This document shows, piece by piece, positions 1-64,000 of a DNA stretch of 64,000 bases. The stretch's first letter is position 1, and every line of letters begins with the position of its first letter. This DNA comes from Pseudoduganella dura (lineage in GTDB: Bacteria > Pseudomonadota > Gammaproteobacteria > Burkholderiales > Burkholderiaceae_D), in assembly GCF_009727155.1 (NCBI RefSeq), contig NZ_WNWM01000002.1:2666001-2730000 (forward strand). Reading direction: 5' to 3'. The position numbers and the translations under genes are program-made. Below the pieces are notes generated by a model that saw nothing but the letters and a program-made list of their open reading frames with translations, did no database searches and was not told where the DNA came from.

Positions 1-2109
1 CACCGCGACAGCGCGACGGAAGAACGCGATGCGATCAATGGATGGTGCGCCGTTCGCAGCCTTCAGCCGGCTAGTGCGTCCCTGCATAGCTGGGACTACG
101 ATTATCCATCCGCCCGCAGCTTCATGACGACCGGCGCGACGGGCGCCACAGACCAGGGCGTTCGCGGCAACCGGCTTGCCGCCCTGCTTGAAGACCATGA
201 GGTGGCCGCTCCGCACATTGCCGACAGCGCGGTGGACCTTACCCGCCTCGGCGCGCTGCAGATGGGCCGTCACGATTACGCCGCGAAGTGCTTCCGCGGC
301 GAAGGCGGCGTGCGCGCACTGGCGGTCGGCGAATGGATCCGGATCGATGGACACCCTGAGCTCGACATGCATCCGACCGGCGAACGCCAATTCGTCATCA
401 CCGCGCAGCAGATTATTGCGCAGAACAACTTGCCGGTGGAGTTTCGCGCCAGGGTGGAACAGCTGTTCAGCCGCAGCGGCTGGGTTTTCGATCCCCACCT
501 GCCGCGTGCAAGAACAGCCAGCCGCTACAAGACGCAATTCGAATGCGTGCGGCGCGGAATCCGCATCGTGCCCCGGTATGACCCTCGTTATGACCTGCCA
601 GCGCCTCGGCTGCAGAGCGCTATCGTGGTCGGCCCGCCGAATGAGGAAATCTGGTGCGACGAATTTGGCAGGGTCAAGATCCGCCTTGCCGGCACCCGGC
701 CTGCCGACCATGAGCATGCGGCCGGCGCCGGCAGTTCCGATACCGATGCGGACTCCGCCTGGGTACGCGTGGCGTCGAGCTGGGCCGGAAATGGCCCAGG
801 CACCGGCAATCAGTTCGGAACCCGCTTTCTCCCCTCGGTGGGCACCGAGGTATTGATCGATTTTCTCGGCGGCGACCCCGACAAGCCCGTCATCGTCGCC
901 CAGCTGTTCAACCGCGCGGCGCCGCCGCCGGGGTTCAGCAAGGAAGATGGCCTGCCCGGCAGCAAATACCAGTCGGGCATCCGCAGCCGTGAAATCCAGG
1001 GCCAGTGCGGCAACCAGGTACGGATCGACGACACGCCTGGCCAGATCAATATCCAGGTCGCCAGCGACCACGGCGGCAGCCAGCTCAATCTCGGCTACCT
1101 GACCGAGCCGCGGCACGAAGGCCGGGGAGCCGCGCGCGGCGAAGGAGCGGAACTGCGCACCGACGAACACCTGGCGCTGCGCGCCGCGAAAGGCATGCTG
1201 GTCAGCGCATGGAAAGGCCTCGGCGGTGCAACGAGAACCGGTGCCCAGCTGGCCCGCGACGACTATTTGCGCCTGCTGCGCGAATGTGGCGAGCTGTGCA
1301 GAACGCTGGGCGAGTATGCGGCCGGCCACCAGGGTCTTGCGTCAAGCAGCCAGGAGCAGGACGCGCTGCGCGCACGCTTCGAAGCATGGGAAGCCGGCAG
1401 CAACACGGATCCCAAGACACACCCGCCAGCCGAGCCGGTCATCGCCGTAACCGCACCGGCGGGAATGGGGTTTGCCACGTCCAAAGCCGTTGTGACCTAT
1501 GCCGGCAGCACCATCGATACGGTGGCCCAACAGCACCTGCAACTGACCGCGGGCCAGTGCTTCACGCTCAACGCCGGCAAAGGCATTTCCCTGTTCTCGC
1601 ACCATGACGGTTTGAGCGCCATCGCCCACCAGGGAAAGCTGCTCCTGCAAAGCCAGCACGACGACACCACCGTCAACGCGGCACGCAATCTCACGCTGAC
1701 ATCTTCGGAAGGCAAGCTCCGTGCTATGGCCAAGGTGATCGAACTGGTGGCCGACGACGGTTCGTTCATCAAGATCGGCGATGGCAGCATCACTTTCGGC
1801 AGCAAGAACCCGCTGAAGTTTCTTGCACCCGACTTTACGTTCGATGCCGCAAGCACGCTCGCGGCCGAGTTGCCGGTTTTTGACAGCGCGGGGGCGGACC
1901 AGCAATTCCTAGCCCATTTCGAAGAAGGCGTGCCAGGCGACGAGCCGCTCGTGCCGACACCGGTTCCGGGGGCGAACATCAAGATCAGGGTTGACGATGG
2001 CAGCACCGTGGAAGGCCGCAGCGACGTGGGCGGCAAGTCGGAAGTGGTGGCGCGGGAGACGATGCGGATGGCATCCATCGTCGTAATGAGCAGCGGCGAC
2101 AAGGCATAG
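1..2109 (+). CDS. vgrG: Type VI secretion tip protein VgrG (5' end outside window)
   Basis: The reading frame is open from the first base, so the gene starts before the window. The ATG at 124 is internal. VgrG forms the trimeric spike of the type VI secretion system and carries effectors. Visible parts are the end of the gp27-like region, the gp5 OB-fold (EFGRVKIRL, then WVRVASSWAG and GTEVLIDFLGGDPDKP) and a DUF2345-type beta-helix region (GKGISLFSHHDGL to SFIKIGDGSITFGSKNP). The tail after about position 1920 is short and acidic. No HExxH protease extension like that of Pseudomonas VgrG2b is seen. The tle3-like gene starts 10 bases after the stop, implying co-transcription and a dedicated cargo. 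Confidence 0.95.
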   Translation, partial: HRDSATEERDAINGWCAVRSLQPASASLHSWDYDYPSARSFMTTGATGATDQGVRGNRLAALLEDHEVAAPHIADSAVDLTRLGALQMGRHDYAAKCFRGEGGVRALAVGEWIRIDGHPELDMHPTGERQFVITAQQIIAQNNLPVEFRARVEQLFSRSGWVFDPHLPRARTASRYKTQFECVRRGIRIVPRYDPRYDLPAPRLQSAIVVGPPNEEIWCDEFGRVKIRLAGTRPADHEHAAGAGSSDTDADSAWVRVASSWAGNGPGTGNQFGTRFLPSVGTEVLIDFLGGDPDKPVIVAQLFNRAAPPPGFSKEDGLPGSKYQSGIRSREIQGQCGNQVRIDDTPGQINIQVASDHGGSQLNLGYLTEPRHEGRGAARGEGAELRTDEHLALRAAKGMLVSAWKGLGGATRTGAQLARDDYLRLLRECGELCRTLGEYAAGHQGLASSSQEQDALRARFEAWEAGSNTDPKTHPPAEPVIAVTAPAGMGFATSKAVVTYAGSTIDTVAQQHLQLTAGQCFTLNAGKGISLFSHHDGLSAIAHQGKLLLQSQHDDTTVNAARNLTLTSSEGKLRAMAKVIELVADDGSFIKIGDGSITFGSKNPLKFLAPDFTFDAASTLAAELPVFDSAGADQQFLAHFEEGVPGDEPLVPTPVPGANIKIRVDDGSTVEGRSDVGGKSEVVARETMRMASIVVMSSGDKA

Positions 2110-2119
2110 GAGAACATAC

Positions 2120-4408
2120 ATGGGCTACCAGAAGATTCCCTACGAATGCGGCACCCGCGATGCGGTACTGGAAAAGGGCCGTACACAGTGCAAGGGTGTG
2201 ACCGTGCGCCGCCGCCTTCCCGGCAACATCATCGTGGTCCATGGCGTCAACGATGTGGGCACCAGCTACGCTGCCGTGGAGGAAGGGCTGTGCGCCGGGC
2301 TGGAAGAGCGGCTGCTGCGGCGCTTCCAGCCGGCCGGATACAAAAACCCTGCGGACGCCGATAAAAATAGCGTGGTCGAAGATCCCGACGCGGTGTTCTA
2401 CAAGCGCACGGTAATAGACGACACCAATAGCCCGGTCATTCCCTTCTACTGGGGATACCGGGAACTGAACAGCGAAACCAGGATTGTCAACGGCCAGAAA
2501 ACCGACCGCTACGGCAACCGCCTGGACAAGGATTCTTCCAAGGGCGGCGGGCCATTCGGCAATGCCACCAACACCTTGCCGGACATGTGGAACAGGGGCA
2601 TGTGCGCGCCCTTCGATCCGTCCGGCGACGCGATCCGTCCCCTGCGCAGCGCGCCCGGGCGCATGTATATGGTGCTGGCCGCGCGCCGTCTGGCAGCGCT
2701 GATCTCGATGATCCGCGATTACGATGCCAATGAGACCGTGACCATCGTCGCGCACAGCCAGGGGTGCCTGCTGAGCCTGCTTGCGCAAGCCTTCCTGCTG
2801 GAGCAGGGCCTGCGCCCTGCCGACACGCTGGTACTGACCCATCCACCCTACGGCCTGGATGAGAATGCAAACTGGTTAACCTGGGGAGCCGAACTGATCC
2901 ACAGCGGTACCGACAGCGCGATGGAACCCTACTATCACCTGATCAATGCGCGGCAGACCATGCATGCCCGCCTGCAGACGCTGGTCAACATCGTGCGCGG
3001 CGTGGCCAGCGCCAAGGCCGCCATGCCGGCATTCACCACGCTGACTGACGACGCGCAGCATGGCGGCATGGTCGACCAGCGCTGGAAGGCAGTGGCCGAC
3101 CGCGACAACCGCGGCAAGGTCTACCTGTACTTCTGCCCGGAAGACATGACGGTGGCGCTCGACAATGTGCAGGGCATCGGCTGGCAGGGCGTGCCGGACT
3201 TCATTAACGGCACACAGTACAAAAGCGACTATCTGCCGGTCTTCGACCCTCGCACGCAAACGCGCAAGGAACAATATCCAACCCGACCGATGGCCAGGAG
3301 CGTCACGCGCAAGCCGCTGGAAGAACTGGGGCCATCGTTTCACCAGCGCGTATTCACCGACAAGATGCGCTTCGACCCGGGCACGGGCAAGTTCGAATGG
3401 ACCCTGGTGGGCCAGCCCCCGCACGACTTCCCCCTGCGCGTGGCAAGCAAGGCGCTCGATCCGCACGGCAGGGTCGAGGACGACAAGGCCCACGTGGAAG
3501 CCAGCGGCCGCACGCTGCGCAAGCGGCTCCCGGTGGCCACATGGCCGATCGATCAGCGCGCCAGTCCGGTCGAACAGCGTTTCGGCATCCGGCGGATCAA
3601 TGGCGAAGCACTGGCCAGGCCGTGCCGCGCCGACCTGCGGGGCAACCAGATCGATGCGGACAAGCTGCCGACCGGCTCGCCACAGTCGCGCCTGCCGGCC
3701 GAAGACCGCGGGCCGTGCGAGGAAGTCGACCCGATCGATGCCGCGACCGCCACTGCCAATGGCGGCCTGCTCCGCTGGCGCAAGATCCGTCCCGATCCGT
3801 CGGGCCACCGGCATTTCCCGGCAGTGCCGGAGCCCCTGTCCAGTGCGGAACTGCAGCGTGTTTCAGACCTGTACAACGCGGAAAACGCACCGAAGGACGC
3901 TGCAAGGGACGACCTTTTTACCGTTACGCAGGCCTACCGCGATCCCAGCGGTGTCGTCAAGGCCATCATTCAGGAAAGCCCGAACGCAGCCCGACTGCGA
4001 TGGCAACAGACCGTCAGTGCGAAGTCGTTCCATGGCGTGATCATCGGCAGCCGGGAAAACCATCGGCGCGTGACTGCGTATGACGTTGCCATTGGCGGCG
4101 GAAAGGCGAGCAGTGATCCGAATTTTTATGCGTATTTGTGCGCGGTGGCGGATTGGCGGTTGAAGAAGCTTCAAAGGTCGGATAATCCGCGTAGCGGAAT
4201 TTTACAATGGGGAGATTTCCAGAGCCGATTCCGGGTTTATTGGGCAGACGAGCTCCAGTGGCGAAAAGACCTTATTGAAGGCAATGCCAATTACTACAGC
4301 ACTGGAACTTTGCCGACTTGCTTACCCATACTGACCGGAAATTTGTGGGAGATCATTGTATCTGAAACGATGAGTGGAAGAACAGTAGAGAAAAATCCAA
4401 AAAAATAA
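2120..4408 (+). CDS. tle3: Tle3-family type VI lipase effector
   Basis: 762 residues. The N-terminal part is an alpha/beta-hydrolase: an early IIVVHGVNDVG strand/oxyanion region and a nucleophile elbow AHSQG with Ser about 213 (the first Gly is Ala, as in many Tle lipases). The C-terminal part, from about residue 440, matches the Tle3 C-terminal domain (formerly DUF3274). Tle3 proteins are antibacterial phospholipases delivered by VgrG with help from the Tla3 adaptor. The gene sits directly after vgrG and before a tla3 homologue, as expected of an effector-adaptor operon. No signal peptide is seen, as is usual for type VI cargo. Codons for about the last 80 residues (from about 4170) are AT-rich compared with the body. 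The segment 3616-4169 is repeated at 6262-6815. Confidence 0.88.
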   Translation: MGYQKIPYECGTRDAVLEKGRTQCKGVTVRRRLPGNIIVVHGVNDVGTSYAAVEEGLCAGLEERLLRRFQPAGYKNPADADKNSVVEDPDAVFYKRTVIDDTNSPVIPFYWGYRELNSETRIVNGQKTDRYGNRLDKDSSKGGGPFGNATNTLPDMWNRGMCAPFDPSGDAIRPLRSAPGRMYMVLAARRLAALISMIRDYDANETVTIVAHSQGCLLSLLAQAFLLEQGLRPADTLVLTHPPYGLDENANWLTWGAELIHSGTDSAMEPYYHLINARQTMHARLQTLVNIVRGVASAKAAMPAFTTLTDDAQHGGMVDQRWKAVADRDNRGKVYLYFCPEDMTVALDNVQGIGWQGVPDFINGTQYKSDYLPVFDPRTQTRKEQYPTRPMARSVTRKPLEELGPSFHQRVFTDKMRFDPGTGKFEWTLVGQPPHDFPLRVASKALDPHGRVEDDKAHVEASGRTLRKRLPVATWPIDQRASPVEQRFGIRRINGEALARPCRADLRGNQIDADKLPTGSPQSRLPAEDRGPCEEVDPIDAATATANGGLLRWRKIRPDPSGHRHFPAVPEPLSSAELQRVSDLYNAENAPKDAARDDLFTVTQAYRDPSGVVKAIIQESPNAARLRWQQTVSAKSFHGVIIGSRENHRRVTAYDVAIGGGKASSDPNFYAYLCAVADWRLKKLQRSDNPRSGILQWGDFQSRFRVYWADELQWRKDLIEGNANYYSTGTLPTCLPILTGNLWEIIVSETMSGRTVEKNPKK
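3616..4169 (+). repeat. Direct repeat A, copy 1 (inside tle3)
   Basis: About 554 bp almost identical to 6262-6815, encoding Tle3 residues about 500-683. Most differences lie in a short patch near 3660-3715. Identity stops abruptly after the AAGAAGC at 4163-4169, where the two copies begin to diverge and become AT-rich. Confidence 0.9.
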
Positions 4409-4537
4409 CTATAATTAATTTCCTCACACCGGAACATTAATAAAAATTGATATGCATCAAAATTAACAGACTTGCCTAGCCCTTATGCACTATGGATCGC
4501 ATTCGAAGTTCCAATTTAATAGAAAATGGAGGCCATA

Positions 4538-6145
4538 ATGAATAAATTGCATTGGATTGCAATTATACTTTCATTTGTTGCATTAATTTTTGGCGGAATG
4601 TGGTGCGTAGCAAAGCGAAAGGCAATAGAGCAAGAACGGACAGAACAAATCAATGCATCTGGATTGCAACAGAAATCGACAACCAAACATGTCGATGAAA
4701 ATAGGCATAAATATATTCTTGAAGTAATTGGACTAGGCATTACGGTCGATAAATATCGACAGGATGCGCTTTGGAAAATACTTCAAAAGGGCAACCCCTA
4801 TCAAAGCATTCGAGAAAAAGATCCCAAGAAGTATGAGTGGGCCCTATTCGACAAATATGGCATTTCCGGTGGCAGAGCATGTGACGCGTTGGAGAATGGC
4901 GCCGGCCCCTCGCCAATGTACTGGGGCGTTCCTAGTTTCTATGCAGGCTCACCAATTGCAGATCCTTCAGCACAGCCTAGTTTGATTGATCCAATAGCCG
5001 GTTTGGCTGCTAGCGCGGTAGGTACGGGCATGGCATGGCATTTATTTGTTACTGGCCAATGGCAGCTATCTGAACGGCCTGATCAATTGCTTGAAGAAAT
5101 ATTCGAATTTTTTGATACCTATCCAGACATTCCGTACGTGGTGCTCCTATCTGAAGATAGCCTTACAACTCGTGATCGCAATCTTCCTCTAGAGTCATCA
5201 CGACTAGTCAAGGACGGTTTTTACATTCCTGAAATGCCCGACTCCTCCTCAGTACTTGTATTGGCACGTCGTGAGCGCGTGGAGCCTTTACGATCTTTTG
5301 TATGGAAAGACCCCGATAATGACTATCTGCAGGAAACACTGCGTAGAACGTATTTTGCGCTTCAAGATAATGTTCCAACCCCCGAGCGTCAGAAAAATCC
5401 TGGAAAACTGGTTCCAGTAGGCCGCCAACCCACTGTCGCCGAATGGCTCGCCACTGCCGATGCGTTCGCCAAAGGCAAACGCACCGATGCCAGCCTTGTC
5501 GCGCCCATCTTGGGGAACTTCAAACACTGGAATCACCAGCCGCCAAAGAACTGGAAACCAACCCCGTGGTTCCCTGTTCCCTGGAACAGCAACCAGCTTG
5601 CCGCGTTCGACAATTTGCCCACGCTCGGCTTCATCCATCGCCCCGTGTTCGTCCGTTTCGAAGACGAGCACGGCAAGCCGGTGACACGCCGAGAGCAGCG
5701 GCAGAAATTGCTGGAAGCCGGCTGGCAGCAGGCACTGCAAACACTGCCCGAAGCGGAGCGCGCCAAGGGCCCGGCCCGCATTATCGGCGCCTTCGGCAAC
5801 CACACCGAACAACGGATTGCCTTCGAAGGCATGTTGCACCGTTACGCCGAACAGGGCGGTCCGGAAATCGATACCGGCAACATGGCGCAGTTCATCGGCA
5901 CCGACAACCGCATCGGCAACATGGGCGCGGCGACCTTCTTTGTACAGATGGCGCTGGGCGTGATGGGCAGCTACAACGCCGGCGGCATATCGGCCGCCGT
6001 TAACCTGCGTGAACTCGGCGGCGCCAGCATCGTATTCGTCAGCCCGCCACCGGACGACAAGCGCAAGCAGCAGGGGGAACAATTCCGACACAACGTCGAG
6101 CCTGCGATCGATCCGAAGAATTACGAGGTGCCGGCTGTCGAGTGA
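4538..6145 (+). CDS. tla3: Tla3-like type VI lipase adaptor (DUF2875), copy 1
   Basis: 535 residues. Tla3 proteins load Tle3 lipases onto their VgrG. The start at 4538 is preferred over the in-frame ATG at 4526 because GGAGG (4528-4532) lies 5 bases before it. Residues about 5-25 form a membrane anchor, followed by a soluble DUF2875-type region (conserved LEVIGLGITVDKYRQ, ENGAGPSP, GVPSFYAGSPIADP, LFVTGQWQLSERPD). The first half is AT-rich: bases 4561-4620 contain only 21 G or C. The second half, from 5404, has the normal high-GC composition and is nearly identical to the second copy. The gene is separated from tle3 by an AT-rich gap of 129 bases. Confidence 0.85.
   Translation: MNKLHWIAIILSFVALIFGGMWCVAKRKAIEQERTEQINASGLQQKSTTKHVDENRHKYILEVIGLGITVDKYRQDALWKILQKGNPYQSIREKDPKKYEWALFDKYGISGGRACDALENGAGPSPMYWGVPSFYAGSPIADPSAQPSLIDPIAGLAASAVGTGMAWHLFVTGQWQLSERPDQLLEEIFEFFDTYPDIPYVVLLSEDSLTTRDRNLPLESSRLVKDGFYIPEMPDSSSVLVLARRERVEPLRSFVWKDPDNDYLQETLRRTYFALQDNVPTPERQKNPGKLVPVGRQPTVAEWLATADAFAKGKRTDASLVAPILGNFKHWNHQPPKNWKPTPWFPVPWNSNQLAAFDNLPTLGFIHRPVFVRFEDEHGKPVTRREQRQKLLEAGWQQALQTLPEAERAKGPARIIGAFGNHTEQRIAFEGMLHRYAEQGGPEIDTGNMAQFIGTDNRIGNMGAATFFVQMALGVMGSYNAGGISAAVNLRELGGASIVFVSPPPDDKRKQQGEQFRHNVEPAIDPKNYEVPAVE
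5404..6145 (+). repeat. Direct repeat B, copy 1 (3' half of tla3)
   Basis: 742 bp nearly identical to 8061-8802, ending at both stop codons with a constant offset of 2657. It starts at AAAACTGGTT, where the two adaptor genes change from divergent to near-identical DNA. Confidence 0.92.
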
Positions 6146-7051
6146 GTGCTTCGCGCCCCCTTTGCACATAAGCGCGCCCATCTGGCCATCAGCCTTATGC
6201 GATGCGGCCTGCTTCCGGCTTGGCGAGGCATGGCTTCCATCGTCGTAACGAGCAGCAGCGACAGGCCGTGCCGCGCCGACCTGCGCGGCAACCAGATCGA
6301 TGCGGACAAGTTGCCATCGAATTCCCCAAGGTCGCGCTTGCCTGTTAAGGACCAGGGTCCCTGCGAAGAAGTCGACCCGATCGATGCCGCGACCGCCACT
6401 GCCAATGGCGGCCTGCTCCGCTGGCGCAAGATCCGTCCCGATCCGTCGGGCCACCGGCATTTCCCGGCAGTGCCGGAGCCCCTGTCCAGTGCGGAACTGC
6501 AGCGTGTTTCAGACCTGTACAACGCGGAAAACGCACCGAAGGACGCTGCAAGGGACGACCTTTTTACCGTTACCCAGGCCTACCGCGATCCCAGCGGTGT
6601 CGTCAAGGCCATCATCCAGGAAAGCCCGAACGCAGCCCGACTGCGATGGCAACAGACCGTCAGTGCGAAGTCGTTCCATGGCGTGATCATCGGCAGCCGA
6701 GAAAACCATCGGCGCGTGACTGCGTATGACGTCGCCATTGGTGGAGGAAAAGCGAGTAGTGATCCGAATTTTTATGCGTATTTGTGCGCGGTGGCGGATT
6801 GGCGGTTGAAGAAGCCGCAGAAATCCGACAAACCGCGACGTGGAATAATGAAGTGGGAAACTTTCAAAGAAGAATTTTCAATTTATTGGAATGATGAACT
6901 CCCATGGCGCAGAACGCTTATTGAGGGCAATTCATACTATTACAATAACGGAACTCTTCCGGAATGCCTTCCTATACTCTTTGGAAAATTATGGGAAATA
7001 ATTATTTCCGAAACAATGAGCGGCAAACAGGTAACCGGGAGAAATAAATGA
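6146..7051 (+). pseudogene. Tle3 C-terminal fragment with a VgrG-tail remnant
   Basis: An open frame of 301 codons beginning with a GTG directly after the tla3 stop. From 6262 on it matches Tle3 residue about 500 to the end. It lacks the whole alpha/beta-hydrolase domain, including the AHSQG serine, so it cannot be a lipase. Just before that point, 6230-6267 matches the 3' end of vgrG (2068-2105), in the same reading frame (MASIVV, then SSxD). The join lies at a shared AGGC, consistent with deletion between the end of a duplicated vgrG and the middle of a duplicated tle3. The frame is intact over 900 bases and has its own diverged tail, so expression as an orphan C-terminal domain is possible. 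The stop overlaps the next start (ATGA at 7048). Confidence 0.75.
6262..6815 (+). repeat. Direct repeat A, copy 2
   Basis: Partner of 3616-4169 (offset 2646). After 6815 the coding sequence turns AT-rich and diverges from copy 1 at DNA level, although the encoded tails stay related (both contain LIEGN, GTLP, CLPIL, SETMSG). Confidence 0.9.
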
Positions 7052-8802
7052 CTGCAAAGCTTTTCGCCTCAACTCCTCCCAGCCATCCGAATTTAGTGAA
7101 ATATATACTATTCGCAGCATTAACGATCATCATCGTAAGCTTTATATGGCTCATATTTCAGGAAACTTTTTTTCACGTAGAAATGGAAACAACTATGAAT
7201 AAAATACGATGGCTCAGCATTTCAATTTTGATCGCCTTTTCAGCATGTTTTGGTAGTTGGTTTTTTACTAATAAGACGGTTACTAGCCACCAGAAGGATT
7301 GGCAAAAGCGGTCAGATCAACCTAAACAAGAGAAAACAAAGGCGCTGAATCTGCAAGCTCATCGAGAATACGCATTGGAAGTAATCAGCCTCGGCATTAC
7401 TGTCGAAAAATACCGGCAAAATTCATTGTGGAAAATTCTTCAGGCAGGACAACCCTACGAGAGTATTAGAGAACAGGATCCAAAAAAATATGATTGGCAA
7501 AGATTCGACAAGGATGGGGTTTCAGGCTCTAGAGCATGTGATGCACTTGAAAATGGAGCTGGTCCATCACCAACTCACTGGGGGGTCCCAACCTTCTATG
7601 CTGGATCGCCAATAGCCGATCCAGATGGACAGCCGAGCGCAATGGATCCGATGGCCGGGCTAGCGAGCAGTGCAATTGGTACCGGCATAGCGTGGCATTT
7701 GTTTGTTACTGGCCCTTGGAAGCTGTCTGAAAGACCTGATGATTTACTAGAGGAAGTATTTGCTTTTTTCGATTCTCATCCTGATCTCCCATACGTGGTT
7801 CTCCTATCTGAAGACAGTTTGAGCACAAGAAACGACAACCTTCCTCATGGAGCACTTAAATTAGTTAAAGATGGCTATTACATCCCCGCCATGCCAGACT
7901 CTACCGCCGTATTTATTCTTGCCCGCCGCGAACGCGTCGAACCGCTGCGTCCTTTTGCTTGGAAAGACCCGGATAACGACTATCTCCAAGAGACACTTCG
8001 TAGAACATATTTCGCGCTGCAAGACAAAGTACCTACTGCCGAAAGACTCGCAAATCCTGAAAAACTGGTTCCTGTAGGCCGCCAACCCACTGTCGCCGAA
8101 TGGCTCGCCACTGCCGATGCGTTCGCCAAAGGCAAACGCACCGATGCCAGCCTTGTCGCGCCCATCTTGGGGAACTTCAAACACTGGAATCACCAGCCGC
8201 CAAAGAACTGGAAACCAACCCCGTGGTTCCCTGTTCCCTGGAACGGCAACCAGCTTGCCGCGTTCGACAATTTGCCCACGCTCGGCTTCATCCATCGCCC
8301 CGTGTTCGTCCGTTTCGAAGACGAGCACGGCAAGCCGGTGACACGCCGAGAGCAGCGGCAGAAATTGCTGGAAGCCGGCTGGCAGCAGGCACTGAAAACA
8401 CTGCCCGAAGCGGAGCGCGCCAAGGGCCCGGCCCGCATTATCGGCGCCTTCGGCAATCACACCGAACAACGGATTGCCTTCGAAGGCATGTTGCACCACT
8501 ACGCCGAACAGGGCGGTCCGGAAATCGATACCGGCAACATGGCGCAGTTCATCGGTACCGACCACCGGATCGGCAACATGGGCGCGGCGACCTTCTTCGT
8601 GCAGATGGCGCTGGGCGTGATGGGCAGCTACAACGCCGGCGGCACGTCAGCCGCCGTCAACATGCGCGAAGCCGATGGCGCCAGCATCGTGTTCATCAGC
8701 CCACCTTCCGACGACAAGCGCAAGCAGCAGGGGGAACAATTTCGGCACAACGTGGAACCGGCAATCGATTCGAAGAATTATGAGATGCCGGTTGTCGATT
8801 GA
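7048..8802 (+). CDS. tla3: Tla3-like type VI lipase adaptor (DUF2875), copy 2
   Basis: 584 residues from 7048, which is preceded by GGGAG six bases upstream and overlaps the previous stop (ATGA), suggesting coupled translation. The sequence homologous to copy 1 begins only at the ATG at 7195 (residue 50), so the first 49 residues are an extra piece containing a second hydrophobic helix (about residues 17-38). A start at 7183 or 7195, giving a protein of the same length as copy 1, is a real alternative. Residues about 54-72 are the anchor equivalent to that of copy 1. The N-terminal half is AT-rich and diverged from copy 1. From 8061 the two are nearly identical. Probably loads a different or related Tle3. 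Confidence 0.82.
   Translation: MTAKLFASTPPSHPNLVKYILFAALTIIIVSFIWLIFQETFFHVEMETTMNKIRWLSISILIAFSACFGSWFFTNKTVTSHQKDWQKRSDQPKQEKTKALNLQAHREYALEVISLGITVEKYRQNSLWKILQAGQPYESIREQDPKKYDWQRFDKDGVSGSRACDALENGAGPSPTHWGVPTFYAGSPIADPDGQPSAMDPMAGLASSAIGTGIAWHLFVTGPWKLSERPDDLLEEVFAFFDSHPDLPYVVLLSEDSLSTRNDNLPHGALKLVKDGYYIPAMPDSTAVFILARRERVEPLRPFAWKDPDNDYLQETLRRTYFALQDKVPTAERLANPEKLVPVGRQPTVAEWLATADAFAKGKRTDASLVAPILGNFKHWNHQPPKNWKPTPWFPVPWNGNQLAAFDNLPTLGFIHRPVFVRFEDEHGKPVTRREQRQKLLEAGWQQALKTLPEAERAKGPARIIGAFGNHTEQRIAFEGMLHHYAEQGGPEIDTGNMAQFIGTDHRIGNMGAATFFVQMALGVMGSYNAGGTSAAVNMREADGASIVFISPPSDDKRKQQGEQFRHNVEPAIDSKNYEMPVVD
8061..8802 (+). repeat. Direct repeat B, copy 2 (3' half of second tla3)
   Basis: Partner of 5404-6145. 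The few substitutions are scattered, with slightly more change in the last 120 bases. The near-identity points to recent duplication or ongoing gene conversion. Confidence 0.92.
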
Positions 8803-8883
8803 GTGTTTACACTTTCTCGACGCTATCGATCAGGTTCGAACAAACTGGGCACCCACGAATTTTACGCTTACGAAAGGAACAAC

Positions 8884-9150
8884 ATGCGTAACGTCATTCG
8901 CCTCGGCGACCTCACCACCCATGGTGGAAAAGTCATTTCGGCAAAAGCCACGCACTTCAAGGTTGCCGGCATTGCCGTGGCCTGCGTGGGGGACCTGTGC
9001 GTATGCCCAATCCAGGGTCACAGCAACTGCCGGATCGTCAGCGGATCGGAGCGGCATCATATCAACGGCGTGGCGCTGGCCTTCGAAGGCGACGAGACGA
9101 GCTGTGGTGCCAAGCTGATCTCAAGTTTGGCTAACTTCAAGACCAGCTGA
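8884..9150 (+). CDS. PAAR-domain type VI tip protein
   Basis: 88 residues. PAAR proteins sharpen the VgrG spike tip and bind a metal. The sequence opens with MRNVIRLGDLTTHGGKVIS, the usual PAAR entry, and ends with GDETSCGAKLISS, which closes the small cone fold. Several Cys and His residues (ACVGDLCVCP, QGHSNC) could hold the metal. The ATG at 8884 is chosen over an in-frame upstream ATG at 8803 because AAAGGA lies a few bases before it and the fold begins there. It is the last gene of the type VI island and lies tail-to-tail with rpsJ. Confidence 0.88.
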   Translation: MRNVIRLGDLTTHGGKVISAKATHFKVAGIAVACVGDLCVCPIQGHSNCRIVSGSERHHINGVALAFEGDETSCGAKLISSLANFKTS

Positions 9151-9170
9151 ACGCGAGCGCTCAAAGAAAA

Positions 9171-9199
9171 ACGGGCACCCGCCAATGCGAAGTGCCCGT
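9171..9199 (-). terminator. Intrinsic terminator after rpsJ
   Basis: Arms ACGGGCAC (9171-9178) and GTGCCCGT (9192-9199). Read on the minus strand the hairpin is followed by TTTTCTTT, so it ends the str operon transcript. On the plus strand the following run is poor in T, so it serves the PAAR gene less well. Confidence 0.75.
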
Positions 9200-9255
9200 T
9201 CCTTGATCCGGCGGCCGTCACGTCAGTGAAGCCGCCCGATGCGAATCTTGACAGA

Positions 9256-9573
9256 TTATTGCAGCTTGATTTCGACGTCCACGCCAGCTGGCAGGTCCAG
9301 CTTCATCAGCGCGTCGACGGTCTTGTCGGTTGGATCCACGATGTCCATCAGGCGCTGGTGGGTACGGATTTCGAACTGGTCGCGCGAGGTCTTGTTCACG
9401 TGCGGGGAACGCAGCACGTCGAAACGCTGGATACGGGTCGGCAGTGGAACCGGACCTTTGACAACGGCGCCGGTGCGCTTGGCGGTGTCAACGATTTCCA
9501 GTGCGGACTGGTCGATCAGTTTGTAGTCGAAAGCCTTCAGGCGGATGCGGATCTTTTGATTTGGGGTGGACAT
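9256..9573 (-). CDS. rpsJ: 30S ribosomal protein S10
   Basis: 105 residues ([18 protein letters not shown] to the end), the normal length. S10 sits in the 30S head and, as NusE, joins antitermination complexes. AAGGA precedes the ATG. It is the last gene of the operon here: a terminator follows about 60 bases later and the next gene is on the opposite strand. In most beta-proteobacteria rpsJ continues into rplC and the S10 operon, so this separation is notable. Confidence 0.98.
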
Positions 9574-9726
9574 GCTGATTCCTTAAAAAGAACGAACCGG
9601 GCATCGGTGGAAACCTTGCTCCGGCAATGTAGAAATATGCAACACACTACTAAACGACTGCTCTGACGTAAAAGCAGCGGGACCGGCATGATATCACGCC
9701 CTGTCCCGCTGCATCAACGCAAAAAC

Positions 9727-10917
9727 TTAGGCGATGATCTTGGCAACAACACCGGCGCCGACGGTACGGCCGCCTTCACGGATTGCGAAGCGCAGGCCTT
9801 CTTCCATAGCGATCGGGGAGATCAGCTTGACGGTGATCGACACGTTGTCGCCCGGCATGACCATCTCTTTGTCCGCTGGCAGCTCGATCGAGCCGGTCAC
9901 GTCCGTCGTACGGAAGTAGAACTGTGGGCGATAGTTGTTGAAGAACGGGGTGTGACGGCCGCCTTCGTCTTTCGACAGAACATAGATCTCGCCGGTGAAG
10001 TGGTTGTGCGGCTTGATCGAGCCTGGCTTGGCCAGAACCTGGCCACGCTGCACGTCTTCACGCTTGGTGCCGCGCAGCAGCAGGCCAACGTTGTCGCCGG
10101 CTTGACCCTGGTCCAGCAGCTTGCGGAACATTTCCACGCCGGTGCAGGTGGTCTTGACGGTGTCGATGATGCCGACGATTTCGATTTCTTCGCCGACTTT
10201 CACCACGCCGCGCTCGACACGACCGGTCACCACGGTACCGCGGCCGGAGATCGAGAACACGTCTTCCACAGGCATCAGGAAGGCGCCGTCCACAGCGCGC
10301 TCAGGCGTCGGGATGTAGGTGTCCAGAGCATCGGCCAGACGGATGATGCACTCTTCGCCCATTTCGCCAGGCTGGCCTTCCAGGGCCATACGTGCCGAAC
10401 CTTTGATGATCGGCAGGTCGTCGCCAGGGAACTCGTACTTCGACAGCAGCTCGCGCACTTCCATTTCGACCAGTTCCAGCAGTTCTGCATCGTCGACCAG
10501 GTCGCACTTGTTCAGGAACACGATGATGTAAGGAACGCCAACCTGACGCGCCAGCAGGATGTGCTCGCGGGTCTGTGGCATCGGGCCGTCGGCCGCGGAG
10601 CACACCAGGATCGCGCCGTCCATCTGCGCAGCACCGGTAATCATGTTCTTGATGTAGTCGGCGTGGCCTGGGCAGTCAACGTGCGCGTAGTGACGGGCAG
10701 CGGTTTCGTACTCGACGTGCGCGGTGTTGATCGTGATGCCGCGTGCTTTTTCTTCCGGAGCAGCGTCGATCTGGTCGTAGGCTTTGGCTTCGCCGCCGAA
10801 TTTCTTCGACAGCACCGTTGCGATCGCAGCCGTCAGCGTGGTTTTGCCGTGGTCGACGTGACCGATGGTGCCGACGTTGACGTGCGGTTTAGTCCGCTCA
10901 AACTTACCTTTTGCCAT
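9727..10917 (-). CDS. tuf: Elongation factor Tu
   Basis: 396 residues, full length. It delivers aminoacyl-tRNA to the ribosome. GTP-binding motifs are visible: GHVDHGKTT (P-loop, near residue 19), DCPGHADY and NKCDLV. Located between fusA and rpsJ, the usual tufA position. Many beta-proteobacteria carry a second tuf elsewhere, which cannot be judged from this window. Confidence 0.99.
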
Positions 10918-10993
10918 TTTATTTCTTCCTTAGAACTTTGATTTAAGGTTGTCCGGCCGGGATTTTGTCCCGGCCGATAAACGCTATTCTGAA

Positions 10994-13099
10994 TTACTTC
11001 GCTTTTGCGGTCACGATTGCGTCGATAACGTGCTTCGGCGCTTCGGAGTAGTGCTTGAATTCCATCGTGTACGTTGCACGGCCTTGCGTTGCGGAACGCA
11101 GCGAGGTCGAGTAACCGAACATTTCGGACAGTGGCACTTCGGCCTTGATGATCTTGCCGCCGCCGCCCGGGATTTCGTCCATGCCCTGCACCATGCCGCG
11201 GCGGGACGACAGGTCGCCCATCACGTTACCGGCGTAGTCTTCCGGCGTTTCCACTTCCACGGCCATCATCGGCTCCAGGATGACCGGCGATGCCTTGCGG
11301 CAGCCGTCCTTGAATGCCATCGAACCGGCCATGCGGAACGCGTTTTCGTTCGAGTCCACGTCGTGGTACGAACCGAAGGTCACGGTGACTTTCACGTCGA
11401 CGACCGGGTAGCCGGCCAGCACGCCGCTGTTCAGCGTTTCGCGCACGCCTTTTTCCACCGCAGGGATGTATTCGCGAGGAATCACACCGCCCTTGATGGC
11501 GTCGACGAACTCGAAGCCCTTGCCCGGTTCCTGCGGCTCGATCGTCAGCACGGCGTGGCCGTACTGGCCGCGACCACCGGACTGCTTGACGAACTTGCCT
11601 TCGACGTCGGTCACGGCCTTGCGGATCGTTTCGCGGTAAGCAACCTGCGGCTTGCCGACGGTGGCTTCCACGCCGAATTCGCGCTTCATGCGGTCGACGA
11701 TAATTTCCAGGTGCAGCTCGCCCATGCCGCCGATGATGGTCTGGCCGGATTCTTCGTCGGTCTTCACGCGGAACGACGGATCTTCCTGTGCCAGGCGGTT
11801 CAGCGCCAGGCCCATTTTTTCCTGGTCGGACTTGGTCTTCGGCTCGACGGCCTGCTGGATCACCGGCTCAGGGAAGACCATGCGTTCCAGGATGATCACT
11901 GCCGACGGATCGCACAGCGTTTCGCCGGTGGTCACGTCTTTCAGGCCCACGGCTGCGGCGATGTCACCGGCGCGCACTTCCTTGATCTCTTCACGCTGGT
12001 TGGCGTGCATCTGCAGGATGCGGCCCAGGCGTTCCTTGCGGTTCTTCACCGAGTTCAGCACGGTGTCGCCGGAATTCACGGCACCGGAGTACACGCGGAA
12101 GAACGCCAGCTGGCCCACGAACGGATCGGTCATGATCTTGAATGCCAGCGCCGAGAATTTCTCGTCGTCGGCAGCCTTGCGGGTGACCGGCGCTTCGTCG
12201 TCGTCGGTGCCCTTGACCGGCGGGATGTCCAGCGGCGAAGGCAGGTATTCGATGACGGCGTCGAGCATGGCCTGCACGCCCTTGTTCTTGAACGCGGTGC
12301 CGCACAGCATCGGCACGATTTCCGAAGCGATGGTACGGTCACGCAGTGCCTGCTTGATCTCGGCTTCGGTCAGGTCGCCTTCTTCCAGGTACTTGTTCAT
12401 CAGTTCTTCGGACGATTCGGCAGCCGCTTCGACCATCTTCTCGCGCCACTCGGCAGCGGAATCGGCCAGCTCGGCAGGGATATCCTTGTAGTCGAACTTC
12501 ATGCCCTGGGACGCGTCGTCCCAGATGATGGCTTTCATCTTGACCAGGTCGATCACGCCGGTGAAGTTTTCTTCGGCGCCGATCGGGATCTGGATCAGGA
12601 CCGGGTTCGCCTTCAGGCGAGCGCGCATCTGCTCGTAGACCTTGAAGAAGTTGGCACCGGTACGGTCCATCTTGTTGACGAAGGCCAGGCGTGGCACTTT
12701 GTACTTGTTAGCCTGACGCCACACGGTTTCCGACTGCGGCTGCACGCCACCCACTGCGCAATACACCATGCAGGCGCCATCGAGCACGCGCATCGAACGT
12801 TCCACTTCGATCGTGAAGTCGACGTGGCCCGGGGTATCGATGATGTTGATGTGGTGCTCAGGGAAGTTGTTCGCCATGCCCTTCCAGAAGCAGGTCGTCG
12901 CGGCCGACGTGATCGTGATGCCGCGCTCTTGTTCCTGCTCCATCCAGTCCATGGTGGCTGCGCCGTCGTGGACTTCACCAATCTTGTGGTTCACGCCGGT
13001 GTAGAACAGCACGCGTTCGGTGGTGGTGGTCTTACCAGCGTCGATGTGAGCGGAAATACCGATGTTGCGGTAGCGCTCGATGGGGGTCTTGCGGGCCAT
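10994..13099 (-). CDS. fusA: Elongation factor G
   Basis: 701 residues. This GTPase drives ribosomal translocation and, with RRF, recycling. It starts [20 protein letters not shown], with [14 protein letters not shown] as P-loop, DTPGHVDFT as G3 and NKMDRTGA as G4. Domains IV and V are intact to the C-terminus (HYSEAPKHV). It follows rpsG by about 100 bases and precedes tuf by 76 bases, the standard str order. Confidence 0.99.
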
Positions 13100-13198
13100 A
13101 ATGAGATCCTAAATCTTTGAATGGACAAAACCGAGCAACACTTTTGAATCAAAAATGCGCCCGGCTTGAACAAATGGCCGGACATGCCGGCCGGAATT

Positions 13199-13669
13199 TT
13201 AGAAGCGGAAGTGCGAGAACGCTTTGTTCGCTTCAGCCATACGGTGCACCTCGTCACGACGCTTCATCGCGCCGCCGCGGCCTTCCGCAGCTTCCAGCAG
13301 CTCGCCACCGAGGCGTTGCGGCATGGATTTTTCGCTGCGCTTGTTCGCAGCTTCACGCAGCCAGCGCATCGACAGGGCCAGGCGGCGCACTGGGCGCACT
13401 TCAACCGGCACCTGGTAGTTGGCGCCGCCGACACGGCGGGACTTCACTTCAACCATTGGCTTGGCGTTGTTGATTGCTGCGGTGAACACTTCCAGTGGAT
13501 CCTTGCCGGATTTTTGCTGGATATGGTCGAACGCACCGTAGATGATGTTTTCTGCGACCGACTTTTTGCCGGACAGCATCAACACGTTAACGAACTTGGC
13601 GACTTCGGTGTTGCCGAATTTTGGATCCGGCAGAATTTCGCGCTTGGGTACTTCACGACGACGTGGCAT
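13199..13669 (-). CDS. rpsG: 30S ribosomal protein S7
   Basis: 156 residues ([20 protein letters not shown] to the end), the normal length. S7 nucleates the 30S head and in enterobacteria represses its own operon by binding the rpsL-rpsG intercistronic mRNA. A purine-rich AAGGAAAAG lies before the ATG. A potentially structured spacer precedes it (see 13690-13766). Confidence 0.99.
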
Positions 13670-13689
13670 GTCTTTTCCTTCATGTCTTC

Positions 13690-13766
13690 AGTTGAGTGCC
13701 TCTTGATCGACACTCGCGTGGGCCTTCATGGCCTCACACTTACTCGGCCTCGCGGCCGCCTCAACT
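13690..13766 (-). promoter_or_regulatory. Structured rpsL-rpsG spacer, possible S7 site
   Basis: Arms AGTTGAG and CTCAACT (13690-13696 and 13760-13766) could close a long stem. Inside are GC-rich short inverted repeats around GGCCTCGCGGCC and GGCCTTCATGGCC. The position matches that of the S7 translational repressor site in E. coli. The assignment is by position and shape only. Confidence 0.35.
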
Positions 13767-13785
13767 CATTTAAACTGCAAGAGTA

Positions 13786-14166
13786 TTACTTCTTGGCCTT
13801 AGCGCGCTTCGCACCGTACTTCGAGCGAGCTTGCTTACGGTCCTTGACGCCCTGGGTATCCAGCGAGCCGCGAACCATGTGGTAACGCACACCCGGCAAG
13901 TCTTTGACACGACCGCCGCGCAGCAGCACGACACTGTGCTCCTGCAGGTTGTGGCCTTCACCGCCGATGTACGAAATGACTTCGAAACCGTTGGTCAGGC
14001 GTACCTTGGCAACTTTACGCAGTGCCGAGTTAGGCTTCTTAGGAGTGGTGGTGTACACGCGGGTGCACACGCCACGCTTTTGCGGGCAGTTTTCAAGTGC
14101 CGGCGATTTGCTTTTCACGACCAGTGCGGTACGTGGGCTGCGAATCAATTGATTGATGGTTGGCAT
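13786..14166 (-). CDS. rpsL: 30S ribosomal protein S12
   Basis: 126 residues from [12 protein letters not shown]. An upstream in-frame ATG at 14217 is not the start, because the S12 sequence begins at 14166. S12 sits at the decoding centre. Lys43 ([13 protein letters not shown]) and Lys88 ([13 protein letters not shown]) are wild type, so no streptomycin-resistance substitution is seen at these classical sites. First gene of the operon rpsL-rpsG-fusA-tuf-rpsJ, with its own promoter about 190 bases upstream. Confidence 0.99.
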
Positions 14167-14360
14167 CGTTCTAAATCCAACAAAATTACAGCAATGACAT
14201 TCCCGGCTGTCGCGCATGCTTGCAAGCGCTCCCGGGGGCTAAAACCAGTTTCTCGGCCGGCGCCAACAGCCCTGCAAAGTTTCCGTGCGACTGATTTGCA
14301 AATGACGCAAATCGCCGGAACGAGGCGTATACGAGGCGCAGACTAAAATGAGAACTCACG

Positions 14361-14389
14361 AGTATAGACTGGGCTCAAGGCCCAGTCAA
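14361..14389 (-). promoter_or_regulatory. Sigma-70 promoter of the str operon with palindromic spacer
   Basis: On the minus strand, TTGACT (14389-14384), a 17-base spacer and TATACT (14366-14361), close to consensus. The spacer with adjoining bases is a perfect inverted repeat, GACTGGGC-TCAAG-GCCCAGTC (14367-14387, plus strand). Transcription would start near 14354 and give a leader of about 190 bases before rpsL. The rest of the 311-base gap 14167-14477 shows no gene and no clear promoter for the rightward gene. Confidence 0.75.
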
Positions 14390-14477
14390 CCAGTTTACAA
14401 ATCAGTCATGCAAGCAATGCCCTGCCCGCCCGGGCCAAAAGCGCCGATAATAGCGCCCGTCCCGTCATCCGCCCACC

Positions 14478-16316
14478 ATGTTCCCGCTGCCGCCGCTGCC
14501 TTCCCCGCCCGCCCTGCCCCGCCCTGCCCACCTGTTCATCCTGCTCAGCTACCTGGCGCTGTCGCTGGTACCGTGGATCCGCGTGCTGCTCGGCAACCCG
14601 CTCGAACACGGCTGGCACATCCTCGGCATCGAGATCGCCGCCTGGACCGCCGTCTGGGCCGTGTTCAAGCGCCCCGCCTATTTCCACTGGCTGCTGATCC
14701 CGGCATTCATGGCGCTGCCGACGGAAATCTACCTGCTGGTGTTTTACGGGCAGGGCATTTCCACGCACCACCTCGGCATCCTGGCCGAAACGAGCCCGAT
14801 GGAAGCGCTCGAGTTCCTCGGCCAGAAAGTCTGGACGATGGTGGCCGTGATGGCACTGGTCGCCGCCTGGTGGGTCATGACATTCCGCGCCGCGCGGCTG
14901 ACCCGCGGGCTGGACTGGCAGGGCCCGTCGCGCCCGCTGGCGCTGGCCCTGCTCGGCGTGTTCGCGCTGCTGGCGGCCTATGCGTGGGAATTCGGCGCCG
15001 GCCAGCCGCCGGCCGCCTCCGCATCGGCGTCGGCCGCATCGGCGGGCGCCTCCGCCGGCGGCAGCCGCGGCGCGCATGTCACCGGCTGGAAGCTGGCGCC
15101 GCTGCCGGGATGGGCCCGCCCGCCGCTGCCGTTCGCTGTCTTCATCGATTCCTGGCCGTTCGGCCTCGCCGCGCGCGGCATCGATTTCTACCGCGAACGG
15201 CGCTACCTCGCCGAGCTGAACGAAACCAGCCGGCATTTCCGCTTCGGCGCCGACCAGCCCGGGGCGGACGACGTGCCGGAAACGATCGTGCTGGTGATCG
15301 GCGAATCGGCGCGCCAGGATCGCTGGCGGCTGTTCGGCTACAGCCGCGACACCAACCCGCTGCTGGGGCAGGAAGCGAACCTGGTGCCGTTGCCGGACGT
15401 GATCACGGCGGTCTCGGCCACCCGGTTGTCGGTCCCCGTCATCATCTCCAGGAAGCCGGCACGCCAGAGCCTGAAGGACGGGTTCAGCGAAAAGTCGTTC
15501 ATCACAGCCTACAAGGAAGCGGGCTTTCGCACGTGGTGGCTGTCGAACCAGATTTCGTTCGGCAAGTTCGACACCCCCGTTTCGGTGTTCGCGCGCGAGG
15601 CGGACGTGGTGCAGTTCACCAACCTGGGCGGCTTTTCGGCCAAGTCCAACCTCGACGAGGTGCTGTTCGAGCCGCTGCGCCTGGCCATGGCCGATCCCTC
15701 GCCCAAGAAGCTGATCGTGCTGCACACGCTGGGCAGCCACTGGAACTACAGCCAGCGCCATCCGCAGTCGTTCGACCGCTGGCGGCCGTCGCTGTTCGGC
15801 ATCGACAAGCCGGTCTACACTGATCTCGCCATCAAGGAGCAGCTCAATAACAGCTACGACAACGCCATCCTGTATACAGACTGGTTCCTCGCCCAGGTGA
15901 TCGATCGGCTGAAGTCCACCCGGCACCCCACCGCGATGCTGTACGTGGCCGACCACGGCCAGACACTGTACGACGGCAGTTGCCGCCTGGCCTTCCACGG
16001 CCACAACACCCAGCATGAATTCCGCGTGCCGGCATTCATGTGGTACTCGGACGGCTACGGCGACCGCTACCCCGGCAAGGTGCGCGAACTGCGCCGGCAC
16101 CGCAAGGCGAAGCTGGCCACCGAAAACATGTTCCACACGCTGCTGGACATGGCCGACATCCGCTACCCCGGCGAGCGGCTCGAATGGAGCTTCGTCTCCC
16201 CCGCCTTCCAGCGCCACACGCGCTGGGTCGACAGCTACGGCTGGACCGACTACGACAACGCCACGTTCCGGGGCGACTGCCGCGAAGTGATCGCGAAAAA
16301 GCCGAAACAGCGCTGA
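14478..16316 (+). CDS. Phosphoethanolamine transferase (EptA/CptA-like, sulfatase fold)
   Basis: 612 residues. Proteins of this family move phosphoethanolamine from phosphatidylethanolamine onto lipid A or core sugars on the periplasmic face, often lowering polymyxin susceptibility. About four to five membrane helices occupy residues 15-170, followed by an Ala/Ser-rich linker and a periplasmic catalytic domain. Motifs: VLVIGESAR with Ser277 at the nucleophile position (Thr in EptA; Ser also occurs in CptA-like members), GYSRDTNP, and metal-binding ADHG (Asp492, His493) with HGHN further on. No good ribosome binding site is seen before the ATG. It is transcribed alone, divergent from rpsL. Exact lipid target unknown. 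Confidence 0.85.
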   Translation: MFPLPPLPSPPALPRPAHLFILLSYLALSLVPWIRVLLGNPLEHGWHILGIEIAAWTAVWAVFKRPAYFHWLLIPAFMALPTEIYLLVFYGQGISTHHLGILAETSPMEALEFLGQKVWTMVAVMALVAAWWVMTFRAARLTRGLDWQGPSRPLALALLGVFALLAAYAWEFGAGQPPAASASASAASAGASAGGSRGAHVTGWKLAPLPGWARPPLPFAVFIDSWPFGLAARGIDFYRERRYLAELNETSRHFRFGADQPGADDVPETIVLVIGESARQDRWRLFGYSRDTNPLLGQEANLVPLPDVITAVSATRLSVPVIISRKPARQSLKDGFSEKSFITAYKEAGFRTWWLSNQISFGKFDTPVSVFAREADVVQFTNLGGFSAKSNLDEVLFEPLRLAMADPSPKKLIVLHTLGSHWNYSQRHPQSFDRWRPSLFGIDKPVYTDLAIKEQLNNSYDNAILYTDWFLAQVIDRLKSTRHPTAMLYVADHGQTLYDGSCRLAFHGHNTQHEFRVPAFMWYSDGYGDRYPGKVRELRRHRKAKLATENMFHTLLDMADIRYPGERLEWSFVSPAFQRHTRWVDSYGWTDYDNATFRGDCREVIAKKPKQR

Positions 16317-16398
16317 GTACCGGAATCCTGGTGCGAGGCAGCCGGACCGTGGCCCGTTGCCATCCTTGATCCAGCACAGGAAATGACCTGGCGCAGGG

Positions 16399-16427
16399 AA
16401 TGTCCTGGGGCCAGGCCCCGGGACATT
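16399..16427 (+). promoter_or_regulatory. 29-bp palindrome upstream of exporter operon (candidate NtrC-type enhancer)
   Basis: AATGTCC (16399-16405) and GGACATT (16421-16427) are perfect outer arms around TGGGGCC-A-GGCCCCG. A related half-site, AATGACCTGG, lies just upstream at 16382-16391, so three similar half-sites occur in about 45 bases. The centre is about 175 bases before the predicted start of transcription, a normal enhancer distance for a sigma-54 activator. Confidence 0.6.
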
Positions 16428-16563
16428 ACTTGATCCGGCGCAGATCCGGTCCGCGATGCGTGGCACCGGAGGTCGGACGCCGCGGACGCGCCGGACGCCG
16501 CCGGACACCCTCGGACAGCGGACACGCCAGCATGAAATCCTGCCGAAACAACCACTTAGGCGA

Positions 16564-16579
16564 TGGCATGGTTCCTGCA
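16564..16579 (+). promoter_or_regulatory. Sigma-54 promoter of the exporter operon
   Basis: TGGCATGGTTCCTGCA: GG at 16565-16566 and GC at 16577-16578 are 12 bases apart, as required for the -24/-12 elements, and most flanking consensus bases agree. Transcription would start near 16590, 24 bases before the ATG at 16614. The rest of the gap 16317-16613 contains no gene, only the palindromic element. Confidence 0.65.
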
Positions 16580-16613
16580 ATGGGATACCCATCATCCACC
16601 CGCAGGCCCGACC

Positions 16614-17897
16614 ATGATTCGCGACACCTCCCACCAGGACACCGTCATCGCCCCGCCCGTGGCCCGGCTTCGCCAGCGCCGCGCCGTCCAGGTCGCCGCC
16701 GTCCTGGCCGCGGTGGCGGTCCTCGGCACGGCGACATACGCGGCGGTTGGCAGCTGGACCGGCAGCGAGCACTCCGTCAGCGCGGCGCGGCTGCGCATCG
16801 CCGGCGTCACGCGCGGCACGCTGGTCCGCGACGCCGCCGTCAACGGCCGCATCGTGGCGGCCGTCAGCCCCACGCTGTATTCGACCGCGCCCTCCTCCAC
16901 CGTGACCCTGAAGGTGCGGGCGGGCGATACCGTGCAACAGGGCGATGTGCTGGCCGTGCTGGAATCGCCCGACCTGACCGACGAGCTGAAGAAAGAACAA
17001 TCGAGTTACCAGGAACTGGCCGCCGAGGTGGCGCGCCAGCAGATCCTGGCACGCAAACAGAAACTGCTGGCGCAGCGCGATGCCGATACGGCGGAGATCG
17101 ACCGCCTGTCCGCCCAGCGCACGCTGGAGCGCTACGACAGCGTGGCCAACGAAGGCGTGGTGGCCAGGATCGATTACCAGAAAGCCAAGGATGCGCTGCG
17201 CGCCGCCGAGATCCGCGCACGGCACGCCACCCAGGCTTCCACGCTGGAGAAGGACGACGTCGACCTGGCGCTGCGCACCAAGTCCGCGCAGCTGGAACGC
17301 CAGAAGCTGGTGCTGGCCAACGCGCAGCGCCGCGTCGACGAGCTGGTCGTGCGCGCGCCCGTGAACGGCTTCATCGGCACGCTGAGCGTGGCCAACCGCA
17401 GCGTGGTGCAGGCGAACACGCCGCTGATGACGCTGGTGGACCTGTCCGCCCTCGAAGTGGAGCTCGAAGTGCCGGAAACCTATGTCAACGACCTGGGCCT
17501 GGGCATGCGCGCCGAGATCACCGTCAATGGCGCCACCACGAGCGGCAAGCTGTCGGCCCTGTCGCCGGAAGTGGTGAAGAACCAGGTGCTGGCGCGCGTG
17601 CGCTTCGAGGGCCGGCAGCCGGACGGCCTGCGCCAGAGCCAGCGCGTGCAGGCGCGGCTGCTGATCGACGAGAAGCCCGGCGTGCTGCTGCTGCCGCGCG
17701 GCCCGTTCGTGGAATCGGAAGGCGGCCGTCATGCCTACCTGGTGCGGGACGGCGTGGCCGTGCGCACGCCGATCCGCATGGGCGCCACCAGCATCAATGC
17801 CGTGGAAATCCTCGCCGGCCTGAAACAGGGCGACCAGGTCGTGATCGCGGGCACCGAAACGTTCGAGAACGCCAGGCGCGTCGCCATCAACCGGTAA
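16614..17897 (+). CDS. MacA/HlyD-type periplasmic adaptor of an ABC exporter
   Basis: 427 residues. It would bridge an inner-membrane ABC exporter to an outer-membrane channel. One N-terminal membrane helix (about residues 20-45) is followed by a lipoyl-like half (VKVRAGDTVQQGDVLAVLESP), a long alpha-hairpin (about residues 120-240), the second lipoyl half (VRAPVNGFIGTLSV), then beta-barrel and membrane-proximal parts. The ATG at 16614 is preferred over one at 16563, because the predicted sigma-54 transcript begins downstream of the latter. First gene of a six-gene run (adaptor, ATPase, permease, permease, regulator, kinase). Substrate unknown. Confidence 0.85.
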   Translation: MIRDTSHQDTVIAPPVARLRQRRAVQVAAVLAAVAVLGTATYAAVGSWTGSEHSVSAARLRIAGVTRGTLVRDAAVNGRIVAAVSPTLYSTAPSSTVTLKVRAGDTVQQGDVLAVLESPDLTDELKKEQSSYQELAAEVARQQILARKQKLLAQRDADTAEIDRLSAQRTLERYDSVANEGVVARIDYQKAKDALRAAEIRARHATQASTLEKDDVDLALRTKSAQLERQKLVLANAQRRVDELVVRAPVNGFIGTLSVANRSVVQANTPLMTLVDLSALEVELEVPETYVNDLGLGMRAEITVNGATTSGKLSALSPEVVKNQVLARVRFEGRQPDGLRQSQRVQARLLIDEKPGVLLLPRGPFVESEGGRHAYLVRDGVAVRTPIRMGATSINAVEILAGLKQGDQVVIAGTETFENARRVAINR

Positions 17898-17963
17898 CCC
17901 GTAATCAGTACTCAGAAATCAGAAACCAGGCAACCACCACATCCCATTACCGAAAGGGCCGCC

Positions 17964-18656
17964 ATGCTGCGCATGCAAAACCTGAGCAAAGTCTACCGCA
18001 CCCACATGATCGAAACCCACGCGCTGCGCGGCTTCGAGATCCATGTGAAACAGGGCGAGTTCGTCACCGTCACCGGCCCTTCCGGCTCGGGCAAGACGAG
18101 CTTCCTGAACATCGCCGGCCTGCTGGAGGAATTCACCGCCGGCGAATACATCCTCGATGGCGTCAACGTGCGCGGCATGGACGACAACGCGCGGTCCCGG
18201 CTGCGCAACGAGAAACTCGGCTTCATCTTCCAGGGCTTCAACCTGATCCCGGACCTGTCGCTGTTCGATAACGTCGACGTGCCGCTGCGCTACCGCGGCT
18301 TCAACGCGGCCGAGCGCCGCGAGCGCATCGAGGATGCGCTCGCCAAGGTGGGCCTGGCGTCGCGCATGAAGCACTATCCGGCCGAGCTTTCCGGCGGCCA
18401 GCAGCAGCGCGTGGCGATCGCGCGCGCGCTGGCCGGCACGCCGAAGCTGTTGCTGGCCGATGAGCCGACCGGCAACCTCGATACGCAGATGGCGCGCGGT
18501 GTGATGGAACTGCTGGAAGAGATCAATGCCCAGGGCACCACGATCCTGATGGTCACGCACGATCCCGAACTGGCCACGCGCTCGCAGCGCAACGTGCACA
18601 TCATCGATGGCCAGGTGTCGGACCTGGTGCGCAAGTCGCCCACGCTGGCGGCATAA
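17964..18656 (+). CDS. MacB/LolD-type ABC transporter ATP-binding protein
   Basis: 230 residues. Walker A GPSGSGKTS (about residue 39), Q-loop FQGFN, signature LSGGQQQR, Walker B LLLADEPTGNLD and H-loop VTHDPE are all present. The family powers mechanotransmission exporters with FtsX-like permeases. AAGGG precedes the ATG. It lies 66 bases after the adaptor and 9 bases before the first permease. Confidence 0.93.
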   Translation: MLRMQNLSKVYRTHMIETHALRGFEIHVKQGEFVTVTGPSGSGKTSFLNIAGLLEEFTAGEYILDGVNVRGMDDNARSRLRNEKLGFIFQGFNLIPDLSLFDNVDVPLRYRGFNAAERRERIEDALAKVGLASRMKHYPAELSGGQQQRVAIARALAGTPKLLLADEPTGNLDTQMARGVMELLEEINAQGTTILMVTHDPELATRSQRNVHIIDGQVSDLVRKSPTLAA

Positions 18657-18665
18657 GGGGCCGCC

Positions 18666-19976
18666 ATGTTCGCCTATTATTTCAGGCTCGGCCTGCGCAA
18701 CCTGCGGCGCAACCCGGCGCTCACCGCCCTGATGGTGCTCACGCTGGCCATCGGCGTGGCCGCCAGCGTGTCGACGCTGACGATCCTGCACGTCATGTCC
18801 GGCAATCCGATGCCGCACAAGAGCGACCGGCTGATCGTGCCGCTTTTCGACAACGGACCGATGGAAGGTTATGCGCCGGGCGACGAACCGAATGACAACC
18901 AGCTCAGCTATCGCGACGCGATGAACCTCCTGGCCAGCAAGCAGGGTGAGCGCCGCACCGCGATGATGGGCCTTGGCGGCTCGCTGCAGCCTGACCGCAA
19001 GGACATGGCGCCGTTCATCGTTTCCGGCGGCGGCCCCACGCGCGACTTCTTCGCCATGTTCGAGATCCCGTTCCTGTACGGCCAGGCCTGGAGCGATGCA
19101 GACGACAAGGCCGGCGCGGACGTGATCGTGCTGACCCGAGCGCTGTCGGAGAAGCTGTACGGAAACGACAACCCGGTGGGCCGGCGGCTGCGCTACAACG
19201 GCTTCGACTACCAGGTGACCGGCGTGATCGATACGTGGAAGCCGGTCCCCCGCTTCCACCGCATCGTGGGCATGGGCCCGTTCGACGAGGAAGATGAATT
19301 CTTCATCCCGATCGCTTCGGCCGTGCGGCACGAATGGAACAACAGCGGCAGTACCAACTGCACCAGCCACTCGGGCACGGGCTACCAGGGTTTCCTGGAT
19401 TCCGAATGCACGTGGCTCCAGTTCTGGTTCGAACTGCGATCGGCCAGTGACCGGCCGGCACTGCAGGACTGGCTGGACGGCTATGCGGCCGAGCAGCGCA
19501 AGCTCGGCCGCCTGCAGCGCAACACGCCGAACCGCCTGTACGACCTGGCCGAGTGGCTGGAACACCTGAAGGTCGTGGGCAACGACAGCAAGCTGTCCGC
19601 CTGGCTGGCATTCGGCTTCCTGGTGCTGTGCCTGGTGAACACGATCGGCCTGCTGCTGGCGAAGTTCTCGGTGCGCGCGCCGGAAGTGGGCGTGCGGCGC
19701 GCGCTGGGCGCCTCGCGCAAGGAAATCTTCCACCAGTTCCTCACCGAGACCACGGTGATCGGCCTGGCCGGGGGCATGCTCGGGCTGCTGCTGGCGGTGG
19801 GTGCGCTGGCACTGATCTCGATGCAGTCCAAACAGCTGGCGCTCGTGGCGCGGATGGACTGGGTCATGCTGGTCGCGACGTTCGCGATGGCCGTGGCCGC
19901 GGCAATGCTGGCCGGCCTGCTGCCCACCTGGCGCGCCTGCCAGGTGACGCCGGCCCTGCAACTGAAATCCCAATGA
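18666..19976 (+). CDS. FtsX/MacB-type ABC permease, subunit 1
   Basis: 436 residues with the FtsX layout: one N-terminal helix (TALMVLTLAIGVAAS), a large periplasmic domain (about residues 45-300), then three C-terminal helices. The loop GVRRALGASRKEIFHQFL is the coupling motif of this family. The periplasmic domain contains Cys in STNCTSHSG and SECTW, which could form a disulfide. The stop overlaps an in-frame ATG of the next gene (ATGA at 19973). Probably pairs with subunit 2 as a heterodimer. Confidence 0.9.
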   Translation: MFAYYFRLGLRNLRRNPALTALMVLTLAIGVAASVSTLTILHVMSGNPMPHKSDRLIVPLFDNGPMEGYAPGDEPNDNQLSYRDAMNLLASKQGERRTAMMGLGGSLQPDRKDMAPFIVSGGGPTRDFFAMFEIPFLYGQAWSDADDKAGADVIVLTRALSEKLYGNDNPVGRRLRYNGFDYQVTGVIDTWKPVPRFHRIVGMGPFDEEDEFFIPIASAVRHEWNNSGSTNCTSHSGTGYQGFLDSECTWLQFWFELRSASDRPALQDWLDGYAAEQRKLGRLQRNTPNRLYDLAEWLEHLKVVGNDSKLSAWLAFGFLVLCLVNTIGLLLAKFSVRAPEVGVRRALGASRKEIFHQFLTETTVIGLAGGMLGLLLAVGALALISMQSKQLALVARMDWVMLVATFAMAVAAAMLAGLLPTWRACQVTPALQLKSQ

Positions 19977-19999
19977 CGTCACAAGGAAAGGCAGTCACC

Positions 20000-21241
20000 A
20001 TGGAAATCCGTCCCATCCTGTCGTCCCTGCTGCGCAACAAGACCGGCCCGGTGCTGGTCGCCGTGCAGGTGGCGCTCAGCCTGGCCATCCTGGCCAATGC
20101 GCTGCACATCGTCAGCGAGCGGCAGGCCGTCGCCGATCGTGTCTCCGGCGTAGAGCGCGAGGAAGACATCTTCCACCTGCAGGTCGCCGACCTGCAGAGC
20201 GACAGTCCGTTCAACGAGGTGCTGGCGACGCAGGTCCGGCAGCGCGACCTGCTGCGCGCGGTGCCCGGCGTCGTATCCGTGGCCCAGACGAACCAGGTGC
20301 CGCTGTCCCGCTCCGGCAACAATACCGGCATGGCGGCCGCGCCAACCCAGTTGAAGGTCACCACGGGTACCGCTTTCTACGTCTCGCCGGATTCGCTGGT
20401 GAAGACATGGGGCCTGAAGCTGGCCGAGGGCCGCGACTTCCTGCCGGCGGAAATGACGAACCTGGACAGTTCGAAGGGCATCTACGAAACCGACGTCATC
20501 ATCGTCACGCAGACGCTGGCCCGCAAGGTATGGCCGGACGCCACCTCGTATGTCGGCAAGAACATCTGGTTCGGCACCGGCAAGGACGCGGTTTCGGCAC
20601 GGGTCGTCGGCGTCGTCGAGCGGCTGCAGTCGACCGGCGCGGAAGTCGGCGAGCGTGGCGAAATGTCGATCATCCAGCCGATCCGCCGCATCAGCGCCCC
20701 GCGCGCGATGTACACGCTGCGCGCCGAACCGGGCCAGCGCGACCGCGTGATGAAGGAAGCCGAGGCGGCGTTGCGCAAGGCGGCGAACAACCAGATCATC
20801 GTGCGCGCGAAAACGCTGGAAGGCGACCGCCTCGACCGCTACCGCGCCGATCGCGGGCTGGCGTGGATGCTGGTCACCGTCAGCGTGCTGCTGATGCTGG
20901 TGACGGCCAGCGGCATCGTCGGCATGGCCAGCCTGTGGGTCACGCAGCGGCGCAAGCAGATCGGCGTGCGCCGCGCGCTGGGGGCGCGGCGGGCCGACAT
21001 CCTGCGCTACTTCATCACCGAGAACGTGATGATCACCAGCGCCGGCGTGGCCGCCGGCCTGCTCGGCGCGCTGGGCCTGAACCACCTGCTGGTGGCGAAC
21101 CTGGAACTGGCGCGGCTGCCGGGCGCCTACCTGGCGGCTGGCGCAGCCATCTTCCTGGCGCTGGGCATCGCCGCGGTGTATGGCCCCGCATGGCGCGCGG
21201 CGGGCATTTCACCGGCCACCGCCACCCGCGGCGTGATGTAG
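20000..21241 (+). CDS. FtsX/MacB-type ABC permease, subunit 2
   Basis: 413 residues from the ATG at 20000, which follows AAGGA (19983-19987). An alternative start at 19973 overlaps the previous stop and would add 9 residues. An N-terminal helix (VLVAVQVALSLAILANALHI), a periplasmic domain and three C-terminal helices with GVRRALGARRADILRYFI match the family. It is related to but clearly different from subunit 1, so the exporter is probably asymmetric. Confidence 0.9.
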   Translation: MEIRPILSSLLRNKTGPVLVAVQVALSLAILANALHIVSERQAVADRVSGVEREEDIFHLQVADLQSDSPFNEVLATQVRQRDLLRAVPGVVSVAQTNQVPLSRSGNNTGMAAAPTQLKVTTGTAFYVSPDSLVKTWGLKLAEGRDFLPAEMTNLDSSKGIYETDVIIVTQTLARKVWPDATSYVGKNIWFGTGKDAVSARVVGVVERLQSTGAEVGERGEMSIIQPIRRISAPRAMYTLRAEPGQRDRVMKEAEAALRKAANNQIIVRAKTLEGDRLDRYRADRGLAWMLVTVSVLLMLVTASGIVGMASLWVTQRRKQIGVRRALGARRADILRYFITENVMITSAGVAAGLLGALGLNHLLVANLELARLPGAYLAAGAAIFLALGIAAVYGPAWRAAGISPATATRGVM

Positions 21242-21259
21242 GAATGTTATGCTGACACC

Positions 21260-22602
<1,343 letters not shown>

Positions 22603-22603
<1 letters not shown>

Positions 22604-23991
22604 TGGGGGACCGGAACGAAGAGGCCGGGGAGCGCCCCGCGCCGCCGCAAGCCGCGCGGCGCCCTTTTCGCCTTTCCCTGCTCACCAGGTGGTCGGCCAT
22701 GGTCGGCACGCTGCTGACCGTCGGTATCCTGATCGCGCTGGCGCTCGGCCATTATTTTCCCGGCCAGCCGCTGCTGGTGCTGGGCGTGTGCCTGCTGTGC
22801 GTGGTGCCGCTGTCGGTCATCACCATCCGGTCGCAGCTCAAGCCGGTCATGTCGCTGTATCGCGCGCTGGCCGGCACCGTCACCAGCTACCGCGACGGCG
22901 ACTTTTCCTTCAGCCTGCACTGGCCGTACGACGATGAACTGCGCGAGCTGGTGGCCGCCCACAATGCGCTGGGCGAAGTGCTCCGCGAACAGCGGCTCAA
23001 TCTCGTGCAGCGCGAACTGCTGCTCGACACCATGGTGCAGAACACGCCTGTGGCGATGCTGCTGGTCGCCGATGCGGGGCCGATCGTCTATGCCAACGTG
23101 GCGGCACGGCACATGCTGAACGCCGGCCGCAAGCTCGAAGGCCACCGCCTGGCCGACCTGCTGGAGCGTTCGCAAGCGCCGTTGCGCGACGCCGTCGCCC
23201 GCGGCGGCGACGGCCTGTTCACCATCGGCGACGGCGAAGACGAGGAAGTATTCCACCTGGCGCGCCGCCGCTTCCACCTGAACGGCCGGCGCCATGAACT
23301 GCTGCTGCTGCGCCAGCTCACGCTGGAACTGCGGCGGCAGGAAGTGCAGACGTGGAAGAAGGTGATCCGTGTGATCAGCCACGAACTGAACAATTCGCTC
23401 GCGCCGCTGACCTCGCTCGCCCATTCCGGCGCCGAGCTGGTGCGGCGCGGCCAGACCGGGCGGCTGCCGCAGATCCTGGCCACGATCGAGGAACGGACGC
23501 GCCACCTGGAAAGCTTCATCCTCGGTTACGCGCGCTTTGCCAAGCTGCCGGCGCCGCGGCTGCAGCCGCACCTGTGGCCCGGCTTCGTGGCGCACCTTGC
23601 CGGGCAGGTAACGTTCCAGCTGGCAGGCACGCTGCCGGCCGGGCCGGCCGCCTTCGATGCCGCCCAGCTGGAACAGGCGCTGCTGAACCTGTTGAAGAAT
23701 GCCCATGAATCCGGCTCGCCGCCCGGCGCCGTCACGCTGGAGATCCGCCAGGCGCAGGACATGGCCCGGATCGAAGTGCGGGACCGTGGCCCCGGCATGA
23801 GCGACACGGTACTGGCGAACGCGCTGGTGCCCTTCTATTCCACCAAGCGCAGCGGTACCGGCCTGGGCCTGGCGCTGGCGCGCGAGATCGCCGAGGCGCA
23901 TGGCGGCCGCATCACGCTGGCGAACCGCGACGGCGGCGGCCTGGCCGTTACGCTGCTGTTGCCGGCCGAGCATGCGAAGGACATGACATGA
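22603..23991 (+). CDS. NtrY/PrsK-like sensor histidine kinase
   Basis: 462 residues. The ATG overlaps the regulator stop (TGATG at 22601). Two membrane helices (about residues 25-70, separated by a very short loop) suggest sensing within or at the membrane. A HAMP-like segment and a PAS-like region (about 145-230) follow. The phosphoacceptor is His260 in ISHELNNSLAPL, then come the N box LLNLLKNAHESG, G1 RDRGPGM and G2 GTGLGLAL. The HELNNSLAPL H-box is of the type paired with NtrC-like regulators. Cognate partner: the preceding gene. Confidence 0.92.
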
Positions 23992-24031
23992 CATCGCGCA
24001 TGTCGGCCCGCATGTCGGCCGATTTAACGCG

Positions 24032-24059
24032 TTGAACTCAGTCATGAATCAACCATAAA
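24032..24059 (+). promoter_or_regulatory. Possible sigma-70 promoter before the first FxDxF gene
   Basis: TTGAAC (24032-24037), 16 bases, CATAAA (24054-24059). A weak match, supported by its position 80 bases before the start codon. Confidence 0.35.
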
Positions 24060-24139
24060 GCCCAGCCAAGGGAACCCGGCAGCTCTAATGTGTCTGTACG
24101 CGGCTCGCGGTGGGCCGCACTTTCTCCGGGGATTCCATC

Positions 24140-24706
24140 ATGAAATTTTCTTTGAGCAAGCAAACTGCGCTGTCGACCGCACTGTCGACCGCGTTCCTGA
24201 CGGCGGCGCTGGCCTTCGCGGGTGCGGCGCATGCCGACAATCTCGTCAACAACGTCAACCTGGGCGGCAACGGCAACGGCACGTTGACTGCCGGGTTCGG
24301 TGTCACGCACCTGCAAACGGGCGAATTCGAAGACACGTTCTACCTGTCGCCAACCAACGGTACCTGGCGTGTCGATTCGAGCCTGGTGACGATCGGCTTC
24401 CAGCCATTATCGAACCTGAATTTCCACTGGGCCGAAATCAATGGCCACGCCATGACGCTGACTCAGGCAATGGGCGGCGTGTTCGAATATGGCTGGCTGA
24501 TCAACGAGGAGATCCTTGGCCCGCTGGTGCTGACCGTGCATGGCGACGTACCGGGGCTGGCCGGCGGTGCATCGGCCAGCTACGCGGGCACGATCAACAT
24601 CAGTGCGGTGCCGGAACCGCAAACTTATGGAATGTTGCTAGGCGGCATGGGGATTCTGGCATGGCTGAGCCGTCGCAGAATTCCCAATGGCATTAAAAGT
24701 TCCTAA
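24140..24706 (+). CDS. FxDxF-type PEP-CTERM protein
   Basis: 188 residues. The start at 24140 gives a proper signal peptide (MKFSLSK to AGAAHA, cleaved near residue 34). An in-frame ATG at 24110 would spoil it. The motif FEDTF marks the FxDxF subgroup. The C-terminus has VPEPQTYGMLLGG, a hydrophobic helix and SRRR, the PEP-CTERM sorting signal processed by exosortase during export of biofilm matrix proteins. Unlike its neighbour it carries an extra tail after the arginines (IPNGIKSS). No exosortase gene lies in the window. Confidence 0.85.
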   Translation: MKFSLSKQTALSTALSTAFLTAALAFAGAAHADNLVNNVNLGGNGNGTLTAGFGVTHLQTGEFEDTFYLSPTNGTWRVDSSLVTIGFQPLSNLNFHWAEINGHAMTLTQAMGGVFEYGWLINEEILGPLVLTVHGDVPGLAGGASASYAGTINISAVPEPQTYGMLLGGMGILAWLSRRRIPNGIKSS

Positions 24707-24736
24707 AAGCATTCAAAATCCGCTGTCCTGTAGCGA

Positions 24737-24762
24737 AAAAGACGCTTCGGCGTCTTTTTTTT
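24737..24762 (+). terminator. Intrinsic terminator after the first FxDxF gene
   Basis: GACGC-TTCG-GCGTC stem at 24741-24754, followed by eight T. The stable TTCG loop is the same as in the terminator after the next gene. Confidence 0.88.
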
Positions 24763-24770
24763 GTACCCAA

Positions 24771-24785
24771 TTGTAACGGTTACAA
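24771..24785. promoter_or_regulatory. Palindromic operator candidate
   Basis: TTGTAAC-G-GTTACAA, a perfect 7-base inverted repeat directly upstream of the -35 box of the next gene (24793). The position fits an activator or repressor site. Binding protein unknown. Confidence 0.5.
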
Positions 24786-24792
24786 TAAAATA

Positions 24793-24820
24793 TTGACAAC
24801 ACCTTAAAGCTGGCTTAACT
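24793..24820 (+). promoter_or_regulatory. Sigma-70 promoter of the second FxDxF gene
   Basis: Perfect -35 TTGACA (24793-24798), 16-base spacer, -10 TTAACT (24815-24820). It lies about 40 bases before the start codon, in a locally AT-rich stretch. Confidence 0.6.
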
Positions 24821-24861
24821 TGTCGACTCCTATAGTTAATAACTCTTCGACGAGGTAACGC

Positions 24862-25350
24862 ATGAAATTGAAATCTCTCGTACTGGCAGCTGCACTGCTG
24901 CCCGCCTTCGGCTCCGCTTTCGCTGACGACTTCACCGTGGACCTGATCGGTGGTCCGAACGTGTGGTCCGCACACCTGGGCGCCACCCACACCACCGGTG
25001 CTTTCTCCGACACGTTCACGTTCAGCAACTACAGCGCCGACAACGGCACCGTGTTCGCCAGCCTGATCAACACCGCAACGACGTGGAGCGACCTGTCGTT
25101 CGACACCGTGACGCTGAACGGTGTGAACATCTCCACGGGCGATATCGGCCCACTGTCGATCGCTGCAATCCTGGGCCAGAACGTCACGGGTCCTCTGACC
25201 CTGGCGGTCAGCGGTACGGTCACCGGTCAAGTTGCCAGCTACGGCGGCGACTTCAACGTGACGACCCCGGTTCCAGAACCAGCTACCTACGGTATGCTGG
25301 CTGGCGGCCTGGCCGTGCTGGCTTTCGCAGCACGTCGTCGCAAGCAGTAA
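24862..25350 (+). CDS. FxDxF-type PEP-CTERM protein
   Basis: 162 residues. Signal peptide MKLKSLVLAAALLPAFGSAFA, mature start near DDFTV, motif FSDTF, and C-terminal VPEPATYGMLAGGLAVLAFAARRRKQ-type sorting signal. GAGG lies six bases before the ATG. Its own promoter and terminator make it a single-gene unit. It resembles the preceding FxDxF gene, but its codons are strongly biased, which suggests high expression. Surface or matrix role inferred from the sorting signal only. Confidence 0.9.
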   Translation: MKLKSLVLAAALLPAFGSAFADDFTVDLIGGPNVWSAHLGATHTTGAFSDTFTFSNYSADNGTVFASLINTATTWSDLSFDTVTLNGVNISTGDIGPLSIAAILGQNVTGPLTLAVSGTVTGQVASYGGDFNVTTPVPEPATYGMLAGGLAVLAFAARRRKQ

Positions 25351-25368
25351 TCCACACCCGCATCACTA

Positions 25369-25392
25369 AAAAGGCGCTTCGGCGCCTTTTTT
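25369..25392 (+). terminator. Intrinsic terminator after the second FxDxF gene
   Basis: AAGGCGC-TTCG-GCGCCTT with a run of T to 25392. Confidence 0.9.
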
Positions 25393-25416
25393 CATGCCTG
25401 CTGGTAAACTTGGCCG

Positions 25417-26175
25417 ATGCAAAAGACCCGTTTCGACCAGCCAGGCCACCCTCCCGCCACCGTCACCGAATTCGAAGGCGTACGTTCGCTCCATCTCGGC
25501 ACCTCCTGGGTGCAGGGCGCCATGCGCCTGTCCAGGCCCGATGCCATCGAGCTCGAATACGTACAGATGATGATGATGTGGATGCTGTTCCTGCACGATC
25601 CCCGCCATATCGCCCAGCTCGGGCTGGGCAGCGCCGCGCTGACCAAGTTCTGCTACGGGCGCTTCCCCGGTGCGCGGGTATCGGCAGCCGAGCTCAATCC
25701 CAACGTGATCGCCATCTGCGAGGCGATGTTCGGCTTGCCGCCGAACGACGGCCGGCTGAACGTGCGCCAGATGGATGCCCTCGATTTCGTCAACGATCCG
25801 GCCAATCGCGGCGCCATCGACGTGCTGCAGGTGGACCTGTATGACGAGGAAGCGCGCGGTCCCGTGCTCGACTCGCCCGAGTTCTACCAGGCATGCAGCG
25901 ACTGCCTGACCGAACACGGCATCATGACGGCGAATGTATTCGGCGACTTCGACAACTACGACAAGAACCTGCGGCACATGGAACTGGCGTTCGACGCGGT
26001 CGTGTGGCTGCCCGAAGTGCACGATGCGAACATTGTCGTGATCGCGTTCAGGAAGGCGCCGGTTCTGGACTTTTCCGTGCTGTACGAACGCGCCGCCGAG
26101 ATCAGGAAAACCTGCAACCTGCCGGCGAAAAAATGGGTCGACGGCCTGAAAGAGTGGATGCTGGACCAGGGTTAG
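25417..26175 (+). CDS. Spermidine synthase-like protein (SpeE superfamily)
   Basis: 252 residues with a Rossmann methyltransferase-like core: QLGLGSAALTKF in place of the glycine-rich motif, acidic AAELNPNV after beta-2, and DVLQVDLYDEEA near the active-site position. The N-terminal beta region of true spermidine synthases is short here. The classical catalytic GGGDG is changed, so aminopropyl transfer is not certain. Such proteins are common single genes in Burkholderiales. It begins 24 bases after a terminator. No ribosome binding site is obvious. Confidence 0.75.
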   Translation: MQKTRFDQPGHPPATVTEFEGVRSLHLGTSWVQGAMRLSRPDAIELEYVQMMMMWMLFLHDPRHIAQLGLGSAALTKFCYGRFPGARVSAAELNPNVIAICEAMFGLPPNDGRLNVRQMDALDFVNDPANRGAIDVLQVDLYDEEARGPVLDSPEFYQACSDCLTEHGIMTANVFGDFDNYDKNLRHMELAFDAVVWLPEVHDANIVVIAFRKAPVLDFSVLYERAAEIRKTCNLPAKKWVDGLKEWMLDQG

Positions 26176-26530
26176 TACCTCTTCCCTCGCCCCCTCGCGG
26201 CCCGGCCGGCCGCGCTCGTTTCGCCGGCCGCAACGAAGGTCGCCGCGTTTCACCTCCTGCCCTTCGCCCCCATCCAGCCCCTCCTGCCCAGCTCGCGCAT
26301 CGCGCCGCGACTGTCGTAAAAAAGCCGCGCCCATAGCAAGAAATTCGCCATTTCCTGGAAAAAGGGGCAACAGAATACGGCATATATCGATATAAATCGA
26401 GCAATATTTTCCGTACGTTCGTTCCACGCAACAGCGCGTTACAACTTTGTTACTTGCGCGGTTAGACTCAGTTCGGGCCACCCCCACCGCATGCTTCACA
26501 CCCATCCAACCAAGAGACGATAAAAGACAC
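26176..26530. other. 355-base gap without a gene
   Basis: Holds a GC-rich inverted repeat (CGGCCGGC at 26203-26210 and GCCGGCCG at 26223-26230, no T-run) and an AT-rich stretch at 26370-26410 before the receptor gene. TTACAA followed after about 18 bases by TAGACT (ending at 26468) is a weak promoter candidate for the receptor. Confidence 0.4.
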
Positions 26531-28987
26531 ATGAAGCAGAACACTTTCCGCCGTACCGTTCTTGCCAGCGCGGCGCTGCTGCTGGCCGCACACGCCGCCG
26601 CCCAGACCACCGCCGCCGCCGGCCAGCAGGCCGAGGCGCAAACCGAACAGACCGTGGTGGTGCTGGGCTCGCGCTCCGCGGCCCGTACCGCCCTCGATAC
26701 GGCCGCGCCGGTCGGCCTGATCAACGTGAAGGACATGCAGACGGCCGGCCCGCTCGAACTGGGCAAGCTGCTGCAAACGCTCGACCCGTCGTTCAATTTT
26801 TCCTCCACCTTCATCAGCGACGGTACCGACATCATCCGCCCGGCCACGCTGCGCTCGCTGGGCCCGGACCAGCTGCTGGTGCTGGTCAACGGCAAGCGCC
26901 GCCACCAGCAGGCGCTCGTCAACGTGCAGCAGACGGTGGGCCGCGGCTCGGCCGGCACGGACATCAACGCCATTCCGCTGTCGGCGATCCATCACATCGA
27001 AGTGCTGCGCGACGGTGCCGCCGCGCAGTACGGCTCGGACGCGATCGCCGGCGTGATCAACATCGTGCTGAAGTCGAACGTGAACGAGACGCAGGTCTCC
27101 GGCCAGTTCGGCACCACGTCGGAAGGCGATGGCGACATGGTCTCCGGCAGCGTGAACCGCGGCTGGGCACTGGGCGCCGATGGCGGCTTCATCAACCTTT
27201 CCGTCGAAGCCCGCCGCCGCAACTCGACCAACCGTGCCGGCCTGAACACCACGCTGGAAGGCGAGGCGCCGCGCGTTACGCTGCGCGTGGGCGACAGCGA
27301 CGCGAAGGATGCCTACCTGTGGGCCAATGCCGCACTGCCGGCGGGCCGCGGCGGCGAGTTCTACGCCTTCGGCGGCGCGTCGAAACGCAAGGGCGATTCG
27401 GCCGGCTTCTTCCGCACCAAGGGCGACGACCGCACCGTGACGGCGGTATACCCGGAAGGCTACCTGCCGAACATCCGCACCACCGTCAAGGATGCCTCGC
27501 TGGCGGTCGGCTACCGGCTCGACCTGCCGAACGAGTGGAAGGCCGATGTGTCCGTCAACCACGGCCGCAGCGAACTGGCGTTCAACGAAAAGAACACCAT
27601 CAACGTCAGCTACTGGTATGAGCCGCGCCCTGCCGGCAGCGGCATCTATGCCGAGTCGCCGCTGGAAGCCGATACCGGCAAGCTCAAATTCAACCAGACC
27701 ACCTTCAATGCCGACCTGAAGGGGCCGCTCAAGCTGGGCGACACCAGCGTGTTCTTCGCCACCGGCTTCGAATGGCGCCGCGATGCCTACCAGATCGTTG
27801 CCGGCGACCCGGTGTCGTACCAGTACGGCCGCACCAATAACCCGGCGATCCAGATCTTCACGCCGTCCGGCAGCATCGCCGCTTCCGGCACGCAGGGCTT
27901 CCCCGGCTACACGCCGTCGACCGAAGTGAACGAGGGCCGTCACAATATCGCGCTGTATGGCGACGTGGAATACCGGCCGGTCGACACGCTGCTGCTGACG
28001 GGCGCGGTGCGCTACGAGAAATATTCGGACTTCGGCAATACCACCACCGGCAAGGTCACCGCGCGCTGGGATCCGTCGAAACAGGTGGGCGTGCGCGGCA
28101 GCTATTCGTCCGGCTTCCGCGCGCCCGGCGTGCAGCAGGCGTTCTACAGTTCCGTGTCGACCAACCTGAACGCCGATGGCGTGCTGACCGAAACGCTGAC
28201 CGCGCGCCAGGGCAGCGCCGTCACCCGCGCGCTGGGTATCGCGCCGCTGAAGGAAGAAACGTCGCGCAACGCCAGCATGGGCCTGGTGCTGCGCCCGCTG
28301 CCGAACTTCTCGCTCACGGCCGACGTGTACCAGATCAAGATCAAGGACCGCATCGTGTTCTCCAGCACGATCGCGCCGGAAGCGGGCGGGGGCCCGATCG
28401 CCAGCGTGCTCACGCCGCTGAAAGTGGGCCAGGCGCAGTTCTTCACCAACGCGGTCGATACCAAGACCAAGGGTATCGACATCGTCGCCGAGCACACCTC
28501 GCGCTGGCCTGGCTCCACGCTGGTGCTGTCCGGCCAGCTGGGCTTCAACAAGACCGAGGTCACCGGGCGCCACTCCACCTCGTCGATCCTGACCGGCGAG
28601 CAGCTGTTCGACGAATCGCAGGTCACCCTGATCGAGCACGGCCAGCCGCGCAAGCACCACGTGGTGTCGGTGGACTACACGACCGGCCAGTGGAACGGCA
28701 ACGTGCGCGCCAATTACTACGGCGAAGTGAAGGGCCAGGGCTTTACTCCCGGCTTCATCCAGACGTGGGAAGGCAAGTGGCTGGCGGACATGACGCTGCG
28801 CTACAGCTTCACGAAGAAGCTCAGCCTGCAGCTGGGCGTCAACAACGTGTTCGACAGCTACCCGACGGAATGGGACAAGACGCGCGCCGCGCCGTTCCCG
28901 CAACTGGGCTTCACGCATTGCTGGGAAGCCTGCCCGTTCGGCATCAACGGCCGCAGCATGTACGTACGGGGCGACTACGCGTTCTGA
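26531..28987 (+). CDS. TonB-dependent outer-membrane receptor
   Basis: 818 residues. Signal peptide to about residue 23 (LLLAAHAAAQ), a TonB-box-like TVVVLGSR, a plug domain (LGPDQLLVLVNGKRRHQQALV, IEVLRDGAAAQYGSDAIAGVINIVLK) and a 22-strand-type barrel ending in an aromatic residue (YVRGDYAF). It imports an unknown substrate, possibly a nutrient chelate or oligosaccharide, across the outer membrane. The start at 26531 is preferred over upstream in-frame codons because it gives the signal peptide. The neighbouring MocR regulator is convergent and not obviously linked. Confidence 0.93.
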   Translation: MKQNTFRRTVLASAALLLAAHAAAQTTAAAGQQAEAQTEQTVVVLGSRSAARTALDTAAPVGLINVKDMQTAGPLELGKLLQTLDPSFNFSSTFISDGTDIIRPATLRSLGPDQLLVLVNGKRRHQQALVNVQQTVGRGSAGTDINAIPLSAIHHIEVLRDGAAAQYGSDAIAGVINIVLKSNVNETQVSGQFGTTSEGDGDMVSGSVNRGWALGADGGFINLSVEARRRNSTNRAGLNTTLEGEAPRVTLRVGDSDAKDAYLWANAALPAGRGGEFYAFGGASKRKGDSAGFFRTKGDDRTVTAVYPEGYLPNIRTTVKDASLAVGYRLDLPNEWKADVSVNHGRSELAFNEKNTINVSYWYEPRPAGSGIYAESPLEADTGKLKFNQTTFNADLKGPLKLGDTSVFFATGFEWRRDAYQIVAGDPVSYQYGRTNNPAIQIFTPSGSIAASGTQGFPGYTPSTEVNEGRHNIALYGDVEYRPVDTLLLTGAVRYEKYSDFGNTTTGKVTARWDPSKQVGVRGSYSSGFRAPGVQQAFYSSVSTNLNADGVLTETLTARQGSAVTRALGIAPLKEETSRNASMGLVLRPLPNFSLTADVYQIKIKDRIVFSSTIAPEAGGGPIASVLTPLKVGQAQFFTNAVDTKTKGIDIVAEHTSRWPGSTLVLSGQLGFNKTEVTGRHSTSSILTGEQLFDESQVTLIEHGQPRKHHVVSVDYTTGQWNGNVRANYYGEVKGQGFTPGFIQTWEGKWLADMTLRYSFTKKLSLQLGVNNVFDSYPTEWDKTRAAPFPQLGFTHCWEACPFGINGRSMYVRGDYAF

Positions 28988-29007
28988 CGCGCCGTTTTAC
29001 GCACCTG

Positions 29008-30588
29008 CTACCCCACCAGCGCCGGCTTGCCGGCGCATTTTTTTCGTTCGCCGCCGCGTTGCCCGGCCTCGTACGCGGCCAGGTGGATCACGGCCGCCAG
29101 CCGCTTCACCAGGCCCTCCATCGCTTCGGCCGGCACCTGCGCATAACCCAGCATCAGGCCGTTCCAAGGCGCATTCCGGGTCCCATTCCGATATGCGCCG
29201 GAGGGTGTTGCCGGCTGCACCGCGTGGGTCGACAGCGCATTGACGATGATGCCCTCTTCCCGCGCCCGGGCGCGGATCGCGTCGTCCGGCAGCCAGTCCG
29301 GCAGCCGCAGCGACAGGTGCATGCCGGCCGAGGCGCCGTGCACGGTGGCGATACGGCCAAGGTGCCGTTCCAGCGCCGCCACGAGCGCATCGCGCCGCTG
29401 GCGGTACAGCCGCCGCATGCGGCGCAGGTGCAGCAGGAAATGCCCGTCTGTCACGAACGCCGCCAGTGCCAGCTGCTCGGCCGTGCGCCCGGCCGCCGCG
29501 GACTGGGCACGCAGCAGTGCAAACTGCGGCGCAAGGTCGGGCGGCGCCACCAGGTAGCCGATGCGCAGGCCGGGGAACATCGTCTTGCTGAACGTGCCGC
29601 AGTACAGCACCGGCGCATCCGTCACCAGGCCCTGCATCGCCGGCAGCGGCGGGCCATCGTGGCGGAACTCGCTGTCGTAATCGTCCTCGATGATCAGCGC
29701 GCCGGTGCGGCGGGCGCCTTCGATCAGCGCCAGCCGCCGCGCCAGCGACAGCACGCTGCCGACCGGATACTGGTGCGACGGCGTGGTGTAGAGCAGCTTC
29801 GGCCGGTGCGCCTGCCAGTCCTGCGCCGCCGGCGCCATGCCTTCACCGTCCACCGGGATGCCTTGCACCGCCAGCCCGGCATGGCGGAACGCCGCCAGCG
29901 CGCCGCCGTAGCCGGGATTTTCATGCCACACGGTGTCGCCTTCGTCCGCGCAGGCGCGGGCGCACAGGTCCAGCGTGCTCTGGCTGCCGTCCGTGACGAA
30001 CACCTGTTCCGCCTCGCATACCACGCCGCGCGAGGCGCGCAGGTAGTCGGCGATCGCCAGCCGCAGCGTCCATTCGCCGGCCGGGTCGCCGTAATTGAGC
30101 TGCGCCGCGTCGAGGCCGCGCCAGGCCCGGTCCAGCAGGCGGCGCCACAGCGCCAGCGGAAACGCATCCAGGTCCGGCACGCCCGGCACGAAAGCCCGGC
30201 TGTCGCTGGCGCCGTTCGACACCGGACGCAGGTTCACGGCGCGGCGCGACAGGCCGGCAAGTGCCGCCGGCGGGCGGCCACGGCGCGCCGGCGCACCTTC
30301 GGGGCCGGGTTCCGGCACAAGTTCAGGGCCAACCCGGGCCACCACGGTACCGCGGCGGTCCGGCACCACCAGGCCTTCGCCGGCCAGCTGCTCGTAGGCG
30401 TACAGCACCGAATTGCGGGCAATGCCCAGCTCGGCGGCAAGCGCGCGCGTGGCCACCAGCCGCGTGCCGGCCGCCAGCGTGCCCGCGCGGATCGCCTGGC
30501 GCAGGCATTCGTGCAGCAGCCGCTGGCGCGGCCAGCTGTGGTGGCCGTGGTCGCGTTCGAACGTCGACAGCAGCAGCGCGTAATCCAT
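29008..30588 (-). CDS. MocR/PdxR-type transcriptional regulator with aminotransferase domain
   Basis: 526 residues. N-terminal GntR winged helix (RLLHECLRQAIRAGTLAAGTRL to ARNSVLYAYEQL) joined by a proline-rich linker (about residues 85-120) to a fold-type I aminotransferase-like domain. The PLP lysine lies in CGTFSKTMFPGLRIGY. The start is set at the ATG at 30588, where the GntR domain begins, not at the longer open frame to 30705. The family includes PdxR, which controls vitamin B6 genes. The divergent gene is a pyridoxamine-phosphate-oxidase-fold protein and the likely target. The last codons overlap the terminator of the convergent receptor gene. Confidence 0.92.
   Translation of the reverse strand: MDYALLLSTFERDHGHHSWPRQRLLHECLRQAIRAGTLAAGTRLVATRALAAELGIARNSVLYAYEQLAGEGLVVPDRRGTVVARVGPELVPEPGPEGAPARRGRPPAALAGLSRRAVNLRPVSNGASDSRAFVPGVPDLDAFPLALWRRLLDRAWRGLDAAQLNYGDPAGEWTLRLAIADYLRASRGVVCEAEQVFVTDGSQSTLDLCARACADEGDTVWHENPGYGGALAAFRHAGLAVQGIPVDGEGMAPAAQDWQAHRPKLLYTTPSHQYPVGSVLSLARRLALIEGARRTGALIIEDDYDSEFRHDGPPLPAMQGLVTDAPVLYCGTFSKTMFPGLRIGYLVAPPDLAPQFALLRAQSAAAGRTAEQLALAAFVTDGHFLLHLRRMRRLYRQRRDALVAALERHLGRIATVHGASAGMHLSLRLPDWLPDDAIRARAREEGIIVNALSTHAVQPATPSGAYRNGTRNAPWNGLMLGYAQVPAEAMEGLVKRLAAVIHLAAYEAGQRGGERKKCAGKPALVG
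29019..29045 (+). terminator. Terminator of the TonB receptor gene, inside the end of the MocR gene
   Basis: GCGCCGGC and GCCGGCGC arms (29019-29036) followed by a run of seven T. The convergent MocR coding region ends at 29008, so the hairpin is encoded within its last codons. Confidence 0.8.
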
Positions 30589-30590
30589 CG

Positions 30591-30634
30591 TGGCTCCATG
30601 AAAATGCCGTCCCGTGGACCTGTTCCGGGAGCCA
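30591..30634. promoter_or_regulatory. Operator candidate between MocR gene and its divergent neighbour
   Basis: Arms TGGCTCC (30591-30597) and GGAGCCA (30628-30634) in inverted order. A TATAGT -10 candidate for the rightward gene lies at 30645-30650. The left arm overlaps the MocR leader, so binding could control both genes. Confidence 0.4.
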
Positions 30635-30677
30635 GCGCCCCCATTATAGTGCGCCTTCAACTTGACGGATGGAGACC

Positions 30678-31319
30678 ATGAACACCACCACAGCACCTTC
30701 CACACGCACGCAGGTAAAGCGTTCCGCCAACCGCGGCAGCCACGACCCCGCCGTGCTGCATGCCATCATCGACGCCGCCTGGGTCTGCCACACGGCATTC
30801 ACCGACGAACATGGCGTGCATTGCATTCCCATGGCCTGCTGGCGCCTCGGCGATTACCTGTACATCCACGGTTCGAACGGCAGCCGCATGGTCAGGCGCC
30901 TGCAGGAACAGGATTGCTGCGTGACGATCACGCACGTGGACGGTCTGGTGCTGGCACGCTCCGCCTTCAATCACTCGATGAACTACCGCAGCGCGGTGAT
31001 CTATGGCCGCTTCGAAACGGTCGACGAGGCCGGCAAGCGGCCCGCGCTGGAAGCGTTCATGGAACACCTCGCCCCCGGCCGGCAGGGCGAGGTCAGGCCG
31101 GGCAACGACAAGGAATATGCCGCCACCACCGTGCTGCGCATCGCACTCGCCGAGGCCGCCTGCAAGACACGCAGCGGGCCGCCGGAAGACGACGAGGAAG
31201 ACCTGCACCTGCCTGCCTGGGCCGGCGTGCTGCCGTTGCGCGAGGCACGCGGCGCGCCGGTGGCCGACGCCGGCTGCGGGATCGCGGCGCCGGCGTACGT
31301 GCAGCGCTGGCAGGACTGA
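30678..31319 (+). CDS. Pyridoxamine 5'-phosphate oxidase family protein (flavin-binding split barrel)
   Basis: 213 residues from 30678 (an ATG at 30669 is possible). This is the FMN-binding split-barrel fold of the pyridoxamine phosphate oxidase/NimA-like group: IPMACWRLGDYLYIHGSNGSR and VCVTITHVDGLVLARSAFNHSMNYRSAVIYGRF match the core strands of small flavin or heme-binding family members. The true reaction is unknown. Divergent from the MocR regulator with about 90 bases between starts, so probably its target. Confidence 0.82.
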   Translation: MNTTTAPSTRTQVKRSANRGSHDPAVLHAIIDAAWVCHTAFTDEHGVHCIPMACWRLGDYLYIHGSNGSRMVRRLQEQDCCVTITHVDGLVLARSAFNHSMNYRSAVIYGRFETVDEAGKRPALEAFMEHLAPGRQGEVRPGNDKEYAATTVLRIALAEAACKTRSGPPEDDEEDLHLPAWAGVLPLREARGAPVADAGCGIAAPAYVQRWQD

Positions 31320-31453
31320 CGTTGCGCCGCCCGTCCACGCGGTGCGGCCGCCACTGGCCGGACCGTGCGAGGCTTGACCTGATTGTCTTTATTGCACATC
31401 ATCGCCGTGCCGCGGCCAATCTCGCGCCGCGCATATGCTCATAAGGAGATCGC

Positions 31454-32260
31454 ATGCAACGAATCCTCGCCGCCGCCCTGCTGGCTGCCACCTGCAGCGC
31501 ACCCGCATTCGCGGACGATGCCCTGAAGGCCGCCATCGGCGGCAGCCACCGCAGCGCCGACAACGTGAAGCGGGACGCCTACCGCCACCCCTACGAAACG
31601 CTGACCTTCTTCGGAATCCGGCCGGAGATGACCGTGGTCGAACTGTCCCCCGGCGGCGGCTGGTACACGGAGATCCTGGCGCCCTACCTGCGCGAGCGCG
31701 GCAAGCTGGTCGCCGCCGGCGCCACGCCGGAATCGAAAGCGGCCAACGTGGCGAAGGCCGGCGAACGCTTCAAGCAGAAGCTCGATGCGAATTCCGCCGT
31801 GTTTGGCAAGGTGCAACTGGGCGCGTTCGAACCGGGCAACGGCGTGTTCAACTACGGTGCCAAAGGCAGCGCGGACATGGTGCTGACCTTCCGCAACGTG
31901 CACAACTGGATGGAGCCGGGCGACGCGCGGCTCAAGGGCGTGCTGAAAAGCGTGTACGACACGCTCAAGCCGGGCGGCGTGTTCGGTGTTGTCGAGCACC
32001 GCCTGCCCGCGGGCAAAACGCAGGATCCCACGGCGTCCAGCGGCTACCTGCACGAAGCCTATGTGATCCGGATGGCGGAAGCGGCCGGTTTCAGGCTGGC
32101 GGCGAAATCGGAAGTGAACGCCAATCCGAAAGATATGGCCGATCACCAGGGCGGCGTGTGGGCGCTGCCGCCGACTTACGCGAACAAGGAAGTGGACCGG
32201 GAAAAATACGCGGCGATCGGCGAGAGCGATCGCATGACACTGAAGTTCGTGAAGCCATGA
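31454..32260 (+). CDS. Exported class I methyltransferase-like protein
   Basis: 268 residues. Signal peptide MQRILAAALLAATCSAPAFA, then a Rossmann methyltransferase domain: VVELSPGGGWYTEILAP is motif I and a LKPGGVFGVVEH strand is present later. A SAM-dependent fold with a signal peptide is unusual, since SAM is cytosolic, but a group of such exported proteins is known in proteobacteria, without a settled function. AAGGAG lies five bases before the ATG, so translation should be strong. A terminator follows. Confidence 0.85.
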   Translation: MQRILAAALLAATCSAPAFADDALKAAIGGSHRSADNVKRDAYRHPYETLTFFGIRPEMTVVELSPGGGWYTEILAPYLRERGKLVAAGATPESKAANVAKAGERFKQKLDANSAVFGKVQLGAFEPGNGVFNYGAKGSADMVLTFRNVHNWMEPGDARLKGVLKSVYDTLKPGGVFGVVEHRLPAGKTQDPTASSGYLHEAYVIRMAEAAGFRLAAKSEVNANPKDMADHQGGVWALPPTYANKEVDREKYAAIGESDRMTLKFVKP

Positions 32261-32296
32261 TGCGCCCGGTGCAGGGACCGGTTGCCTGACTGCGCA

Positions 32297-32327
32297 GCCG
32301 CCGGCGATTCAGTCCGGCGGCTTTTTT
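32297..32327 (+). terminator. Intrinsic terminator after the methyltransferase-like gene
   Basis: GCCGCCGG (32297-32304) and CCGGCGGC (32314-32321) with six T following. Confidence 0.88.
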
Positions 32328-32330
32328 GTT

Positions 32331-32429
32331 CTAGCGGCGCTGGAGGCGGCTCATCAAGCTGCAAAAGGCCACGAAGCCTACCACCATGGAACCGCACACA
32401 GCGGCTACCGTCAACATCAGCTCATTCAT
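32331..32429 (-). CDS. Small single-helix membrane protein, hypothetical
   Basis: 32 codons on the minus strand: MNELMLTVAAVCGSMVVGFV, then a short hydrophobic stretch and a basic end (SRLQRR). One membrane helix with a positive tail is typical of bacterial small membrane proteins. There is no strong ribosome binding site. The rest of the gap 32261-32842 is AT-rich from about 32700 and contains no other convincing gene. It may be a chance frame. Confidence 0.35.
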   Translation of the reverse strand: MNELMLTVAAVCGSMVVGFVAFCSLMSRLQRR

Positions 32430-32842
32430 TCGAGAAACTTTCACTTTAAGACAACCGCGTGATTATGCTGCATTTGCACATGAAACATTCTCACTGAAAC
32501 TCACTGTTACACGAGATATTTCATTTCTGTTCGATTCAGCTTCCGCCATGCCCCACTTGACGCGGCGGCAAGGGCCAAGCCAGCCGATCCGGCAACGATT
32601 GCTGACGTTTCTTTCTTGCAACGCACCACTCTGCGTGCGGCATACCATGGATACATTGCCCGGCAGCTTGCTAGCTTAACCCTGCGGCTGCCCATCGGAC
32701 AATGGCATCTGTTGTTTATTTTTATACTATTAAAAATAATTTTATCAGCTCATCCTTTACGTAGTTATTGCTACCGATGCTAGCGCTATCATAATCCTGC
32801 CGCCACCGCGGCATACCATTCCCTCTCTTATCAGGAGCAAGC

Positions 32843-33520
32843 ATGCGTAAAGCACTAGTTGGGTTGATACTGGCCGCGACGGCCCTCACGTCGCACGCCG
32901 GCGGTTATTTCACCGAAGACGCCACGCCGTTCGATACCCTGATCGGCGCCGGCGCCCAGCACCAGGACTTCTCGGGCCCTTATACCCAGACCGGTTATTC
33001 GTGGAGCTGGGGCGATGTCACATTTACCTGCAATGTCGTGCAGTGGTGCAACAACAGCAGCTTTGCCTTCGGCGGCTATAACGATCACTTTAACTTTGTC
33101 GAGGGCAACTTCGTTTACTACGCTCCACCAGATAGCGCTACCTTCACATTCGCCAATCCGATCATTGCCTTCGGTGTCGATGTGTACGGGATCGGCGGTG
33201 GCCAGTATTCGCCGGGCGGTGCGCTGCAGCCGACACCGATGCTGGTGACGTTCGAGGACGGTTCGCATGAATTCTTCACGAACCATGTCCACAACTACAA
33301 CATTTCGGTGCCGGTATTCGCCGGTATCCTGTTCGACCGGCCCGTTTCGTCCATCACGGTTTCCGGCGAGTGGGAGAACAACGGCATGTTCTTCACGAAC
33401 GTGCGCTATGTGACGGCGCCGGTGCCGGAGCCGTCCACCTGCGCGATGCTGTTCGGCGGGCTGGCCGTGATGGGCGCGATCGCGCGGCGGCGCAGCAAAG
33501 TTGCGCACACATCACATTGA
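32843..33520 (+). CDS. PEP-CTERM sorting-domain protein
   Basis: 225 residues. Signal peptide MRKALVGLILAATALTSHA, a beta-rich middle rich in Phe, Tyr, Asn and Gly, and a C-terminal PVPEPSTCAMLFGG, helix and ARRRSK signal. The middle (VTFEDGSHEFFTN, SITVSGEWENNGMFFTNVRY) resembles the Npun-type or lectin-like domains often seen with PEP-CTERM, but no family is certain. AGGAG lies five bases before the ATG. Expected at the cell surface or in extracellular matrix. Confidence 0.87.
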   Translation: MRKALVGLILAATALTSHAGGYFTEDATPFDTLIGAGAQHQDFSGPYTQTGYSWSWGDVTFTCNVVQWCNNSSFAFGGYNDHFNFVEGNFVYYAPPDSATFTFANPIIAFGVDVYGIGGGQYSPGGALQPTPMLVTFEDGSHEFFTNHVHNYNISVPVFAGILFDRPVSSITVSGEWENNGMFFTNVRYVTAPVPEPSTCAMLFGGLAVMGAIARRRSKVAHTSH

Positions 33521-33590
33521 CTTTTAGCGGCAACGGCGCGCCGCCGTGCCGCCCCTTGACGAGACGGCGGCGCACAGGGCAGCAGTCGCC

Positions 33591-35213
33591 TCACTCGGTC
33601 GCAGCGCCCTTCGCTGCCTTCACGGGCGTGAGCGCCAGGTCGTGGAAGTCGTAGCTGAAGTCCGTTTCGTCCGAGATGGCGGCCATTTTCGCGCGCTCGA
33701 TCGAACCGTCGGGATTCAGCGCGAACGTCACATAGGCATCGGCGTTGAAGTTGCGCTCTTTCCAGCGCACGATGAACGTATCGTGCTGGAAGTGTTCCAG
33801 TTCGCCGGTCAGGTCGGGCGTGCGCGTAAACGCCATGACCTGCTTTTTGCCTTCATGGCGGATGACGACCTTGCCATACCACGGGTCCGTGTATTCGCCG
33901 TCGTACGCGGTGCGCGGCAGCGAGGGCTTCGAGCCGGCGGCGCGGGCCGATGCCGCCTTGCCCACTTTCGCCAGTTCCTTCCGGTGCGCCTCCTCCTCCT
34001 GGGCGGCGATGATGCCGATCCAGTCGGTCGGTGCCGCGCCCAGGTAGTGATCGAGGATGCGCCATTGCAGCGACGTCATCGAACCGCTGTTTTCCGCGTT
34101 GGTGAAGATCGCGATGCCAAGTTTCTCTTCCGGCACCATCAGCACGCGCGAATAAAAGCCCTGCAGCGCGCCGCCGTGCAGCACCAGCTTCTTGCCGCGG
34201 TAGTCGCGGATGTTGAAGCCCAGGCCATAGGCGTTGAAATTGGCCCGCGTGGCGGCCAGTTCCGGCTTCGGTTCGGCGATCTTCATCGGCGTCACCGGCG
34301 TCCAGATCTCCCTCGATTGCGCGGCGGAGAACAGCCGCGCCTCGCTGCCCGGCAACTGGCCGCCGGCCAGCAGCACGTTCATCCACTTGGCGATATCCTC
34401 GGCACTGGTATTGATGCCGACGGCGCCCACCGCGTTATCGACCGGCATCGGCTTGACGACGGACTGCCGGTCGTTGATCCGGCTGTGCGGCGCCGAGTAA
34501 TCGGCGGTTTTCAGCATCGCGGCCACGCTGGTGGTGGTGTTCGTCATGCCCAGCGGGTCCAGGATCTGCGCCCGCACCGTGTCGCCCCAGCTCTTGCCGC
34601 TCTTCTGCGCGATGATGCGGCCGGCCACGATGTACAGCAGGTTGTCGTACGCATAGCTGGCGCGGAAGCTGGTGGCCGGCTTCACATGGCGCAGGTTATG
34701 GATGATCTCGTCGGTCGAGAACGTGGTGGTCGGCCACCACAGCAGGTCGCCGGCGCCCAGGCCCAGGCCGCTGCGGTGCGTGAGCAGGTCGCGCACCGTC
34801 ATTTCCTGCGTCACGTAGCCGTCGTGCATGCGGAAATCCGGCAAATGCTTGATCACCGGGTCATCCCAGGCCAGCTTGCCTTCGTCGACCAGCTTCGCCA
34901 GTGCCACGGCGGTGAACGCCTTCGAGTTCGAAGCGATCTCGAACAGCGTCTTCGGCGTCACCGGTGCCGGGTCGCCCAGCCGGCGCACGCCGAAGCCCTG
35001 CGCGGCCACCACCTTGCCGTCCTTGACGATGGCGATCGCGATGCCGGGCACGTCGAAGGTCTTCAGCACGCGGTTGACGTCCTGCGCCAGGTCGAAGGCA
35101 GGCGCCGGCGCGGCCGCCACGGCAGCGGCGCCGGCAGCGAAAGCCAGCGCCGGCGCGCCGGAAAACGCGCAGGCGCCCAGCACCAGTGCGCAAATGGTTT
35201 GTTTCACGAACAT
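33591..35213 (-). CDS. Serine beta-lactamase-family hydrolase with C-terminal DUF3471-like domain
   Basis: 540 residues. A signal peptide ends near residue 25. Class C/penicillin-binding fold: SNSK (Ser95-Lys98) is the SxxK motif and YDN (189-191) the second motif. HGG (LVLHGGALQGF) stands at the third-motif position. The C-terminal 100 residues form a DUF3471-like beta domain. Such proteins are esterases or D-amino peptidases more often than antibiotic-hydrolysing enzymes. The start at 35213 has GGAG six bases upstream. An ATG at 35228 overlaps the aminopeptidase stop and is an alternative. Co-transcribed with the M1 peptidase. Confidence 0.85.
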   Translation of the reverse strand: MFVKQTICALVLGACAFSGAPALAFAAGAAAVAAAPAPAFDLAQDVNRVLKTFDVPGIAIAIVKDGKVVAAQGFGVRRLGDPAPVTPKTLFEIASNSKAFTAVALAKLVDEGKLAWDDPVIKHLPDFRMHDGYVTQEMTVRDLLTHRSGLGLGAGDLLWWPTTTFSTDEIIHNLRHVKPATSFRASYAYDNLLYIVAGRIIAQKSGKSWGDTVRAQILDPLGMTNTTTSVAAMLKTADYSAPHSRINDRQSVVKPMPVDNAVGAVGINTSAEDIAKWMNVLLAGGQLPGSEARLFSAAQSREIWTPVTPMKIAEPKPELAATRANFNAYGLGFNIRDYRGKKLVLHGGALQGFYSRVLMVPEEKLGIAIFTNAENSGSMTSLQWRILDHYLGAAPTDWIGIIAAQEEEAHRKELAKVGKAASARAAGSKPSLPRTAYDGEYTDPWYGKVVIRHEGKKQVMAFTRTPDLTGELEHFQHDTFIVRWKERNFNADAYVTFALNPDGSIERAKMAAISDETDFSYDFHDLALTPVKAAKGAATE

Positions 35214-35224
35214 CGGGGCTCCAG

Positions 35225-37072
35225 TCATTTCTTCAGCAGCTTGTCGACCGACTTCTGCGTTTCGGGGTGATAACGCGCGCGCGCCTTGGCGAACACGCCC
35301 CTGGCCCAGGCCGCATCCTGCGGGTTCTTCAGCAGCGCGGCGTACAGCGGCACCACGAACTTCTGGCGGCCCACGCTCATCAGGAACGTCTCGAGCTGGT
35401 CGCGCACGTTGTAACCGGCATGCACGGATGCCAGGTAGAAGCGGTAGGCAATCTCGTTGTTCTTGCTGGTCTTCAGCGCGAACGTCTGGTCGAGCTCGCG
35501 CAACTGGGCGGCGCTGGCCTTGTTGTCGATGTCGTTCAGGAAGTGCATCCACTCGGCGGCGCCCCAGCTGCGCGCCGTCAGGTCGGCCGTCGCCTGTTCG
35601 CCTTTCAGCCACGTGGCGCGCTGGGCATCCACGGCCTGGAAGCGCTGCGACACCACGCGCTGCGCGGCGGCCGGAATGCCGGCGCCATACAGCCATTCGT
35701 CGAGTTCCGCCTGCGTCATTACCTCCGGATGCTTGTCCAGCAGGTTGGCGCGCAGGTAGGCCAGGAACTGCTCGGTGGTGGCGGACTGGAACGCATGCTG
35801 GTCGAACCAGCCGCGCAGGAACGGATCGAACACTTCGCGGCCGGCGCGCTGCTCGAGCGTGCGCAGGAACCACGCGCCTTTCGGGTAGGCGAGTGCTTCG
35901 TCGGTGTACGTGTCCGGGTTGACGTCCGGGTCACGCGTGAGCAGGGCCTGCTTCGCCGCCGGAATATCCTTCAGCGAAGCCAGCGCTTCTTCCTGCTCCA
36001 CCTGCAGGTTCATCTCGGCGGCCTCGGCGCCGTAGAGGATCTCGATGATCCGCGTCGTCACGTAGGTGGTGAAACCTTCGTTGAGCCACCAGTGCTTCCA
36101 CGAGGCGTTGGTGACGAGGTTGCCGGACCACGAATGCGCCAGTTCGTGCGCGATCAGGTCGTTCAGGCTGCGGTCGCCGGCGATCATCGTCGGCGTCAGG
36201 AACGTCATCCGCGGGTTTTCCATGCCGCCGATCGGGAACGACGGCGGCAGCACGATCATGTCGTAGCGCCCCCACCGGTAAGGGCCATACAGCGATTCGG
36301 CGGCGGCGATCATTTTCTCGGTATCGGCCAGCTCGAACGCGGCCGCCTCGATGCGGCCGGGTTCCGCATACACGGCCGAACGCGGGCCGACGCTGCGCAC
36401 ATCGATCTCGCCGATGGCGATCGCCAGCAGGTAGGACGGTACCGGCTGCGGCATGCGGAACTTCCAGCCGCCGGCACCGGTGGATTGCGGATCGTTCTCG
36501 GCGCTCATCACCACGCGCATGCCGGCCGGCGCCTCGATGCGCGCGCTGTAGGTGAAGCGCACGGCCGGCGTATCCTGCACCGGCGCCCACGAGCGGGCCT
36601 CGATCGCCTGCGACTGGCTGAACATGAACGGCCGCTTGCCGGACAGCGTCTGCACCGGCGTCAGCCACTGCAGCGCACCGGCGGTGGCTGCGGTGCGGTA
36701 GTACACACGCACCTTCTTCGGCTGGCTGCGCAGCGAGATGCGCAGCGCCTGGCCCTTCTTCGGATCGGCGCGATCGAGCATGTACGAGGCCGGCGCCCAG
36801 CGGCCATCGTCGTTCTGCACCTGCACGCGCGCGATCGACAGCTGGCGCGTGTCGAGCACCAGCGTGCGCACGTTCTTGTCCAGCCAGTTCAGCGTCAGCT
36901 CGGCGTAGCCGGAAAGCGTCTTGCGGCCGAAGTCCGCCTTCAGGTCGAGGTACAGGTCCGTGGTGCGCACCTCGTTGTAGCGTGCGTAGCTGAGCGGATC
37001 CTGGGCGTGGGCGCTCGTTGCGAGCAGTGCCAGCGCGGCGGATATCGCCAGGCGCAGAGAAGGTTTTCGCAT
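35225..37072 (-). CDS. M1-family metallo-aminopeptidase
   Basis: 615 residues with a signal peptide (cut near residue 23, AHAQ). GGMEN (282-286) binds the substrate amino end, HELAH (309-313) and Glu332 (NEGF) bind zinc, and the C-terminal helical domain is of the leukotriene A4 hydrolase type. It would trim peptides in the periplasm or outside. AAAGGAA precedes the ATG. The stop overlaps a possible start of the serine hydrolase gene, so the two are probably one operon for peptide breakdown. Confidence 0.93.
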   Translation of the reverse strand: MRKPSLRLAISAALALLATSAHAQDPLSYARYNEVRTTDLYLDLKADFGRKTLSGYAELTLNWLDKNVRTLVLDTRQLSIARVQVQNDDGRWAPASYMLDRADPKKGQALRISLRSQPKKVRVYYRTAATAGALQWLTPVQTLSGKRPFMFSQSQAIEARSWAPVQDTPAVRFTYSARIEAPAGMRVVMSAENDPQSTGAGGWKFRMPQPVPSYLLAIAIGEIDVRSVGPRSAVYAEPGRIEAAAFELADTEKMIAAAESLYGPYRWGRYDMIVLPPSFPIGGMENPRMTFLTPTMIAGDRSLNDLIAHELAHSWSGNLVTNASWKHWWLNEGFTTYVTTRIIEILYGAEAAEMNLQVEQEEALASLKDIPAAKQALLTRDPDVNPDTYTDEALAYPKGAWFLRTLEQRAGREVFDPFLRGWFDQHAFQSATTEQFLAYLRANLLDKHPEVMTQAELDEWLYGAGIPAAAQRVVSQRFQAVDAQRATWLKGEQATADLTARSWGAAEWMHFLNDIDNKASAAQLRELDQTFALKTSKNNEIAYRFYLASVHAGYNVRDQLETFLMSVGRQKFVVPLYAALLKNPQDAAWARGVFAKARARYHPETQKSVDKLLKK

Positions 37073-37195
37073 GTGCTTCCTTTAAATTTTCATCAAGCTG
37101 GCACCGGGATCGCCGGTGCGGGCGCGGTGCAGAATAGCATATGGCATGGCATTTCCGCCCTGCCCCGGCACCGACTCTGCTATCATGGCGCCCGT

Positions 37196-37375
37196 TCTTT
37201 GGGGAGTAGCCTCCTTCCCCGCGCATCGCACGGCGTCCGCACCATTGCGGCACCATCGCGGCATGCGCGGGAAGAACCTGCGTCAACACAATCGGTCCGC
37301 AGACCGTGGCGCAGGTGGCCGGCGCGATTGTCTATCGGCGCGGGCCTGGCGAGACCAATGATCCACGGGCGGCCG
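37196..37375 (+). ncRNA. yybP-ykoY-type manganese riboswitch
   Basis: The leader holds TTTGGGGAGTAGCC (37198-37211), CGTCAACACAATCGG (37281-37295) and GGCGAGACC (37348-37356). These are the conserved blocks of the yybP-ykoY aptamer, which binds Mn2+. A TATCAT -10 candidate lies at 37181-37186. Downstream, CCAAGG (37382-37387) and CCTTGG (37408-37413) could form part of the expression platform before the ATG at 37440. The controlled gene is a GDT1-family transporter, a known regulon member. Confidence 0.85.
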
Positions 37376-37439
37376 CATACACCAAGGGGCCGGGACCGCC
37401 CATGGATCCTTGGTTAACATCCGGCCCCCAGCCACCTAC

Positions 37440-38015
37440 ATGGAAGCCTTCCTCGTCTCCACGGGCATCGTCGCCCTCGCCGAAATCGGCGACAAGACCC
37501 AGCTGCTCGCCTTCGTCCTCGCCGCCCAGTTCCGGCGCCCGCTGCCGATCGTCGGCGGCATCTTCGTCGCCACCGTCGTCAATCACTTCTGCGCGGCCGC
37601 CGTCGGCACCTGGCTGACCGACCTGCTGGGCCCCGGCGCGCTGCGCTGGATCCTGGGCGTGGGCTTCATCGCGATGGCCGCCTGGATCATGGTGCCGGAC
37701 GAGCTCGACGAGGACGATACCCCGGCCAGCCGCTATGGCGTGTTCACCGCCACGCTGGTCGCCTTCTTCCTGGCCGAGATGGGCGACAAGACGCAGATCG
37801 CCACCGTGGCGCTGGCCGCCCGCTTCGATGCGCTGATCCCGGTGGTCGTCGGCACCACGCTGGGCATGATGCTGGCCAACGTGCCCGCCGTGTACCTCGG
37901 CAAGCGCGCCGCCACCGCCGTCAACCTGAAGCTGGTGCACGGCATCGCCGCCGTGATCTTCGTGGTGCTGGGGGTGGCGACGCTGATGGGCGCGGGCACC
38001 GCCGTGGGGTTGTAA
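37440..38015 (+). CDS. TMEM165/GDT1 family (UPF0016) manganese/calcium transporter
   Basis: 191 residues with two copies of the family signature, EIGDKTQL (residues 15-22) and EMGDKTQI, in a six-helix protein. Family members export manganese or exchange divalent cations for protons. The ATG at 37440 is chosen over a TTG at 37410 because the family starts MEAFLVSTGIVALAE. The Mn2+ riboswitch upstream supports a manganese-detoxification role. Confidence 0.92.
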   Translation: MEAFLVSTGIVALAEIGDKTQLLAFVLAAQFRRPLPIVGGIFVATVVNHFCAAAVGTWLTDLLGPGALRWILGVGFIAMAAWIMVPDELDEDDTPASRYGVFTATLVAFFLAEMGDKTQIATVALAARFDALIPVVVGTTLGMMLANVPAVYLGKRAATAVNLKLVHGIAAVIFVVLGVATLMGAGTAVGL

Positions 38016-38072
38016 ACCCTGGGCAATGCCGGCGCACGCTTACCCCAGCGGCGTAGCCCCGGGGTGAGACCT

Positions 38073-38088
38073 CCGCCAGCGCTGGCGG
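38073..38088. repeat. 16-bp palindrome between convergent genes
   Basis: CCGCCAGC-GCTGGCGG is a perfect palindrome with no loop. A second dyad, AGGGG-ATCTGA-CCCCT, lies nearby at about 38112-38127. No T-run is present, so neither is a clear terminator. Confidence 0.6.
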
Positions 38089-38144
38089 CGAGCTCCGCCG
38101 CCGGCGCCAAAGGGGATCTGACCCCTGCGCCTGCCGTTGGTTGA

Positions 38145-41100
38145 TCAGGCCGGCGGCAAACGCAGTTCGACGGCGTGCTCGCGCCCGTCGTCGACCAGCG
38201 CGATCTCGTTGCCGTCCTGCGCAACGCCGTCGACAGCCAGCCCGGCCGCGCCCCGCGTCACCCGGATGATGTAGTTCGCCGAGCCATGGCGATACGACAG
38301 CGCGAAGCCGTCCCACTCGTCCGGCACCCGCGGCGCCAGTGCCAGCCGGTCGCCGTTGCGCGTCACGCCCAGCAGCGATTCGAGGATCAGCCGGTACATC
38401 CAGCCGGACGATCCCGTATACCAGCTCCAGCCGCCGCGCCCCACGTGCGGCTCCACCGCGTAGATGTCGGCCGTCACCACATAGGGCTCCACCTTGTAGA
38501 TGGCGGCGTTCTCCGCGCTGGACGCGTGCTGCACCGGGTTGATCAGCCGCATCAGCTCCCATGCCTTCGCGGTATCGCCCATCCTGGCGAACGCCATCAC
38601 GGTCCACACCGCGGCGTGCGTGTACTGGCCGCCGTTTTCGCGCACGCCCGGCACGTAGCCCTGGATATAGCCGGGGTTCGGGTCGGCCTTGTCGAACGGC
38701 GGGTCGAGCAGCTGGATCAGGCCGAAGTCGCGCTTGACCAGCCGCGCGTCGACCTGCGCCATCGCGCCCTTCACGCGTTCCGGATCGGCCGCGCCCGACA
38801 GCACGCCCCAGCTCTGCGAGATCGAGTCGATCTGGCATTCCTCGTTTTCGTGCGAGCCGAGCGGGGTGCCGTCGTCGAAGTAGGCGCGGCGATACCACTG
38901 GCCGTCCCACGCGTTCTGTTCGACATTGGCCGCCAGCTTCCTGGCTTCCTCCAGGCATTCATCGGCAAAGACCGCATCGCCGCGCCGCCCCGCCACCACG
39001 GCGAACTGCTGCAGCACGTCGATCAGGAACCATGCCAGCCACACGCTTTCGCCCTTGCCTTCGGCACCCACCTTGTCCATGCCGTCGTTCCAGTCGCAGG
39101 AACCGATCAGCGGCAGGCCGTGCACGCCGAAGCGCAGGCCGTGGCGGATCGCGCGCACGCAGTGTTCATACAGCGGCCCGGCCTGCGGCGATTTGCCCGG
39201 CATGTCGTAATACGAATCCTCGTCCGGCTTGACCGGGCGGCCATCGAGGTAGTGGGCCTGCTCGTCGAGCACCGCCATGTCGCCGGTCACCTGCACGTAG
39301 CGGGCCGTGGCCAGCGGCAGCCACAGGTAATCGTCCGAGCAGTGCGTGCGCACGCCACGGTCGGATGGCGGATGCCACCAGTGCTGCACGTCGCCCTCGG
39401 CGAACTGGTGCGCCGCGCACAGCACCAGGTGCTCGCGCAGCAGTTGCGGCTCGGTATGCACCATCGCCATCGCATCCTGCAGCTGGTCGCGGTAGCCGAA
39501 AGCGCCGCCGGACTGGTAATAGCCGCTGCGTGCCCACAGCCGGCAGGCGATGGTCTGGTACATCAGCCAGCCGTTGGCGATCACGTCCAGCGCCGGGTCG
39601 GGCGTGGCGATCTGCACCGCGCCCAGCGTGGCGTGCCAGTGCGCGTGCACCGCGGCCAGTGCTTCCCGCGCGGCGCCCGCGCCGCCATGCTTCTGCACCA
39701 TCGTGCTGGCATCGGCATTGCGGCGCCCGCCCATGCCGAGCACGAACACGAGTTCGCGCTCTTCGCCAGGCAACAGCTCGAACGGCACCTGCAGCGCCCC
39801 GCAGCTGTCCAGGCCGGTACCGACCTTGCCCGACAGCCGCTGCCGCCGCAGCGCGGCCGGGCTGGCCAGCGTGCCATTGCGGCCCAGGAATTCGGTGCGG
39901 TCGGTCGTGACCGTGCGGGTGGCCGCGTCGACATTGAAGAACGCCACCCGGCCGGAGAACTCGGTGTTGTACGGGTTGCGGGCGAACAAGGCGCCGCTGA
40001 CGCCATCCTGTTCCGTCACCAGGTGCATGCCCGATTTCGAACGCATTTCCCCCAGCACCCATTCGACATAGCCGGTGGCCGACAGCTTGCGCGGCACCAG
40101 CGACACGTTGCGCACCTTCAGCACCGTGTAGCGTACCGGCGCATCGGTCGACACATACGTCGTCAGCGCCGACGTGATGCCGGCCTCGGTGTGCTCGAAC
40201 GTGCTGTAGCCGAAGCCGTGGCGCGTCACGTAGTCGCCGCTGCCGCGTGCCGGCAGCGGGGTCGGCGACCAGAAGTGGCCGCTGCTCTCGTCGCGCAGGT
40301 AGAACGCCTCGCCGCTGGCATCGGTGACCGGGTCGTTGTGCCATGGCGTGAGCCGGAATTCATGGGCGTTTTCGTGCCACGTGTAAGCCTGCCCGCTTTC
40401 CGAGATCACGCTGCCGAACTGCGCATTGGCCAGCACGTTCGACCACGGCGCCGGCGTAACGCGGCCATGGCCGGTGACGATCACGTACTCGCGCCCGTCC
40501 GGCGTGAAGCCGCCGAAGCCGTTCCACAGGATCAGGTCGTGCGGGATGTGCGTCGCCGGGCCGGCATCGTCGTATTCGCCGCGGCTGTCTGCCAGCAGCG
40601 GCGGCATGCGCAGCGCCGGCGGGCCGGAGCGCTTGATCTGCTCGGCCAGCGGGCCGCGCGCGTCGTTGACGATCACCCGGGCCACGGTCTGCAGCAGGAT
40701 GCGGTCTTCGCTCGAGATCTGTTCCAGCGGCCGCACGAAGATGCCGCCGGGGCGGTCGATCGCCTGCGCATCGATGCCCGAAGCGATCATGCCGATGATC
40801 TGGTCGTACAGCGCCTGGCGGTAGCCGGACGTATCCTCGAACCAGATCACCAGGTCGACCACCAGGCCCTTCAGGCGCCAGTACGAGTGCGCCTGCACCA
40901 TCTGCCGCGCCACTTCGATGTTGGCCGAATCCTTCACCTGCAGCAGCACGATCGGCAGGTCGCCGGAAATGGCGTACGGCCACAGGCCGGACTGGCCGCG
41001 CCCGTTCCTGATCAGCACCGAAGGCTCTGCGCGCAGCGCCGCGTTCGGATAGATCACGTGGTTCGCCAGGCGGCTGTAGAGCTGGCCGTCCGCCTCGCTG

Positions 41101-44100
41101 GCGTTCAGCTGGCGCAGCACGACCTGGCTGTGCGTCCAGGCCAGCTCGAACACGCGGTCGGCCATGTGGCGGTCCTGGTACTTGTCGATCAGGTGCCGCG
41201 CCGCTTCGCGCGTTTCCGTCATGCCGGTGGCGATGTCCACCGTGGCCACCTGGTCCGGCTGCAGCGTGATGCGGTAGCGGATCGCCACCGCCGGGTCCAG
41301 CACGGAGCCGTGGCCGCCGGCCAGCGGGCCCGGCTCGACCAGCGCGCGCGGCGCCCGCACGGTGTTGCCGCGGCCGATGAAGTGCGCGCGGTCCGTTTCG
41401 TAAGACACCTCGACCACTTCGGCATCGTGCACCGTCATCACGTGCAGCATGAAGGGTGGCTGCTCGTCCTTGCCGCGCGGGCGGCGCGTGCACAGGATCG
41501 CGCTCTCGTCGCGAATGATCTCGGTCTGCACGAACAGCTTGGAAAATGCCGGGTGCGCCGCGTCGGCGGCGGCCGGCGCCATTACCACTTCGGCAAAGCT
41601 GGTCAGCTCGATCGTGCGCGGCCGTGTCGAATTGTTCGTCACGCGCAGCCGGCGCATCTCGATATCGTCTTCCGGCGAGACCACGATTTCGGTGTACAGG
41701 TCGATGCCGCGGTCGCTGCGCCGGAACTCGGCGCGGCCTTCGGAGAAGATCACTTCGTAGTGGTCCGGTTCGGCCAGCGTGGGCTGGTAGGTGTTCGACC
41801 AGAAGTGCCCTTCCTCGTCGCGCACGTAGCAGAACTGGCCCCAGTTGTCGCGCGTGGTGTCCTCGCGCCAGCGCGTTACCGCGAGATCGCGCCAGCGGCT
41901 GTAGCTGCCGCCGGCGGCGGTGACCATCACGTGGTAGCGCCCGTTCGACAGCAGCTGCACTTCCGGTATCGGCGTGTTCGGCTGCGTCAGCACGCGCACC
42001 GGCGCGGCCTGGTCGTGCGACGTGGAGCGCACCGCCGCGGCCTGCTCGGAACTGCTCGAGAAGAACGCGCCGATGCGCGGGCTGCGTTCCTGCAGCATCA
42101 GCAGCGCCGACTGCAGCATCGGGTCCGATTCGAAGCGGCGCTGCATCGGCCGGTCGTGCAGCAGGTAGGACAGCGACAGCAGGCCCATGCCCTGGTGGTG
42201 CACCATGAAAGACTTGACGACCGCGAACGCCTGGCCGCGCGGCAGCCGCGCCGGCGTATAGTCGACCGCCTCGTAGAAGCCATAGCGGCCCATGAAGCCG
42301 AGGCCGGCCATCTTCTGCAGGTTCTGGCACGCCGCCTCCGGCTCGACCATCAGCGCCATCATCGAGGCATAGGGGGCAATCACCAGGTCGTCAGCCAGGC
42401 CGCGCTTCATGCCAGTGCCGGGCACGCCGAAGGCGCGGTACTGGTAGTTCATCGCCGCGTCCATCGTGGTGTAACCGGATTCCGAAACGCCCCACGGCAC
42501 ATTGCGCTGCCGGCCGTATTCGATCTGCGCCGCCACCACCGAATGGTAGGTCTGGTCCAGCAGGGTATCCGGATAGGTCGGCATCACCAGCAGCGGCATC
42601 AGGTACTCGAACATCGAGCCGCTCCACGACAGCAGCACCGGCTGGCCGTGCACGATGCACAACTGCCGGCCGAGCGCGAACCAGTGCTCCTGCGGCAGCT
42701 GGCCCTGCGCCACGGCCACGTAGCTGGCCAGCCGCGATTCGGAGGCGAGCAGGTCGTAATAGCTGGCGTCGAGCCGGCGTTCGCTGACGTTGTAGCCGAT
42801 CGCCAGCAGCCTGGTGGTGCGGTTGTACAGGAAGCCGTAGTCGACGTGCGCCAGGTCGCGGGCCTGTGCCGCCAGCGCCAGCATCGTGCCGATGCGTTCG
42901 CGCGCCACGGCCGCGCCCTGCTCCACCAGCACACCGAGCTGTTCGCGGCGCTCGCGCTCGCCCGGCGCCAGGTCGGACAGCGGCGCGCCGGCCGGCGGAT
43001 AGGCGGCCAGTTCGCGCAGGGTCGGGATCTTCAGCAACGAGGTATCGAGGAGCGTGCCGGTGCCGCCGGCAATCCACGGTGCCAGCGCATTGAGTTCATC
43101 GAGCGCGGTGCGGCACTGCGCGGCCAGCGCGCCGGCCCACATCCGCGCCGTGGCCGCCGTGTCGCTTCCCGCCAGGGCAGGCTGCGCGGCAAAGGCCTCG
43201 GCGCCGGCGGTGGCCCGCTCGAGCCAGGCGCGCAGTTCCGGCAAATTGGACGGATACAAAGGTTGTTGCGGCGCGATGGCTTCCTGCAGCGCCGCCAGCG
43301 CCCCGGTGTCGAGTCCTTCGACCCCGGCGGCCGCCTCCTGCAGCACGCGCAGCGTGGTTTCCAGGCCGGTGCCGATCTGCGGCCCGAGGACCGGATCGTC
43401 CGCCGCGTTCAGCAGCGCGGCCTGCAATGTCAGCAAATGGCCGGTCAGGTTGCCGCTGTCCACGGCCGACACGTACATCGGATGCAGCGGCTTTTTCGAT
43501 TGCGTGTCGTACCAGTTATAGAAATGGCCCTGGTAGCGTTCCAGTCCGGCCATCGAATCGAGCGTGTTGCGGGTACGCTGCAGCATTTGCGCCAGTGTCA
43601 CATAGCCGAAGTCGTAGGCGCTCACATTGGCCAGCAGCGCCATGCCAATGTTGGTGGGCGACGTGCGGTGCGCGATCACGGTACCCGGATGTTCCTGCAC
43701 GTTATCCGGCGGCAGCCAGTTGTCGTCCGGCCCCACAAAGGCGTCGAACCATGCCCAGGTCTTGCGCGCCAGCGCGTGCAGGAACTCGCGCTGGTCGCCG
43801 GTCAGTTGCGCCGCCAGGCGCTCGACCGGGCGGCTGATCCACCATGCGACCACCGGGGCGACCAGCCAGGCAACCAGGAAAATGGCGGCGGCCTCGAACG
43901 CCTTGACGCGCCACAGCGCCAGCCCGGCGCCGACCGCCAGCGCCAGCACGGGCGACATCCACATCGCCCGCCAGCTGGCGACCAGCCCGCCGTTCGCGTG
44001 CGACAGCGCCGACGGGCGCCATTGCAGCAGGTGCTTCTTCGAAACCAGCAGGCGCCACGTGGTGCGCGCGACGGCATCGAGGCTGATGTAGGCCTCGTAC

Positions 44101-46823
44101 GGCAGGAATACCAGCGACAGGACGCCGTGCGCGAAGTGCAGCGCGCTGCGGCGCAGCGAATTGGGCAGGTGCTGCCGCCACAGGGTATCGGGCGACTTGT
44201 GCGCCAGGTCGTACAGCGCGGCGGCGATGGCCGGCACGAAGATGATGGCCAGCACCATGCTGGTATAGAACCACGGGTGCGGCAGCACGGCGAAGGCGAA
44301 CAGCAGCGACAGCGTCAGTGCCGGCGCCACCAGGCTGCGGCGCAGGTTGTCGAACAGCTTCCAGCGCGACAGCGGCGACAGCGGATTCTTTTCACGCGCG
44401 CCGGTGGCCGTCGGTACCCGGCCGAACAGCCACCCGGCCAGTTGCCAGTCGCCGCGGATCCAGCGGTGGCGGCGGCTCACATCCTCGCGGTAGCGCTGCG
44501 GATACTGCTCGTACAGCTGGGCATCGGACAGCAGTCCGGCCCGCAGGTAGCAGCCCTCCAGCAGGTCGTGCGACAGGATGCGGTTTTCCGGGAAGCGTTC
44601 GCCCAGTGTCCGCTCGAACACGTCCAGGTCGTAGATGCCCTTGCCGATGAACGATCCCTCGGCGAACACGTCCTGGTAGACGTCGGATACGGTGCGCGTA
44701 TAGGGATCGATGCCCGGCTCGCCGCCGCACAGCCGTTCGTACCGCGAAGCATTCGGGCTGGGCAGGCTGACGGCCACGCGCGGCTGCAGGATGCCGTAGC
44801 CGGAGACCACGCGGTTGGTGCGCGGATCGATCCTGGGCTGGTTCAGCGGGTGCCGCATCGTGGCGATGAACTGGCGCGCCGAGTCGCGCGCCAGCTGTGT
44901 GTCCGCGTCCAGCGTAATCACGTATTTCACCGTCAGCAGCTGGCCGCTTTCGCCGGCGACGAGCACGAAGCGGTCGCGCGCGCCGCCGCGCAGGAAGCGG
45001 TTCAGGTCGGCCAGCTTGCCGCGCTTGCGTTCATGGCCCATCCACGTGTGCTCGGCCGGGTTCCACAGCCGGGGCCGGTGCAGCAGCGTGAAGGGCGTCC
45101 TGTTCTCGTCGCGGCCGTATTTGCGGTTCAGCTCGTCGATATGCGCCTTGGCCCGTTCGAGCAGGGGCGCATCCGTCGGCAGCGTTTCGCTTTGCGCATC
45201 GGCAAAGTCGGACAACAGGCAGAAATGCAGGTTCGGATCGCGGTTGGCGAGGAAGCGCACTTCGAGCTGCTCGCATAATTCGTCGACGTTGTCGGCGCTG
45301 TAGAACAGCGACGGCACGACCACGGCGGCGCGCGCATCGGACGGAATGCCTTCCTTGAAATCCATCCGTGGCAGCGGACTGGGGTGGGTGACCAGCGTGG
45401 CGACCCAGTTCACCAGCGCCAGGGCCAGCTGGCTGCTGCCCATCAGGCCCAGTATGGCCAGCACGGCGATTTCCCAGCCCGCCACGCCATCGCGCACCGC
45501 GCGCTCGACCATCAGCGCCGTGGCGATCACCGACAGCGCGGCGATCGCGCCCAGGTACGACGTCAGCGGCGCGGCGCGCACGGTGGCGCGCAATGCCTCA
45601 CGCGGCGTGCGGCGCCGGGCCACCTTCTGTTCCAGCAGCAGCACACCCTTGTCGATCAGGTAGAAGCCCACGTGCCCGTGCCGCGGGTCGTCGCTGCCGC
45701 CATGGGTGCGCGCCAGTTCGACCGCCGCTTCCGCCACCTGCGCTTCGGAAAGCTTGCTGCCGCGGGCGATCTTCTCGACCACGTGGCGGTACTGGTCGCG
45801 GGTGGCGAAATCCATCGCGCCGTAGATGCCGGACGGATCGTCGCGCAGCGCGCGTTCGACGGTGCTCATCGTTTCGACGAATTCCTGCCAGTCCATCGTG
45901 CCGACGAAGCGCAGGCTGCCGATCGTGTTGGCGATCGACACCTGGTCGGCCGCCTGCTGGCCGATCTCGGCCTGGATCTGCTGCTCGATCGTCTGGCCCG
46001 ATTCGGCTAGCCGATAGGTGACCCAGGTGAGCGCCAGCGTCAGCGCCGGGCTCTGGCCCTGCAGCCGCCGCGCCAGCTCGGCCACGAAACCGCTCGTGAT
46101 CGGCGGGTTCGAACGGGCCATGTCGGCCACCAGCAGGATCAGGCCGGAAGGGTTCTTGTCGGCGATTTCCACCATGCCGTCGGCCCAGGTGTTCGCCAGG
46201 TCGCGCTGGTAGCGGTTCTCGGCCACCCGGGCGGCCACCCGGCGCAGGTTTTCCAGCAGCGCCAGGCGCAGCATGATCGGGATCGCCCACAGTTCGCCGA
46301 GCTTGAGCGGAGCCAGTTCCTGGTAAGCCTCGACGAAGCGGCACAGGCTTTCCGGGTCCACGCGGCCGTCGCCATGGGCGATCACCTCCAGGGCCAGCTT
46401 GTAGACCCGCGGCGTGCCTTCGGCGGCGCCCTTCGCGAGCCGCGGCAACTCCTTGCTGTAATCCTTCGGCAGGTGGCGCCGCGCGATACGGATCTGTTCT
46501 TCGATCAGGTAATAGTTATCGAGCAGCCATTCGGAAGCGGGCGTGATCTGGCGGCCTTCCTTGACGGCGGCGGTCAGCTCGTCGGCGGTGCCGCGCAACA
46601 GCCGCGCATTGTCCGCCAGGCGCGCCAGCAGGCGGTCGGGACCGCCGCGCCTGCTCAATACATGCGCCTCGGCCAGCGTGCGGCCATGGTGGGCCATCTG
46701 CTGGGCACTGTAGAGCTCCGCGCGGAGCGGCAGGTCTTCTTCGGTATCGGGTGCGGCGGAACCGGGCGCGGCTTCCTGGAATCCGGCGGCGAGGCCGGGC
46801 CACAATTTGAGGTGTTCTTTCAA
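38145..46823 (-). CDS. ndvB: Cyclic beta-1,2-glucan synthase (NdvB/ChvB-like)
   Basis: 2892 residues, the usual size. It makes periplasmic cyclic beta-1,2-glucan, which serves osmotic adaptation and host interaction. Order: an N-terminal cytosolic part; membrane helices near 410-480; a GT84 glycosyltransferase core with LDADTQLARD near residue 638 and RRHRWIRGDWQ near 783; more helices at about 830-1000; a DUF3131-type glycoamylase-like module; then two GH94-like regions with SGLWPYAISGD near 1940 and the phosphorylase motif GSCDWNDGMD near 2575. It starts with TTG at 46823, preceded by GAGG five bases away. No frameshift is seen. A single-gene unit. Confidence 0.95.
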   Translation of the reverse strand: MKEHLKLWPGLAAGFQEAAPGSAAPDTEEDLPLRAELYSAQQMAHHGRTLAEAHVLSRRGGPDRLLARLADNARLLRGTADELTAAVKEGRQITPASEWLLDNYYLIEEQIRIARRHLPKDYSKELPRLAKGAAEGTPRVYKLALEVIAHGDGRVDPESLCRFVEAYQELAPLKLGELWAIPIMLRLALLENLRRVAARVAENRYQRDLANTWADGMVEIADKNPSGLILLVADMARSNPPITSGFVAELARRLQGQSPALTLALTWVTYRLAESGQTIEQQIQAEIGQQAADQVSIANTIGSLRFVGTMDWQEFVETMSTVERALRDDPSGIYGAMDFATRDQYRHVVEKIARGSKLSEAQVAEAAVELARTHGGSDDPRHGHVGFYLIDKGVLLLEQKVARRRTPREALRATVRAAPLTSYLGAIAALSVIATALMVERAVRDGVAGWEIAVLAILGLMGSSQLALALVNWVATLVTHPSPLPRMDFKEGIPSDARAAVVVPSLFYSADNVDELCEQLEVRFLANRDPNLHFCLLSDFADAQSETLPTDAPLLERAKAHIDELNRKYGRDENRTPFTLLHRPRLWNPAEHTWMGHERKRGKLADLNRFLRGGARDRFVLVAGESGQLLTVKYVITLDADTQLARDSARQFIATMRHPLNQPRIDPRTNRVVSGYGILQPRVAVSLPSPNASRYERLCGGEPGIDPYTRTVSDVYQDVFAEGSFIGKGIYDLDVFERTLGERFPENRILSHDLLEGCYLRAGLLSDAQLYEQYPQRYREDVSRRHRWIRGDWQLAGWLFGRVPTATGAREKNPLSPLSRWKLFDNLRRSLVAPALTLSLLFAFAVLPHPWFYTSMVLAIIFVPAIAAALYDLAHKSPDTLWRQHLPNSLRRSALHFAHGVLSLVFLPYEAYISLDAVARTTWRLLVSKKHLLQWRPSALSHANGGLVASWRAMWMSPVLALAVGAGLALWRVKAFEAAAIFLVAWLVAPVVAWWISRPVERLAAQLTGDQREFLHALARKTWAWFDAFVGPDDNWLPPDNVQEHPGTVIAHRTSPTNIGMALLANVSAYDFGYVTLAQMLQRTRNTLDSMAGLERYQGHFYNWYDTQSKKPLHPMYVSAVDSGNLTGHLLTLQAALLNAADDPVLGPQIGTGLETTLRVLQEAAAGVEGLDTGALAALQEAIAPQQPLYPSNLPELRAWLERATAGAEAFAAQPALAGSDTAATARMWAGALAAQCRTALDELNALAPWIAGGTGTLLDTSLLKIPTLRELAAYPPAGAPLSDLAPGERERREQLGVLVEQGAAVARERIGTMLALAAQARDLAHVDYGFLYNRTTRLLAIGYNVSERRLDASYYDLLASESRLASYVAVAQGQLPQEHWFALGRQLCIVHGQPVLLSWSGSMFEYLMPLLVMPTYPDTLLDQTYHSVVAAQIEYGRQRNVPWGVSESGYTTMDAAMNYQYRAFGVPGTGMKRGLADDLVIAPYASMMALMVEPEAACQNLQKMAGLGFMGRYGFYEAVDYTPARLPRGQAFAVVKSFMVHHQGMGLLSLSYLLHDRPMQRRFESDPMLQSALLMLQERSPRIGAFFSSSSEQAAAVRSTSHDQAAPVRVLTQPNTPIPEVQLLSNGRYHVMVTAAGGSYSRWRDLAVTRWREDTTRDNWGQFCYVRDEEGHFWSNTYQPTLAEPDHYEVIFSEGRAEFRRSDRGIDLYTEIVVSPEDDIEMRRLRVTNNSTRPRTIELTSFAEVVMAPAAADAAHPAFSKLFVQTEIIRDESAILCTRRPRGKDEQPPFMLHVMTVHDAEVVEVSYETDRAHFIGRGNTVRAPRALVEPGPLAGGHGSVLDPAVAIRYRITLQPDQVATVDIATGMTETREAARHLIDKYQDRHMADRVFELAWTHSQVVLRQLNASEADGQLYSRLANHVIYPNAALRAEPSVLIRNGRGQSGLWPYAISGDLPIVLLQVKDSANIEVARQMVQAHSYWRLKGLVVDLVIWFEDTSGYRQALYDQIIGMIASGIDAQAIDRPGGIFVRPLEQISSEDRILLQTVARVIVNDARGPLAEQIKRSGPPALRMPPLLADSRGEYDDAGPATHIPHDLILWNGFGGFTPDGREYVIVTGHGRVTPAPWSNVLANAQFGSVISESGQAYTWHENAHEFRLTPWHNDPVTDASGEAFYLRDESSGHFWSPTPLPARGSGDYVTRHGFGYSTFEHTEAGITSALTTYVSTDAPVRYTVLKVRNVSLVPRKLSATGYVEWVLGEMRSKSGMHLVTEQDGVSGALFARNPYNTEFSGRVAFFNVDAATRTVTTDRTEFLGRNGTLASPAALRRQRLSGKVGTGLDSCGALQVPFELLPGEERELVFVLGMGGRRNADASTMVQKHGGAGAAREALAAVHAHWHATLGAVQIATPDPALDVIANGWLMYQTIACRLWARSGYYQSGGAFGYRDQLQDAMAMVHTEPQLLREHLVLCAAHQFAEGDVQHWWHPPSDRGVRTHCSDDYLWLPLATARYVQVTGDMAVLDEQAHYLDGRPVKPDEDSYYDMPGKSPQAGPLYEHCVRAIRHGLRFGVHGLPLIGSCDWNDGMDKVGAEGKGESVWLAWFLIDVLQQFAVVAGRRGDAVFADECLEEARKLAANVEQNAWDGQWYRRAYFDDGTPLGSHENEECQIDSISQSWGVLSGAADPERVKGAMAQVDARLVKRDFGLIQLLDPPFDKADPNPGYIQGYVPGVRENGGQYTHAAVWTVMAFARMGDTAKAWELMRLINPVQHASSAENAAIYKVEPYVVTADIYAVEPHVGRGGWSWYTGSSGWMYRLILESLLGVTRNGDRLALAPRVPDEWDGFALSYRHGSANYIIRVTRGAAGLAVDGVAQDGNEIALVDDGREHAVELRLPPA

Positions 46824-47027
46824 GGGAGCCTCGCTTCGGGGCGGCAGGCAGGAGGCCCGCCACGACTGGAGTATGTTGCAGGAAATATTATTCCGGCGCG
46901 CGGCAGCCTACTGTTCGGTAGCGAACATACGGATGATGCACTGCAAAAAAAACCGCCTGTTACGGCGCAGGACCTCCGTCACGAGCAAAAGCAAAGCGGC
47001 CCGCAGGCCGCCTTGGAGAATGACCGG

Positions 47028-49028
47028 TTACCGGAAGTCATCCACCGCCAGGGCAATCCCGCCATGCAGGTGCCAGGCATTGGCATAGCCGAGGCTGCGC
47101 AGGCATCCGGCCGCGCGGGCGCTGCGATTGCCGCTACGGCAGTAGAACACCAGCGGCACGCGCTCGGCCTGCGCCAGCCAGGCGGGCAGCTCGCCGGCCA
47201 GACGGCTCAGCGGGATACTGCTCACTTGCGTGATGCCCTGCCGCCCGCGCATCGGCCAGCCGGATGGCAGCGCGGCGGCGTGCTCGTAGGGTTCGCGCAC
47301 GTCGACCAGCAGCGCGCGCGGGTCGCCATGCAACAGGGTGGCCAGCGCGTGCGCATCGAGGTGCATGTCGGCGGACGGCCCGGCATCGCCGGCGGCATGC
47401 AACAGCGTGCAGACCGCCGATTGCGCATCCGTGGCCGGGCACAGCAATAAATTGGGCGAGAAGACGTCGGGCAAGGAGACGTCGGACAGGATGCCGGCCA
47501 GCCGGGACGGTTCGACGCGGCCGATGAACGCGTGGCGCGGCGCGGCGCCGTCCGGGCCCAGCAGGTAACACAGGCTGTCCTGTCCTGCCGCGACGCGGCG
47601 CAGGCACTGCTCACCCAGGTAGAGGCAGTCGCCAGTGGCCGGCCACGATGCGCCATCGCGCGTGGACAGCGTGGCGGCCACCCGGTAGCCATGGTTGCGC
47701 AGCAGGGTATCGATGCGTTCGGCCAGGGCCGGTTGCGGGTCGATCACGGCACAGGTACCGCTGGCGGCATCGAGCACCAGCCACGTGTGGAGGCCCCCCT
47801 CGGTCAGCTGCAGCAACCCGTCCGGCCGCACCGCGGCCGGTTCGCCGAGCAGGCCGGCCAGGCGCAGCGCCTTGCCGCAGCGGGCGATCCGTGCGCAGGC
47901 TTCGGTAACGGTGGCGTCATCCATCAGCGGCCCGAACGACAGGCGCACGGCGCTGCTGCTGCGCCATTCGGGCAAGCCCATCGCGTCCAGCACATAGGAT
48001 GGCTGCGCCTTCGCGGCCGAGCAGGCGCTGCCCGCCGATACGCGCATCGCGGCGGCATCGAACACGTCGAGCAATTGCCTGCTGGACAGGCCGGGCACGG
48101 AAAAGTTGAGCGTGGTCGGCAGGGCCCTGTCGAACGGCGCATTGAACACGATGCCGGGCAGCGCCAGGCGCAGCGCATCGGCCAGGCGGTCGCGGAAGGC
48201 GCACTGTTCGGCATGGGTACGGAATGTCCCGCCGTGCTCCAGCGCCGCCAGCACGGCGCCGAGCGCCGCGATGCCGGCCATGTTCTCGGTGCCGGAACGC
48301 CAGCCGGTTTCCTGGCCGCCGCCCTTCATCAACGGCGTGAACGGCGCGCCGGCACGCACGTACAGCATGCCGGTGCCCTTCGGCGCATACAGCTTGTGGC
48401 CGGAAAACGGCGCGTAATCGATGCGGGTGCCGGCAAGATCTAGCGGCAGCTTGCCCAGCGCCTGCACGCAGTCGACCATCCACAGGGCCGGACTTCCTTC
48501 GAGCGCGGCGGCGATGCCGGCCAGGTCGGAGATCACGCCGGTTTCATTGTTGGCCGCCATCGTGCAGACGAATGCGGCATCCGGTGCCAGCCGGCGCAGC
48601 GCATCGAGATCATGGCGGCCGTCCGCCCCGACCGGCAGCGCGACGAGGTCCAGGCCCAGCCCCAGCAATGTGTTCCAGTGCGCCAGGCTTTCCGGCACGG
48701 CCTTGTGTTCGGTGGCGCCGTAGACCAGCAGCGTGCCGGCCGGCTCGCCGGCGGCGCGGCGCGCCCGCACCGCGCACAGCGCGGAGAGCACGGCGGTCTG
48801 GATGCCTTCGGTGGCGCCGCTGTTGAACATCAACCGGCCGGCACCGGCGCCGACCACCCGATGGGCGCGGGCGCGCGCCGCATCCAGCACCGCCCTGGCC
48901 TTCAGCCCGGTGCCGTGGGTGCTGCTGGGGTTGCCGTAATGGTCTTCCATCGCGTGCACGGCGGCGCGCAGCGCGGCAGGGAGGACGGCCGTCGTGGCGT
49001 TGCCGTCGAGGTAGATTTCATTGTTCAT
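47028..49028 (-). CDS. Cysteine desulfurase fused to a degenerate metallo-beta-lactamase-like part and a rhodanese
   Basis: 666 residues in three parts. Residues 1-395: class V aminotransferase/cysteine desulfurase with the PLP Lys212 (SGHKLYAPKG) and mobile-loop Cys336 (SAGSACSAAK). Residues about 403-545 resemble the start of a glyoxalase II-type fold (TWLVLDAASGTCAVIDP), but the metal motif HxHxDH is missing (ATLSTRDGASW). Residues 555-666: rhodanese with Cys630 in YCRSGNRS. It could take sulfur from cysteine and pass a persulfide to the rhodanese Cys. The target is unknown. Faces away from the Lrp gene. Confidence 0.85.
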   Translation of the reverse strand: MNNEIYLDGNATTAVLPAALRAAVHAMEDHYGNPSSTHGTGLKARAVLDAARARAHRVVGAGAGRLMFNSGATEGIQTAVLSALCAVRARRAAGEPAGTLLVYGATEHKAVPESLAHWNTLLGLGLDLVALPVGADGRHDLDALRRLAPDAAFVCTMAANNETGVISDLAGIAAALEGSPALWMVDCVQALGKLPLDLAGTRIDYAPFSGHKLYAPKGTGMLYVRAGAPFTPLMKGGGQETGWRSGTENMAGIAALGAVLAALEHGGTFRTHAEQCAFRDRLADALRLALPGIVFNAPFDRALPTTLNFSVPGLSSRQLLDVFDAAAMRVSAGSACSAAKAQPSYVLDAMGLPEWRSSSAVRLSFGPLMDDATVTEACARIARCGKALRLAGLLGEPAAVRPDGLLQLTEGGLHTWLVLDAASGTCAVIDPQPALAERIDTLLRNHGYRVAATLSTRDGASWPATGDCLYLGEQCLRRVAAGQDSLCYLLGPDGAAPRHAFIGRVEPSRLAGILSDVSLPDVFSPNLLLCPATDAQSAVCTLLHAAGDAGPSADMHLDAHALATLLHGDPRALLVDVREPYEHAAALPSGWPMRGRQGITQVSSIPLSRLAGELPAWLAQAERVPLVFYCRSGNRSARAAGCLRSLGYANAWHLHGGIALAVDDFR

Positions 49029-49127
49029 CCGGATAGATTAACGGGTAACGACGGAGCAGCCATCCCAAAAAACCTTGCATCGACGGCATAATGAGAACAT
49101 TCATCCTTATATTCCGACGAAAGCAGC

Positions 49128-49616
49128 ATGAACGATCTGGACAAGTTCGATTACGCGATCCTGGGCGCCCTGCAGGTGGACGGCACGTTATCCGTGGCCG
49201 AGCTGGCGGAGAAGGTAGGACTGACCAGCACGCCGTGCTGGAAGCGCATGAAACGGCTGCAGGATGCCGGCTACCTGGACCGCCGCGTGGCGCTGGTCAA
49301 CCGCCGCAGGGCCGGGCTGCCGGTCACCGTGTTCGTCAGCGTGCGCACCAGCCAGCACGACGAACAATGGCTGGCGAAGTTCGCCGCCGCCGTCGTCGCG
49401 CTGCCGGAAGTGATGGAATTCCACCGGATGAGCGGCGATGTCGATTACCTGCTGAAGGTGGTGACCACCGATATCGACGGCTACGACCGGTTCTACAAGA
49501 AGCTGATCCGGGTGGCGAACCTGACCGGCGTATCGTCGGCCTTTTCGATGGAACAGATCAAGTACACGACGGCGTTGCCGCTGGATCTGGTCTCGCATGG
49601 GGCCGGCATGGGATAA
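49128..49616 (+). CDS. Lrp/AsnC-family transcriptional regulator
   Basis: 162 residues. An N-terminal helix-turn-helix (AILGALQVDGTLSVAELAEKV, then STPCWKRMKRLQDAGYLDRR) is followed by a RAM ligand-binding domain. These regulators respond to amino acids and often control the gene transcribed away from them. Here that is the desulfurase-rhodanese gene 99 bases to the left, so cysteine or a related amino acid is a reasonable ligand guess. The HPP-CBS gene begins 7 bases after the stop. Confidence 0.9.
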   Translation: MNDLDKFDYAILGALQVDGTLSVAELAEKVGLTSTPCWKRMKRLQDAGYLDRRVALVNRRRAGLPVTVFVSVRTSQHDEQWLAKFAAAVVALPEVMEFHRMSGDVDYLLKVVTTDIDGYDRFYKKLIRVANLTGVSSAFSMEQIKYTTALPLDLVSHGAGMG

Positions 49617-49623
49617 TCCAAAG

Positions 49624-50802
49624 ATGCATGCAAGATCTTTATTTAGTGCGCTGCTGCCCGCCCCCAGCACGGCCAGCACCACGGAACGCCTGCGCGCCAG
49701 CGCCGGCGCCCTGCTGGGACTCCTCGTTACCGGTACCGTCGCCCACCTGATGCTGGGGGACGACGCCATCTGGCTGGTGGCGCCGATGGGCGCCTCGTCG
49801 GTGCTGCTGTTCTGCGTGCCGGCCAGTCCGCTGGCGCAGCCATGGTCCGTCATCGGCGGCAACGTGATTTCCGCCCTCGTCAGCGTGGCCTGCGTGCGCT
49901 GGCTGGGCCACCTGATGCCGATGCCCGCGCTGGCGGCGCTGGGCACCGCGCTGGCGATCGCCGTGATGTTCTTCACGCGCTGCCTGCACCCGCCCGGCGG
50001 CGCGGCGGCGCTGACGGCCGTGATCGGCGGCCCTGCCGTGCACGCGGCGGGCTTCTCGTTCGCCCTGGGCCCGGTACTGCTCGATTCCGTGCTGCTGGTC
50101 AGCGCGGCGATCATGTACAACAACCTGACGGGGCGGCGCTATCCACACGCCCAGATGCTGAGTCACCCGAACCCGCATGCCACGAAAGACGATGTGCCGA
50201 CGGTGCGCCTGGGCTTCAAGCCGGAAGACCTCGATGCCGTGCTGCGGCGCTACGGCCAGGTGCTCGACATCAGCCGCGACGACCTGGAGGCGCTGTTCCT
50301 GCAAACCGAACTGCGCGCCTACCAGCGCCGCTTCGGCGTGATCACCTGCGGCGACATCATGTCGCGCGACGTGGTGACGGCCGAATTCGCGACACCGCTC
50401 ACCGAAGCGTGGCAGGCCATGCGCGGCCGCCATATCGCGGCGCTGCCGGTGCTCAATCCCGCCCGGCGCGTGATCGGCATCGTGACGCAAGGCGATTTCC
50501 TGAAGCACGGCGGGCTGGACGATTACCGCGGCATGCGCGAGAAATTGAAGGAGTTCCTGAAGCCTTCCGGTCTGTCGCACTCGGAAAAGGCCGAGGTGGT
50601 GGGACAGATCATGACACCGCGGCCCCGCGTGGCCCGGACCGATACGCCGATCGTGGACCTGGTGCCGCTGATGGCCGATGCGGGCCTGCACCATATCCCG
50701 GTGGTCGACGGCGAGCAGCGCTTCGCCGGCATCGTCACGCAATCGGACGTGGTGGCGGCGCTGTACGAACACCGGCTGGTCGAGGCCTCGCAGCCGGCCT
50801 AA
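49624..50802 (+). CDS. HPP-family membrane protein with CBS pair
   Basis: 392 residues. Four to five membrane helices with HPPGGAAALTAVI (the HPP motif, about residues 122-134), then two CBS domains (about 245-305 and 325-385; CGDIMSRDVVTAE and VGQIMTPRPRVAR). HPP proteins have been linked to nitrite transport in plastids and cyanobacteria. CBS pairs bind adenosyl ligands. The start at 49624 begins the family sequence (an open frame extends upstream to 49597). Inverted arms CCGGCCT/AGGCCGG (50794-50832) span its stop and the end of the convergent gene. Confidence 0.85.
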   Translation: MHARSLFSALLPAPSTASTTERLRASAGALLGLLVTGTVAHLMLGDDAIWLVAPMGASSVLLFCVPASPLAQPWSVIGGNVISALVSVACVRWLGHLMPMPALAALGTALAIAVMFFTRCLHPPGGAAALTAVIGGPAVHAAGFSFALGPVLLDSVLLVSAAIMYNNLTGRRYPHAQMLSHPNPHATKDDVPTVRLGFKPEDLDAVLRRYGQVLDISRDDLEALFLQTELRAYQRRFGVITCGDIMSRDVVTAEFATPLTEAWQAMRGRHIAALPVLNPARRVIGIVTQGDFLKHGGLDDYRGMREKLKEFLKPSGLSHSEKAEVVGQIMTPRPRVARTDTPIVDLVPLMADAGLHHIPVVDGEQRFAGIVTQSDVVAALYEHRLVEASQPA

Positions 50803-50832
50803 GCGAGCGGAGCCTGGCTCGTGGCAGGCCGG

Positions 50833-51177
50833 TCAGGTGAACTTTTCGTTGCGGCGGCGGCTCTTCAGCGCCAGCAAAACCGCGCCAGCCAGCAGCATGC
50901 CCCACGTGCCCGGCTCCGGCACCGCGACTGCAGGAGTGGCAGGCATGGGAGGGGCGCTTGCAGCCGGCGGCGCTGCGGCGAATGTCGTGGTGGGGATGCC
51001 CTCCAGGCAGGCACCCAGGCAGCCGGCGGAATCGCCGGCATGCCAGGGAGCCGGTGCGCCCGGTACCAGCGTGGTGGGTTGACCGTTCCAGTCGATCGAT
51101 TGCACAGGGCCAGCCACCGCGGCCGCCGGCATGGCGAGCACCGCGGCCAGCAGCCCGGCGGCGAACACTATTTTCAT
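50833..51177 (-). CDS. Small PEP-CTERM protein
   Basis: 114 residues. Signal peptide MKIVFAAGLLAAVLAMPAAAVAG, a short mature region with two Cys (GCLGACLEG), an Ala/Pro-rich linker, then VPEPGTWGMLLAGAVLLALKSRRR, the sorting signal. The mature part is only about 60 residues, so it is probably a small matrix or surface peptide. AGGAG lies five bases before the ATG, with the same AGGAGCAAGCATG context as the gene at 32843. Convergent with the HPP-CBS gene. Confidence 0.85.
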   Translation of the reverse strand: MKIVFAAGLLAAVLAMPAAAVAGPVQSIDWNGQPTTLVPGAPAPWHAGDSAGCLGACLEGIPTTTFAAAPPAASAPPMPATPAVAVPEPGTWGMLLAGAVLLALKSRRRNEKFT

Positions 51178-51425
51178 GCTTGCTCCTGGAATATATTAAA
51201 AAACGGCGTTGGCCCGATGCATGGATGGGGCCGCCGTTATTTTAATGACATGCCGGGCAGTTCCCTACCGCCGGTACAAACCATTACATTTTATTTAAGC
51301 CATAGGACATTCCCCAGTCTTCGCCCTTGCCAACCGTTACCTGCCATGCCGGCATTCCTCCTTTGCGCCAGATCGCTTATGCTTGCAACGTTCCTTTCCA
51401 ACCACACATATTCGGAAAATCACGC

Positions 51426-53243
51426 ATGAAGCACTGTAGTCACCTGGGCGCGCTGGCGGCCGCCCTGCTGCTGGCCTTTGGCCCCGCCCACGCCGCGCCG
51501 CAGGCAGCCGGCACGCCGGCCGGCAAGGTTTCCGCCGCCGTCTCGGCCGCGGAAACCAGGAAATTCCTCGCGCTGGCCGACGAGTATTACGACGCCATCG
51601 CCCGTTTCGAACCGGTCAATGCCACCGACAACGGCGACAACCGCTTCGACGACCAGATCGGCATGGCGATCTCGCCTGCCGAACGCGCCAGGCAGTTTGC
51701 GCGCTACCGCGACTACACCCGGCGCCTGGGGCAGATCGACCGCCACAAGCTGACGCACCGCGACCGTATCAACTACGACGTGCTGGCCTTCGAGCTCAAG
51801 ACGCTGCTGTCGTACGCGCCCTACCCGGCCCACCTGTTGCCGGTCAGCCAGATGGACAGCCTGCCGGTGACGCTGGCGAACTTCGCCAGCGGCGAAGCAT
51901 CCCAGCCGCTGACCACCGTGAAGCAATACCGCGCCTACCTGAACCGGCTGACGCAGCTGCCGGCCTGGATCGACCAGGCGATCGTCAACATGAAGGAAGG
52001 CATGCGCACCGGCGTGACGCAGCCTAAGGCCATCATGGTGTCGGCGCTGCCGCAGTTCAGGAAGCTCGTCAGTACCGTGCCCGAGCAGAGCATTTACTAC
52101 ACCCCCGTGCGCCGGATGCCGGCCGCTTTTGCTGCTGCCGACAAGGCGCGCCTGGCGGCCGACTACCGCGCCGCGGTCTTGAAGCTGCAGCCGGCGCTGG
52201 CGCGGCTGGCCGCGTTCATCGAAAACGACTATATTCCGGCCTGTCGCACGTCGACCGGTTTCTCGGCCGTGCCGAACGGGGGCGCCTGGTACCTGGTGCG
52301 CGTTGCCGATGCCACCACCACCGACCTGACGCCGGAAGCGATCCACGAGACCGGCCTGAAGGAAGTGGCGCGTATCCAGGCCGAATTCGCGCGGCTGGGC
52401 CCGCAACTGGGCTACGACGGCCCGCCGGCAGGGCTGCCGGTGTGGGTCTCGCAGCAGCCGCGCTTCTTCCCGTTCAAGACGGAAGAGGAAGTGCAGGCCG
52501 TCTATCGCAAGCTGGATGGCGTGCTCGACGAGAAGCTGCCCGCGATGTTCACGCTGCTGCCGAAGGCAAAGCTGGACCTGCGGCTGGAACCGGAGCTGTC
52601 GCGCGATACGGCGTCCGACCATTACACGGCGCCCGCCGCGGATGGGTCGCGGCCGGGCGTGTTCTGGTCGGTGGTCACCGATCCCGCGAAGTATGGCAAC
52701 ACGGGCATGACGACTCTGTTCCTGCATGAGGGCAAGCCGGGCCACCACTTCCACATCGCGCTGATGCAGGAACTGGGCTTGCCGAACTTCCGCAAATTCG
52801 GCGGCAACACGGCATTCACGGAAGGCTGGGCCCTGTATGCGGAAACGCTGGGCCGCGAGATGCGGCTGTTCGACGATCCGGCGCAATACTTCGGCCACCT
52901 GAACGACGAACTGCTGCGGGCAACGCGCCTGGTGGTCGATACCGGCATGCATGCCAAGGGCTGGACGCGCGAGCAGACGATCCAGTACATGAAGGACACG
53001 CTGGGCTACGACGCGGTGGCGCGCAGCGAGACGGAACGCTACATGGCCTGGCCGGGCCAGGCGCTGGCATACAAGATCGGTGCGTTGAAGATCATGGCGT
53101 TGCGCCAGAGGGCGCAGGAGGCGCTGGGCGACAAGTTCAGCCTGCCGGCCTTCCATGAACAGGTGCTGGGCGACGGCACTTTGCCGCTGAGTTTGCTGGA
53201 AGCGAAGATCGACCACTGGATCGCGCAACAGCGCCCGCAGTAG
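51426..53243 (+). CDS. DUF885-family predicted metallo-hydrolase
   Basis: 605 residues with a signal peptide (MKHCSHLGALAAALLLAFGPAHA). DUF885 proteins have a metallopeptidase-like helical fold. The motif LHEGKPGHHF and the downstream FTEGWALYAE carry the putative metal ligands. Reaction unproven, probably peptidase. The start at 51426 is chosen over an upstream in-frame ATG at 51327 because it gives the signal peptide. Single gene. Confidence 0.88.
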   Translation: MKHCSHLGALAAALLLAFGPAHAAPQAAGTPAGKVSAAVSAAETRKFLALADEYYDAIARFEPVNATDNGDNRFDDQIGMAISPAERARQFARYRDYTRRLGQIDRHKLTHRDRINYDVLAFELKTLLSYAPYPAHLLPVSQMDSLPVTLANFASGEASQPLTTVKQYRAYLNRLTQLPAWIDQAIVNMKEGMRTGVTQPKAIMVSALPQFRKLVSTVPEQSIYYTPVRRMPAAFAAADKARLAADYRAAVLKLQPALARLAAFIENDYIPACRTSTGFSAVPNGGAWYLVRVADATTTDLTPEAIHETGLKEVARIQAEFARLGPQLGYDGPPAGLPVWVSQQPRFFPFKTEEEVQAVYRKLDGVLDEKLPAMFTLLPKAKLDLRLEPELSRDTASDHYTAPAADGSRPGVFWSVVTDPAKYGNTGMTTLFLHEGKPGHHFHIALMQELGLPNFRKFGGNTAFTEGWALYAETLGREMRLFDDPAQYFGHLNDELLRATRLVVDTGMHAKGWTREQTIQYMKDTLGYDAVARSETERYMAWPGQALAYKIGALKIMALRQRAQEALGDKFSLPAFHEQVLGDGTLPLSLLEAKIDHWIAQQRPQ

Positions 53244-53250
53244 TGTATTT

Positions 53251-53280
53251 CTCGGTGACCGGTTGCTCGGTGACCGGTTG
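53251..53280. repeat. 15-bp perfect tandem duplication
   Basis: CTCGGTGACCGGTTG occurs twice head-to-tail, 8 bases after the DUF885 stop. Confidence 0.9.
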
Positions 53281-53376
53281 TTTCGTGTCTGGTGGTTCAG
53301 TATCTGCCGAGGTTGCTGCTCGGCGGCTACGCTGCATTGTTTGGGCAGGCGTGGCGCATTCCGGGCGGTGGCTGCA

Positions 53377-53847
53377 TTACTTCTTCAACGCATAGCGCCC
53401 GATGCGTTTCAACACCAGTTCCGGCAGCGCCTTGATCTGTTTCGTATGGCTGGCGAACACAAGCTGCTGGCGGCCTTGCGCTACCAGCTCGCCGTTCGCA
53501 TAGAAGCGGAACTCGAGCCAGAACGAGCAGCGCTTGACATCGTAGCTGTTGACTTCGCACGTGATGTCCTGGAAGGGAAAGGTTTCCTGCAAAAAATCCT
53601 GCTGTGCATGCTTGGTGATGAACACCCCTTCCTGCTGCAACATGTCGCGTGAAATGCACTCGTAGAACCATTTTTCGCGGCAGATCCCCTGCCATTCGAA
53701 ATAGCGCGCAAAATACGTATTCCCATAGGCGTTCGAGTCTTTCAGGTAGATCGACAGCTGATGATGGAACGTCAGTTCCGCATTGCTGTTGGCGTCGTTT
53801 GCGACCTTTGCTTCAACATTGGCTTCGACGTTGGCATGCATAAACAT
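53377..53847 (-). CDS. Hotdog-fold acyl-CoA thioesterase-like protein
   Basis: 156 residues. After a low-complexity start (ANVEANVEAKV) the hotdog thioesterase pattern begins: NAYGNTYFARYFEWQGICRE, similar to the N-loop and helix of the CalE7/DynE7-like and 4HBT thioesterases. These hydrolyse acyl thioesters. GGAG lies about seven bases before the ATG at 53847. Divergent from the 7TM histidine kinase gene with about 200 bases between. Substrate unknown; an acyl chain or polyketide intermediate is possible. Confidence 0.75.
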   Translation of the reverse strand: MFMHANVEANVEAKVANDANSNAELTFHHQLSIYLKDSNAYGNTYFARYFEWQGICREKWFYECISRDMLQQEGVFITKHAQQDFLQETFPFQDITCEVNSYDVKRCSFWLEFRFYANGELVAQGRQQLVFASHTKQIKALPELVLKRIGRYALKK

Positions 53848-53942
53848 GATTTTCTCCTGTGAAGTATTTGCCGGCCGCCGGCAGGGGTTTCGACACGATG
53901 CCGAACACCTCTACTTTTTGCCTTAAAGCATTATTCTCTTTT

Positions 53943-53963
53943 GACTAAGCGCAACACTTAGTC
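53943..53963. promoter_or_regulatory. Inverted repeat between thioesterase and kinase genes
   Basis: GACTAAG (53943-53949) and CTTAGTC (53957-53963), a perfect 7-base stem with a 7-base loop, overlapping a TTGACT (53941-53946). It may be an operator for either gene. Confidence 0.45.
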
Positions 53964-53977
53964 GGATATGGGGAACT

Positions 53978-53993
53978 TGGCACGCACTTCGCC
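53978..53993 (+). promoter_or_regulatory. Possible sigma-54 promoter before the 7TM kinase gene
   Basis: TGGCACGCACTTCGCC: GG (53979-53980) and GC (53991-53992) are 12 bases apart. The upstream half is perfect. One mismatch (C for T) lies next to the -12 GC. Start would be near 54004, 46 bases before the ATG. Confidence 0.45.
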
Positions 53994-54049
53994 ATTTTCT
54001 GTTGCTAAGATCGCTTGCCTGTTCACTGTAATCTCCCAGAGGAGCGCAC

Positions 54050-55477
54050 ATGTATTCGATCTTGCCGGGCTTGGTATCGCTGGTGTTCATCAGCTACGGC
54101 GTCTATGTGCTGAACTCGCGCGGCGCGAACCGCGCCAGCCTGACCTTCTTCCTCATCTGTATCACCACGTTCAGCTGGCAGGCGGCATGGGCATTGATGT
54201 TCCAGGTTCACAATGCCGACACGGCGCTGGTGCTCGCACGGCTGGGCTACCTGCCGATCCTTTTCCTGCCGACCACGCTGTATCACTTCATCGCGGAACT
54301 GACGGGCCGCCGCACCGAGCGCTCCCTCGTGCAGGCCAGCTATGCGCTGGCCGGGGTGCTGGCCCTGCTGATCCCCACCACGGACTGGCTGCTGTCCGGC
54401 CTGTATCCCTATTTCTACGGTTTTTACCCGAAGGCCGGCTGGCTGCATCCGGTGCACCTGCTGCAGACCACGGCCGTGATCCTGCGCGGCCTGTTCCTGC
54501 TGTACCGCCGCCAGCAGGTGGCGCTGTCGACCGAGAAGGCGCGGCTGCGCTACTGCTTCGTCAGCATCCTGATCTACGCCGTGGCATCCATCGATTACCT
54601 GTGCAACTACGGCGTGGAGTTCTACCCGCCGGGCGTGCTGTTCATCGCCGCCAGCCTGGGCCTGATCGCCCAGGCGATGGTGCGGCACAACCTGCTGGCC
54701 GATCCGCTGGCCACCGCGGCCAGCATCGCGCACGAGGTGCGCACGCCGCTCGCCACGATCCGCAGCCAGTCGCGCGTGCTCGCGCGCAACCTGCCCGAGT
54801 TGATCGCCGGCTACCGGCGCTCGCAGGCGCCGGGCCTGAACGACGAGCAACTCGACTACCTGAGCGACATCGCCCGGCATATCGAAGCCGAAGTATCGCG
54901 CTCCAACTTCATCGTCGACATGCTGCTGGCATCGGCGCGCGTGGGCTCGCTCGAACGCGACAATTTCGCGCTGCATTCGGTCAAGCAGGTGGTCGACGAA
55001 GCGCTGGCCTGCTACCCGTTCACCGACCGGGAACGGGAAAAAGTCAGCGTGCGGCTGAGCGCGGATTTCCGCTTCTACGGGTCCGACACGCTGCTGGTCT
55101 ACGTGCTGTACAACCTGCTGAAGAATGCCCTGCACGCGGTCAAGACCAAGGGCAACGGCGCGGTGGTGATCGAGTGCTACAAGGATTTCGACCAGAACAT
55201 GCTGGTCGTGACCGATACCGGCCACGGCATTGCCGCCGATGTGCTGCCGCACGTGTTCGAGCCGTTCTATACGACGCGCAAATCCGGCGGCGGCACCGGC
55301 ATGGGCCTGGCGTTCTGCCACAAGGTGGTAACGGCCTTCGGCGGCACGATCTCCTGCGAATCCGAAGTGGGCAGCTATACGCGCTTCGCGCTCGGCTTTC
55401 CGCTTGAGCGCGCGCTGCCGGCCCAGGCGACCGGCCAGCACCTGGGCGATTTTCCGCTGCCCGACCAGGCCAAATAA
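54050..55477 (+). CDS. 7TM sensor histidine kinase (HisKA_7TM-like)
   Basis: 475 residues. Seven membrane helices (residues about 5-215), with LYHFIAELTGRR after helix 3 as in HisKA_7TM proteins. Then the H-box SIAHEVRTPLATI (His228), N-box LYNLLKNALHAV, G1 VTDTGHGIA, F-box FEPFYTT, G2 GGTGMGLAF and an ending FGGTISCESEVGSYTRFAL. That ending resembles autoinducer kinases of the CqsS/LuxN/JqsK type. No receiver domain is attached and no regulator gene lies beside it. AGGAG precedes the ATG. Signal unknown; a hydrophobic ligand is plausible. Confidence 0.85.
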   Translation: MYSILPGLVSLVFISYGVYVLNSRGANRASLTFFLICITTFSWQAAWALMFQVHNADTALVLARLGYLPILFLPTTLYHFIAELTGRRTERSLVQASYALAGVLALLIPTTDWLLSGLYPYFYGFYPKAGWLHPVHLLQTTAVILRGLFLLYRRQQVALSTEKARLRYCFVSILIYAVASIDYLCNYGVEFYPPGVLFIAASLGLIAQAMVRHNLLADPLATAASIAHEVRTPLATIRSQSRVLARNLPELIAGYRRSQAPGLNDEQLDYLSDIARHIEAEVSRSNFIVDMLLASARVGSLERDNFALHSVKQVVDEALACYPFTDREREKVSVRLSADFRFYGSDTLLVYVLYNLLKNALHAVKTKGNGAVVIECYKDFDQNMLVVTDTGHGIAADVLPHVFEPFYTTRKSGGGTGMGLAFCHKVVTAFGGTISCESEVGSYTRFALGFPLERALPAQATGQHLGDFPLPDQAK

Positions 55478-55534
55478 GCACAGCGGCAAGCGGGCCGAAA
55501 AGCGGGCCGGAGAGGTGGATCGGCCAAGTGATCC

Positions 55535-55611
55535 AGGCAAGCAGGCAGACGAGTAGGACAGACGAGTAGGACAGACGAGTAGGACAGGCAAACAGGACAG
55601 GCAAGCAGGCC
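55535..55611. repeat. 13-bp tandem repeat, about six units
   Basis: Three exact units AGACGAGTAGGAC (55547-55585) lie between degenerate units AGGCAAGCAGGC (55535-55546), AGGCAAACAGGAC and AGGCAAGCAGGCC (to 55611). It sits in the gap after the 7TM kinase gene. Confidence 0.9.
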
Positions 55612-55647
55612 AGTCATGCCAGGCAGGCGCGACTTGCGCGACGGGCA

Positions 55648-56280
55648 TCAGCCGCCGGTGGGCGGTGTCGTTGCAGGATCGGCCTGCGCGCCCTTCACGA
55701 TCTCGTCGAGATCGGTTTCATCCCCCAGCACGAAGACCTTCCGTTCATCGAGCATGTTCAGGATGAAGCCCTGCTGCTCGCGCACGCGCCGCCTGAAATC
55801 CGGCAACGAATAGAGGTTGGGATTGATCTTGCGGCGCAGGATGCGTTCCGCCACCGGCAGGCGGGTCAGCAATTCGCCATACGTGGTGTTCTCGCCGATC
55901 AGCAGCAGCTCGACGGCATCCGACGTGGGCTCGCCCTCGCGGGCCGTTTTGCCGTACACGAAGGCCACATTCAGCGCCTTGCGCATCGGCCCGAGCGTGG
56001 CATGCAGCACGCTCAGCAGTCCGAAGGTTTTCTTGACGATGCCGGCCAGTTCCTCGTAGACGGGGCTGGCCTTGTTCGGGCGGAATTGCCGCACATTGCC
56101 GATACGTTCGGACAGGATCAGCCCCGCTTCGTGCAGGCGCTTCAGTTCGCGCTGGGCCGAAGCGCTGCCCAGCCCCGTGAGCCGCATGATCTCGTTCAGG
56201 TGGAAGCCTTCGTCCACCCGCACGAACAGCAGCCCCAGCAGCTTTTGCTGGGCAGGAGTAAACAGGGCCGATGCGATCAT
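55648..56280 (-). CDS. Winged-helix protein with degenerate nucleotidyltransferase domain
   Basis: 210 residues from the ATG at 56280. An open frame extends upstream to 56562 but is Arg-rich and not protein-like. Residues 1-75 form a winged helix (GFHLNEIMRLTGLGSASAQREL). Residues about 100-190 follow the MNT-type nucleotidyltransferase pattern, but VYGKTAREGE (Lys111 for the usual Ser) and SDAVELLLIG (Asp121, Glu124) depart from the normal GS and DxD residues. Probably a DNA-binding regulator with a non-catalytic or altered domain. Divergent from the M16 peptidase gene. Confidence 0.7.
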   Translation of the reverse strand: MIASALFTPAQQKLLGLLFVRVDEGFHLNEIMRLTGLGSASAQRELKRLHEAGLILSERIGNVRQFRPNKASPVYEELAGIVKKTFGLLSVLHATLGPMRKALNVAFVYGKTAREGEPTSDAVELLLIGENTTYGELLTRLPVAERILRRKINPNLYSLPDFRRRVREQQGFILNMLDERKVFVLGDETDLDEIVKGAQADPATTPPTGG

Positions 56281-56441
56281 GGACCAAATCTTAGCACGGT
56301 GAGCCCAGCCGCCGCGGCCGCCCTTGCCTGGCTTGCTCCCTTGTTGCCATTGCCACGCCACGGGTTTTTTGAAGCCTTTACCTGATTCGTTATCAATCGG
56401 GCACGCTAGAATGACCGGATTCATCCTGCTCCGGGAGTTCC

Positions 56442-59258
56442 ATGAAACGCACGATTGTCCTCGCCGCCACGCTGGCCTGCATCGGCGCCGGTTCGCTGGC
56501 CGCACCGGCCGCACCGAAGAGCGCATCCGCGAACGCCTCCGCAAGCGCCGTCGCCGCCGCACCGTGGCAGCGGCAGGCGTATGTGATCCCCCATCAGAAA
56601 TTCGTGCTGCAAAACGGCCTGACGCTGATCGTGCACACGGACCACAGCGTGCCGGTGGTGGGCGTGAACCTCTGGTACCACGTGGGCTCCCGCAACGAGA
56701 AACGGGGCAAGACGGGCTTTGCGCACCTGTTCGAACATTTCTTCTTCAACGGTTCGGAAAACTACCCGCACGGCTTCCGCGAGGCGATGGACGACCTGGG
56801 CGCCAACAACCGCAACGGCACCACGAACACGGACCGCACCAATTTCTTCGAGGACGTGCCCGTGTCCGCGCTGGAGCGCACGCTGTACCTGGAAGCGGAC
56901 CGGATGGGCTTTCTCGGCAATTACATCTCGAAAGACATGCTGGAACGCGAGCGCGGCGTGGTGCAGAACGAAAAGCGCCAGGGCGAAAACCAGCCCTATG
57001 GCCGCGTGCACCTGGAAAAATCGGCCCGCATGTACCCGTATTCGCACCCGTACTCGTGGCCGGTGATCGGCAGCATGGAAGACCTGGCCGCGGCATCGCT
57101 GGACGACATCCGCGAGTGGTACCGCACTTACTATGGCCCGAACAATGCCGTGATCTCGCTGGCGGGCGACATCACGCCGGAGCGGGCCCTGGAGCTGGTC
57201 AGGAAATATTTCGAATCGATCCCGCCGGGCCCGCCGCTGCCGCGCACCGAGGCCTGGATTCCGCAGCTGGAGCGCAACGTGCGCGACGAGATGGACGACC
57301 ACGTCCCGCAGGTGCGCATCTACCGCAGCTGGCATGCGCCGGGCTGGCGCGACAGCGGAATGGTGGAGCTCGGCATGGTGACCGACGTGCTGGCCAATAC
57401 CAAGAGCGCGCGGCTGAACCGCCGGCTGATCGATGAAAAGCGGCTGGCCACGGCGGTGTCGGCCGGCGTGGACGCCAGTGAACTGTCGAGCACGTTCGAT
57501 ATCGTCGTGACGGTGCGGGCGGGCGTCGACCCCGCGCTGGCCGAGAAGGAACTCGATGCCGTGCTGGCCGAGCTGCTGGACGAGGGGCCGACCGCCGCGG
57601 AGGTGGCGCGCGTCAAGGCGAGCACGCTGGCGTCGTTCGCGCGCAGCATCGAACGCCTGGGCGGCTTCGGCGGCCGTTCCGACGTGCTGGCCGAAAGCAT
57701 GACGTACGGCGGCGCGCCGGATGCCTACCTGCAGCAGCTCGACACGCTGTCCGCCGCCCGGCCGGCAACGCTGAAGGCGACCGCGGCGCAATGGCTGCGG
57801 GCGCCCCACTACACGATGACGGTGAAGCCGTTCGCCAAAGTGTCCGCCGCCGCCGCGACGCTGGACCGCAAGGTGTTGCCCGCGCTGGGCGAGGCGCCGG
57901 ACGTGAAATTCCCGGCGATGCAGAAAGCCACGCTGTCGAATGGCCTGCAAGTGATCCTGCTGGAACGCCATTCGGCGCCGATCGTCAACGTGGCCGTGGC
58001 GATCGATGCCGGTACGGCGGCCGACACGCCTGGCAAGGCCGGCCTGGCCTCGCTGACGCTGGAGCTTCTCAACAAGGGTACCCGCAGCGGGAACAGAACG
58101 CGCGACGCCTACCAGATCTCGGACGCATTCGAATCGCTGGGCGCGCGCCTGTTCACCGGCACCGGGCCGGACATGTCGCTGGTGCGGCTGCAGGCCACCA
58201 GCGCCGGCCTGGCGCCGTCGCTGGCGCTGCTGGCCGAGGCCGTGCTGGCGCCGTCGTTCCCCGCCGACGAGTTCGCGCTGGCAAAGCAGCGCCGGCTCGC
58301 CCAGATCGCCCAGGAAAAGGCCCAGCCGAACGCGCTGGCGCTGCGCACGCTGCCGGCGATCCTGTACGGTACGGGCAGCAGCTATGCCCTGCCCGCTTCG
58401 GGCTTCGACGCTTCGGTGGCCGGCCTGTCGCGCGACGACCTGGCGGCATGGCACCGTGCCTGGTTCAAGCCGGGCAGCACGACGATCGTGGTCACCGGCG
58501 ACACCACGCTGGCGCAGGTGGTGCCGCTGCTGGAAGCGGCGTTCGGCAAGTGGCAGGCCGGCCGCGCGCCGGCGAAATCCGCGGTGGCCGCACCGGCCGC
58601 GGCCACCGCCGGACCGGCCGCCAGGCGCATCTACCTGATCGACAAGCCGGACGCGCAGCAATCAACGATCCTGGCCGGGCACCTGTCGCTGCCGCCCGGC
58701 CAGCCGGAAGACCTGGCGCTGGAACCGGTGATGCAGAATTTCGGCGGCATGGCGACATCGCGCCTGAACCGCAACCTGCGACTCGACAAGCACTGGAGCT
58801 ACGGCGGCACGGGGCGGATGACGAGCGTGCGCGGCCCGCGCAATTTCTTCACGCTGATCGCCGTGCAGTCGGACAAGACGAGGGAATCGCTGATCGAGGT
58901 GGACAAGGAAATCCGCGATATCGCCGGCAAGCGGCCCATCGAAGGCGAGGAATTCACGAGCATCATGCGCAACATGACGTCGCGCCTGGCCGGGCGCTTC
59001 GAGACGATCAACGCGCTGGAATCGGCCGCGCTGGAGACGGTCAACCTGGGCCTGCCGGAGGACTACTGGGCGAATTATGCGGCCGGCATGCGCGCCCTGG
59101 ACCCGCCGCAACTGGCCGGCGCCGCCGGCAAGTTCATCCGCCCGGACGACGTGGTGTGGCTGGTGGTCGGCGATTTGCGCAAGATCGAGCCGCGCATCCG
59201 CGAACTCGGCTGGGGCGAAGTGACGGTGCTGGACAACGATGGCAAGCCGTTACGTTAA
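56442..59258 (+). CDS. M16-family zinc peptidase (two-domain, exported)
   Basis: 938 residues. A signal peptide ends near residue 21. Residues about 50-480 are an active M16 half with the inverted zinc motif HLFEH (His95, Glu98, His99) and the distal LERERGVVQNE. Residues about 500-938 are an inactive M16 half that closes the chamber. Such proteins degrade peptides in the periplasm. GGGAG precedes the ATG. No other gene shares the unit. Confidence 0.93.
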   Translation: MKRTIVLAATLACIGAGSLAAPAAPKSASANASASAVAAAPWQRQAYVIPHQKFVLQNGLTLIVHTDHSVPVVGVNLWYHVGSRNEKRGKTGFAHLFEHFFFNGSENYPHGFREAMDDLGANNRNGTTNTDRTNFFEDVPVSALERTLYLEADRMGFLGNYISKDMLERERGVVQNEKRQGENQPYGRVHLEKSARMYPYSHPYSWPVIGSMEDLAAASLDDIREWYRTYYGPNNAVISLAGDITPERALELVRKYFESIPPGPPLPRTEAWIPQLERNVRDEMDDHVPQVRIYRSWHAPGWRDSGMVELGMVTDVLANTKSARLNRRLIDEKRLATAVSAGVDASELSSTFDIVVTVRAGVDPALAEKELDAVLAELLDEGPTAAEVARVKASTLASFARSIERLGGFGGRSDVLAESMTYGGAPDAYLQQLDTLSAARPATLKATAAQWLRAPHYTMTVKPFAKVSAAAATLDRKVLPALGEAPDVKFPAMQKATLSNGLQVILLERHSAPIVNVAVAIDAGTAADTPGKAGLASLTLELLNKGTRSGNRTRDAYQISDAFESLGARLFTGTGPDMSLVRLQATSAGLAPSLALLAEAVLAPSFPADEFALAKQRRLAQIAQEKAQPNALALRTLPAILYGTGSSYALPASGFDASVAGLSRDDLAAWHRAWFKPGSTTIVVTGDTTLAQVVPLLEAAFGKWQAGRAPAKSAVAAPAAATAGPAARRIYLIDKPDAQQSTILAGHLSLPPGQPEDLALEPVMQNFGGMATSRLNRNLRLDKHWSYGGTGRMTSVRGPRNFFTLIAVQSDKTRESLIEVDKEIRDIAGKRPIEGEEFTSIMRNMTSRLAGRFETINALESAALETVNLGLPEDYWANYAAGMRALDPPQLAGAAGKFIRPDDVVWLVVGDLRKIEPRIRELGWGEVTVLDNDGKPLR

Positions 59259-59420
59259 GAATGGACGTTGTTTGGTTGCTGATTTTCAACAATGGCGACC
59301 AGGGTTTGCGCCAAATCAAAACAACGCAATGACGGCTGCGTAGGATGACGTTTCCTGCTGGCATTAATTGGGACACGGGATCCCGGTTGGCGCAGGATTC
59401 GTTCATCCCAAGGAACCGTC

Positions 59421-59603
59421 ATGAACCGTTTGTATCTCCAGGTCGCCGCCCTGCTGATCGGCACTGCCGCGATCACCTTCATTGCCACCGAGTGGCGCTG
59501 GGAACCGGCGAGCGCCGGCAATTACCTGGTCATCGTCGGGCCGGGCCTGGCGCCGGGAGCCGTGGAAGGCCCCCCTGCCGATGACGCCGGATGGGGACGC
59601 TGA
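59421..59603 (+). CDS. Small hypothetical protein with N-terminal helix
   Basis: 60 residues: a hydrophobic segment (LQVAALLIGTAAITFIA) as membrane helix or signal anchor, then a Pro/Gly-rich tail. AAGGA lies six bases before the ATG. No family recognised. The region 59259-59420 before it holds no gene. Confidence 0.45.
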   Translation: MNRLYLQVAALLIGTAAITFIATEWRWEPASAGNYLVIVGPGLAPGAVEGPPADDAGWGR

Positions 59604-59731
59604 AACGTTCGCAATGCGTGCAGGGCCTGCGCTCACTGACATCATCAACAGGGGCCGCTACAGTGGCAGGAGCGGCGTGGCGGCAGTCGTCCGGGCACCG
59701 CGAAGACCGCGACCGCATTTCGGGCAGGCGA

Positions 59732-59762
59732 AAAAAAAACGGCACCTTTCGGTGCCGTTTTC
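59732..59762 (-). terminator. Terminator of the rpoC transcript
   Basis: ACGGCACC-TTTC-GGTGCCGT arms. On the minus strand the hairpin is followed by nine T, about 45 bases after the rpoC stop. The plus-strand side has only four T after the stem, so it mainly serves rpoC. Confidence 0.85.
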
Positions 59763-59808
59763 ATGTCGAGCCCGAAAGCTCGTGAAGTTCAGTGCGGGGC
59801 AGTAAAAA

Positions 59809-64000
<4,192 letters not shown>

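What the first reader, a model, noticed from the sequence alone, without database searches (positions are those of the whole stretch)
3616..8802. Tle3 tail / Tla3 N-terminal half as an exchangeable cassette between near-identical flanks
Seen: two tandem tle3-C/tla3 units share almost identical DNA in 3616-4169/6262-6815 and 5404-6145/8061-8802. Between them the block 4170-5403 differs from 6816-8060 and is AT-rich in both copies. The block covers exactly the last 80 or so Tle3 residues plus the first half of Tla3. Inference: this pair of ends is the cognate effector-adaptor contact, swapped as one cassette by homologous recombination in the flanks, much like tip modules of Rhs or CDI toxins. 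I know of no description of this for Tle3/Tla3.
Basis: partly seen in the sequence, partly recalled or inferred. Interest (0 to 1): 0.75.

Follow-up and report, generated by a model that had tools for sequence, protein, structure and literature searches.

The report
Swappable matching ends of toxin-partner genes
A bacterial killing toxin and its neighbouring partner protein carry matched, highly variable stretches that appear to be exchanged between related bacteria while the DNA on both sides stays alike, which suggests that these stretches decide which partner (most likely the antidote) fits which toxin.

Summary
Two tle3-C/tla3 units are 98% identical at 3742-4169 and 5414-5977 but 41-71% identical in the block between (4170-5413 versus 6816-8070); outside the tracts they are 82-84% identical. 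Pseudoduganella umbonata has one unit at the corresponding site with a third allele and the same edges. Over 107 units from same-family genomes the low-identity block most often begins at Tle3 residue ~683 and ends at Tla3 ~232 or ~300; synonymous sites drop with it, so exchange rather than selection alone explains it. The Tle3 tail co-varies with Tla3 ~101-240, even in a group where the intervening Tla3 1-60 is one type. Exceptions exist (chimera L114). The partner is disputed: Berni 2019 calls the P. aeruginosa homologue PA0259 an adaptor, Wood 2019 a periplasmic immunity protein. Tandem Tla3 copies with diverged N-halves but near-identical C-halves (9 of 12 loci), hydrophobic N-termini, and Tla3 kept behind tle3 remnants favour immunity. 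Structure prediction failed, so contact is inferred.

The parts
124..2109 (+). vgrG (3' part; the whole gene is L170:9272-12109, 945 aa, beginning outside the window, preceded by tssF and tssG)
   Evidence: Pfam VgrG domains; TssF and TssG upstream
2120..4408 (+). tle3, intact frame, 762 aa; PF24322 hydrolase 33-359 and PF11678 Tle3_C 613-754
3737..3961 (+). Tle3 residues 540-614: second variable segment in the family, one type in both window units
3742..4169 (+). near-identical tract 1 (copy in unit 2: 6388-6815)
   Evidence: 8 mismatches of 428, in 8 codons, all synonymous
4170..5413 (+). exchanged block, allele 1: Tle3 tail, spacer, Tla3 N-half
4170..4408 (+). Tle3 tail, residues 684-762, allele 1
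4526..6145 (+). tla3-1 (DUF2875), 539 aa; PF11394 and PF20995
4841..5221 (+). Tla3-1 residues 106-232, the stretch that co-varies with the Tle3 tail
5414..5977 (+). near-identical tract 2 (copy in unit 2: 8071-8634)
   Evidence: 11 mismatches of 564
6146..7051 (+). tle3-C orphan ORF without the hydrolase domain (301 aa from GTG 6146)
   Evidence: PF11678 but not PF24322
6230..6263 (+). remnant of the vgrG 3' end (matches 2068-2101, 91%) at the deletion junction
6816..8070 (+). exchanged block, allele 2
6816..7051 (+). Tle3 tail, allele 2
7048..8802 (+). tla3-2 (DUF2875), up to 584 aa; the start that aligns with tla3-1 is METTMNK, downstream of 7048
7498..7878 (+). Tla3-2 stretch corresponding to residues 106-232 of Tla3-1
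8803..9150 (+). PAAR gene
   Evidence: PF05488

Best explanation
The block is an allelic recognition module shared by two genes: the last ~75 residues of the T6SS phospholipase Tle3 and residues ~100-240 (up to ~300) of the DUF2875 protein encoded behind it. Alleles are exchanged between related genomes by homologous recombination in the conserved DNA on both sides. Shown: mosaic, recurrent edges, synonymous-site drop, co-variation. Inferred: that the two stretches touch, and that the DUF2875 protein is the exported immunity protein of Tle3 in these loci (perhaps also its carrier), so that a swap changes toxin and antidote specificity together. Window unit 2 is then an older toxin-immunity pair displaced downstream: its toxin lost the catalytic part, the tail and the partner were kept, and gene conversion homogenised the conserved parts.
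For: Third allele with the same edges in P. umbonata. 145 related pairs among 107 units: 104 have a strong low-identity segment; starts concentrate at Tle3 681-700 (42) and 541-560 (26), ends at Tla3 281-320 (44) and 221-240 (26). Four-fold sites in all 145 pairs: 0.774, 0.795 and 0.767 in Tle3 33-359, Tle3 620-680 and Tla3 305-513, but 0.573 in the tail and 0.561 in Tla3 106-232. Tail against Tla3 106-240: partial r 0.40 over 78 units, the highest of the segments tried (0 of 300 permutations reach it); tail against Tla3 106-232 inside two lineages 0.64 and 0.67, and 0.50 and 0.61 after also controlling Tla3 1-60 and 61-105 (0 and 1 of 1000 permutations); in the 12-unit lineage it drops to 0.06 at Tla3 61-90, between the two stretches. 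Immunity: the homologue PA0259 rescues prey only with its signal peptide (Wood 2019 PMC7376260, passages) and is listed as Tli3 in PMC10281587 (passages). 118 of 127 near-full Tla3 have a hydrophobic N-terminus, against 3 of 127 in a body stretch. 64 of 105 full tle3 genes lie in a row vgrG-tle3-tla3-PAAR with gaps under 250 nt, so no other gene fits inside the row. In 9 of 12 loci with two or more near-full tla3 the copies differ in 106-232 (0.65-0.82 in the most divergent pair) but are 0.90-0.98 identical in 305-513. A near-full tla3 stands behind a tle3 remnant in W, L079, L142 and L165.
Against: Berni 2019 found PA0259 cytoplasmic and Tle3-binding and named it an adaptor; a 2023 survey keeps that naming (PMC9846239, passages). 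DUF2875 proteins without a hydrophobic N-terminus occur in VgrG loci without a recognised tle3 (L143, L147, L148; L148 with a muramidase), as an adaptor would. Coupling is imperfect: among 145 pairs 25 share Tla3 106-232 but not the tail and 4 the reverse (threshold 0.84); L114 is a clear chimera. In the 14-unit lineage the tail correlates slightly better with Tla3 1-60 (0.68) than with 106-232 (0.64), and also with Tla3 305-513 (0.40); in the 12-unit lineage it also correlates with Tle3 33-359 (0.38), so linkage and kinship contribute. 13 of the 104 strong segments end at Tle3 601-620, outside the block. Three of 12 array loci (L111, L136, L066) lack the N/C contrast. Only 6 of 17 groups of related units show the strict edges (7 with a wider start). 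Pairs are not independent. No usable structure was obtained.
Confidence: 0.62

Rival explanations
1. One reading: the block is the contact between effector and cytoplasmic adaptor, and matching serves loading onto VgrG, not immunity.
For: Berni 2019: the Tle3 C-terminal domain binds PA0259 in two-hybrid tests, and PA0259 binds the VgrG2b TTR domain. DUF2875 proteins without a hydrophobic N-terminus sit in VgrG loci without a recognised tle3. The conserved C-half could be the VgrG-binding part (inference).
Against: Several Tla3 behind one Tle3 with diversified N-halves (9 of 12 loci), hydrophobic N-termini in 118 of 127, Tla3 kept where tle3 is a remnant, and the immunity phenotype of Wood 2019 (passages). 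I would not expect these of an adaptor alone (inference).
Confidence: 0.2
2. Both functions in one protein (overlaps with the best explanation): the conserved C-half (and residues ~60-105) serves VgrG or general Tle3 binding, and the variable N-half gives immunity specificity.
For: Both 2019 papers describe the same gene PA0259. The C-half is conserved and near-identical between tandem copies, the N-half is not.
Against: No direct test here; the two papers disagree on localisation.
Confidence: 0.3
3. Unit 2 is only a decaying duplicate: a tandem duplication lost part of one tle3, and the block drifted or was hit once by recombination, with no function.
For: Truncated tle3 with a vgrG remnant at the junction. 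The two window copies are closer to each other than to any other locus compared, in Tla3 106-232 and in 305-513.
Against: Both ORFs of unit 2 are open. The 8 codon differences in Tle3 542-683 are all synonymous. The N/C contrast recurs in eight other array loci. Four-fold identity of the two units is 0.56 and 0.37 in tail and Tla3 62-232 against 0.87 and 0.91 in Tle3 620-680 and Tla3 305-513.
Confidence: 0.15
4. No exchange: the block simply evolves faster because it is unconstrained or under diversifying selection.
For: Tail and Tla3 N-half are among the most variable parts family-wide, with Tle3 540-614.
Against: Four-fold sites fall from 0.76-0.81 to 0.40-0.42 in the 34 strict pairs (pairs chosen for a low block) and from 0.77-0.80 to 0.56-0.57 in all 145. 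Sharp edges. Pairs whose tail is 0.97 identical while the neighbouring Tle3 is 0.91 and Tla3 62-296 is 0.69 (L087-L114).
Confidence: 0.04

Closest known systems
Tle3 with DUF2875 partner PA0259 of Pseudomonas aeruginosa (Tla3 in Berni 2019 PMC6560169; Tli3 in Wood 2019 PMC7376260)
   Same: Same two families, partner directly downstream; the Tle3 C-terminal domain binds the partner in two-hybrid tests.
   Different: No exchangeable block or matched alleles in the sections (Berni) and passages (Wood) that I saw.
Orphan immunity arrays of Vibrio cholerae T6SS (Kirchberger 2017, PMC5361080; abstract and section 13 read)
   Same: One effector followed by several immunity genes, a displaced effector 3' end, and homologous recombination.
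   Different: There effector-immunity modules are added or replaced; here a short module spanning the ends of two genes changes inside otherwise conserved genes, and tandem copies keep near-identical C-halves.
CDI and Rhs toxin tips with orphan toxin-immunity modules (recalled; mentioned in PMC5361080 section 13)
   Same: Variable toxin C-terminus plus neighbouring partner vary together; orphan toxin tails kept downstream.
   Different: In those the tip is the toxic domain (recalled); here the catalytic domain (PF24322) lies outside the block. The partner's C-half also stays outside it.
Rhs NADase effector-immunity exchange in Serratia (PMC10539506; title and start of abstract in a search listing only)
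   Same: Exchangeable effector-immunity pairs of a T6SS.
   Different: Rhs effectors, not a lipase with a catalytic domain outside the variable part.
Tle3 clusters of Ralstonia (PMC11481896; passages)
   Same: Putative immunity arrays or orphan immunity genes reported for one of three Tle3 cluster types (aux2, not aux7 or aux9).
   Different: No allele exchange inside the genes is described in the passages seen.

Membership tests
Tle3 phospholipase family | PF24322 catalytic domain and PF11678 C-terminal domain over the curated cut-off | tested here: met
   362.1 and 87.0 bits for window 2120-4408. The unit 2 fragment has PF11678 only, so it is not a complete Tle3.
Tla3/DUF2875 family | PF11394 and PF20995 over the curated cut-off | tested here: met
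   Both domains in both copies
Tle3 immunity proteins of the DUF2875 kind (Wood 2019) | export signature at the N-terminus | tested here: inconclusive
   Hydrophobic N-terminal segment in both window copies and in 118 of 127 near-full homologues; judged by hydrophobicity only, topology not predicted
Tle3 immunity proteins of the DUF2875 kind (Wood 2019) | protects against Tle3 | not testable with these tools
   needs a competition or toxicity assay
T6SS adaptor Tla3 (Berni 2019) | cytoplasmic, binds Tle3 and VgrG | not testable with these tools
   needs fractionation and binding assays
Polymorphic toxin tip exchange (CDI/Rhs) | the exchanged part carries the toxic activity (recalled) | tested here: not met
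   The catalytic PF24322 domain (33-359) lies outside the block
Polymorphic toxin tip exchange (CDI/Rhs) | toxin C-terminus and neighbouring partner vary together between conserved flanks | tested here: met
   with exceptions such as L114
V. cholerae-type immunity arrays | extra partner genes downstream, with effector remnants | tested here: met
   12 loci with two or more near-full tla3; tle3 remnants before tla3 in W, L079, L142, L165. Between tandem tla3 copies a tle3 remnant was seen only in W.
V. cholerae-type immunity arrays | the extra genes confer immunity | not testable with these tools
   needs an assay

The most novel reading that the evidence does not exclude
DUF2875 is an immunity family with a built-in split: a fixed C-half, kept uniform among tandem copies by gene conversion, and a swappable N-half matched to a swappable ~75-residue tail of a toxin whose catalytic domain stays outside the exchange. 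Units like window unit 2 are standing cassettes from which the cell can switch toxin-antidote specificity by recombination with the intact copy next door.
Probability: 0.35. Interest if true: 0.82.

Novelty: new variant of a known kind. Interest (0 to 1): 0.7.

Why it matters
Two 2019 papers give the same P. aeruginosa gene (PA0259) opposite roles. Natural matched alleles and chimeras of the pair make the question directly testable and point to the residues involved. It also suggests specificity exchange in a lipase effector whose toxic domain stays constant, unlike the tip exchange of CDI and Rhs toxins (recalled), and that the tandem DUF2875 genes found here in 12 loci are candidate antidote arrays.

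Tried and rejected
Structure: AlphaFold on Tle3 (A2, 4 rows) and on a single chain Tle3 361-762 plus Tla3-1 (A1, 7 rows) gave mean pLDDT 36.2 and 38.9; rejected as meaningless, no fold search was run. Solved structures: the Tla3-1 query matches 8yz3 with its best stretch at 331-513, the Tle3 query matches 8boz over 31-367; no stretch in the tail was listed. NCBIfam gave no family match of use (one irrelevant match far below its cut-off). An order-wide search found 11 of 399 genomes with PF20995, 6 of them outside the family; no regions were fetched. A first within-lineage test failed because two fragmentary units gave empty values; it was repeated without L079 and L065. The pure-selection reading was rejected on synonymous sites. 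Strict one-cassette exchange was rejected because of L114. PMC6653060 and PMC12542774 (passages) mention DUF2875 only in a table or as a chaperone family.

Rows dropped: of 147 Tla3 ORFs, 107 units with a Tle3 C-part and a near-full Tla3 were kept for the mosaic test, 101 of them with a full tle3; 78 for the correlation; 14 of 15 and 12 of 13 for the two lineages. The two fused Tle3-Tla3 frames (L084, L132) were left out of the units.
Full report
WHAT IS THERE. The locus is tssF-tssG-vgrG-tle3-tla3-[tle3-C]-tla3-PAAR, followed by genes that I recognise from memory as EF-Tu and EF-G (translations). The first tle3 is complete. The second lacks the hydrolase domain and begins at a junction with a 34-bp remnant of the vgrG 3' end.

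OBSERVATION. Base-level comparison gives five zones: 3616-3741 diverged (22 of 126 mismatches), 3742-4169 near-identical (8 of 428), 4170-5413 the block (41-71% identity by part), 5414-5977 near-identical (11 of 564), 5978-6145 diverged (27 of 168). The block is AT-rich in the window. The same tendency, weaker, is seen over the aligned units (105-107 per segment named here, 101 for Tle3 33-359): mean GC 0.50 in the tail and 0.51-0.58 in the four parts of the Tla3 N-half, against 0.58-0.63 in Tle3 33-359, Tle3 620-680 and Tla3 305-513.

THIRD ALLELE. P. umbonata has one unit at the corresponding site: the DNA beyond PAAR in the window (9162-9600) is 94% identical to L159 11219-11665. Its DNA is 92-95% identical to both window units in the 60-base steps from 4040 to 4159, drops to 0.45-0.50 in the next step, stays at 0.23-0.75 through the tail and the Tla3 N-half, and is 0.85 again from 5420 (0.73-0.92 in the steps up to 5959). 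In 3620-3741 unit 2 is closer to P. umbonata (0.93) than unit 1 is (0.81), so unit 2 may be the older resident (inference). The P. umbonata locus is itself altered: only the 3' part of vgrG was found, and its tla3 frame runs on into unrelated sequence.

GENERALITY. A search of 392 same-family genomes found PF20995 in 81; 74 genus genomes gave 20 with a Tla3 match (the two sets overlap). From the fetched loci 107 units were aligned by codon. Among 145 related pairs (Tle3 641-683 at least 0.85 and Tla3 297-513 at least 0.80 identical), the best single low-identity segment was strong in 104. It starts at Tle3 681-700 in 42 and 541-560 in 26, and ends at Tla3 281-300 in 28, 301-320 in 16 and 221-240 in 26; in 13 it ends at Tle3 601-620 and so concerns the other variable segment. 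Grouped by relatedness, 6 of 17 groups show the strict edges and 7 of 17 the edges with a wider start; the other ten hold two to four units each. Four-fold synonymous sites fall with total identity, which selection on the proteins alone does not explain. The 34 pairs were chosen for a low block; the 145 were not.

MATCHING. Over 78 units, after removing the effect of Tle3 33-359, Tle3 620-680 and Tla3 300-513, the tail correlates with Tla3 106-240 at 0.40, with 1-60 at 0.33, with 241-296 at 0.23, with Tle3 540-614 at 0.21 and with 61-105 at -0.10. Inside a 12-unit lineage the correlation is 0.06 at Tla3 61-90, 0.45-0.76 in the windows starting at 81 to 221, and -0.46 to 0.36 in later ones; on the Tle3 side it is highest in the windows from 680 to 749. 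In a 14-unit lineage it is 0.50-0.72 from Tla3 1 to about 170 and 0.58 at 201-250, and the tail correlates slightly better with Tla3 1-60 (0.68) than with 106-232 (0.64), so linkage cannot be excluded there. With Tla3 1-60 and 61-105 also controlled, tail against 106-232 remains 0.50 and 0.61. Allele typing in a 13-unit group shows one type of Tla3 233-296 in 13 units and one of Tla3 1-60 in 12, while tail and Tla3 106-232 types change together except in L059 and L063. In the 15-unit group L114, L102/L107 and the degenerate L079 depart from the rule, and L103 and L106 in two 4-unit groups. L114 has the tail and Tla3 1-45 of L087/L091 but the Tla3 core of L096/L117. At threshold 0.84 the 145 pairs divide into 32 both same, 84 both different, 25 tail different with core same, 4 the reverse (with another minimum length, gave 30, 84, 27, 4). 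Pairs are not independent, so no probability is claimed from them.

WHICH PARTNER. Berni 2019 (abstract, two results sections and part 1 of the discussion read) shows binding of the Tle3 C-terminal domain to PA0259 and calls it a cytoplasmic adaptor. Wood 2019 (passages) reports that the same gene, read from an upstream start, rescues tle3-sensitive prey only with its signal peptide, and notes export signatures in DUF2875 homologues. A 2023 paper (PMC10281587, passages) lists PA0259 as Tli3 and reports complementation; another 2023 paper (PMC9846239, passages) keeps tli3 and tla3 as separate genes. In the loci here, 64 of 105 full tle3 genes lie in a row vgrG-tle3-tla3-PAAR with gaps under 250 nt, so no other gene fits inside the row; genes outside it were not surveyed for immunity. 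118 of 127 near-full Tla3 have a hydrophobic N-terminus. Twelve loci have two or more near-full tla3. In nine of them copies differ in 106-232 but are 0.90-0.98 identical in 305-513; L111, L136 and L066 do not show this. A near-full tla3 stands behind a tle3 remnant in W, L079, L142 and L165; in L165 the upstream VgrG frame carries a Het-C domain. Against this, L143, L147 and L148 have DUF2875 proteins without a hydrophobic N-terminus and no recognised tle3. A double role is therefore possible. In the E. coli AIEC system Tle3 has another immunity protein of a different fold, two of whose loops contact mainly the Tle3 C-terminal part (PMC9860674, passages).

MECHANISM. Most likely: alleles of the tail and its recognition stretch arrive together by homologous recombination in the conserved DNA (a 58-bp and a 171-bp exact run border the block in the window). 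A whole new vgrG-tle3-tla3 unit can also displace the old one downstream, where the toxin is truncated and the partner kept. Gene conversion then homogenises the conserved parts of neighbouring copies. Steps shown: mosaic and recurrence. Steps inferred: direction of transfer, contact, immunity, gene conversion, use of unit 2 as a reserve.

KNOWN OR NEW. Immunity arrays with displaced effector ends are known in V. cholerae (PMC5361080, abstract and section 13), and arrays or orphans were noted for one Ralstonia Tle3 cluster type (PMC11481896, passages). I found no description of exchange inside Tle3/DUF2875 in searches for Tle3 with Tla3 (4 papers), DUF2875 (5), Tle3 with Tli3 and structure (13), Tle3 with PA0259 (5), Tle3 with immunity, tandem and duplication terms (5) and a mixed search (11). 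The library holds only part of the literature, and not all listed papers were opened.

LIMITS. One genome per species, most of them unnamed; relatedness groups are few; no structural test; localisation judged by hydrophobicity only.

Noticed in passing
L084:5046-6746 and L132:2905-4932: Open frames that join a complete Tle3 hydrolase domain (PF24322) directly to the last part of a Tla3 C-terminal domain (PF20995 87-136), both in genome G201.
   Followed up: partly
window 3737-3961; family-wide Tle3 residues ~540-614: A second variable segment in Tle3 whose types assort largely apart from those of the tail.
   Followed up: partly
L143, L147, L148: DUF2875 proteins without a hydrophobic N-terminus in VgrG loci without a recognised tle3; L148 has an N-acetylmuramidase.
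   Followed up: partly
L159 / L161: P. umbonata keeps tle3, but only the 3' part of vgrG was found and the tla3 frame runs on into a protein with a PEP-CTERM-like end (motif recognised from memory).
   Followed up: no
L055, L089, L136: A PAAR gene or PAAR remnant lies between tandem tla3 copies, as if whole tle3-tla3-PAAR units had been stacked.
   Followed up: no
L165:3-3521: A VgrG frame with a Het-C domain extension sits before a short tle3 tail remnant and a near-full tla3.
   Followed up: no
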